Of a DNA stretch of 36,074 nucleotides, positions 1-36,074 are shown in pieces. Positions within the stretch are counted from its first letter, which is position 1. Each line of letters opens with the position of its first letter. The stretch is from IMG/VR virus record IMGVR_UViG_3300027793_000171, positions 1 to 36,074 of that record. One strand, given 5' to 3'. Under the pieces are notes generated by a model. It did no database searches. It was not told the origin of the DNA and was given only the letters and a program-made list of their open reading frames with translations. Origin of the DNA: a virus. A program made the position numbers and the translations under genes.

Positions 1-2
1 AC

Positions 3-560
3 CCTAAGCAAGTATTCATGCAGTCAATGCTATTAGGGATATACTACGATGAAAGAAATACAAAAGAAGGAGTGGTAGAGTTAGTAGAAAGTAACCGAGG
101 AACTTCATATACACAATATAGAGAATCTAAAGGGTACTCTAAAAACATGGTGCTTAACTACCAATTACCATTCACGCTTCAAAATAAAACAACGATAAAT
201 GATGGTATAGGTATTGATAACAAAGGGCTAAGAAATACGCAAATAATAAACCACATGCACTCCATGATTAAATATTTTGGAGATAGAATGTACCACGAGA
301 TAATATTCGAACAGCTAAAAACATTCACCTGCTCAGTAACAACAGGAGGAAAAGAAGTATGGGGACCAATGAATAAAAAGTATTTTCAAGATGATACTTT
401 GTTCTCTACGACTTTTTCTTATATTTGTGCTGAGATATGCTTTCCTGAATATGAACCTGTAAACGAAATGAAAGAGAAATCTAACTTCAGAATAGAATAC
501 AGAACAGTATATGATAAAGATTACAAACTAACAAGAGTACCAGTAAGAGTGAAATGCTAG
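3..560 (+). CDS. terL: terminase large subunit, C-terminal part (5' end outside window)
   Basis: The frame is open from the first bases of the window, so this is the tail of a longer gene; about 186 codons are present. TerL is the ATP-driven motor that packages DNA through the portal and cuts the concatemer with an RNase H-like nuclease domain. What is visible fits the nuclease half: segments such as FGDRMYHEIIFEQLKTF and QDDTLFSTTFSYICAE, the latter resembling the late acidic motif of phage terminase nuclease domains. The ATPase (Walker) part lies upstream and is not seen. It ends in TAG and overlaps the next start by 7 bases. Position immediately before a 206-residue protein and the portal is the usual crAss-like order. 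The assignment rests on that context plus motif resemblance. Confidence 0.8.
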   Translation, partial: PKQVFMQSMLLGIYYDERNTKEGVVELVESNRGTSYTQYRESKGYSKNMVLNYQLPFTLQNKTTINDGIGIDNKGLRNTQIINHMHSMIKYFGDRMYHEIIFEQLKTFTCSVTTGGKEVWGPMNKKYFQDDTLFSTTFSYICAEICFPEYEPVNEMKEKSNFRIEYRTVYDKDYKLTRVPVRVKC

Positions 561-1174
561 AAAACGAAGATAAAATATTATTGTTTGGCCCTAAATCAGG
601 AAAGTCATTACTTAGACTATACCCTGAACTATCTAACGAGCCGGATTTTAAAGAACTATCTCAAGAAGACCTTAACTTCGCATGGTACGTAGGTAATCCA
701 TCGTCACCAATAGACCAAGAATGGGAAGATCAGGTAAAACTAAGAACCGCTGCAGCAACATGCTTTAAAAACAATGAGCTAAAACGAAGAGAATACAGCT
801 CAGGACAAATACCAGAGCATGTTAAAAGAGCAATAGAGAGAATGAAGACATATTCTCCGGACGCTCGAATGCTCGCTAAAAAAATGGTACAAGACACATT
901 CGAAAGATACCAAAAACTACTAAACGTAAACGTAGAAAAAGACTTTCTAGTAACAAAAAAAATAGGAAAAGGAGATAGCGCAGAAGAAATAACAGAAATG
1001 GACTGGACGGGAAGAAAAAGCTACGTAGATAGCGCCTCTAAAATCATTGCCGAGCTACCATTAATGATTAAGCAACTAGAAGAAGGATTCGGAATAACAC
1101 AATCGAAAAAAGGAAAAGAAGAACAACTAGGAAAAAGAGCTATAGATAGATACCATCAACAATCAAAAGAATAA
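554..1174 (+). CDS. conserved phage protein between terminase and portal
   Basis: 206 residues, charged and mostly helical, with no membrane segment or signal peptide. It starts inside the last codons of the terminase gene (7-base overlap, suggesting translational coupling) and stops 3 bases before the portal start. The middle contains a hydrophilic helical stretch (EHVKRAIERMKTYSPDARM) and the C-terminus is Lys/Glu/Gln-rich. A protein of this size in this slot is typical of crAss-like phages, where its role is not established. A link to packaging or head assembly is inferred from position only. Confidence 0.75.
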   Translation: MLENEDKILLFGPKSGKSLLRLYPELSNEPDFKELSQEDLNFAWYVGNPSSPIDQEWEDQVKLRTAAATCFKNNELKRREYSSGQIPEHVKRAIERMKTYSPDARMLAKKMVQDTFERYQKLLNVNVEKDFLVTKKIGKGDSAEEITEMDWTGRKSYVDSASKIIAELPLMIKQLEEGFGITQSKKGKEEQLGKRAIDRYHQQSKE

Positions 1175-1177
1175 AAC

Positions 1178-3469
1178 ATGTTTTTTTTAATATCTAACGG
1201 AGAACAAAGACCAAGCATATTAACATCTAACAAAGATGAAGAATACCACTCTAAATGGGCTAGATATTGCTTAGGTCAAGCAAATAACGAATACCAAAAT
1301 GATTTCATAAGAAAAGTTCAACTAAATAAGAACTTTTACAAAGGAAATCAATGGATAGAAAATGAAGACCTTGAAATATTCTTAAAAGATGAATCTAACA
1401 TGGATAGAAATCGTATCCAGGTTATCCATAATACCATACGACCACTCGTAGAGCAATACAGAGGAAATGCTATACGAATGAGTATTAACTACAGAGCAAA
1501 AAGCATCTCAACTCAAGCAATAAACAGAAGAGAGATAAAACTAGCAGAACAATTGTTCTACTCTAAAATAGCTAACAAAGAAGGAAATCCATTCGCAGAA
1601 GATATAAAACAAAGAAAAGCAGTTGGTGACTCAGAAGCAGAAACATTCGCTATATTCGATAACCTATATGTTGATAAGTATGTTCAGAAAATTAATTACT
1701 TATGTAAGTACGTATCAGAAAGAAATGATTTTGAAGCTAAACAAGTAAGGATAGCAGAAGAACTTGCGCTTACAGGAATGGCTGTAATGAAAACATTCGA
1801 ATATGCCGGACATCAAGAATTTAAAATACAGCAGTCAGAGAATTTCTTCTTCGACAGAAGTGCTAAAGAGTACGATTTAAGCGATGCTGGATTCATGGGT
1901 GATGTTACATACATGGAGCCTACAGAGATATTCGAAACATGGCCGGACATAAAACCTGATCACCAACGAGCTATAGAAAATTACGCTACTCAGTATAAAA
2001 AACTAGCATACGAAACAGCAGGGCAGTCAGGTGATAAAAATGGTAACCCATCAGCACAACAACAATACTCAGGAAAAGTTCCTGTATTTACAACGTATTG
2101 GAAAGATGCTGATAGATATGAGTACGGATACGTATTAGATGAATACGGGTATGAGTATTTTACAAGAATAAACTATATCTACGACGGTGAAGATAAACCT
2201 AGATATACAGATAAAGACTTAATAAAAAGCAAATCCGTAAGAGCAAAAAGAATACTAGGCGATAAACTGAAAAGACGCTCACATGTAGATGTTCTTAGAA
2301 TGGCCGTAATTATCCCTAAAGAGATACTAGCTAGCGGAGGAAAAGTATCAGAAACACCTCAGCCAAACGTAGCGGATATAGTGCTTGACTACGGAATAGC
2401 TCCATACCAAGAAACAGAAGTAATCGAATATGCTTCTGTTAAATTCCCTTATAAATGCTACTGTTGGGGATATGTAGATGGCGAGGTATTGTCTCCGGTA
2501 GACGATGCTATAAGCCCACAACGATTAGTGAACAGAATGCTATCAGTAGCTGAAAACCAAATCAGCAACTCAAGAGGCTCAGGAACAGTAATCGATAAAA
2601 CAATGGTAGATGACCAACAAGACGTGTTACGTAAAATGAACAGGTCTGAGCCAGTGTTAATAAACGCTAAAGGACGAGGAATACAAAATGCTATCGGGTC
2701 ATACGATACCACAATAAAACAAGGAACAATGGTGATATTTAATATCATCGAAGCATTGAAGAAGTTCACACAAGATACAACAGGTATCAACGAAGCTATT
2801 AAAGGTGAGTCCACAGGAAGCGACCAATTAGTAGGTGTTACTCAGTTAATGATTCAAAGAGGTTCTCTAATGCAAGAACCATTCTATAACTCAATAACAA
2901 TGATCTACAAACAATGCTTTCAATCAATTTGCTCTATAGGCAAACGTATATATGCTGATAACGAAAGAAATCTAAGCATAGCAGTTGGTGACGAAGGTGT
3001 TGAGGTAATCACAATAACACAAGATATGAAGCTTGAAGACTTTAGAATCTTTGTGAAACGCGAAAACTCAGACGAGATGTTAATTAATGCAGGCAACCAA
3101 ATGCTATTGCAGTTATTCCAAATGGGTTTATTAGATGAAAAACGATTCTCTGGATTATACGGCAGGTCAACACCTGACGAAATAGCATCAGCATTAAGAG
3201 GAGCTGCTAAAGAAAGAGAAGAAATGAAACGCATGGCAGAGAAAGATAACGCTAGAATGGAACAAGCTATGATTGAAGAAGAAAGCATGGCGCAAGCAGA
3301 ACAAGAGTATAAAATGAATGAAATGGAAGCAAGAGAAGATGTTAAGGAGCTTGATAAAAATAGAAGCGAAATCAAAAAAGTATACGCCAACGCATTATCA
3401 AAAATGGCACCAACAAACCCTCAAGCACAACAGATGATTTTAGAAAATGCAAAAAAATTTGGAGAATAA
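1178..3469 (+). CDS. portal protein
   Basis: 763 residues, the size expected for a crAss-like portal. The portal forms the dodecameric ring at one capsid vertex through which DNA is packaged and ejected and on which the tail is built. The N-terminal ~130 residues include KNFYKGNQWI and RIQVIHNTIRPLVEQYRGN, resembling the start of portal proteins in which a trimmed host-independent core precedes the wing. Near the middle, DDAISPQRLVNRMLSVAENQ followed by a helical region (about residues 420-560) fits the wing/stem part. The last ~90 residues are highly charged helix rich in Glu, Lys and Met. It lies between the terminase and scaffold/capsid genes. Its last bases contain the -33 element of the next promoter. 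The ATG at 1178 follows an A-rich stretch and is the only sensible start. Confidence 0.88.
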   Translation: MFFLISNGEQRPSILTSNKDEEYHSKWARYCLGQANNEYQNDFIRKVQLNKNFYKGNQWIENEDLEIFLKDESNMDRNRIQVIHNTIRPLVEQYRGNAIRMSINYRAKSISTQAINRREIKLAEQLFYSKIANKEGNPFAEDIKQRKAVGDSEAETFAIFDNLYVDKYVQKINYLCKYVSERNDFEAKQVRIAEELALTGMAVMKTFEYAGHQEFKIQQSENFFFDRSAKEYDLSDAGFMGDVTYMEPTEIFETWPDIKPDHQRAIENYATQYKKLAYETAGQSGDKNGNPSAQQQYSGKVPVFTTYWKDADRYEYGYVLDEYGYEYFTRINYIYDGEDKPRYTDKDLIKSKSVRAKRILGDKLKRRSHVDVLRMAVIIPKEILASGGKVSETPQPNVADIVLDYGIAPYQETEVIEYASVKFPYKCYCWGYVDGEVLSPVDDAISPQRLVNRMLSVAENQISNSRGSGTVIDKTMVDDQQDVLRKMNRSEPVLINAKGRGIQNAIGSYDTTIKQGTMVIFNIIEALKKFTQDTTGINEAIKGESTGSDQLVGVTQLMIQRGSLMQEPFYNSITMIYKQCFQSICSIGKRIYADNERNLSIAVGDEGVEVITITQDMKLEDFRIFVKRENSDEMLINAGNQMLLQLFQMGLLDEKRFSGLYGRSTPDEIASALRGAAKEREEMKRMAEKDNARMEQAMIEEESMAQAEQEYKMNEMEAREDVKELDKNRSEIKKVYANALSKMAPTNPQAQQMILENAKKFGE

Positions 3470-3490
3470 ATTTTTTTAATTTAGATTTGC
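3458..3490 (+). promoter_or_regulatory. Bacteroidetes-type promoter for the scaffold/capsid operon
   Basis: TTTG at 3458-3461, a 20-base spacer, then TAGATTTGC at 3482-3490. This matches the Bacteroidetes primary sigma factor consensus (TTTG, 19-21 bases, TAnnTTTG). It straddles the portal stop codon and sits in the largest spacer near the capsid genes. Predicted transcription start is about 3494-3497, giving a leader of roughly 50 bases before the ATG at 3546. Confidence 0.7.
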
Positions 3491-3545
3491 GGTAGTTATT
3501 TTTATTTAGACTAATTAAAAATAATATCAAAAAAAAGATAAAAAG

Positions 3546-4757
3546 ATGGAAGAAAACGGAAATGCTGAAAATGTAAATGTTGAACAAGCTAACAGTAATC
3601 AAGAGCAACAGTCAACACAATCACAACCTCAGATACAAGATTTAGGAATAGCAGATGCGTTAAAAGGGTTAATACCACAAGACGAATTAGAAGCTATATC
3701 TGGAATCCAAAATAAGGTTGAAGGGAAAAAACCGGAACAAACTGCAGCGACAGTACAAAAACCTGAAGAGGCAGAAACAAAAAAACCAGAAGGTGAACAA
3801 TCGAAAGAAACACCAGATGGTCAGAAACCGGAAACTAAAAAAGAAGAAACGAAAAGTGTATTAGGGTTAGGAAAGAAAAAAGACAACTCAATACAAAATA
3901 TAGTAATCGAAAAACCGGAACAAATACTTGATGTAATCAAGACTAAGTTCGGACAAGAATACAAAGGTATCGATGAGCTACCAAAGTTCTTTGAATCAGC
4001 AAACAAATGGAGAGCAGATTCTCAAAATCTTGAAAAATTAAAACAAGAGCATGAGAATGTAACCGAAATATTATCAGGCCTCCCATCTGAGTTTATTGAT
4101 GGTATTAAAAAATACTACAGCGGAGAAAATTATTTAGATGCATTTAAAAACACAGCTAAATTTGATTTCTCTGTACCTGCAGAAAAACAAGACATAAAAG
4201 AACTTGTTAATCATTATTTCCCAGGTAAATTCGCAGATGCAGACTTCGAGTTAGAAGAAAAGCCTGAAACATTATTAATGGCAATAGATTTGTCAAAAGA
4301 TAAATATAGTATTACGAAACAATCCCTCGATAACAAACGTGCCGAAATCGAAGCGAAAGCAGACCTGCAATTACAAGCAGCAAAGCAATCAATAAACGGT
4401 TCCGTTAATTATCTAAAACAATCCTTCCCTGACGTAGATCAAGATGTAACGCAAGAAATATCTTCTGTACTTGAAGGTGGGGTAAATAAAATAGCGGAGA
4501 TGTTTTTAAATACAGACGGAACGGTGAAGCCGGAAGCAGCAGAAATGCTATTAATGGCTAAATACGGAAAGTCAGAAATATCCAAAATGATGGATATAGC
4601 CTCTCATACTACAGAAACTAGAATCAATGAAGAAATTGTGACTAGAAGTGCTGATACAGCAAAACCAGTAAAAGGAGCGCCTAGAGATATGATGTCAGAT
4701 GATGTAATGAAGCAGATTCAAGATTTAGGGAAACTGCAAGAAAAATCAACTTATTAA
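3546..4757 (+). CDS. scaffold-like capsid assembly protein
   Basis: 403 residues directly upstream of the major capsid gene. The first ~120 residues are low-complexity and hydrophilic, rich in Glu, Gln, Lys and Pro with repeated KPE-type units (KKPEQ, QKPEEAE, KKPEGEQ, QKPETKK), so probably disordered. The rest is mainly acidic helix, including LDNKRAEIEAKADLQLQAAK, and a C-terminal helical part ending LQEKSTY. Scaffold proteins of tailed phages are typically acidic, helical, elongated and encoded just before the capsid gene, which is the basis for the call; no protease domain is recognisable. It starts the transcript driven from 3458-3490. It could instead be a permanent internal head protein. 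Confidence 0.6.
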   Translation: MEENGNAENVNVEQANSNQEQQSTQSQPQIQDLGIADALKGLIPQDELEAISGIQNKVEGKKPEQTAATVQKPEEAETKKPEGEQSKETPDGQKPETKKEETKSVLGLGKKKDNSIQNIVIEKPEQILDVIKTKFGQEYKGIDELPKFFESANKWRADSQNLEKLKQEHENVTEILSGLPSEFIDGIKKYYSGENYLDAFKNTAKFDFSVPAEKQDIKELVNHYFPGKFADADFELEEKPETLLMAIDLSKDKYSITKQSLDNKRAEIEAKADLQLQAAKQSINGSVNYLKQSFPDVDQDVTQEISSVLEGGVNKIAEMFLNTDGTVKPEAAEMLLMAKYGKSEISKMMDIASHTTETRINEEIVTRSADTAKPVKGAPRDMMSDDVMKQIQDLGKLQEKSTY

Positions 4758-4781
4758 AATAAAAAAATAAAAAAAAACATC

Positions 4782-6056
4782 ATGTCACAACAAGTTTACA
4801 CTCCCGGTATTGGTAACTCCCCATTTGGAAACGTAAATACCAACCCACAATCATCAAATTATGGCGCTAACTCAGGTTACAGCGCTCAAGAGTCAATCTT
4901 AATTGCGAAAGCGATTAAAAAAGCCCTTTTCGACACAGCTCCGAAGCAATTCAATGCTTTAAAGTTAGTTTTCGAGAAAGAGTTCGTAGAATATAATAAC
5001 GATGAGTTCGAATACTTAGAGTATGGATTTGGTCGTTCAGCAGCAGAATGTAATGCAATTGTCGGTGCTGTAGCTGCAGTACCTGGCACAGCAGTACAAC
5101 AAGTAATTGCGTTCACAGCAGGTTCTATTCCTCACATGGGTATTGACTTAATCTTAGTTTACCCTGACGGAACAAAAGGTATCATCAAAGCGATTGCCGG
5201 TAACAACGTTACTGTGGAATCACAAACAAGTGTAGGTTTACCTGCAACTGCAGTTGGTGATATTTTCTCTATCCAATCAACTATCCAAGGTGATGGTATG
5301 GATACATTCTCTAACTACGAGCGTTTAGAAACAGTAACTCGTTACAATTATATTCAGTTGTTCTTACGTGCTTGCCGTTGGGGACGTGTTGAGTTATTGA
5401 AACACCAAAACTCAGGAACTACTGACTTCTTAGAAGCAGACAAAAAAGAAAAAATGCGTCAAATCCGTACTGACTTATTCAACTCATTCTTCAACGGAAC
5501 AAGAGGCGAATTTGCATTAGCAAACGGTTTACCTGCAAAATCAATGGGCGGTATCTTCCCTACAATGCAAGCTGCAGGTTCAATGAACGCTAACCCTACT
5601 TTAGCAGGTTTACGTGCAGCATTCGAAACCCTTGCTTTCAAAACAAACCACAAAGCTGAAGGTGGTGTTCGTATGATCTACGGAACAGACGAAATTCTAT
5701 ATGAATTGTCAAAAATCTTCAAAGACCCAGGTATTCGTTACGCTCCTAGCGATAGAATCGCTGACATGAACTTAACTGAGTACAGATTAGGTACAATGAG
5801 ATTCGTGCCAGTTCCTTGTGAATTATTCAAAGAGCAATCTTGCTTCCCTAAAGACTGGGCACGCAGAATGCTAGTAATCGACCAAGAGACTGTAGCTCCT
5901 GTGAAAATGAAAGGATTACCTGCAATGTACACAGGTACTACTTTAGACAGAGGTGCTAACGGAACTCGTGAAGGATACAAAGATTGGTATGTTGAAGCTA
6001 ACTTATCGTTACAATTCAACAACCCTGTTGGATCTTTCTGGATTGACGTTGCTTAA
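4782..6056 (+). CDS. major capsid protein (HK97-fold expected)
   Basis: 424 residues, the coat subunit of the icosahedral head. Supporting points are its position after the scaffold-like gene, its length, an N-terminal disordered Gly/Asn/Ser stretch (about residues 1-30), and an alpha/beta body with a long helical segment (YIQLFLRACRWGRVELLKH) like the spine region of HK97-type coats. Codon use differs from neighbours: 13 of 19 arginines use CGT/CGC while neighbouring genes favour AGA, a mark of strong translational selection expected for the most abundant virion protein. A strong terminator follows 13 bases after the stop. The HK97 fold is inferred from family knowledge; no lattice-specific motif is seen. 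Confidence 0.85.
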   Translation: MSQQVYTPGIGNSPFGNVNTNPQSSNYGANSGYSAQESILIAKAIKKALFDTAPKQFNALKLVFEKEFVEYNNDEFEYLEYGFGRSAAECNAIVGAVAAVPGTAVQQVIAFTAGSIPHMGIDLILVYPDGTKGIIKAIAGNNVTVESQTSVGLPATAVGDIFSIQSTIQGDGMDTFSNYERLETVTRYNYIQLFLRACRWGRVELLKHQNSGTTDFLEADKKEKMRQIRTDLFNSFFNGTRGEFALANGLPAKSMGGIFPTMQAAGSMNANPTLAGLRAAFETLAFKTNHKAEGGVRMIYGTDEILYELSKIFKDPGIRYAPSDRIADMNLTEYRLGTMRFVPVPCELFKEQSCFPKDWARRMLVIDQETVAPVKMKGLPAMYTGTTLDRGANGTREGYKDWYVEANLSLQFNNPVGSFWIDVA

Positions 6057-6069
6057 TCTAAATAATCTA

Positions 6070-6104
6070 AAAAAGACCATAGTAAAACCACTATGGTCTT
6101 TTTA
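6070..6104 (+). terminator. strong intrinsic terminator after the capsid gene
   Basis: A 14-base-pair perfect stem (6070-6083 with 6090-6103), core AAAGACCATAGT, a 6-base loop (AAAACC) and a T run on the 3' side. It begins 13 bases after the capsid stop codon. The A-rich 5' arm would also work in the antisense direction. Confidence 0.88.
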
Positions 6105-6128
6105 ATATAAACCAAAAAAAACAGAAAT

Positions 6129-6902
6129 ATGGCACTGACAGAAGGAACAGAACAGTCATCAAACCAACACAACCCACAAGAAGATGTGTTGAAATTAGTA
6201 GCTAAGCTACAGAAAGAATTACAAGAGTTAAAAGAATCCAAAAGCGAACAGCCTTCAACGTCTGTTATGCCGATGGGATTAACAACAGAGCAGTTTAAAT
6301 CAATCATTGAAGCTGCTAAATCAAACGGCACAGCTAAAGACTTAGATTACGAAGATGGTATCTATGAAGAGCAAATCCCGGCTGATGATTTCCATGAAGA
6401 AGGAGTTAGATTTTGTGCTCCATTCATCGGATATTGCATTGCTGATGACGTAAGAAGAGGACAAAGAATAAAATTACCTTTTGGTAAAAAAACAATTTTC
6501 TTCGATTACGCAGCAACAAGAAAAGTTCAACAAGGAAAATACGAAGCTACAGCACCTTTCTCTGTTTACAGAAGTCACAGTAAAAAAGAGATTGAGTGGT
6601 TAAGAGCTCACACATATTATAACGTAGCATTTTATGAATCTTCAAACGTAGCAGTTCATGCTGACTTATTGAAAATTCAAAAATTAGGTAGAGTAATGAC
6701 GTTACTTAAAAACCTAGACTTCCACGACATCATCAAAAGATGCAGAGAGTACGGTGTGCAAGTAAGCGAAGATGCTCCAACAATGAGAATGCTATTGGCT
6801 CAGAAAATGGTAGACAAAGAAATGGAGTTAGAAGGTGTAACAGCCAAACAAAAGCTAGAATCCATTAGCAAAGAAGCGATGATACTAAATCAAAGCAAAT
6901 AA
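6129..6902 (+). CDS. conserved-type head or connector protein, unknown function
   Basis: 257 residues, no membrane segment. The first ~60 residues are Gln/Ser/Lys-rich and probably flexible with a short coiled coil (LVAKLQKELQELKES). A compact central domain follows (about 90-190) with IKLPFGKKTIFFDYAA and PFSVYRSHSKKEIEWLRAH. The C-terminal third is helical (about 195-257). It sits between the capsid gene and the ring-protein genes, where crAss-like phages encode additional virion proteins. It is flanked by a terminator on each side and has no recognisable promoter of its own, so it may be expressed only by read-through. A minor capsid or vertex protein is a positional guess. Confidence 0.7.
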   Translation: MALTEGTEQSSNQHNPQEDVLKLVAKLQKELQELKESKSEQPSTSVMPMGLTTEQFKSIIEAAKSNGTAKDLDYEDGIYEEQIPADDFHEEGVRFCAPFIGYCIADDVRRGQRIKLPFGKKTIFFDYAATRKVQQGKYEATAPFSVYRSHSKKEIEWLRAHTYYNVAFYESSNVAVHADLLKIQKLGRVMTLLKNLDFHDIIKRCREYGVQVSEDAPTMRMLLAQKMVDKEMELEGVTAKQKLESISKEAMILNQSK

Positions 6903-6907
6903 TTTTT

Positions 6908-6936
6908 AAAAACCCTCTAAAAAAAGAGGGTTTTTT
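6908..6936 (+). terminator. intrinsic terminator
   Basis: An 11-base-pair stem (6908-6918 with 6925-6935), core AACCCTCT / AGAGGGTT, an all-A loop of 6 bases and a run of six T at 6931-6936. It lies 6 bases after the stop of the 257-residue gene and just upstream of the -7 element at 6950. Confidence 0.88.
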
Positions 6937-6949
6937 ATTTACTTTTTAA

Positions 6950-6958
6950 TATATTTGT
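6950..6958 (+). promoter_or_regulatory. Bacteroidetes -7 element at the start codon (leaderless type)
   Basis: TATATTTGT matches TAnnTTTG plus pyrimidine. The upstream TTTG box is not clear; a T run lies around 6931-6936. Only three bases separate the TTTG from the ATG at 6961, so transcription would begin on or beside the start codon. The preceding terminator makes a new promoter here necessary. Confidence 0.55.
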
Positions 6959-6960
6959 AC

Positions 6961-7725
6961 ATGCCTATACAAGTACAAACACTTAACGGACAAATATTGT
7001 CAAAACTAGACGCTGAAGGCAGCGATAGATACACGTTTGCACAAGACATATCATTTGCAATAAACAGTGCTATTGAAACAGTAACAGCTATTTTCAATCA
7101 AGCATTTGGTCAAAATAAATTAAGCCCAGAGAGCCTTAGAGAACTTACAAAAGTTAAGGTGTGGCAAACAAATTCATATTCACGATTTACATATAACAAA
7201 TCAGACACGGGCCATGCACTATGGACTATTATCGGTGTATACCCGAAGCCAAAAGTAAACAAAGGCGTATCATCATCTCCTGTGCCTGATAAATCTCAAT
7301 CTAAATTTAGAGGTGATTTATCATACCTGTCTTCTGACAAATCATGCAAACGATTAACATTAGAGGAATGGAACTCAAACACTAAAAATGTGTTTATGCC
7401 AGGTAATACAATATTACAAGGAGAACTAACAGATTATGCGTATCTAGATTTTGCTGATTATACATCTACCTCGTATGTCGGAAATACAGATAAAGTAGAA
7501 ATCCAAGTAAGACCGGATATTTCAAATGAATTAGTAGCTTTAGCGTATCTAAAATACCCTAACCAGATAACTCAGATCACAGATGTAGTTGAATTTCCAG
7601 AATCACTAACGACGTTAATAGTTGACATTGCATTGCATAACATAGCTTATAAGCAAGGGGACCAATCAACATTGTATCTAATTAGTGACAGAAGTATTAA
7701 TCAATTAGTATCATTAATGAAATGA
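6961..7725 (+). CDS. connector ring-type virion protein
   Basis: 255 residues from the ATG at 6961; a TTG two codons earlier (6955) lies inside the -7 element and is unlikely. No membrane segment. The N-terminal half is helical (YTFAQDISFAINSAIETVTA), the middle beta-rich, and the C-terminal part (FPESLTTLIVDIALHNIAYK) is a helical pair like that in the small ring proteins stacked below crAss-like portals. It overlaps the next gene by 4 bases (ATGA), a coupling expected for partners needed in similar numbers. The ring role is inferred from fold impression and gene order ahead of the gp4-like protein and muzzle. Confidence 0.65.
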   Translation: MPIQVQTLNGQILSKLDAEGSDRYTFAQDISFAINSAIETVTAIFNQAFGQNKLSPESLRELTKVKVWQTNSYSRFTYNKSDTGHALWTIIGVYPKPKVNKGVSSSPVPDKSQSKFRGDLSYLSSDKSCKRLTLEEWNSNTKNVFMPGNTILQGELTDYAYLDFADYTSTSYVGNTDKVEIQVRPDISNELVALAYLKYPNQITQITDVVEFPESLTTLIVDIALHNIAYKQGDQSTLYLISDRSINQLVSLMK

Positions 7726-8429
7726 CAGATAGGCTAAGGATAATAGTAGACGATATCCTCGTTACTATAAAACAAACATTTGATGACAAACAGGTAAGCC
7801 AGGCTCAAGTAGCTTATTGGGTTATTCTTGTTGGTAACCAGTTATTATCGCAACATAATGCTAAGAGAGATTCAGGTGCATTCCTAGCTTCATACGCAGG
7901 CGTGCCCGTGAAAAAAGCGTCAGTTAATTCAAATCCAAATATAATTAAGAACAGAAAGTATATCGAACTACCTGCTAATATATTTGATTACGATAGAGAC
8001 GGTGGTGTTGAATATATTGCATATTATAACCCTGACGAAAACTGCGCCCCTGAGTTTGCAAGAAAAACAATACAAAGAACATCCCCAGGAGAGCTTCAGT
8101 GGTTGAACTTAGATAAACATACTAAACCAAGCCCTAAAAATCCATACTGGTACAGAACAGGTGATATTATTTATCTAGTAGGTATTGAAACAGTTCCGGT
8201 AAAAGAAGTAGAGATAGGTATTTATCAAACAATTGACCCTCTTGAAAAAATAGATATTGATAAACCATTTTATTTTCCACAGGAATTACTGCATGTCTTA
8301 AAAAGACAAGTAACAGACCTAGCTAGATTTAGTTTTCTTTTTCAACAAGATAGATCTAATGACGGAAACGATGAAGCTGTTAAGCAAAATATCCCTAAAA
8401 TTGTATCTGTTAATGAACCACAGCAGTAA
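7722..8429 (+). CDS. second connector ring-type virion protein
   Basis: 235 residues, translationally coupled to the previous gene by an ATGA overlap. It begins with helix (RLRIIVDDILVTIKQTF) and VAYWVILVGNQLLSQHNAKR, continues with beta-rich sequence around residues 80-170, and closes with helix ELLHVLKRQVTDLARFSFLF. The alternation of N-terminal helices, a beta region and a C-terminal helical segment parallels the preceding gene and suggests a related ring subunit. Its stop is followed 5 bases later by an inserted homing endonuclease gene that separates it from the gp4-like ring gene. Confidence 0.62.
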   Translation: MTDRLRIIVDDILVTIKQTFDDKQVSQAQVAYWVILVGNQLLSQHNAKRDSGAFLASYAGVPVKKASVNSNPNIIKNRKYIELPANIFDYDRDGGVEYIAYYNPDENCAPEFARKTIQRTSPGELQWLNLDKHTKPSPKNPYWYRTGDIIYLVGIETVPVKEVEIGIYQTIDPLEKIDIDKPFYFPQELLHVLKRQVTDLARFSFLFQQDRSNDGNDEAVKQNIPKIVSVNEPQQ

Positions 8430-8434
8430 ATAAC

Positions 8435-9307
8435 ATGATTGTAGAAACAACTCATATATACACTTTATTATGCCCTAACACAATGCAAGTTAGATATGTT
8501 GGTAAGTCAAACAAGCCATTACAAAGATTTAATAGACATATAAATGAGAATGTTGTTAACAGAAAGAGTTCTTGGATAAAATCATTAAAATTAAATGGCT
8601 TACTACCAATATTAGAAATTATAGACGAAGTACCGTTATGCGATTGGGAGTTTTGGGAAAAACATTACATAAAACTTTATAAATCTTGTGGGGCTAAATT
8701 ATTAAACATGAATGATGGCGGACAAGGCGCTACACCAATACGTGAAACTATAGAAAAACAAAGAAGAATTAAGTTTGGTAAAAAAATAACTGAAGAAACA
8801 AGATTAAAATTAAGTATATCTAATAAAGGTAGAAAAATATCTGAAAAGCAGAAAAAACAACTAAGTGATGCAAGAAAAGGTAAACCTCTTCATCCAAATA
8901 CAATAAAAGGTGCTATAGAGAAAAGCTCTAAAAAAGTATCTTCTTATTCGCTTGACGGAATAAAAATAAAAACATATAATAGTATTTCCGATGCTTATAG
9001 AGATACAGGTGTATTTAAACATGTTATTATTAAAATATGTAAGAAAGTAAATTTTTATAATCAAAGTAAAGGTATTACTTTTAGATACGGAGATTTAGAT
9101 GTTATATCTGAATGTATTAAAAAGAGAAATATAGGTAAAACAGCAACATGTGTGGAGCAGTACGACTTAAATGGTAACTTTATAAGAGAATATAAATCAA
9201 TAAAAGAAGCTGCTGATGTAGTATGCAAAACATCTACTTCTATCTCTTCTGTTTGTAAGGGTATTAGAAAAACAAGTGCTGGGTTTATCTGGAAATATAA
9301 AAACTAA
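8435..9307 (+). CDS. GIY-YIG homing endonuclease with NUMOD3 and NUMOD1 repeats
   Basis: 290 residues. Residues 5-95 form a GIY-YIG nuclease domain: HIY (7-9) and RYVGKS (20-25) replace GIY/YIG, Arg31 and His35 in LQRFNRH have the spacing of the I-TevI active-site Arg and His, Glu75 in EFWEKHYI is the expected metal-binding glutamate, and Asn91/93 follow. Residues ~119-154 contain a basic NUMOD3-type segment (ISNKGRKISEKQKKQLSDAR). Two NUMOD1-like DNA-binding repeats follow at ~168-218 and ~238-288 (YSLDGIKIKTYNSISDA and YDLNGNFIREYKSIKEA). Such free-standing enzymes cut alleles lacking the gene and spread by repair. It interrupts the connector operon, is very Lys/Ile-rich, and needs no virion role. 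Confidence 0.93.
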   Translation: MIVETTHIYTLLCPNTMQVRYVGKSNKPLQRFNRHINENVVNRKSSWIKSLKLNGLLPILEIIDEVPLCDWEFWEKHYIKLYKSCGAKLLNMNDGGQGATPIRETIEKQRRIKFGKKITEETRLKLSISNKGRKISEKQKKQLSDARKGKPLHPNTIKGAIEKSSKKVSSYSLDGIKIKTYNSISDAYRDTGVFKHVIIKICKKVNFYNQSKGITFRYGDLDVISECIKKRNIGKTATCVEQYDLNGNFIREYKSIKEAADVVCKTSTSISSVCKGIRKTSAGFIWKYKN

Positions 9308-9315
9308 AAATAATA

Positions 9316-10125
9316 ATGAATACTAGCGAATATATATCTCCTGAAACAATAATCTTTAAAGCGGCTGCAATGGCCGGTGATAAAGACTATAAAATATTAC
9401 CAAAAGGATTTTACGTTTCTCTAATACAAGATGCTTTCAGAGAATTAAACATGGATTCATTCTTTGACGAGCAACGTGCTGATTTTGATTTTCCATACGA
9501 CAATTTAACACATAAACTTCCTTCAGGATGCTTCAATATACTAAATATATACATGTACTCTGGAGAGTCTTGCGATTTTAATGAAACAAAAAAGGTTTGG
9601 TGGAAAAGAAATTACTTTACTAGAGGAAGAGGATTTGTAGCTAATGATAAGGGTAATAATGGAAATGACCCATTCATGCAAAATCACACCGATATAAATG
9701 CCTTTGCAGATAAATCTACTATTAGGTATTTCGGAGGAGATGCAGTGAATAATGTATTATACTATAATGTTCAACTAGGAAACATCATGTTCAGCTCATC
9801 ATGTAGAAACGCAGGAACAAAAGTACACATTCATTACAGTGGCACCGGTGGTGATATCACAGAAGCTGAAATCATACCTGTATATTTCCAACAGGCTATT
9901 GAAGATTTTACAACAGAAGCAGCACTTAGATATAGAATTGCTAATGAACCATCCAACGCAAGAGTATGGATGCCATTACAACAAATGTATGAGCGTAGAC
10001 TTGATAAAAACGGATTTAACGGCTCTTGGGCAGTAGCTTTACAGAGAGTTAGAGATATGAATACATCTCAAAGAGATGAACTAGCAATATATATGAGAAG
10101 AGGTCAGTGGGGAAGCGGATTATAA
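9316..10125 (+). CDS. P22 gp4-like tail accessory ring protein
   Basis: 269 residues. N-terminal sequence PETIIFKAAAMAGDKDYKILPKG and GFYVSLIQDAFRELNMD, a beta-rich centre including LPSGCFNILNIYMYSG and NVLYYNVQLGNIMFSS, and the C-terminal helices and tail (ERRLDKNGF, RDELAIYMRRGQWGSG) match the pattern of crAss-like ring proteins related to the P22 head-closure protein gp4. This protein would seal the portal and form the platform for the muzzle encoded next. A smaller + frame inside it (9839-10036) is not a gene. The endonuclease gene separates it from the other ring genes. Confidence 0.8.
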   Translation: MNTSEYISPETIIFKAAAMAGDKDYKILPKGFYVSLIQDAFRELNMDSFFDEQRADFDFPYDNLTHKLPSGCFNILNIYMYSGESCDFNETKKVWWKRNYFTRGRGFVANDKGNNGNDPFMQNHTDINAFADKSTIRYFGGDAVNNVLYYNVQLGNIMFSSSCRNAGTKVHIHYSGTGGDITEAEIIPVYFQQAIEDFTTEAALRYRIANEPSNARVWMPLQQMYERRLDKNGFNGSWAVALQRVRDMNTSQRDELAIYMRRGQWGSGL

Positions 10126-10137
10126 TCTATTTACAAT

Positions 10138-13100
10138 ATGAACCAAGAAAATCAACCACATCATTTATCGACATATTCTAAAGGAGCAAACGTAGATGTT
10201 GATCCTGAATTAGCATTTTCACAACCTGCTACAGGAGTGTATTATGACGGCAGAAACTGCAGACCTGTTTCTATCGATGGTAATACCGGTGGGTTAGAAA
10301 AGATAAAAGGTGAGGTTATAATACATTCAAACACCACCTCTGCAATTGGTTATAAATGTATAGGGGCTAGAGCTGTTAATGACAGTAAAGTTGAGTTTTG
10401 GGTTCCAATAAACCCTGCTTTTCCAAGAATAGTTCGTATTAATGGAGTTATTGTATTGCAATCCATAAACTTTGATTTAAGAACTGATTATCCATTACAA
10501 ATTGATGTTAATGAGGATTTCGATAAAGGTGAAATTTTCATTACAGATAACAGGATACCTCCATTTATCTTTAATATTAAAGATATGTTGGACTCTCTTA
10601 TCTCTGACCCAAATAAATATTTCTCAAACTTCGACCCATTATTATATCAAATTAACTTACAGTCACCGCTAGACATACCTGTATTTATAGAAAACGTAAA
10701 CGTAGGTGGTGGAGGGGGATTACCTGTAGGTCATTATCAATATCAAATAAGATATTCTTCTAAGGAAGGTGATAGAACAGGTTGGTCCCAGGCTACTCCT
10801 ATGATTCCTATTACACAGTCTTTATCTAGTGAAAGTAGGATATATCCATGGGTAAAAACTTACGGTGGACCACCTAATCCATCATCAGTAACAGCCTTTG
10901 CTCCTAAATTAAGATTTAGAGTAACAAATATCTATAATTACGATTACATTGAGATAAAACGTATATCATACAATGCAGGCGCAGGCCTTGACTTTACTCC
11001 AAATGGAGTGATAGTAGCAAAGATAGAAATATCTCCAAATGAAATAAGTGTACGAGAATATGTAGACCCTCAAGAATCAAACACTAACATCGCACTATCT
11101 GCTGAAGATGAATCAAGAACACTCGTAGAAGTTGAATCAGCGAAATCAATTCGATATGTTGATAGACGATTAGTTTTAATGAACGTAAAATTAGCTTCTA
11201 AGGAAGCTGAATTGCAATTCAAAGAGATTAATGGTAAGCAAGGGTTTCCTGTAATAGACAAATTATATAAGGCAGGATATAACGATCCATGGAATCATAC
11301 TTATAAGAAATCAGCAATGAGTGGAGAGGTGTATGGTCTCGGTGTAGCTGTATACGATGGTGTTGGCACTAAAGGTTTTACTACAGAAATACCACAGTTA
11401 AAAAACTATCAATTTCCTAATAGACGCGATGCTATCTCATCAGAAACGAATGATTATTCTTTAAGAGGCACAGTAAAAGCAGCAGATTCTACGGTAGCAG
11501 CAGTAACTCAAACACATGAAGTATTTGACTTAGGAGACCCTACTTTTAAATCCAACGAGTGTGACTTTAAAAATATTGTACATCCAGGAAGAATAGCTGG
11601 TATAACAGGCACGAGAGGTGAACCAAAAGTAACAGAAGACTGCGATGAGACAAATGCAGAGATAGAAAACCACGGTGCTGACGTAACCGCTGCACTTGTA
11701 TCTGTTTCTTACCAACCATACACACCGGTGCGTCAAAATGACCCTGATGTTTCAGGTCATAACTATGTAACAACAATAAAAGTAGCTAAAGGAGATGTTG
11801 TTGGAGACCCAATCACAGGAGCACCAATACCGTCAACAGATGCTTATAATTTTAGACCAACTGGATTCTCTCCTGACTACTACGCAAAAGGATTAGTTGT
11901 TGCAGGTATACAAAACTTCCCTAAATGGGCAAAAGCATTCTCTATTGTTAGAACAAACGCAGCTAAGAGAGTATTATGTCAAGGTTTAGGGTATTATGCT
12001 TTAACTAAAGGTAAATTTAAAACATTAACAGACCAAAGCCTTGGAGGCAAAGAACAAAACAAATTCTGGTTCTTTTCTCCAGATATAGAAACAGGAATTG
12101 TATCTAGTGAAACAGTTAATGATATCATAGATAACCCACAAAATTACAAGTTACAATTCGTATCTCCATTAGGATTCTTTTCTGAGTTCTTTGCAGCGGA
12201 AGATAACATTGCTGTTCCGGGAAGAGATAGAGATAGATGTATTGACATGATATCATACGCAAGGATGCTTAGAGACCTTGCAGCAGATCCAAATAATCAG
12301 ATAAATCCATCAGAAGATGCTAACATGGGTATATCTGGAGGCGATGGCTATAACTATATCAGACATGATAAGTTTAGAAATCTAGGTCAAGACCCATTAA
12401 CCTTCGGTGCTCATTCTGATAAAGGAAACAGACTTGTAGATATCGCTCAAGTAAGAAGAGTTGCTGACGGAAGAGGTACATACATAGAGATTGAAACAAA
12501 TATCAATGTTTACGGAAAAGCTTCTGTTGGAGGTAATTCTGAATCTAACTTTGAAGACTCAGGACTTCAAGATTGGACAGAGCCATTATACATAATTAAT
12601 ATTGTAAGAGTTGGAGCGCAGATAAATGACCAAAATATCCAACAATATAAACAAACATCACACTATCAGAAATTAGAATCTATCATTGGTAGAACAACAG
12701 GCTTGGCCGGTGAGAAATTCCAACTTGTAGATGAAAGATGGGAAGACAGCATCCCTGCCCCTCGCTCTACAGACTTCGGTGCTAACGTAGATAGATACAT
12801 ATACATCAAAAAACCAGATGGTGTAGTTCAGAAATGGATTAACGTAACGTATAAAACATTAACTCAGAGAGCAACTATTTTATCAGACATCACGTCATTA
12901 GGTTCTTACAATGGTGATGTTTACGGAATGTATACACATACCAATATTGATAACTTAGATAGATTCTTTGAGTTACAATTTGATGTACCAGGTTCTGTGC
13001 CACCTGCAAATTCATTAGTCATTATAAAATACGACGACACAGCTCCGATTAGAGTATTCGGTTTCGATACCTATGTAGGAGAAACAATATTTGCGCCAAT

Positions 13101-14646
13101 AGACAAGCAATCTGCAGCGAAAGACAAGGCAGCAGAAACACAATTTGCTTTAGGTATAGGATTGCCGTTTAAAAACTTTAAAATAAATTCGAGACACTAT
13201 ACAATCAGAAAAGCAGGCGCTGCAGTAAATGCAATCCAAGATGAAGTATGGTTTAAGCTAGGCTTTTTAAGGCAACTATGCGTGATGTTTACCGTAGAGT
13301 CAAGGTCAGCATGTCACTTAGCGTACAATTCATCATATCCTAATCAATTCTTCCCACTGATTAATTACGTCATGAGACCTAATCGATGGGATATCGATAA
13401 AACGATAGTAAACAACGGGCTTTACCAAGATTACGAAGATGATTACGGTGCGGACGAAAAGAATCAATGGAAATGGGGTGGATTTAGATTCTTACAACAA
13501 ATAAATCCTGATTATTCTACAGAACCTAGAATAGAGTTTTTCTCTAAACCAAAATTCGGATTCATTGAGAAGACAGAGTTTAGAACAAGAATAATGTGGT
13601 CTCTCGCAAGAGCTATTAATGTCCAAGATTCTCCTGGATTAAAAACATTCCCAGCAAACAATGCTTTCGATATTGATGATGATCAAGGTGAAATAAAATA
13701 CGCTTGGGATGCAACTTCAGAAAGAGGAGAGAATATTTATGCATTAACAGAAAAAGGTATTTGTTTACTGTTAACTAAAAAATCAATATTATCAGACCTT
13801 AACTCAGGTGAAATAGGTTACATGGCTTCTGATTCTTTCGTTAAAGCACAGCTGTGGATTACGAAAGACACAGGTATAAGCGATGAGATGTGGAGAGGTG
13901 TAGCAGAAGGGTTTGTTCCTGTATCAGAAGGTGATGATAGCTCAGCACGACAAGAGGCTATATTCTTCCCGAATAAAGACTCTGTATTTATGTTCAACGG
14001 AAGCTTCTGCAGAGATATTGGTAGATTAGATTACTACAATAAAATTTACAATGAAGGCTTGACTAAAGTTCAGCCAGGCATACAAACAGAGATGGCAGCC
14101 GTGTATGATAGAAGATATCAAGAATATTGGTTGTATATAGGAGGAGACGCAGATAAATTATTCGTATTTGGTAAGCAAACAATGGCATTCTATGGCGAGT
14201 ATGATTATAGATTTGATAGAATATATTCACAAGGTAATGACACGTATGGAGTGAAAGATTTACATACTTTTAAATTACATGAAGGTTACACTATCAACAA
14301 CTCACCAATCATATTTGAGGTTACTCAAGGCGCTGCTCCTGAGCAATTCTGGGGTAAGGAGTTTATTCGCATGAGAATAAATTCTCCGAAAACACAAAAA
14401 CCTACACGCATAGAATTTTACAAGAAAGATTTAAACACATTGCAATGCTTTGTAGATAATACTCTTGGAACAATGTATTTAAAATATTATGATGGATGGG
14501 AAGCATTTATTCCTAGAATTTTAGGCTCTGTTGATATAAATAGACCAAGACTTCAAGATAGATTGATTTTTTACAAAATAATTCATAATTTAGCGTCAGA
14601 ATTTACATTAACAAACACATCTATTCAATATAAAAAATTAAAGTAA
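10138..14646 (+). CDS. muzzle / tail stabilisation protein
   Basis: 1502 residues, by far the largest beta-rich protein here. The N-terminus (STYSKGANVDVDPELAF, YYDGRNCRPVSIDGNTGG, LEKIKGEV) follows the pattern that opens crAss-like and P22 gp10-type tail stabilisation proteins. The C-terminal part carries repeated aromatic beta strands (AAVYDRRYQEYWLYIGG) and ends with RPRLQDRLIFYKIIHN. In crAss-like virions this protein forms the long tubular muzzle below the rings and carries the tail appendages. It comes right after the gp4-like ring gene and 1 base before the next gene. Its length is in the range of its relatives. Function is taken from family and order. Confidence 0.85.
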   Translation: MNQENQPHHLSTYSKGANVDVDPELAFSQPATGVYYDGRNCRPVSIDGNTGGLEKIKGEVIIHSNTTSAIGYKCIGARAVNDSKVEFWVPINPAFPRIVRINGVIVLQSINFDLRTDYPLQIDVNEDFDKGEIFITDNRIPPFIFNIKDMLDSLISDPNKYFSNFDPLLYQINLQSPLDIPVFIENVNVGGGGGLPVGHYQYQIRYSSKEGDRTGWSQATPMIPITQSLSSESRIYPWVKTYGGPPNPSSVTAFAPKLRFRVTNIYNYDYIEIKRISYNAGAGLDFTPNGVIVAKIEISPNEISVREYVDPQESNTNIALSAEDESRTLVEVESAKSIRYVDRRLVLMNVKLASKEAELQFKEINGKQGFPVIDKLYKAGYNDPWNHTYKKSAMSGEVYGLGVAVYDGVGTKGFTTEIPQLKNYQFPNRRDAISSETNDYSLRGTVKAADSTVAAVTQTHEVFDLGDPTFKSNECDFKNIVHPGRIAGITGTRGEPKVTEDCDETNAEIENHGADVTAALVSVSYQPYTPVRQNDPDVSGHNYVTTIKVAKGDVVGDPITGAPIPSTDAYNFRPTGFSPDYYAKGLVVAGIQNFPKWAKAFSIVRTNAAKRVLCQGLGYYALTKGKFKTLTDQSLGGKEQNKFWFFSPDIETGIVSSETVNDIIDNPQNYKLQFVSPLGFFSEFFAAEDNIAVPGRDRDRCIDMISYARMLRDLAADPNNQINPSEDANMGISGGDGYNYIRHDKFRNLGQDPLTFGAHSDKGNRLVDIAQVRRVADGRGTYIEIETNINVYGKASVGGNSESNFEDSGLQDWTEPLYIINIVRVGAQINDQNIQQYKQTSHYQKLESIIGRTTGLAGEKFQLVDERWEDSIPAPRSTDFGANVDRYIYIKKPDGVVQKWINVTYKTLTQRATILSDITSLGSYNGDVYGMYTHTNIDNLDRFFELQFDVPGSVPPANSLVIIKYDDTAPIRVFGFDTYVGETIFAPIDKQSAAKDKAAETQFALGIGLPFKNFKINSRHYTIRKAGAAVNAIQDEVWFKLGFLRQLCVMFTVESRSACHLAYNSSYPNQFFPLINYVMRPNRWDIDKTIVNNGLYQDYEDDYGADEKNQWKWGGFRFLQQINPDYSTEPRIEFFSKPKFGFIEKTEFRTRIMWSLARAINVQDSPGLKTFPANNAFDIDDDQGEIKYAWDATSERGENIYALTEKGICLLLTKKSILSDLNSGEIGYMASDSFVKAQLWITKDTGISDEMWRGVAEGFVPVSEGDDSSARQEAIFFPNKDSVFMFNGSFCRDIGRLDYYNKIYNEGLTKVQPGIQTEMAAVYDRRYQEYWLYIGGDADKLFVFGKQTMAFYGEYDYRFDRIYSQGNDTYGVKDLHTFKLHEGYTINNSPIIFEVTQGAAPEQFWGKEFIRMRINSPKTQKPTRIEFYKKDLNTLQCFVDNTLGTMYLKYYDGWEAFIPRILGSVDINRPRLQDRLIFYKIIHNLASEFTLTNTSIQYKKLK

Positions 14647-14647
14647 C

Positions 14648-15484
14648 ATGGCATGGTGGGCAGCATTAGCAAAAGGAGCAGGTAAATCCGGTGGTGGTAA
14701 ATCAGGCGGAGGACTTGGTGGTATTATCCAAAAAGGTGTAGATGTTTCTAAAAGGTCTACACAAGCGGGCGTTAGCGGCATAACATCGCTAGTACAACAA
14801 ATCCAAGCAAACAAGCTGAAGAAAAAGGCAGACGCAGCTTTTCCTGAGTTAGTTGATCCTAATCAAGCAGGTTACTTAGCTGAGCTAAATCAAAAAAGAC
14901 GTTCTATAGAGACTGGAGCCGACTTTGCAGCAGGGATGCAGTCTGTAAACGCAGCGCAAGCAGGAACAAACGAAGCCATAACAAGAGCTGCAGGAGGCGA
15001 TGTGTCAGGAACAATGCAAGCATTATTACAAGCACAAGCAGGAGCTTCGGCAGCTAAAAACCAAGTATTAGCTCAAGGTCAAAATCAACAAATGCAGTAT
15101 AATACTCTGTATGGAGACTTATTGGACCAAATAGCAGGGAGAAAAATGCACTTACAGTTAACTAGAAATAGAGATGCTAGAGCTGAATGGGCTGCTAAAC
15201 AATCAAGAGCTAATCAAAACTTTATGGGCTTCTTAGGCGGAATGCCAGGCATGGGCAAGAAAGGTGATTTAAGTCAGTCAGCAGGCACACCTTCAGTAAC
15301 AACAACTGCTCCAACTGATAACGGATGGCAAAATATAGCTAGCGTTATTCCTAAGAATACATCAGTAAATTCTCAATACCAGACACCTGAGTCAGCAGGA
15401 GTTCAGCAAAAAAATGTACAAATAGCAGATGAGTCTAAGAATACGCCATTTGTTGATTCTGGTATAAACATTATTAAAAAATAA
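14648..15484 (+). CDS. internal virion (cargo/ejection) protein candidate
   Basis: 278 residues, rich in Ala, Gly and Gln. The N-terminus is hydrophobic then Gly/Lys/Ser low-complexity (MAWWAALAKGAGKSGGG). Residues ~75-190 are long amphipathic Ala/Gln helix (MQALLQAQAGASAAKNQVL), and a Met/Gly-rich turn MGFLGGMPGMGKK comes near 195-207. This composition is like that of short internal head proteins of podoviruses that leave with the DNA. It begins a single base after the muzzle stop and is followed by three more cargo-like genes. No enzymatic motif is visible. Confidence 0.6.
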   Translation: MAWWAALAKGAGKSGGGKSGGGLGGIIQKGVDVSKRSTQAGVSGITSLVQQIQANKLKKKADAAFPELVDPNQAGYLAELNQKRRSIETGADFAAGMQSVNAAQAGTNEAITRAAGGDVSGTMQALLQAQAGASAAKNQVLAQGQNQQMQYNTLYGDLLDQIAGRKMHLQLTRNRDARAEWAAKQSRANQNFMGFLGGMPGMGKKGDLSQSAGTPSVTTTAPTDNGWQNIASVIPKNTSVNSQYQTPESAGVQQKNVQIADESKNTPFVDSGINIIKK

Positions 15485-15485
15485 T

Positions 15486-17132
15486 ATGCCAGACACTTCA
15501 ATATTAGATAATATCCAAGGCGTAAATGAGCCTCAGTTAACAACGGAAGATGTATACAAATCACCGGCATCAGGTTTATCTCCTGCCGAACAAGATGCAT
15601 ATAATGATTATATGAATCAATATAATCCTGTAACTCCTCAACTAAGGACACAAGATTATTACCCTGCTTTAGGAGAACCAATTAATGTGGGTAGCTATTC
15701 TGGTAGTTGGAAAGGTGGAAGTATTAGTGCAGCACAATACGTTCCATCAGGAGCCATTGTTCCTATTGGAATGTTCGCAGCTAGAGACAAAGCTATACAA
15801 GACGCAGCTTTAGCAAAAGCTAAAGACGTAGCTGACTTCAGAAAAGGTTTAAAAACAAATGCTCCGATATCTAAGTTAACAGGTATTAACGAAGAACTAA
15901 CAAATGAATATTTCAAGTATATCGATGATTCTTGGAATAAAACATTAAAAGCTACAAATAACGACCCAAATAAAGCTAAATACATGCTTGAGAATGATAT
16001 TAATTTTCAAAAAGGATTAAAGTCATTTCAAGATTTAAAAGCAACCGGAGATGCTACGTTTAATAAAATTGCAGATATACAGGACAGAATTGCTAATAAG
16101 CAAATGATTGTATCTCCTCAGTTAAACGATGCAATGAAAAATGTTCAAAAGGCTTTAAATCCTAAAAGTCCTGAATTTAAAAACCTTTCTCAGTATGTCC
16201 TTCAAATGGATGCAGAGAGAGAGTTTAGCGATGCATTGAATGAAACATTAAAAGGCATTCAAATGCAGCAAGACGCAAAAGCAGGTATTGACATTAATGA
16301 TCCGGATTACATCAAAGAATACGAATCTACAGAAAAATATTATACACCTGAATCCATACAATATGCTACAGAAGCATTAAAAGATATTTACTCTAGCAGT
16401 GGAATATATAGTCCTGAAGAAGTTGAATCAAGAGTAAAAGCAGCTATGGCCGCTATTCAAAGAACTAAGAAAGTTTCAGCTAAAGCAGGTCCTTCAGGAG
16501 CAGGTGGTGTTGAATTAATCGATGCTAAAGATATTTCCAAGGAGCCTGTGTCTTTACTTGGAGCAGTGAAAAGAACAGAGGGTGCTGAAGCTAGAGAAGG
16601 AAATTTCTCAGCATTCGAGCACTTAGCACTTAAAAAACCGGTTTCTATAGTTATACCTGGAGGTGCAGATGTTACGGACATGAATACTGGTGAGAAAAGC
16701 AAAAATAAATCAGTTAGAAATGCTAAGGTTGGTACTATTTTTAATGCTTATACATATAAAGGTCAATTAGTAGATGATGAGTTTATTAAGAGAGAAGATA
16801 TTAAAGGGTTGGCTAAAGTAACTCCAATGGTATCTGTTATATTTACAGAAAAAGATGATAAAGGTACGGAATACGAAACATCCGGAATAGTACCTTTAAA
16901 CCAAGTAAAAAACGCAATGCTTGGCAAGAAAAATCAAAACAAAGAAACTATTGATTATTACGAAAAGTCAGCTCAAGAAAGAGAGCAGTCTTTAAAGAAA
17001 GGTAAAGCATCAGTAACAGAAACACAATCTAAAGGTGGTGGATATTCAATAAATGGTAAAAACTACACTTTACAGGAATTAAAAAATTTAGGATATACTG
17101 AAGAGCAAGTAGCTCCATATAAAGTGAAATAA
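15486..17132 (+). CDS. internal virion (cargo) protein candidate
   Basis: 548 residues, soluble, mostly helical with a flexible N-terminus rich in Pro/Tyr/Gln (first ~80 residues). A hydrophilic helical core (about 95-300) follows, then a beta-containing region (about 345-480) including PVSIVIPGGADVTDMNTGEK. The C-terminal 30 residues form a distinct unit with NGKNYTLQELKNLGYTEEQV, a short helix ending PYKVK, set off from the body by a Ser/Gly-rich linker. One base separates it from the gene before and two from the gene after. Its place after the muzzle matches crAss-like cargo proteins. No catalytic motif is seen. Confidence 0.6.
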   Translation: MPDTSILDNIQGVNEPQLTTEDVYKSPASGLSPAEQDAYNDYMNQYNPVTPQLRTQDYYPALGEPINVGSYSGSWKGGSISAAQYVPSGAIVPIGMFAARDKAIQDAALAKAKDVADFRKGLKTNAPISKLTGINEELTNEYFKYIDDSWNKTLKATNNDPNKAKYMLENDINFQKGLKSFQDLKATGDATFNKIADIQDRIANKQMIVSPQLNDAMKNVQKALNPKSPEFKNLSQYVLQMDAEREFSDALNETLKGIQMQQDAKAGIDINDPDYIKEYESTEKYYTPESIQYATEALKDIYSSSGIYSPEEVESRVKAAMAAIQRTKKVSAKAGPSGAGGVELIDAKDISKEPVSLLGAVKRTEGAEAREGNFSAFEHLALKKPVSIVIPGGADVTDMNTGEKSKNKSVRNAKVGTIFNAYTYKGQLVDDEFIKREDIKGLAKVTPMVSVIFTEKDDKGTEYETSGIVPLNQVKNAMLGKKNQNKETIDYYEKSAQEREQSLKKGKASVTETQSKGGGYSINGKNYTLQELKNLGYTEEQVAPYKVK

Positions 17133-17134
17133 TT

Positions 17135-20100
17135 ATGGAAGAAAATAATGTGAAAGACCCATTGGGGATATTAGGTAAAAAACCTACGCAGTCACAAGAA
17201 GACCCGTTGGGTATATTAAAAAAAAAAGTAGAGCCCACACCTTTACCGTCAAGTTCACAATTACCTTTGGAAGGTGGTACATCAGGATTAACAGCTACTC
17301 CTTCGGTATCCACAGACACTCCGACTGAAACGTACACTGTAAAACCAGGAACGTCATTTAATCCATTTGCAGAAGCACCTAAAATGGCTGGCCAAAAGAC
17401 AGCCCTTGGAAACACATTGACTCCATCTACCGAAATAAGACCTGTTACTACAACAGCAGGTTCAACCCCAACTGCTGAAAAAACAGTCAATATACCAAAA
17501 GAAAAAGAATCTACTTCTATGTTAGAAGATTTATCATCTTCTTTTTTAAGAGGTTCTTCTAGGTTAGGCTCTATGTTAGCCAAAACCCCTGCGTTTATTT
17601 ACGATATAGCTGCTTATCCACAAAATAAAATAGCTGAATTAACTGGATTAGATATATCAGCATCATCAGAAGAATTAGCTAATACACTTGGTTTACCAGA
17701 AAACGAAATAGCGAAATATTATGATAATGCAGTGGCTGAAAGTCAAAAAAAGCTAAATGAAAAATATGATAAAGGTATAACAGATTATTTTAAATCAGGA
17801 GACTACTCAAAAGCTTTTGGTTTATTGGCTAATTCTGTGGTAGAGAGTGCACCAATAAGCATTTCTTTAGCTTTAGGTAACGCTGCAGGATTAACAACAG
17901 CTCAATCAATAATGGGTGGAGGAGCCGTCTTTGCAGCAGATAAAAAATCAGAGTTAGATACTCAAAACCCAAATATGACTGAGTCTTCTAAAGTAGAAAA
18001 TGCTTTAGCTAATGGTCTTTTAGAGGGTGTGTTTGAGAATTTCGGTGTTACCAAATTAGGTAGCATGACTAAGGATATATTATTAAAAGAAGGTGTTGAA
18101 CAAGGTAAAGAGATAGTTAAAAATGGTTTTAAAGAAGTTTATTTACCTGTACTTAAAAAATATATTGGAACAACTGCAGAAGAAAGTATATCAGAAGCCG
18201 CTACTCAATACGCTCAAAATGCAGTGGATAAATTCTCCGGAGCAAAGCCAAATATAGATTTAATGGAAGGCGTATTAGACGCTGCTATAATTGGATTAGG
18301 TTCAGGCGTATCAATGTCTTCTGCTCCTGCAGCATTGGAATTATCAAGAACAAGGGACGGGTTTAAAAGAGCTGTTGAAATTCAAAGTGAAAAACAAGTA
18401 TTAGAAAATGACTTAGTATCAGAAGCTATACCTTTAGAGTCAAAACAAATACTTTCTGATAAACTAAAAGATTTAACATCCGAGGAAGCCGATTTAGTTA
18501 AATCAGAAAAGATAAAATATGAATCATTATCATCTGATCAGCAAAAATCAGTAGATGCTCTAATTGATAAAAAAAGAAAATTAATTGATGGAATTACAAA
18601 TATACCTTTATCAGAGGATAGTAAATCTATTCTTCAGAAAGATTTAGATAATATAGATAATGAAATTGAATCTATATATTCAAATCCAATGAAGGAACAA
18701 GAAGAAGCTTTAAACGAAGAAGAGTATCTAAAATCAATACAAAGCGAATTAGAGGCTAGAAAGAAACCTAAAGTAGAAATACCTGAATCTGAAAATAAAA
18801 TGCAGCGTGAGGGTTTATTTGAGGTCGATGACACTCAAAAAGCACAGCCTATCGAATTGCCTGTAGAAACAACTCAGGCCGCACCTGAAATCACTACCGA
18901 AGAAAAACCAGCTCAAGAAATTAAAAAAGAAGAACCTACCGTAAATGTAGACGATAAGATAGCTGAAGTTCAAAAGAAAATACAAGACAATAAGCAGAAT
19001 TATTTTAACGAGAAAATCTCTTATGTGGATTACAGGAAGAACAACGATGCTTTAGAAGCTGACTTAAAAAAATTAGAATCAGGAGAACAAGTAGAACAAC
19101 CTAAAATAGAAGAAAATGTCAATCAAGAAAACATCCAAGGGATACCAAGTGAAATCGGAATCGGGGAAAAACCTATCCAAGCCGAACCTATCGAAACCAC
19201 AAGCGCAGAAGAGACTACAGCAGGTGGAGTTCTTCAAGCACCAGAAGAAAAAGTAGTAGAACAAGTTGTAGCAGAAAAAAAACCTACTCCAACCAAAACA
19301 CAAGCTCAAATATCCGCTGAACAAACAATAGCTGAAGAAGAAGATACAGAACAGGATAATGTAACAGAAGACGCAGCTACTGTTAAAAAAATGGATGATG
19401 ACGTAGAAGTTTTAAAAGGATACAATAAAGAAAAATACCCTAATAAAACACCTGCTGAACTAAAAAAACTCATTGAAGATAAGTATGTAGGCGTACTAGC
19501 TAGAGCATATAAAGCTAAAATGGACGGTAAAATATCAGGTCCTACATACACAGCATATCGTAATGAGCTTAATAAAATGATGGAAGAAAAGCTCCGTCCT
19601 TTTACTAAAAAAGTAGCTACCGGAGCAGAGGGAGATAATATTAAAAAAGGAGAGTTAAAAGCTCAGGTAGTAGCCCTAGGAGAAATGGTAAAAGAAAAAT
19701 TACTTGGCGAGGGATATAAAAACCTAGCGTTATCATCAGCTATACCAGGAGCAAGCCCTGAAATTATTAATAAGTTAGTAGACCTAACAGTAAAAGGCGT
19801 TAATTTCGCTATCGATGCCGGTTATGGAGTTAGAGAAGCCACACAGATAGCTTTAGATAAAATAAAGACAAATCCCGTATATAAAAAACTATATGAAAGT
19901 GGAAACATTGATGAAACTAAGTTTAGAGACAGTGTAGAATCTGAGTTATCTAAAGCTAAAGCTCAACCACAGCCAAAAGCTCAGGAAAAGCAAGCTGAAG
20001 AGCAAGAAGCTGAAACAGGTAAAGAAGTAGAAGCGGCTGCCGAAACAGGAATGCCTGTGATTACTCAGGAAGATATAACTAAGGAATCAAAAGGTAAAAG

Positions 20101-20761
20101 AAAACAATCTCAACGAAGAGAAGAAAATACTACGTATGACGAGATAAATAAAATGATACCTCAAGAAGCTTCGTTTTATCAAAAGATGGATCAGGAGCAA
20201 ATCAGAGAAACCATTAGGACTTACATCAATGAATTAGAAGCTTCCAATATGATTATGGATGCAGCTAATTTAATGTTAGATGAAAACGCTAAGAAGCCAA
20301 TGCCTCCTGAAATGGTTCATACATTCAACTTGTTTTTAGTTGATAGAATGAAAACTTTAGCTAAAGAGGTAGATAACCCTACATTAAAGCAAGATTTATT
20401 AAACAAAGCTTCTAGATTAAGGGAGAATAATGATAAAAACACTACTACCATAGCAAAATCATTAGCTAATCTGTACATTCACACTAAAGAAATGATGTCT
20501 TCTCCGGAAGGCGTGCAAGCAGCCTCTGAGCAAAGACAGATAAATGCTATTGATAGCTATTTGAATAAAAAACAAAAAACAGCTTTGGAAAGTGTAGCAG
20601 AACCCGTAAATTCGCTTATTAATTCAGAAGAATTTGCTGAAGAAGTAAGAAAGGCTACTGAACAAAAATTAAAAGACATTGCTGAGAAAACGAAAGGTAA
20701 GGATTGGGTAAGCAAAGTAGATGCTTTCGATGATTTAATAACAACAACAGAAGATTGCTAA
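17135..20761 (+). CDS. large internal virion (cargo) protein candidate
   Basis: 1208 residues. The N-terminal ~125 residues are Pro/Thr/Ser-rich and carry two copies of DPLGIL-x-KK (residues 8-16 and 23-31). Residues ~125-410 are helical with two Gly/Ala-rich apolar stretches (ESAPISISLALGNAAGLTTA, about 240; AAIIGLGSGVSMSSAPAAL, about 385) that could insert into membranes. Residues ~410-720 are charged coiled coil and Glu/Pro/Gln-rich linker; 720-1208 is helical again and ends CGG-free at EDC. Amphipathic, partly membrane-active giant proteins behind the tail genes are typical of podovirus ejection proteins. No RNA polymerase DxDGD motif, protease or transglycosylase signature is visible. 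Confidence 0.62.
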   Translation: MEENNVKDPLGILGKKPTQSQEDPLGILKKKVEPTPLPSSSQLPLEGGTSGLTATPSVSTDTPTETYTVKPGTSFNPFAEAPKMAGQKTALGNTLTPSTEIRPVTTTAGSTPTAEKTVNIPKEKESTSMLEDLSSSFLRGSSRLGSMLAKTPAFIYDIAAYPQNKIAELTGLDISASSEELANTLGLPENEIAKYYDNAVAESQKKLNEKYDKGITDYFKSGDYSKAFGLLANSVVESAPISISLALGNAAGLTTAQSIMGGGAVFAADKKSELDTQNPNMTESSKVENALANGLLEGVFENFGVTKLGSMTKDILLKEGVEQGKEIVKNGFKEVYLPVLKKYIGTTAEESISEAATQYAQNAVDKFSGAKPNIDLMEGVLDAAIIGLGSGVSMSSAPAALELSRTRDGFKRAVEIQSEKQVLENDLVSEAIPLESKQILSDKLKDLTSEEADLVKSEKIKYESLSSDQQKSVDALIDKKRKLIDGITNIPLSEDSKSILQKDLDNIDNEIESIYSNPMKEQEEALNEEEYLKSIQSELEARKKPKVEIPESENKMQREGLFEVDDTQKAQPIELPVETTQAAPEITTEEKPAQEIKKEEPTVNVDDKIAEVQKKIQDNKQNYFNEKISYVDYRKNNDALEADLKKLESGEQVEQPKIEENVNQENIQGIPSEIGIGEKPIQAEPIETTSAEETTAGGVLQAPEEKVVEQVVAEKKPTPTKTQAQISAEQTIAEEEDTEQDNVTEDAATVKKMDDDVEVLKGYNKEKYPNKTPAELKKLIEDKYVGVLARAYKAKMDGKISGPTYTAYRNELNKMMEEKLRPFTKKVATGAEGDNIKKGELKAQVVALGEMVKEKLLGEGYKNLALSSAIPGASPEIINKLVDLTVKGVNFAIDAGYGVREATQIALDKIKTNPVYKKLYESGNIDETKFRDSVESELSKAKAQPQPKAQEKQAEEQEAETGKEVEAAAETGMPVITQEDITKESKGKRKQSQRREENTTYDEINKMIPQEASFYQKMDQEQIRETIRTYINELEASNMIMDAANLMLDENAKKPMPPEMVHTFNLFLVDRMKTLAKEVDNPTLKQDLLNKASRLRENNDKNTTTIAKSLANLYIHTKEMMSSPEGVQAASEQRQINAIDSYLNKKQKTALESVAEPVNSLINSEEFAEEVRKATEQKLKDIAEKTKGKDWVSKVDAFDDLITTTEDC

Positions 20762-20767
20762 AATAAT

Positions 20768-23473
20768 ATGAGTGTAAAATGTAATATACAAGACAGTCAG
20801 GAAGCTTATAACCATGGTGTAAAATCATTTAAAGAGGCATTTCTTCAAACACAAGGTGACACTACTAAATCATTGAAATATGCTATGAATGAAGTGAAGG
20901 CTAAATTTCCAAATTTAGACTTTGACCCAAAATCATTCACCGATCCAATCATAGAAAAAGGAAAAAAAAGCGGAGTGATACCAGCTAGCTACACCTTTGA
21001 TAAAAAAGTAAAAACTCCTTCTATAGAGAAAGGTAAGGAAAACATAGAGGCGGCCAAAAAGAAGTACGAGGAAAAAATAAAAGACATAACTGATAAGGTA
21101 GAAGGAGCTAATAAAGAACAAAAAGCATCTATGGCTAGGTCTCTAGCTGAGAAAGCAATCCAAACAGGATTTATCAACGATGCTGACGTTAAAAAAGCAT
21201 TTGCTGAAGCAGTGAGGTTGCCGGTAGAGGTATCCGAAGAGTTCGATGCTGCCGTAGAAAAATTACAGGTAGCGAATAGAGAGTTAGATACCATAGATGT
21301 GGAAATGTCAAAGCTTCGAAATGAAGTAAAAGACCTAAAAAAAGAAGGTAAGTTTACCGAAGAGCAAAATAAATCTTACGACGAAAAACTAAGAGCCTTA
21401 GTAGATAAAAAGAAGAAAGCCGAGGACAACGCTACAAAAGCAGCATACGACCTTAACGTACTGATGCCGCCAAGCTCATTTTGGTATTACGACATGGTAT
21501 CAGCAGCAAACCTTAACCTGATGAAAGGTGTATCATTGATAAACAACTTAACAGGTGGTTTATCAGACACGGCAATACGGTTGATGGGTAATTTCTCATC
21601 AGAGGTATTATCTCTAGGCGTAAACTCTATTATACGTAAACAAAATCCATTACCATTCGGAAAAAGAGCATTAGGGTCTATACAGCAGCGTAAAAAGATA
21701 GCTATGAAAATAGCATCTACTCTGAAGTATGGTAATGCAGACATCAGAGACTTAGCTCCTACAAACACGTTAGATGCTGTAGCTAAGCTAAGACAAAAAA
21801 TAGAAAACACACCAACTGCTAAACTTAAAAAGATGGCAGGTTTTATATTAAGAGTACATCCGGATGCCGTATCAAGAGTTCTTGGAGCTACGGATGCCGC
21901 CTTTAACACTGCTATATATTTCGGTGAGTTAAACAGTATTGCTGAATCTAAAGGATTGAAAGGATTCGATAAAACAGATTTCATAGAAAATCCAGACGCA
22001 GCATCAAAAGAATTTGCTAAGAAAAAAGCAGACGAGGCTACATTTAAAGGCGAGTTTATATTCGGTAACAACGTAGTAAAAGCACTTAAAGTAAATCCTT
22101 ACAGTCTTCAAAAAATGCTAACAGAAGAGCAGGGTGTTCCTCCTCTAGCAGCAAAATTATTAGTAGGAACATTACATTCAATAAGTGTCGGTGTAATGCC
22201 ATTCGTTAAAACACCGATAGCCATCTTTAACTCAGCGCAGAAACTATTACTACCTGAATACGCTATGCTGAGTGGAGCGTTAAAAGCCTCAAGGGAGAAA
22301 GACCCTAATATGAGGCAGAGGATTGTATACGAAGCTACTGGTAATTATGTAGCTGGAACAGCATTAAGATACGCAGCCATAAACATGATCGCTAATGGAT
22401 TAATGTCAGGCGCTTATGGAGATGATGATTTCGACGCAGCAGATACAACAGAGAAAGTAATGGGTGGTCCGAATAGAATAAACATCTCCGCATTCATGAG
22501 AGGAATAGCGTTTCAAGGATGGTCATCGAAAAAAGGAGATACTATCATAGAATTAAAAACAATGGGTGTTCCGGGTGTTGTTCTCGGAGCATACGCACAT
22601 GCTTTCCATGGACAAAACAATAAACAGAAAATGTCCAATGAGATTATGTCTGTCGAGCAGGATATAAAACTACTCGGAGCTAGTTTCCAATCATTCGTAG
22701 ACAATACCTTCCTGTCAGGTACAAATCAACTTTTACAGGCATTAACAGATAAAGAAGGTCATAAATGGAATAAATTCACAATAAACCTTGCCTCTGTATT
22801 ATTAGGAGGCGCAGTACCATCAACAGCTCAAACATTCTCTACGCAAATGGATGAGAATGTAAAACAACAGTACAATAAGGACCTAGATTACGGTGAAAAT
22901 TTAGCAAATATACTAGGTTATAAATTCGCCTTCCAATCCAAAGATTTAAAAAACAAATACTTCAACTTAGCGGCAGAAAACGAGGCTTTAAAGAAAAAGA
23001 AATACGTGTTTTTTGATAACTACTTAGGAAGGGTAATCGCAAATAACGTTGATTTCCTTAAAATGTCAGAATTAGATAAGGATACGCCTGAATACAAGCT
23101 TTACGAATATACTCAAAGCCTTAAAGAGGAGAATAGACCTAAACTATTCCCTAGTGCCGTAGAAAAGAATGTAAACGTTTCATACACTGAAAGGGTAAAC
23201 GGATTAAGGACAACTAAGTCAGAAAAAGTGAAGTTAACAAATGAAGAGCATGAATATTACATGAAACAAGCTTCTCAATACAGACTTATGCTAGTAACCC
23301 CTTACATCATGCAGGAAAAGTTCAAAGATATCCCTTACGATGAGAAAATAAAAGAAATGGCTAAATTGTACGAGTCAGGAAAAGACATGGCTAAAAAAGA
23401 CCTTATGTCTCAATTCCCAGACCTTACAAAAAGAGTTAAGACGGAAAAAGTAGAAGATGAATCTGATTTATAA
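20768..23473 (+). CDS. large internal virion (cargo/ejection) protein candidate
   Basis: 901 residues. The N-terminal ~215 residues are hydrophilic with coiled coils (about 80-110 and 165-215). Residues ~220-700 are an Ala/Gly-rich helical domain with apolar stretches around 461-488 (LLVGTLHSISVGVMPFVK) and 528-548 (YVAGTALRYAAINMIANG). The C-terminal ~200 residues are charged. The overall look is like the large helical proteins that podoviruses eject to cross the envelope, and the middle resembles regions of large polyvalent phage proteins, though that resemblance is weak. It is the last gene of the continuous block that starts at 6961; a new promoter follows it. Confidence 0.6.
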   Translation: MSVKCNIQDSQEAYNHGVKSFKEAFLQTQGDTTKSLKYAMNEVKAKFPNLDFDPKSFTDPIIEKGKKSGVIPASYTFDKKVKTPSIEKGKENIEAAKKKYEEKIKDITDKVEGANKEQKASMARSLAEKAIQTGFINDADVKKAFAEAVRLPVEVSEEFDAAVEKLQVANRELDTIDVEMSKLRNEVKDLKKEGKFTEEQNKSYDEKLRALVDKKKKAEDNATKAAYDLNVLMPPSSFWYYDMVSAANLNLMKGVSLINNLTGGLSDTAIRLMGNFSSEVLSLGVNSIIRKQNPLPFGKRALGSIQQRKKIAMKIASTLKYGNADIRDLAPTNTLDAVAKLRQKIENTPTAKLKKMAGFILRVHPDAVSRVLGATDAAFNTAIYFGELNSIAESKGLKGFDKTDFIENPDAASKEFAKKKADEATFKGEFIFGNNVVKALKVNPYSLQKMLTEEQGVPPLAAKLLVGTLHSISVGVMPFVKTPIAIFNSAQKLLLPEYAMLSGALKASREKDPNMRQRIVYEATGNYVAGTALRYAAINMIANGLMSGAYGDDDFDAADTTEKVMGGPNRINISAFMRGIAFQGWSSKKGDTIIELKTMGVPGVVLGAYAHAFHGQNNKQKMSNEIMSVEQDIKLLGASFQSFVDNTFLSGTNQLLQALTDKEGHKWNKFTINLASVLLGGAVPSTAQTFSTQMDENVKQQYNKDLDYGENLANILGYKFAFQSKDLKNKYFNLAAENEALKKKKYVFFDNYLGRVIANNVDFLKMSELDKDTPEYKLYEYTQSLKEENRPKLFPSAVEKNVNVSYTERVNGLRTTKSEKVKLTNEEHEYYMKQASQYRLMLVTPYIMQEKFKDIPYDEKIKEMAKLYESGKDMAKKDLMSQFPDLTKRVKTEKVEDESDL

Positions 23474-23490
23474 AAACATCTTGAAAAAAC

Positions 23491-23522
23491 TTTAATAAAT
23501 AAAAAAATATAATTACATTTGC
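23491..23522 (+). promoter_or_regulatory. Bacteroidetes-type promoter, leaderless
   Basis: TTTA at 23491-23494, a 19-base spacer and TACATTTGC at 23514-23522. The -7 element is a full match to TAnnTTTG plus pyrimidine and the -33 matches three of four bases. It lies in the 52-base gap after the cargo genes. Four bases separate the TTTG from the ATG at 23526, so the transcript would start on or next to the start codon. Confidence 0.62.
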
Positions 23523-23525
23523 CTT

Positions 23526-24080
23526 ATGAGTTTACAGCTTAAAATATCTGCAATAGAAGAAAATAAATCATTTGTCGTTACAGATTGTACCGGTAAATAC
23601 TCTTCTTCAAATCAAGGAGGCTTTGGAGCACCAAACATCCAAACGTCAGATATAGAAACATCAATATTATTCATCACCACTCCAGATAAAACAGAGTTTC
23701 AAATAAATGTATACCCAGACTTTCCAAATAAAGACGGTATCGCATACGAGATACTTCCATACATGTTAAACATGCAGGAAATAGAAAGCGGTGAGTATAA
23801 TTTAAAATTAGTGATTACAGGCACAGATAAGAAAGGAGTTAAATTTACGAAAACAGCATACCATACTCAGTTTATGACAAAAACAGTATCATGCTGCATT
23901 GATAAAATTATCTCAAAAAACATCGGAACCACAGACAAACTTAAAAAACAAGAAATGATTGAGTTGAACGACTTACTTAAATCTCTTGAGTACAGTATTG
24001 ACTGTGGAAGAATGAATAGAGCTACTAAAATAGTAGATCTACTTAAAGAAACATGTTCTTGTTGTGATTGTAAAAACTAA
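23526..24080 (+). CDS. small virion-type protein with C-terminal cysteine cluster
   Basis: 184 residues. The first ~110 residues are beta-rich (ISAIEENKSFVVTDCTG, ETSILFITTPDKTEFQINVY) and look like a small immunoglobulin-type or jelly-roll domain. The C-terminal ~60 residues are helical and end in a cysteine cluster, CSCCDC at residues 177-182, two residues before the stop. Two further Cys (VSCCIDK) lie near residue 122. There is no signal peptide. It opens a run of six cysteine-marked genes and has its own leaderless-type promoter. I do not recognise a named family; an appendage or adaptor protein is inferred. Confidence 0.7.
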   Translation: MSLQLKISAIEENKSFVVTDCTGKYSSSNQGGFGAPNIQTSDIETSILFITTPDKTEFQINVYPDFPNKDGIAYEILPYMLNMQEIESGEYNLKLVITGTDKKGVKFTKTAYHTQFMTKTVSCCIDKIISKNIGTTDKLKKQEMIELNDLLKSLEYSIDCGRMNRATKIVDLLKETCSCCDCKN

Positions 24081-24108
24081 TTAAAAATTATCATAAAAAC
24101 TAATTAAA

Positions 24109-24597
24109 ATGAACTGCGAAAAGAAAACATTTTGCCAAAAGGTAGTTTCTAAAATAGGGATAAAAGGCCCTCAAGGCCCTCGTGGTCATCAAGGTATCCA
24201 AGGCCTTCAAGGCCTTCAAGGTCCTCAAGGTTCTCAAGGTATCCAAGGCCCTCAAGGTCCTCAAGGTCAAGGCGGCAACTTTGATGTCACAATAACTCAA
24301 CCTGATCCAGAAGGATTACCTTTTGTTTTAGGTACTTCTATAACAGGAGGTACAGCCCCTTATACTTATGAATGGTCTATTGCTGATACTTTAGCAGGAT
24401 CTGGACGCAATGCTTTCGGTATATCAGGAGCATCTAACTTATCTACTGTTACTTGGGCAATCAATGAGCCAAATTCGTTTTTTGTAGCAGCAATATCTGG
24501 AGCTGGAGGGGTTTCTTTAATGAAAGTTAAAGTTACTGATGCTAATGGTGCGATAGCCAAAGATACTTTTCTTCTTATTGAGGTAACAGCAGCATAA
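24109..24597 (+). CDS. collagen-like protein with PKD/SprB-like domain
   Basis: 162 residues. Residues 1-16 are a short head with Cys3 and Cys9. Residues 17-52 are twelve uninterrupted Gly-X-Y triplets, mostly GPQ, GIQ and GLQ, which would form a trimeric collagen-like rod. Residues ~57-160 are a beta-sandwich with [12 protein letters not shown] and [13 protein letters not shown], the pattern of PKD or SprB-type repeats common in Bacteroidetes surface proteins. In phages such rods are tail-fibre or head-fibre shafts with a terminal binding domain. The gene precedes a tail-collar protein. The antisense frame across the repeat is a by-product of the 9-base periodicity. Confidence 0.85.
24157..24267 (+). 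repeat. 9-base repeat array encoding Gly-X-Gln triplets
   Basis: Twelve tandem 9-base units encode the collagen-like segment. Units such as CAAGGCCCT, CAAGGTCCT, CAAGGCCTT and CAAGGTATC recur with mostly synonymous or conservative changes. Arrays like this expand and contract by slippage, so the rod length may vary between relatives. Confidence 0.9.
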
Positions 24598-24623
24598 TTA
24601 TAACCTAATAAAATATATGAAAT

Positions 24624-25466
24624 ATGTGCAAAAATAAAAAATGCACCGGAAACTGCTATAAATGTTCAAGCGACAATCAGTATGACAACATTATAGTTCA
24701 ATTACAATCACAAGTAGATGCTCTTACAGAAAGCATTAAGCCGTTTATCTGCGGACACCCTATCTTACTAATAGAGTCAGCTTCGGATATCGCTCAATTC
24801 GACACTGATGGTTACGGTGTAGGATGTTGGGAAGGATGGGCTATCTGTAACGGTCAAGCGTATATGAACCCTCAAACGAAGGTAAATTTCACCACTCCGA
24901 ACTTTACTGATAGATTTATCGTTCAAGCAGGTGGTTCATATTCAGTTGACGACACAGGAGGTTCAGACACAGTTGCGTTAACAGTAAATGAATTACCTGT
25001 ACATACACATGGTATTACTGATAATGGGCATACACACAATTTAACAGACACAGGGCACAATCACCCTGTAGATGACCCTGGCCATGGCCATGCTGGATCA
25101 GGAGGAAGTCATACGCATACATTCACTACAAGTACAATCGGTGGTCACGAACACTCAACTGGTGTTATTGGAATTACTGACGGTGGAGGAGGAACAGGTG
25201 CCAACGTAAGAACAAGCTCTACAGCAAGTGGAAATTCTACAAGTACAGACGGAGCTCATAGTCACAGTGGAACAACAGACCCTTCTTCAGCAGCAGTGAC
25301 TGTAAATTCATCGTTTACAGGTGTTCAAACACAAAATGCCTTTATTGGAATAACAGAAACAGACTCTAATACAACCGGAATAACAGTAGATGATGCAGGG
25401 AATGGAGATGCTCACGAAAACAGACCTCCTTATTTCGCTGCTCTTTATGTAATAAAAATGTGGTAA
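24624..25466 (+). CDS. tail collar domain protein (short tail fibre) with HxH array
   Basis: 280 residues. Residues 1-14 carry a Cys knot-like motif (Cys2, 7, 11, 14). A short coiled coil follows (about 22-38), then a phage tail-collar domain (about 43-110) with GWAICNGQAY and FTTPNFTDRFIVQAGG. Residues 127-214 contain seven HxH motifs at 127, 136, 145, 154, 163, 175 and 212, the first five spaced exactly nine residues. The C-terminus ENRPPYFAALYVIKMW is the typical ending of this family. In T4 gp37 the same HxH type coordinates a line of iron ions in the receptor-binding needle; a trimeric metal-stabilised tip is expected here. The ATG at 24617 is out of frame. Confidence 0.88.
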   Translation: MCKNKKCTGNCYKCSSDNQYDNIIVQLQSQVDALTESIKPFICGHPILLIESASDIAQFDTDGYGVGCWEGWAICNGQAYMNPQTKVNFTTPNFTDRFIVQAGGSYSVDDTGGSDTVALTVNELPVHTHGITDNGHTHNLTDTGHNHPVDDPGHGHAGSGGSHTHTFTTSTIGGHEHSTGVIGITDGGGGTGANVRTSSTASGNSTSTDGAHSHSGTTDPSSAAVTVNSSFTGVQTQNAFIGITETDSNTTGITVDDAGNGDAHENRPPYFAALYVIKMW

Positions 25467-25838
25467 ATGAAGTGTTTAGACGAAATAATATGCGAAGCAA
25501 AATGCTGTTCTACGGAATATGCAGCTAAATTTGCGGAAGATAAGACATTTGGTAGAGATACTGATAACTCAGACTACTTTATGTTAATGATGTATATTGA
25601 TGTTTTACAAAGAAACACGCCCTCATTTATTAAGCTTAAAGCAAAAGTTACTACATGTCCTAAAAAAATATCATTTTCTTCTTTGAAGAAAGAAAATAAT
25701 AAACTATTTTTGGACATCCGAGAAGCCGTAAAATGCGTTGACGTAAAATTAGATGCCTGTCTATCCGATGCTGAGTTATGTAAGATTATAGAGGAAATAA
25801 AAGTACTTTGTAATCAATGCGAATGTAATTGCAATTAA
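25467..25838 (+). CDS. small cysteine-tailed protein, unknown function
   Basis: 123 residues, starting on the base after the tail-collar stop codon. It is mostly helical, without signal or membrane segment. The N-terminus (CLDEIICEAKCCSTEY) has four Cys and the C-terminus ends CNQCECNC (residues 115-122), one residue before the stop. The placement and C-terminal cluster mirror the 184-residue protein at 23526. It may be a chaperone or adaptor for the collar protein, since small helical partners often follow fibre genes; this is inference only. Confidence 0.72.
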   Translation: MKCLDEIICEAKCCSTEYAAKFAEDKTFGRDTDNSDYFMLMMYIDVLQRNTPSFIKLKAKVTTCPKKISFSSLKKENNKLFLDIREAVKCVDVKLDACLSDAELCKIIEEIKVLCNQCECNCN

Positions 25839-25851
25839 AAAATCATATAAA

Positions 25852-26193
25852 ATGCCTTACGAAGATAATCAAACATACGCTAAATATTTAAAGAAAAAAT
25901 GTTTAGAAGAATCTGCAGGTTGCGGAGAATGCAACGACTGTAATGACTGCTCAGAAGGATGCGAGGAAAAATGTTCTTGCTGCCCTGCTGGATTAGTAGC
26001 TGTTTATGACGCTGAAGGAAAACATCAAGGATGTTTAACGCCTGCCGACGCTGAGCTATTCCATGATAATACATTTACATGTCAATCAGGATATGTTAAG
26101 TTGTACAATAACTCAACAAACGAGTTCCTTGGATGTGTATCTGAATCAGAGTTTGCAGCATTGTATTCTACAGTAAATACTATAGTAACATAA
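25852..26193 (+). CDS. cysteine-rich small virion-type protein
   Basis: 113 residues with nine cysteines between residues 17 and 44 (CGECNDCNDC followed by CEEKCSCC), an unusually dense set in a phage cytoplasmic protein. The second half holds two short repeats of similar shape: AVYDAEGKHQGCLTP and KLYNNSTNEFLGCVSE, each a beta hairpin with one Cys followed by an acidic helix (ADAELF, SEFAAL). The Cys part could bind zinc or an iron-sulphur cofactor, or be disulphide-bonded in the virion. No family name is recognised. It lies between the collar and Big2 genes. Confidence 0.72.
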   Translation: MPYEDNQTYAKYLKKKCLEESAGCGECNDCNDCSEGCEEKCSCCPAGLVAVYDAEGKHQGCLTPADAELFHDNTFTCQSGYVKLYNNSTNEFLGCVSESEFAALYSTVNTIVT

Positions 26194-26208
26194 AATTAAT
26201 TAAAGAAA

Positions 26209-26826
26209 ATGGGAGAAATTTCAATAGCATCAGAAGCTACAATGTTAGCAAGCTTACCTGCAGCAGGTACGGTAAAATTATTCATCAATACTGATAAAAA
26301 CAACGTGCTATACTACATTGATAGCGCTGGAAATATCAGAATGTATAGCTACGGAGACACTTCACTAGAAGACTGTTGTTCTTGCGAAATCGCAAAACAA
26401 TGGATGGATAGAGTAACATGTGCGTTAAATTCAGGAATGATTACAGCTACAGACTTCGGGACATTAATAAATTCCGGATTAACCGTGTCTGCAACAGAAA
26501 CAACAGACCCTGAAACAGGAGCCAAAACATGCACTGTAAACGTAGGCCCTCAAACACCAGCGCAAATTGCTGTAACAGGATTATCAATTACAGTACCTGC
26601 AACTACTGAAGCAGCGTTAGGAATAGGAGCTTCTCTACAGATAGTAGCTTCAATAACACCTCCTACAGCTCCTCAAGGAATTGTATGGGTATCTTCAGAT
26701 CCTACTATCGCATTAGTTACTAACACAGGCCTTGCTGTAGGCATTTCTGCAGGAACAGCTACTGTGTATGCATTCTCTGCCGCAAATCCTTCTTATTCAG
26801 ATTCAGTAAATATTGTTGTGTCTTAG
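26209..26826 (+). CDS. virion-type protein with Big2-like domain
   Basis: 205 residues. The N-terminal half begins with a beta region (FINTDKNNVLYYIDSAGN, about 25-42) of the sort seen in phage fibre or collar proteins. It is followed by DCCSCEIAKQWMDRVTC (55-71) with four Cys. The C-terminal ~85 residues are a bacterial Ig-like group 2 domain: ITVPATT, LQIVASITPPTA, GIVWVSSDPTIALVTNTGL, AGTATVYAFS. Such domains decorate virions and help weak binding to cell-surface glycans. It ends with TAG; reading through would add only three residues. Last gene of the cysteine block. Confidence 0.82.
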   Translation: MGEISIASEATMLASLPAAGTVKLFINTDKNNVLYYIDSAGNIRMYSYGDTSLEDCCSCEIAKQWMDRVTCALNSGMITATDFGTLINSGLTVSATETTDPETGAKTCTVNVGPQTPAQIAVTGLSITVPATTEAALGIGASLQIVASITPPTAPQGIVWVSSDPTIALVTNTGLAVGISAGTATVYAFSAANPSYSDSVNIVVS

Positions 26827-26830
26827 GAAT

Positions 26831-27175
26831 ATGAGTGAAAAAGAAAGTACTAGCTTTATCTCTAAATGGTTTTACAATAACCTAATGAATGTCCTTGCAA
26901 TAGCTAGCGCTACATTTTTCGGTGTTAGATTCGCTGTCAGCGAAGGTAAAGAAATCATTAGAGACGAAATAAAACCACTTGTAGATAGAGTTGAAAAACT
27001 AGAGAAACAGTATGTCTCCTTGGACGAAATAATGTCTATGAACAACGACGGCCTCCGTGCCGTTGAAGTATCAGTAACGCACTTTATAGATAATTATAAC
27101 AAAGTACACCACACGGCTTTCTTAAAGCCTAACGATATAGAATTGACTACTTCAGTAAAAAAACGTAGAAGGTAA
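26831..27175 (+). CDS. holin-like small membrane protein
   Basis: 114 residues from the ATG at 26831; a TTG at 26813 would overlap the previous gene and is less likely. Residues ~13-35 (FYNNLMNVLAIASATFFGV) form one membrane segment, followed by a coiled coil (EIKPLVDRVEKLEKQY) and a soluble tail ending KKRRR. The next gene, an endolysin, starts on the last base of this stop (TAATG), which suggests a lysis pair. One N-terminal segment plus coiled coil resembles some holins and XhlA-type proteins. The holin call rests on topology and neighbour. Confidence 0.6.
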   Translation: MSEKESTSFISKWFYNNLMNVLAIASATFFGVRFAVSEGKEIIRDEIKPLVDRVEKLEKQYVSLDEIMSMNNDGLRAVEVSVTHFIDNYNKVHHTAFLKPNDIELTTSVKKRRR

Positions 27176-27783
27176 TGAGTAAATATACTGTAATACTAGA
27201 CGCAGGACACGGAACAAACACTCCAGGAAAACGCTCACCTAAGTTTGATGACGGTACAGTGTTAATGGAAGGTGTTAACAATAGAGAAATAGTAGAAAGA
27301 TTAAAAAAAGCATTTGATGATAACTCTATTGATTATTTCGATTGCGTAGCTAGTAATGACGATATATCTTTAAAAACTCGTGTAGATAGGGCTAATGCCT
27401 TAGCTAAAACAAAAAAATGTCTATATATATCAATTCATAGTGATGCGGCCGGAGATGGCAAAACATGGCATCCTGCAAGTGGAATGTCTGTTTACACATC
27501 AAAAGGACAGACTAAATCAGATGAATTAGCTGAATTATTGATTAATGAGCTAAAGGAAAATTTCAAAAACGAGATTAAGTGGAGAACTGATAATACAGAT
27601 GGAGACCAAGATAAAGAAGAAAACTTCTATGTTTTAAAAGAAACGTCATGTCCTGCTATATTATGTGAGTTTGGTTTCCATACAAACAAAGAAGAAGCTA
27701 AGTTAATGCTAACGCCTGATTTTAAAAACAAAATAGTATTATCAGTGCTTTACGCTGTAAAGAAATTTGAATTAAAAAATTAA
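27175..27783 (+). CDS. N-acetylmuramoyl-L-alanine amidase (endolysin), Amidase_3 type
   Basis: 202 residues, a single catalytic domain. It cuts the bond between N-acetylmuramic acid and the first L-alanine of the peptide stem. Zinc ligands of the Amidase_3 family are in place: His12 in LDAGHG, Glu32 in MEGVNNRE and His88 in SIHSDA; the catalytic Glu165 is in CEFGFHTN. No signal peptide or cell-wall-binding domain is visible, so export would depend on a holin, which fits the preceding gene. The 1-base overlap with that gene suggests coupling. Confidence 0.92.
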   Translation: MSKYTVILDAGHGTNTPGKRSPKFDDGTVLMEGVNNREIVERLKKAFDDNSIDYFDCVASNDDISLKTRVDRANALAKTKKCLYISIHSDAAGDGKTWHPASGMSVYTSKGQTKSDELAELLINELKENFKNEIKWRTDNTDGDQDKEENFYVLKETSCPAILCEFGFHTNKEEAKLMLTPDFKNKIVLSVLYAVKKFELKN

Positions 27784-27786
27784 TAT

Positions 27787-27999
27787 ATGAAAAAATACAA
27801 AGTATATTGGTCAATTTTTAACTTAACAAAAGCTACTCAAGCTGAAATTGTAAATTTACAAAATGCATGGACAGGATTCTCAGTACCTATTGTTGGGTCA
27901 ACATTAATAGCATCTGACGCAAAACACGCTTTTATAGCTTCTATTATCTGCGGATTGATAGATAAAGCTATATCTTGCTTATATTTAGAAGAAAAATAA
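27787..27999 (+). CDS. small protein with apolar segment, lysis cassette
   Basis: 70 residues. The first ~30 residues are soluble (KKYKVYWSIFNLTKATQAEI). An apolar stretch at ~34-63 (VPIVGSTLIASD and FIASIICGLIDKAISCLYL) could be one or two weak membrane segments. It sits 3 bases after the amidase and 6 before the spanin candidate, so an accessory lysis role, such as antiholin, is plausible but not shown. No family recognised. Confidence 0.6.
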   Translation: MKKYKVYWSIFNLTKATQAEIVNLQNAWTGFSVPIVGSTLIASDAKHAFIASIICGLIDKAISCLYLEEK

Positions 28000-28005
28000 A
28001 CGATT

Positions 28006-28620
28006 ATGAATGGTAATTGGTGGAAATACTTATTAATGATTCTATTTGGTATGTTTTTAATGTGTCAATGTGAGAATTATATTAAACCTGTCGAAATGGT
28101 TAATCTTGATTATGTAAAAAAAGAGCAATATGATAGTTTAAAAACTTTATATGCAGATATGCAGCAAAAGGCTAACAATAAACAAATAATCATAGATTTA
28201 CTAACAAGAAAGACAGATTCGTTATCAAAGATTAAATCCGGTGTAAAATCTAAATATTCAGGCGTTAAGCAGTCCGGCAGGATAACTATTATAGAAAATC
28301 CATGTAATAAAGATTCTATACTTCACGCATACAACAACTTATCTAACCATTGCGATAGCATAAATATTGTAAACGATACAATAATATCTGTGTTAACAAA
28401 CAAAGTAAATGCTTATGCTGACTTAGTGGCTTACAAAGATACATCTATCATGGCTCAGTCAAGAATAATAGAACATAAAGATCAAGACTTAAAAGCCTCT
28501 GACGCTAAAAAAAAAGCATTAAAAAAGGAAAATAACAAGTTAAAAATAAAAAATATTGTCGTAACTTCGGTAGCGATATTAACAACAGCAATAACAACCT
28601 ATTTAATATTAAAAAAATAA
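28006..28620 (+). CDS. candidate single-molecule spanin
   Basis: 204 residues. The N-terminus has a hydrophobic stretch (WKYLLMILFGMFLM) followed by Cys20 and Cys22, which could be a lipoprotein signal although the lipobox is poor (Met or Gln precedes the Cys). A long periplasm-type helical region with coiled-coil character (about 35-180) follows, then a C-terminal membrane segment at ~183-201 (IVVTSVAILTTAITTYLIL). A protein anchored in the outer membrane by lipid at one end and in the inner membrane by a C-terminal segment is the layout of u-spanins such as T1 gp11. Its place after the endolysin supports this. If Cys20 is not lipidated it would be a two-span membrane protein of another kind. 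Confidence 0.55.
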   Translation: MNGNWWKYLLMILFGMFLMCQCENYIKPVEMVNLDYVKKEQYDSLKTLYADMQQKANNKQIIIDLLTRKTDSLSKIKSGVKSKYSGVKQSGRITIIENPCNKDSILHAYNNLSNHCDSINIVNDTIISVLTNKVNAYADLVAYKDTSIMAQSRIIEHKDQDLKASDAKKKALKKENNKLKIKNIVVTSVAILTTAITTYLILKK

Positions 28621-28624
28621 AGAC

Positions 28625-30196
28625 ATGTCTCAATTAATTGACTTAACAATTTACTCAAGAAACAGCAATGTTTTAACTACCCCTACAGTATATGGCTTCG
28701 ATGTAGAAGATATCGTTACTCCTATATTATTGAATAATGCAGGTAGAGCAACATTCTCTGCTCGTATGTTAAAAGGTTCTGATGTACAAAACAGAAACCT
28801 CGCTAAGGTAATTTATGAGGCAACAGAGGCATTAAATGCCATAGCTAGCAAATCTCCTTTTATTGTTAAGTTGACTGTCTTGAAAAGAAGAGGCGTTGAT
28901 ATTGCTAGTATCGAATACATCTTCGTTGCTTCACGTATTTCCGAGAATATCACTCCTACAGTAGGTGGAGGTTCTAAATTTTTCTATAACGAAGATGGTG
29001 ATACTTTACCTGTAGAATATGAGGTGTTAGAAGATGTGGCAACTATTGTAGCAGCTACGACAGTAGCAAGCTCTGCTGTCCCTACGCCATTAACATGGGT
29101 GCAAGCACAAGCGATTAGAAACGCAGGATTATTAAACCCTGCTGACGGATTTAAAGTTGGTAGTTTTTATCACATCACAGACGCTGCCTTACCATTTGCT
29201 TCTGAAGGAATCGTTGTGCAGGCTATCACAGAAACAGAATTATCTGTCAATGGAGATGGTATATTCTTAAACCCTGACTATCAGACAGCAGGTGATTATT
29301 CTGGAGTACCCGGATTTAATGCTCAGCAAGGAGTATGGAGAAGTACATTAGAAGCAGGTATGGTTGATGGTGATGTTGTTATACACAACGGCCTTCACTA
29401 TGTAGTATCTGACGCAACAGCTTTTGCCGGAACAAACCCAGCATTGACACCATTGGCATATACTCAGTTATCTAAAATCGATACAAATGGATATATTAGA
29501 GAGGTGGATATTGTTTATTATGACTTTAATAATGATGTTGTTATTCGACGTTTCGATAAACGTGGTAACGATGTTTCAGCTCAAGGTTTATATTTATTCC
29601 AATGGGGTAGCGATACAAAACTAAGAAACATAATAAACACTGCTGGTGTTTTAGATTGCTTAAATGCATTGCAAGTAACTATTGCTCATAACTTAGTATC
29701 TAACCAATGCTACGTGAATGCTAACATAGATACTAGCACATTATCGAGATGTAACTTCTCGGCAAATATGTCTGTTAATCTAGAAGCATCTGGTATTAAC
29801 TATGTAAACAAAGAATTAACATCAGGTTACTCTAATTTTGAATCTGACTTAGACTTCTCTGATAACACTATCTGGGATGCCCCTACAAACACATTAACAA
29901 TGCCAAGTAATTTTGAATTTGTAGGTATCTTTAATATTGTAAACGCAGATGCGTTGAATGACGTTGAAGTAATAACAAACTTCACACAAACGAATCATAA
30001 AATTAGATTTAACGTAGAAGATGGTTCTACTCAAGGATTCTCTCACACTGCAATTGGAGTTGCTGTAGCTGATAATTTAGTATCTGACGCAGCGGCTGTA
30101 AATACAATTACAGGAAGAACAAACGGAAGCGACTTCATTGAATATGAAAGAGCAGGAAACTTAAACAGAAGATATAACCTAGTAGTATTAGCTTAA
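28625..30196 (+). CDS. tail-fibre or appendage structural protein
   Basis: 523 residues, no signal peptide. The N-terminal ~125 residues are a compact alpha/beta domain (VLKRRGVDIASIEYIFVASR) that may attach it to the virion. The centre (about 150-320) is beta-rich with FKVGSFYHITDAALPFA and MVDGDVVIHNGLHYVVSDA. The C-terminal third has regularly spaced short strands (SRCNFSANMSVNLEASG) suggesting a beta-helix. It starts the fibre region after the lysis genes. The exact role is not recognised. Confidence 0.65.
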   Translation: MSQLIDLTIYSRNSNVLTTPTVYGFDVEDIVTPILLNNAGRATFSARMLKGSDVQNRNLAKVIYEATEALNAIASKSPFIVKLTVLKRRGVDIASIEYIFVASRISENITPTVGGGSKFFYNEDGDTLPVEYEVLEDVATIVAATTVASSAVPTPLTWVQAQAIRNAGLLNPADGFKVGSFYHITDAALPFASEGIVVQAITETELSVNGDGIFLNPDYQTAGDYSGVPGFNAQQGVWRSTLEAGMVDGDVVIHNGLHYVVSDATAFAGTNPALTPLAYTQLSKIDTNGYIREVDIVYYDFNNDVVIRRFDKRGNDVSAQGLYLFQWGSDTKLRNIINTAGVLDCLNALQVTIAHNLVSNQCYVNANIDTSTLSRCNFSANMSVNLEASGINYVNKELTSGYSNFESDLDFSDNTIWDAPTNTLTMPSNFEFVGIFNIVNADALNDVEVITNFTQTNHKIRFNVEDGSTQGFSHTAIGVAVADNLVSDAAAVNTITGRTNGSDFIEYERAGNLNRRYNLVVLA

Positions 30197-30207
30197 AACA
30201 TTTTATC

Positions 30208-31437
30208 ATGCCAATTACATCATCAGAAGAAACAAGTGAAATATCTTTTAAAGATAACGCGGTAGACGCTTTTGCTAGGCTTAGAATGTCTGAGCCTGAA
30301 ACTATCTTTGATAGCAAACAAATATCAGACAATCAGCCATTATTCTGGGATGACCAACAAGTAAGTGGTAGTGGCACTAGCTCAACTTATAACACTAATC
30401 AGGCTAGCACTACATTATCTGTAGGTAATTTAACAGCAGGTAAAAGGGTTAAACAGACGTATAGAAGATTTAACTATCAGCCGGGTAAATCAATGTTGAT
30501 TAACAAGACGTTTAAGCTAGAAACCAGAAAAATAGGCATTAGGATAAAAGACGGTTATTTTGATGATAAGAATGGATTATTCTTTTACACACATCCTGAT
30601 TCTTATGGTTTTGGAGTTAGGACTTTTACAAGCGGCTCTGCATTTGACAATCTAATACCTCAAGCAGATTGGAATATTGATAAGTTAAATGGATTAGGTT
30701 CAAGCGGTGTTGATATTACTCAATATAAAAAAGCATTATTCTTTATTGATTTTGAATGGTTGGGTGTGGGAATTATAGCCTTTGGATTTTTCTTCAATAG
30801 AAGACCTGTTTATTGTCATTTTTATGACACTACTAAAGTTGATGACTTAGTTACAATGTCTGTTCCTAACTTACCTTGTAGAACTGAAATCGAAAATGAT
30901 GGTACAGGCGTGACAGCAAGTACAACTCAGATATGTGCCACAGTTATTTCAGAGGGCGGTTTAAAAGACACTGGCTATGGCTTTGGTATATCTAGGGGTG
31001 TAGCTCCATTGGTTACTTTAAACAATACAAGTATCTATCCATTGTTTGCTATTCGTTTAAATAGTAATTACTTACATTCTACTATCAAACTGTTAAACTT
31101 TAATGTAAACTGTACATCAACAGCTACTTATAATTGGTATTTACTTTTAAATCCAACGGTAACAGGAACAGCTTTATCGTTTACGCAAGTGGCTAATACA
31201 GCTATAGATGCTCAGATAAATACAACTAATGCAACAACTGTAAGCGGTGGCACTATCTTATTAACAGGTACAGCATCACAAACAAATGAGAGTGGTATTA
31301 ACATTGTTAATGCTACTGACTTTGCTATGGGTAGTAGTATTGCTGGAGTTGCTGATATAGTAGTGTTAGCTGTGCAAAGAGCAACTGGAACAACTGAAAC
31401 ATTTTACGGTTCATTAAATTGGAGGGAACAACAATAA
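30208..31437 (+). CDS. virion structural protein of the widespread DAFARLR family
   Basis: 409 residues. The N-terminal 170 residues contain a run of motifs I recognise from virion proteins of many unrelated tailed phages, including marine ones: DAFARLRMSEPETIFDSKQ, NQPLFWDDQQVSGSGTSS and YRRFNYQPGKSMLI. Later motifs of the same family follow: DWNIDKLNG, FIDFEWLGVGIIAFGF. The C-terminal ~150 residues are Thr/Asn-rich beta sequence. The family's precise position in the virion is not known to me; it occurs with fibre genes. Start MPITSSEE resembles other fibre genes here. Confidence 0.78.
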   Translation: MPITSSEETSEISFKDNAVDAFARLRMSEPETIFDSKQISDNQPLFWDDQQVSGSGTSSTYNTNQASTTLSVGNLTAGKRVKQTYRRFNYQPGKSMLINKTFKLETRKIGIRIKDGYFDDKNGLFFYTHPDSYGFGVRTFTSGSAFDNLIPQADWNIDKLNGLGSSGVDITQYKKALFFIDFEWLGVGIIAFGFFFNRRPVYCHFYDTTKVDDLVTMSVPNLPCRTEIENDGTGVTASTTQICATVISEGGLKDTGYGFGISRGVAPLVTLNNTSIYPLFAIRLNSNYLHSTIKLLNFNVNCTSTATYNWYLLLNPTVTGTALSFTQVANTAIDAQINTTNATTVSGGTILLTGTASQTNESGINIVNATDFAMGSSIAGVADIVVLAVQRATGTTETFYGSLNWREQQ

Positions 31438-31438
31438 T

Positions 31439-31744
31439 ATGGCATATATAGTAATGACTTCAACAACAAACAGCATTAAATGTGATAATGGTGTTTATAG
31501 CGGAATAGCTGGTGCATTAGGCGTAATGCAAAAAAAAGCAACATTTAGAAAAGATGAAATATTTAGGCTATCACTAAGCCCTGATGAATCGTATGTGCAA
31601 GTTCTTTTTAAGAGTAGAACTAATGCGTACTTCTTATTTAGCTTTAATGGTTCGGCAGGTACGCTGCAAGTAGATAGCATTGATAGTGTAGCGCCAACAA
31701 GTAACTCAGATTTGTATGATAAATTAGTAACCTTATTAGGGTAA
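31439..31744 (+). CDS. small beta-rich protein following the DAFARLR gene
   Basis: 101 residues, starting 1 base after the previous stop. It is beta-rich (EIFRLSLSPDESYVQVLF, NAYFLFSFNGSAGTLQV) with no membrane segment. The tight pairing with the preceding structural gene suggests a partner or tip domain of the same appendage. Function unknown. Confidence 0.65.
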   Translation: MAYIVMTSTTNSIKCDNGVYSGIAGALGVMQKKATFRKDEIFRLSLSPDESYVQVLFKSRTNAYFLFSFNGSAGTLQVDSIDSVAPTSNSDLYDKLVTLLG

Positions 31745-31770
31745 TTAAACAAAATTAAAATAAAAATATT

Positions 31771-32496
31771 ATGCCAGTAACATTAAGCGAAGCCGGTGGA
31801 TTATCAGGCTCAGGAACAACAAACTACATACCTAAATGGACACCTGATGGATTTACTTTGAGTAATAGCCAAATCTTTGATAATGGTACTAATGTGGGTA
31901 TAGGTACGAGTACTCCAGAGTGGAAATTAGTTGTTTATTCTGATCCCAATAATTACGCAACATTTGGAGGTCCTCGTCCTGCTATTTTTGCAGGTAGTGC
32001 AAATTGGTTGCAAATAAATGGTGGCAATTTAGGTATATCTGGTATTGCTGGTGTTAACGGAGTTAGTTTAACTCATAGTGGTATTAGTGATGGATTCCTA
32101 GTTAAATCAGACAGATCAGTAGGGCATGTAATATCTAATAATACATACGATTATATGTTCAAGTCATTTGATTCGTCAAGCGTGAATAAATTCATCGTAA
32201 ATCATTCAGGTTATGCGGTTAATAGATTAGGCGTAGGAGTTGACCCAACTGCCACAATTCACGCTAAAGGCTCTAACTCAACTGGCAATCCAACGGACTT
32301 ATGCGCCTTATTCGTAAACAGCTCAAATGCTGAGATATTAAAGCTTAGAAATGACAAATTAGTAATATTTCCTAGCCACACAACTGTTGAGAAAAATGCT
32401 ATAGTGTCACCCGTTGCAGGTAGCGTAGTATATGACACTACATTAAATAAGCTTTGTGTGTATACAACAGCTTGGGAAACAATAACATCAGTATAA
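31771..32496 (+). CDS. tail fibre protein
   Basis: 241 residues, Gly/Asn/Ser/Thr-rich. The N-terminus carries the module NYIPKWTPDGFTLSNSQIF followed by NGTNVGIGTSTPEWKL, a recurring opening in fibre and adhesin proteins of Bacteroidetes phages. The middle (about 50-160) is repetitive beta strand. The ending SPVAGSVVYDTTLNKLCVY and a final TAWETITSV is also typical of these fibres. No endosialidase-type self-cleaving chaperone domain is present, so the protein seems complete without one. Receptor binding is inferred from the family. Confidence 0.82.
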   Translation: MPVTLSEAGGLSGSGTTNYIPKWTPDGFTLSNSQIFDNGTNVGIGTSTPEWKLVVYSDPNNYATFGGPRPAIFAGSANWLQINGGNLGISGIAGVNGVSLTHSGISDGFLVKSDRSVGHVISNNTYDYMFKSFDSSSVNKFIVNHSGYAVNRLGVGVDPTATIHAKGSNSTGNPTDLCALFVNSSNAEILKLRNDKLVIFPSHTTVEKNAIVSPVAGSVVYDTTLNKLCVYTTAWETITSV

Positions 32497-32512
32497 AATA
32501 AAACAATATAAT

Positions 32513-32755
32513 ATGCAATTTGAATTAAAATCAGCAAAAACAACAGGAGGTGTAACATCATTAAATGATGGCACTATGAAACAGCAAGTGAATATAGCGA
32601 TAGGTCCGGTAAGATGTCCTTACAACGATGTAGCAGCTCAAAGAACAATTGATTATATTTTCTCAGAAAACTTAACTGCTAAACAAATAGAAGATGGTAT
32701 CCGACCATTTGCAGAACAATGGGTAGCAACTAATTATCCTGATACAAATGATTAA
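32513..32755 (+). CDS. small phage protein, unknown function
   Basis: 80 residues, soluble, beta at the N-terminus (FELKSAKTTGGVTSLNDG) and helical at the C-terminus (LTAKQIEDGIRPFAEQW). Its last 8 bases overlap the start of the next gene, a small membrane protein. I do not recognise the family. Confidence 0.6.
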   Translation: MQFELKSAKTTGGVTSLNDGTMKQQVNIAIGPVRCPYNDVAAQRTIDYIFSENLTAKQIEDGIRPFAEQWVATNYPDTND

Positions 32756-32957
32756 TTACTTTAAATATCTATTATCTAAGCCAAGTAAGTTGGTTTACTG
32801 CATTACAGCATTGCTATTCTGTGTAGCTGTTTTTGTAATTATATTACCTAGGTTAACAGATAGTATTGAAAAACTATTTGTTAGCCTTTTAATGCTAGTT
32901 ATATTTGTAGTAGCACAAGCACAACCAATAAAGGAATATTTGGATAGTAAACAATGA
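32748..32957 (+). CDS. two-span small membrane protein
   Basis: 69 residues with two predicted membrane segments at ~15-33 (LVYCITALLFCVAVFVIIL) and ~43-57 (LFVSLLMLVIFVVAQ) joined by a short charged loop. Size and topology resemble class II holins. It overlaps the previous gene by 8 bases and the next by 4, so all are translated together. It lies among fibre genes rather than beside the endolysin; a superinfection-exclusion role is another option. Confidence 0.62.
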   Translation: MINYFKYLLSKPSKLVYCITALLFCVAVFVIILPRLTDSIEKLFVSLLMLVIFVVAQAQPIKEYLDSKQ

Positions 32958-33328
32958 TAAGTCTGATATTTCTCGTATTAGCAGCTATTTGTAATGCAGT
33001 GATGGATAAGGTTAGTTTCCATTACTACAAGTCTATTTTCGTTAAGTATAAACCGGCTTTTTGGTATCCACAGGTAAGTTGGAAAAATAAATACATAAAC
33101 GGAAATCCTTGTTACGGAAGACGTAAATTCTTAGGATTTAATCTACATCCAGCATTTACAGACGCATGGCACTTATTCAAGTCATTAATGATAGTTTTTT
33201 TGGTTTCAGCAATAATTTTTTATGATCCAATATTCTGTATGTTAATTGATTTTATTATCTTTGGCATTACTTGGAACGTAGTATTCGTTCAATTTTTTAA
33301 TAACATCTTTAAACTAAAAACAACATGA
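32954..33328 (+). CDS. membrane protein with DAWHLFK motif
   Basis: 124 residues. One membrane segment at the N-terminus (ISLIFLVLAAICNAVM) and a long hydrophobic region at ~77-112 (SLMIVFLVSAIIFYDPIF and IDFIIFGITWNVVFV) give about three spans. The soluble loop between them (about 20-75) is aromatic and basic with FHYYKSIFVKYKPAFWYPQ, SWKNKYINGNP and TDAWHLFK. I have an impression of this loop pattern in membrane proteins of Bacteroidetes and their phages, without a known function. Coupled to both neighbours by 4-base ATGA overlaps. Confidence 0.65.
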   Translation: MISLIFLVLAAICNAVMDKVSFHYYKSIFVKYKPAFWYPQVSWKNKYINGNPCYGRRKFLGFNLHPAFTDAWHLFKSLMIVFLVSAIIFYDPIFCMLIDFIIFGITWNVVFVQFFNNIFKLKTT

Positions 33329-33540
33329 ATTTCGACATTAAGTTATCCGGAGAAGAGCTAAACACAGTATTAACAGGATTAGGTAAACTACCTGCAGAGA
33401 CATCATTCGACCTTATCAATAAAATCCAGTCACAAGCGAAGACTCAGATTGACGAGGAAGACAAAAAGAAAAAAGAAGCTGAGGAAAAAGAATTGGAACA
33501 AAAAGTACAAGAGTACATAAAAAAGAAAAAGATTAAGTAA
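33325..33540 (+). CDS. small coiled-coil protein
   Basis: 71 residues. The first ~40 residues (LSGEELNTVLTGLGKLPAET then FDLINKIQSQA) match a small protein type often seen in phage genomes, in which a Leu-rich helix pair precedes a charged helix. The C-terminal ~30 residues are Lys/Glu coiled coil ending KKKKIK. It overlaps the previous gene by 4 bases and the next fibre gene by 1. Function unknown. Confidence 0.65.
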   Translation: MNFDIKLSGEELNTVLTGLGKLPAETSFDLINKIQSQAKTQIDEEDKKKKEAEEKELEQKVQEYIKKKKIK

Positions 33541-34535
33541 TGCCAATTACCTATAAGGAAATAACAGATTATACTCAGTCACATTCAGTAGCCAACTACG
33601 CAGCGCTTCCGGCAGCTAATACAGTACCTAATGAACTTTGGTATTGCATTAACTCGCAGGGAACAAAATGGCTGCCAGGGTCACTAGGAGGTACATATTA
33701 TTCTAACGGATGGTATTTTTCTGATGGATTAAACTGGACATGGCAAGAAACAGCTTTTCAAGCTTCTCAGGTAGATGTAGATGCAGGTGTTATTACAGAT
33801 CAATTTGTAAGTCCTAAAACATTAGCTGATGCAAGCCAGTGGGGCACTAAGCAAGATAGACAAGATGAAGTATTATCAGGTGGTACTATAACAATAGGTA
33901 CTTTTGGTGGCTCAGGAACAGATAATGATGTAAGAGTATCTGCTACAAATTGGTATATTCAATCTACGGAATTAAACTATTCAACAGCAGGTAATACTGA
34001 TTTTTTAGACATTGCATTATCAGCAGCAGGATTACAAAGATTTGTTGCATTTTATGGAGATAACTTATCTACAATAACTAAAGTAGAAGGTACTGAATCA
34101 GAATATGCTACAATGCCAGCTACACCTGCAAACAGTGTTTTAATAGGGTATATTTTAGTTACTGACGGTAGTTTAGGAGTTGCTCCTGATTTATCTGCTT
34201 ATGCTACAATTAATCCTAGAGTAAGAGTAGTTGCAAGTGAACTAATACCGACTTTAAATGTAGATACTCATGATGAATTATACATCACTGCTTTAGCAGG
34301 TAACATCACTTCAATGAGTACTAACTTAACAGGTGCATTGGCTAATGGAAGAGTTTTAGTGTTTAAAATAAAAGATAATGGCGTAACAAGAACTATTACC
34401 TGGGGAGCTAAATTTACTAATAAATATGTAACGCTTCCTACGTCAACAACAGCAAACAAAGAATTATTAATTTTAGTTAAATATAACTCCGCAACTGCTT
34501 TATTAGAAGCTTTTGCATGGATTGAACAACCTTAA
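33540..34535 (+). CDS. tail fibre protein
   Basis: 331 residues. The N-terminal ~110 residues carry a recurrent phage-fibre module: NYAALPAANTVPNELWYCIN, GTKWLPGSLGGTYYSNGWYF and QVDVDAGVITDQFVSPKTL. The middle (about 115-230) and C-terminus (about 235-331) are beta-rich, the latter with VLVFKIKDNGVTRTITWGAK and KELLILVKYNS. These final strands look like a small jelly-roll tip. Start MPITYKE resembles other fibre genes nearby. It begins on the last base of the previous stop. Receptor binding is inferred. Confidence 0.8.
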   Translation: MPITYKEITDYTQSHSVANYAALPAANTVPNELWYCINSQGTKWLPGSLGGTYYSNGWYFSDGLNWTWQETAFQASQVDVDAGVITDQFVSPKTLADASQWGTKQDRQDEVLSGGTITIGTFGGSGTDNDVRVSATNWYIQSTELNYSTAGNTDFLDIALSAAGLQRFVAFYGDNLSTITKVEGTESEYATMPATPANSVLIGYILVTDGSLGVAPDLSAYATINPRVRVVASELIPTLNVDTHDELYITALAGNITSMSTNLTGALANGRVLVFKIKDNGVTRTITWGAKFTNKYVTLPTSTTANKELLILVKYNSATALLEAFAWIEQP

Positions 34536-34540
34536 TAATT

Positions 34541-35659
34541 ATGCCTACAAGAACAGTATCAAATGCCGGTGGAAATTGGGACTCAGTTGGAACTTGGGTT
34601 GAAGGAGCTGTGCCCACAAGCGCTGACGACGTTGTGTTTACTGCAACAAGTGGTAATGTTACGGTAAATGTCGCAGGACTTACGCGTGGTATTAATTTCG
34701 CAAACTATGTCGGAACTATGACTTTTTTGGCTAATATTTCTATCATAGGCGGAGGATTAAATTTAGGAACGGGCGGATATACATTAACCGGAACCGGTGG
34801 GAGCGGTTTTGCATTTGGTGCGTCATGTTCAATTACAAGTAACGGGGTATTATGCCAACGAGGAATATCTTTCGGTGGAACAAATCAAACATATACTTTA
34901 GTTGATGTATTCGATGTTCCAAGTACGTTTGTATCAGCGACAACGTTCACAACAATTAATGGAGCAGAACTAAGAACAGGTAATATAATTCATAACACAA
35001 GCGCAATAGTGCAAGGAACATCTAAAATAGTTTTTAATAAAACGGCTACATGGTCTCACTCATCTACAGGTGTTATAAGAAATAATTTAGATATAAATTT
35101 AGTAGGCACTTTAACATTAAGTGGGACAGTTAGATACGATACTAGAACACTAACATATATTACGGGGACGGTTGTAGCTACAGGTTCCACCTTAAATATT
35201 GCAGCGTCAACAACGTTAAATACAAGTTCTGTTGTATGGAATACTATATCAACTACAACAGGAGTTACTTTAACGCTAAATTCAATATTAAATGCAAGTA
35301 CTTTTAGTCAAACTGGTGGAAATGTAGTTTTTGCAGGTTCGTTTGGTTTTAATATAGGTACTTTAACAATACAAGCAGCAAGAACTCTTACTTTACAAAA
35401 TAGCGTTACTTATGATGTAAACACATTAATAACTAGAAATACAGGTTCTATATCTACTATAACTAGTAACTCAGGCACGTTAAGAGCTACCTTACATTAC
35501 AATAGATATAACGTAAATACCAATATTGGAAACTTTAGTTTAACTAGAATTAATGCTAGAGGAGGTTTTAGAATATTAACAGCTCAAGGCATGGTGCATA
35601 CTGATTGCATGAATGTATCAAAAGGCGAAGGTGATATAACTCAAATATTAATGAATTAA
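34541..35659 (+). CDS. beta-helix fibre protein with G8-like start
   Basis: 372 residues, Thr/Asn/Gly/Ser-rich throughout with short alternating strands, the composition of a right-handed beta-helix. The N-terminus NAGGNWDSVGTWVEGAVPTS followed by ADDVVF resembles the beginning of G8-type and related surface domains. Repeated strand-turn units follow (about 50-330), such as GTLTLSGTVRYDTRTLTYI and TLTIQAARTLTLQNSVTYD. The last ~40 residues (LTRINARGGFRILTAQG) differ and may be a cap. In a fibre cluster this suggests a polysaccharide-binding or tailspike-type protein; no catalytic residues can be named. Confidence 0.72.
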   Translation: MPTRTVSNAGGNWDSVGTWVEGAVPTSADDVVFTATSGNVTVNVAGLTRGINFANYVGTMTFLANISIIGGGLNLGTGGYTLTGTGGSGFAFGASCSITSNGVLCQRGISFGGTNQTYTLVDVFDVPSTFVSATTFTTINGAELRTGNIIHNTSAIVQGTSKIVFNKTATWSHSSTGVIRNNLDINLVGTLTLSGTVRYDTRTLTYITGTVVATGSTLNIAASTTLNTSSVVWNTISTTTGVTLTLNSILNASTFSQTGGNVVFAGSFGFNIGTLTIQAARTLTLQNSVTYDVNTLITRNTGSISTITSNSGTLRATLHYNRYNVNTNIGNFSLTRINARGGFRILTAQGMVHTDCMNVSKGEGDITQILMN

Positions 35660-35670
35660 AAATTATATAT

Positions 35671-36074
35671 ATGACAACGATAAATAACGAGTGGATCACA
35701 CTCATGCACACAGTTGATGAACAACTTGTAGAACATAAAAGAAATGGTGTAGTAGTACAACGTAAATTCGGTGGATTAGATACTCGTATTTCTGAAGATG
35801 ATAATTCAGTAATGTATTGTAAAGTATTCTATTGGGAGCGTGAATTATATCCAAATGGTAATACTATTAAAAGTGAATTAAAACACTATACGCTTACCGA
35901 TTTACCTATTACAGAAGTATTAGAAAATGGTAATTTATATGAAATGTTAGCTTTACCAGTATTAACAGGTTTTATTAATAATTTAGGTTACCCAGGCATA
36001 ATTAATCCAGCAAGAGAAACTCTTGAAAACACTGCTGTATTACCAATAGATGCTCCTGAAGGTTATCCATTAAG
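35671..36074 (+). CDS. partial gene running off the window end, unknown function
   Basis: The frame opens at the ATG at 35671, 11 bases after the previous stop, and stays open to the window end (134 codons plus two bases). The start MTTINNEWITLMHTVDEQLV and later EHKRNGVVVQRKFGGLDTRI, YCKVFYWERELYPNG and FINNLGYPGIINPARETLEN look like a soluble virion or appendage protein. The upstream A/T-rich spacer is like those of neighbouring genes. It is probably another member of the fibre region; no family recognised. Confidence 0.7.
   Translation, partial: MTTINNEWITLMHTVDEQLVEHKRNGVVVQRKFGGLDTRISEDDNSVMYCKVFYWERELYPNGNTIKSELKHYTLTDLPITEVLENGNLYEMLALPVLTGFINNLGYPGIINPARETLENTAVLPIDAPEGYPL

Follow-up and report, generated by a model that had tools for sequence, protein, structure and literature searches.

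A candidate tail-fibre docking hub with cysteine tails and cysteine-tagged fibres in an uncultured phage

We analysed a 36,074-nucleotide stretch of viral DNA (IMG/VR record IMGVR_UViG_3300027793_000171), hereafter the window, in which an earlier note had singled out six adjacent genes with clustered cysteines (positions 23,526 to 26,826). All six ORFs are present where the note had placed them, and the cysteines lie as it had described in all six proteins. The two large genes just upstream of the block are free of clusters, as had also been claimed, with one cysteine each (C1208 of 1208 residues and C5 of 901 residues). Cysteine makes up 46 of 1,067 residues (4.3%) in the six block genes and 74 of 10,629 residues (0.7%) in the 29 other ORFs of the window, none of which holds three cysteines within 10 residues; the five genes that do so fall within this single run of six adjacent genes. 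When each protein's own residues were shuffled 5,000 times, the observed clustering was reached by 84 shuffles for gene 1, 540 for gene 2, 395 for gene 3, 1,325 for gene 4, 1,663 for gene 5 and 217 for gene 6. The anomaly of the block therefore lies mainly in cysteine content and in the placement of the clusters, and less in clustering beyond content (genes 4 and 5). The view that the clusters sit at ends or in linkers holds for the gene 6 linker and for the terminal tails and tags, but not every cluster is terminal (genes 1, 4 and 5). The features are collected in Table 1.

Table 1. Genes and cysteine-bearing segments of the six-gene block, in window coordinates.
Feature	Position	Strand	Description
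Gene 1	23526..24080	+	Tail hub protein A (THA)-like; FN3/Ig-like beta domain and three-helix domain; model pLDDT 89
Gene 1 C-terminal Cys tail CSCCDC	24054..24071	+	Flexible, low model confidence; last block pLDDT 49
Gene 2	24109..24597	+	Collagen-like fibre protein; N-terminal Cys tag followed by GXY repeats
Gene 2 N-terminal Cys tag (C3, C9)	24115..24135	+	
Gene 3	24624..25466	+	Tail-collar/receptor-binding type fibre protein
Gene 3 N-terminal Cys tag (C2/7/11/14)	24627..24665	+	
Gene 4	25467..25838	+	Small hub partner; probable paralogue of gene 1 helical domain; possible THB
Gene 4 C-terminal Cys tail CNQCECNC	25809..25832	+	C..C.C pattern as in gene 1
Gene 5	25852..26193	+	Small protein; nine Cys in residues 17-44 (N-terminal third)
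Gene 6	26209..26826	+	Big_2 Ig-like structural protein; DCCSC (C56/57/59) in linker

The tail of gene 1 contributes C177, C179, C180 and C182 of 184 residues, and the first helix of the protein also holds a CC. The predicted structure had its best PDB matches in 7qol_W (Z 9.3, 154 aligned residues) and 7qoj_G (Z 9.1, 160 aligned residues), the top two of 1000 chains compared with the model (VIA-align; rmsd 5.4-5.6); the remaining matches listed mostly concern the FN3 domain. Chain 7qoj_G is the crAss001 tail hub protein A, gp38, and the same sequence is present in 7qol. The two-domain arrangement of gp38, a beta-sandwich with a helical C-terminal domain, recurs in the gene 1 model. Profile comparison of the gene 1 family with gp38 by hhalign was weak (probability 9% at full length, 35% for the helical domain), and 0 of 40 column shuffles reached the score in either case. 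Among the BFVD matches of the model are structural proteins of the phages phi17:2 (E 1.5e-6) and phi14:2 (E 1.1e-5), and the family HMM finds phi14:2 gp098 (E 6.7e-11), which is MS/MS-confirmed according to its record, and phi17:2 gp058 (E 8.3e-10), a virion structural protein by similarity. When 24 family members were searched, the family had no name in Pfam, NCBIfam or PHROGs: one of the 24 matched phrog_21413, to which no function is assigned there, and Pfam and NCBIfam returned four stray weak rows and one stray row, respectively. In one locus (L008), the gene 1 homologue stands directly after a protein weakly matching the auxiliary capsid protein gp36; in crAss001, gp38 follows gp36 with an endonuclease gene between them, and this resemblance in gene order supports gene 1 as a gp38 homologue. 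Virion genes of crAss type were present in 42 of 79 loci among the matches listed. The identity of gene 1 as a hub protein homologous to gp38 is well supported.

The cysteines of the gene 4 tail are C115, C118, C120 and C122 of 123 residues, and a second group (C3/9/13/14) lies in the first helix of a model with three helices and a beta insert (pLDDT 85). At the family level, hhalign aligned gene 4 with the helical domain of gene 1 at a score of 29.1 (probability 84%), which 0 of 40 column shuffles reached, so that gene 4, judged by its sequence, is probably a paralogue of that domain with the same C..C.C tail. Gene 4 may in addition be a THB-type hub subunit. Its profile matched the DAC15 counterpart of crAss001 gp39 weakly, at E 0.003 in a 7-sequence set, and hhalign against gp39 itself gave a probability of 0.7%, with 0 of 40 shuffles reaching the score; gp39 is not among the PDB matches listed for the gene 4 model. 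Comparison of gene 4 with the helical domain of gp38 was negative, 29 of 40 shuffles reaching the hhalign score, and so was that of the hub helical domain with gp39 (6 of 40 shuffles). The leading PDB rows of the gene 4 model (bitter-taste and other GPCRs, Hsp70) were set aside as helical-bundle noise without a clear match. Over 35 pairs, the cysteine count of gene 4 does not follow that of the hub (Spearman 0.25, p 0.15).

Genes 2 and 3 resemble known phage fibres of collagen-like and collar type in domain content: gene 2 scores 29.3 bits against PF01391, over the cutoff, and gene 3 matches the tail fiber family phrog_8469 (E 1.6e-30). They differ from these fibres by the added N-terminal cysteine tag. 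The position and layout of gene 2 recur in many loci. Gene 6 scores 40.4 bits against PF02368, again over the cutoff, and is likely an appendage or decoration subunit. Both gene 5 and gene 6 probably supply additional parts of the appendage. Gene 5 had no match in PHROGs or Pfam; by eye, two GC[LV] repeats follow its cysteine-rich stretch.

The possibility, raised in the earlier note, that the six genes might not co-occur in related genomes was not borne out: one diverged phage (L063) has all six in order, and a second (L169) has five of the six, in order, lacking a gene 3 counterpart. Alignment of homologues likewise bore out cysteine conservation, less strictly in L169. L063 keeps 38 of 46 cysteine sites and 413 of 971 other residues. 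All eight gene 1 cysteines are kept in L063 and five of eight in L169. L063 retains both gene 2 cysteines in a counterpart with five. The gene 3 counterpart in L063 is 48% identical, with three of seven cysteines aligning and a re-spaced tag of its own. L063 also keeps 10 of the 12 cysteines in gene 4, 10 of 12 in gene 5 (54% identical) and 5 of 5 in gene 6. The gene 5 relative in L169 is longer (E 1.1e-22) and keeps 7 of 12, and the gene 6 linker region is identical to that of L169 at 21 of 73 positions in a two-sequence comparison. The complete six-gene set was found in few phages. When the portal, the 901-residue protein and genes 1 and 4 served as queries for close relatives, a near-identical contig alone came back, and two-row alignment searches with genes 4 and 5 returned this contig and L063, missing L169 despite its being a pattern match. 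Because tblastn found no match in 50,697 phage records for the portal, for genes 1 and 4 or for two further hub proteins, the link to isolates was made through capsid genes and profiles.

To place the block among its relatives, we surveyed IMG/VR for the hub pattern. At least 189 loci matched, of which five were dropped as chance matches (L057, L060, L074, L101 and L181), leaving 184 of the 189 in the gene 1 family among the matches listed. Removal of 21 truncated hub genes left 163 complete ones, which formed 93 groups (under 60% identity), among them L011, the contig of the window itself; the tree, the count of crAss-type genes, the GXY count, the hhalign comparisons and the gene 4 cysteine analysis drew on no more than the first 79 groups. 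Among the matches listed, a C-terminal cysteine cluster ends the hub protein in 79 of 93 non-redundant loci, and an N-terminal tag is carried by the first downstream gene in 57 of 88 cases, by the second in 24 of 73 and by 0 of 277 genes upstream of the hub. With a tag-less neighbour defined as one having fewer than 2 cysteines in its first 20 residues, tailed hubs stood beside tagged neighbours in 54 of 74 listed cases and tag-less ones in 20, and tail-less hubs beside tag-less neighbours in 10 of 14 and tagged ones in 4 (Fisher p 0.004, among the matches listed). The association is absent from the 14 groups examined last (p 1.0), which came from 40 further loci and have tails in 12 of 14 and tags in 9 of 14; they do not shift the odds of the readings given below.

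A forecast set before a second scan, and scored on the 79 listed loci, foresaw tails in at least 80%, tags in at least 60%, control tags in less than 5% and tag-less genes beside tail-less hubs. Among the matches listed, the scan gave tails in 44 of 52, above the forecast; tags next door in 28 of 48 (58%), narrowly short of it; and control tags in 17 of 379 (4.5%), within it. Tail-less hubs stood beside tag-less genes in 7 of 8 listed cases, the exception being L098. On a tree of 75 hubs, there are at most seven independent tail-tag pairs, one of them on supported branches, and because independent pairs are so few, co-evolution of tail and tag is not established. In L078, a cysteine-rich hub stands next to a collagen protein without a tag, and L090, L092 and L145 hold cysteine-free pairs.

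In a 2023 Nature paper (PMC10172136), the crAss001 hub is described as THA2-THB, stabilised by disulphides, and as docking gp22 via gp22 residues 1-26. Gene 1 shares with gp38 (PDB 7qoj, 7qol, 8ckb) the two-domain fold over 154-160 residues, a CxC near the C-terminus and, within crAss-type relatives of its family, a similar gene position; fibre docking is a role of gp38. It differs in sharing little sequence with gp38 (13% identity across the structural alignment) and in a tail with more cysteines. In that alignment the gp38 residues stop at 201-204, short of its C211 and C213, so the gp38 tail may not be visible in the structures. The crAss001 hub forms an A2B collar around the tail barrel and docks a trimeric fibre. 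Counterparts of gp38 and gp39 were chosen by position and annotation; of 9 records fetched, 7 were used, and all 7 show a CxC at the end of the gp38 counterpart and a C-x5-C in that of gp39. Left out were cr108_1 (no gene of the right size there) and phi14:2 (counted with the hub family). Like gene 4, gp39 is small, helical, near the hub gene and endowed with conserved cysteines, with weak profile similarity; gene 4 differs in its C-terminal cysteine tail and its placement after the fibre genes, and homology between the two is not established. The window's capsid protein matches Pfam SU10_MCP, which points away from Crassvirales, and its tblastn search had no crassvirus among 5 weak matches. 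Gene 1, directly preceded by the 901-residue gene, comes some 17 kb downstream of the capsid gene; because the hub gene is thus not in the capsid run after an auxiliary capsid gp36, we do not place the window phage in Crassvirales.

We favour, with a probability of roughly 60%, the reading that the block codes for a hub that docks tail fibres, together with those fibres, and that cysteine tails of the hub bind cysteine tags of the fibres. Genes 1 and 4 would form a hub of crAss type in which gene 4 fills the THB role, and both subunits would end in a flexible C..C.C tail. The collagen-like and collar-type fibres of genes 2 and 3 would attach by their tagged N-termini, and the tails would contact the tags through disulphides that lock after assembly or through a shared metal site. 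The analysis shows that the block is conserved, that gene 1 has a hub fold, and where tails and tags sit and how often they recur; the direct contact, its chemistry and the THB role of gene 4 are what we infer. The first cysteine of gp22 does not occur before residue 228, so that cysteines would not be required for docking in general, and cysteine-tagged docking here would be a variant that differs from crAss001, where the partner fibre carries no such tag. The shared cysteine docking code put forward by the earlier note is well supported for genes 1 and 4 as tails and genes 2 and 3 as tags, a pairing that recurs in 93 loci. Its proposal of an undescribed assembly system stands in part: the cysteine-tagged variant would be new, but the system is not wholly undescribed, since its hub has a known homologue in tail hub protein A of crAss001. 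Searches of an open-access library found no cysteine-based fibre docking of this kind. More tentatively, and with the odds somewhat against it, a pair of THA-like chains and a single gene-4-type chain, alike in helical domain and C..C.C tail, could form a pseudo-threefold socket whose three cysteine tails take the three tags of any trimeric fibre, so that fibres could pass between phages that differ in capsid type; such a universal socket, if real, would replace the cysteine-free N-terminal docking of crAss001.

Interchain cystine knots of collagens are known, and the tags might do nothing but staple a fibre's own three chains, as a knot nucleating the collagen triple helix, while the hub tails bond internally or bind metal and never touch the tags. 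Such stapling would suit the GXY runs in 32 of 76 first downstream genes, 28 of those 32 also tagged (79-locus set, among the matches listed), and the helix-loop cysteines with which many hub proteins could pair their tails. It fits poorly with the 21 of 49 listed tagged first-downstream proteins that have no run of five GXY, with the tagged but collar-type gene 3, with tags that adjoin the hub gene and occur in 0 of 277 listed upstream genes, and with tail and tag losses that tend to coincide, except in the last 14 loci; we regard it as unlikely. Less probable still is that the clusters serve metal storage or redox chemistry (Zn, Fe-S, Cu) at the host contact and do not contribute to docking. 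CxC and CxxC spacing and the nine cysteines within 28 residues of gene 5 would agree with metal binding, but the position of the clusters depends on the hub gene, disulphides are published for the homologous crAss001 hub (PMC10172136), and no convincing metal-binding family was matched, the nearest being a weak FhuF 2Fe-2S row in 1 of 24 hubs (E 0.033). That the block merely gathers small proteins made cysteine-rich by chance or by host-linked composition, with no common role, we consider very improbable: the shuffles for genes 4 and 5 agree with it, but it is opposed by the preference for cysteine sites in L063 and by the recurrence of clusters at the same termini across 93 non-redundant loci among the matches listed.

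Host-binding tail ends evolve fast, and how one tail takes many fibres is an old question. On the docking reading, cysteines would be the means by which many uncultured phages attach their host-recognition fibres, and a cysteine tag on varied fibres with a cysteine tail on a conserved hub would, if true, be a simple general answer for them. In metagenomes, fibre genes could be located by looking directly downstream of a hub gene of the TGxYxxxNxGGxGxPN type. A hub family new to Pfam and NCBIfam naming is now described, and the crAss001 virion structure is linked to phages of another capsid type.

The docking model is made testable by two cultured Cellulophaga phages, phi14:2 and phi17:2, whose gp098 and gp058 are annotated as virion structural proteins and are HMM relatives of gene 1. 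The phi14:2 protein has a cysteine cluster, yet the gene that follows it is tag-less, and phi17:2 gp058, unlike gene 1, has 3 cysteines only. Adjoining gp058 are gp055-057, which carry cysteines near the C-terminus in gp057 and near the N-termini in gp055 and gp056.

The six adjacent Cys-cluster genes described in the earlier note are real, every gene and cysteine lying where it had been placed, and the Cys content amounts to 4.3% in the block versus 0.7% elsewhere in the window. The block is predicted to encode a new, Cys-rich form of an already described hub for docking tail fibres, and this predicted Cys-rich hub is common to crAss-type and other phages. Two diverged phages carrying the block, L063 (75,288-base contig) and L169 (62,867-base contig), were located by pattern searches. 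The expectation that the cysteines are conserved and the genes co-occur was borne out in L063, which has six of six genes in unchanged order at 36-54% identity to the window genes; Cys is matched by Cys at 38 of 46 sites, compared with 413 identities among the 971 non-Cys residues. Gene 3, the collar-type fibre, is the weak case there, with 3 of 7 Cys aligned and the tag (N-terminal Cys cluster) retained at changed spacing.

The same expectation held in part for L169. There the hub is followed by four collagen proteins, two that are Cys-tagged and two that have just one Cys at the N-terminus, and then by counterparts of genes 4, 5 and 6, so that genes 1, 2 (collagen type), 4, 5 and 6 occur in order; a gene 3 counterpart is absent and the Cys are looser (5/8 in gene 1, 7/12 in gene 5). 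The N-terminal part of its gene 4 is included only with a GTG start. Its gene 6 counterpart, absent from the phmmer results, was recognised only by aligning the two linker-region sequences with each other (21/73 identical). The last two of its four collagen-like genes have the common start MSDDCKIPxGPKGD, as if duplicated.

The AlphaFold model of the gene 1 protein has a pLDDT of 89 (49 for the last residues). Ranks 1 and 2 in VIA-align were crAss001 tail chains with Z 9.3 and 9.1, both domains being spanned; of these, 7qoj_G carries the name tail hub protein A (gp38), and the identical sequence is present in 7qol, while the remaining matches listed are mostly FN3 domains. Further lines of evidence agree with the gp38 match. 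L008, a locus with a gene 1 relative, encodes a crAss001-type capsid gp32 (E 4.8e-102) and, immediately upstream of the hub gene, a protein that weakly resembles auxiliary capsid gp36 (E 0.0045, 27 residues); the order in crAss001 is gp36, an endonuclease gene and then gp38. The hub family HMM matches gp098 of Cellulophaga phage phi14:2, which is MS/MS-confirmed per its database record, and phi17:2 gp058. A CxC lies within the last 12 residues of gp38 counterparts in 7/7 crassvirus or related records, and crAss-type virion genes (gp32, gp33, gp34 or gp36 type) were present in the fetched stretch of 42/79 groups. Sequence profiles of the gene 1 family against gp38 are weak alone, yet above 40/40 shuffles. 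According to passages of the crAss001 paper (Nature 2023, PMC10172136), 12 hubs surround the tail, each comprising two gp38 and one gp39 and holding a trimeric fibre, gp22, via gp22 residues 1-26; hubs and barrel are stabilised by disulphides.

Relatives of gene 1 were sought with degenerate DNA patterns for a TGxYxxxNxGGxGxPN-type sequence. Two scans returned at least 189 IMG/VR loci, 184 of them relatives; the hub gene is complete in 163, forming the 93 groups under 60% identity used for non-redundant counts. Hub proteins have in common a beta domain, a three-helix domain with CC and mostly a C-terminal Cys cluster, and are 16-42% identical to gene 1 (23 aligned members). In bacterial and archaeal genomes from 84,980 species, a stricter pattern found one locus, L078. 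Its contig is assigned to a Rickettsiaceae genome bin but may come from a phage and have been binned wrongly.

Defining a tail as two or more Cys among the final 12 hub residues and a tag as two or more among the first 20 residues of a neighbouring gene, we found tails in 79/93 non-redundant hub genes. Across the 93 groups, tags occurred in the first (57/88), second (24/73), third (5/62) and fourth (1/48) genes downstream, and in none of 277 genes up to six positions upstream. In the first 79 groups, the next gene was tagged at similar rates in crAss-type (29/41) and other loci (20/33), counting only genes that start within 200 bases; this total of 49/74 differs from an alternative 48/74 because the latter had no distance limit and skipped truncated genes under 60 residues. 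Among the loci listed in the second scan, the tag rate next to the hub was 58% (28/48), so that one part of a prediction made beforehand (at least 60%) fell narrowly short. Because 28 of 49 tags precede collagen repeats and the others different sequence, the tag is more than a collagen feature. Tagged neighbours lie beside 54/74 tailed hubs and tag-less ones beside 10/14 tail-less hubs (p 0.004); the last 14 groups alone gave no association (p 1.0). Because the hub tree gives too few independent contrasts, we do not claim co-evolution of tail and tag. The next gene lacks a clear tag beside 20/74 tailed hubs, and some tag-less N-termini, such as that in locus L037, look helical by eye.

The gene 4 family, from an iterated profile seeded with 13 hand-picked members, comprises small proteins of helical structure; in many of them the first helix contains a CC, and CL[ST]xEE...C..C.C lies towards the C-terminus. 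It is present in 34/79 groups (E < 1e-3), mostly as second or third gene after the hub. Compared with the hub's helical domain, its profile gave a probability of 84% and a score of 29.1 (shuffle maximum 12.6), and gene 4 is probably a paralogue of that domain. Genes 1 and 4 end in IVDLLKETCSCCDC(KN) and IIEEIKVLCNQCEC(NCN), respectively, with C..C.C in both. Equivalence of gene 4 to gp39, tail hub protein B, is only suggestive.

A collar hub would most likely be built from the gene 1 and gene 4 proteins, whose tails would expose Cys at the socket. Genes 2 and 3 would supply the trimeric fibres, inserted through their N-terminal tags, and the joint would be closed by disulphides after the virion exits the reducing cell, or by a bridging metal. 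With two hub chains and a single gene 4 chain there would be three tails for three tags, an attractive but unproven match. Because the first Cys of crAss001 gp22 is at 228, N-terminal Cys is dispensable for fibre docking there, whereas window fibres 2 and 3 carry tags. Gene 5 has nine Cys within 28 residues and, by eye, two short GC[LV] repeats, and in gene 6 DCCSC accompanies a Big_2 domain. Their Cys are kept in L063 (10/12 and 5/5, respectively), and L169 also has both counterparts. Because genes 5 and 6 accompany the hub in all three phages having them, they may be further appendage parts.

The two large virion genes preceding the block have one Cys each, C1208 (last residue) and C5. The arrangement is the same in L063, where the first ends ...DC and the next begins MSKC. 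Cys occurs in the first 8 residues of 5/15 large (at least 800 aa) upstream genes with their own start, and not in the upstream ORF of L169 (1,141 aa).

Coordinates of features in the window and in related contigs
Feature	Sequence	Position	Remark
Capsid protein	window	4782-6056	matches SU10_MCP
GIY-YIG/NUMOD homing endonuclease gene	window	8435-9307	flanked by two virion genes
Large virion gene	window	17135-20761	
Large virion gene	window	20768-23473	
phrog_1645 virion protein	window	30208-31437	related proteins in 169 phage records, mostly cyanophages
Integrase-family gene	L007, near-identical contig, right of window end	1201-2037	PF00589, E 2.2e-36
Hub gene	L078	1375-1941	
Four collagen-like fibre genes in a row	L169	8276-10440	hub to gene 4

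The window, a virus record of 36,074 bases, encodes a portal (phrog_156), the capsid protein, large virion proteins, the six-gene block, an amidase and more virion proteins. Because an SU10_MCP capsid occurs together with a crAss-like hub protein, tail modules seem to be common to different capsid types. The 7.5 kb surrounding the block had no DNA match in a search of 50,697 phage records. A 50,340-base IMG/VR contig with one mismatch over the 16.5 kb compared runs past the window's right end, adding an integrase-family gene, RNase H, an SNF2-type helicase, a sliding clamp and DnaB-type genes; given the integrase-family gene, the phage may be temperate, or the gene may act in recombination. 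The phrog_1645 protein is about 27-36% identical to its phage relatives among the matches listed.
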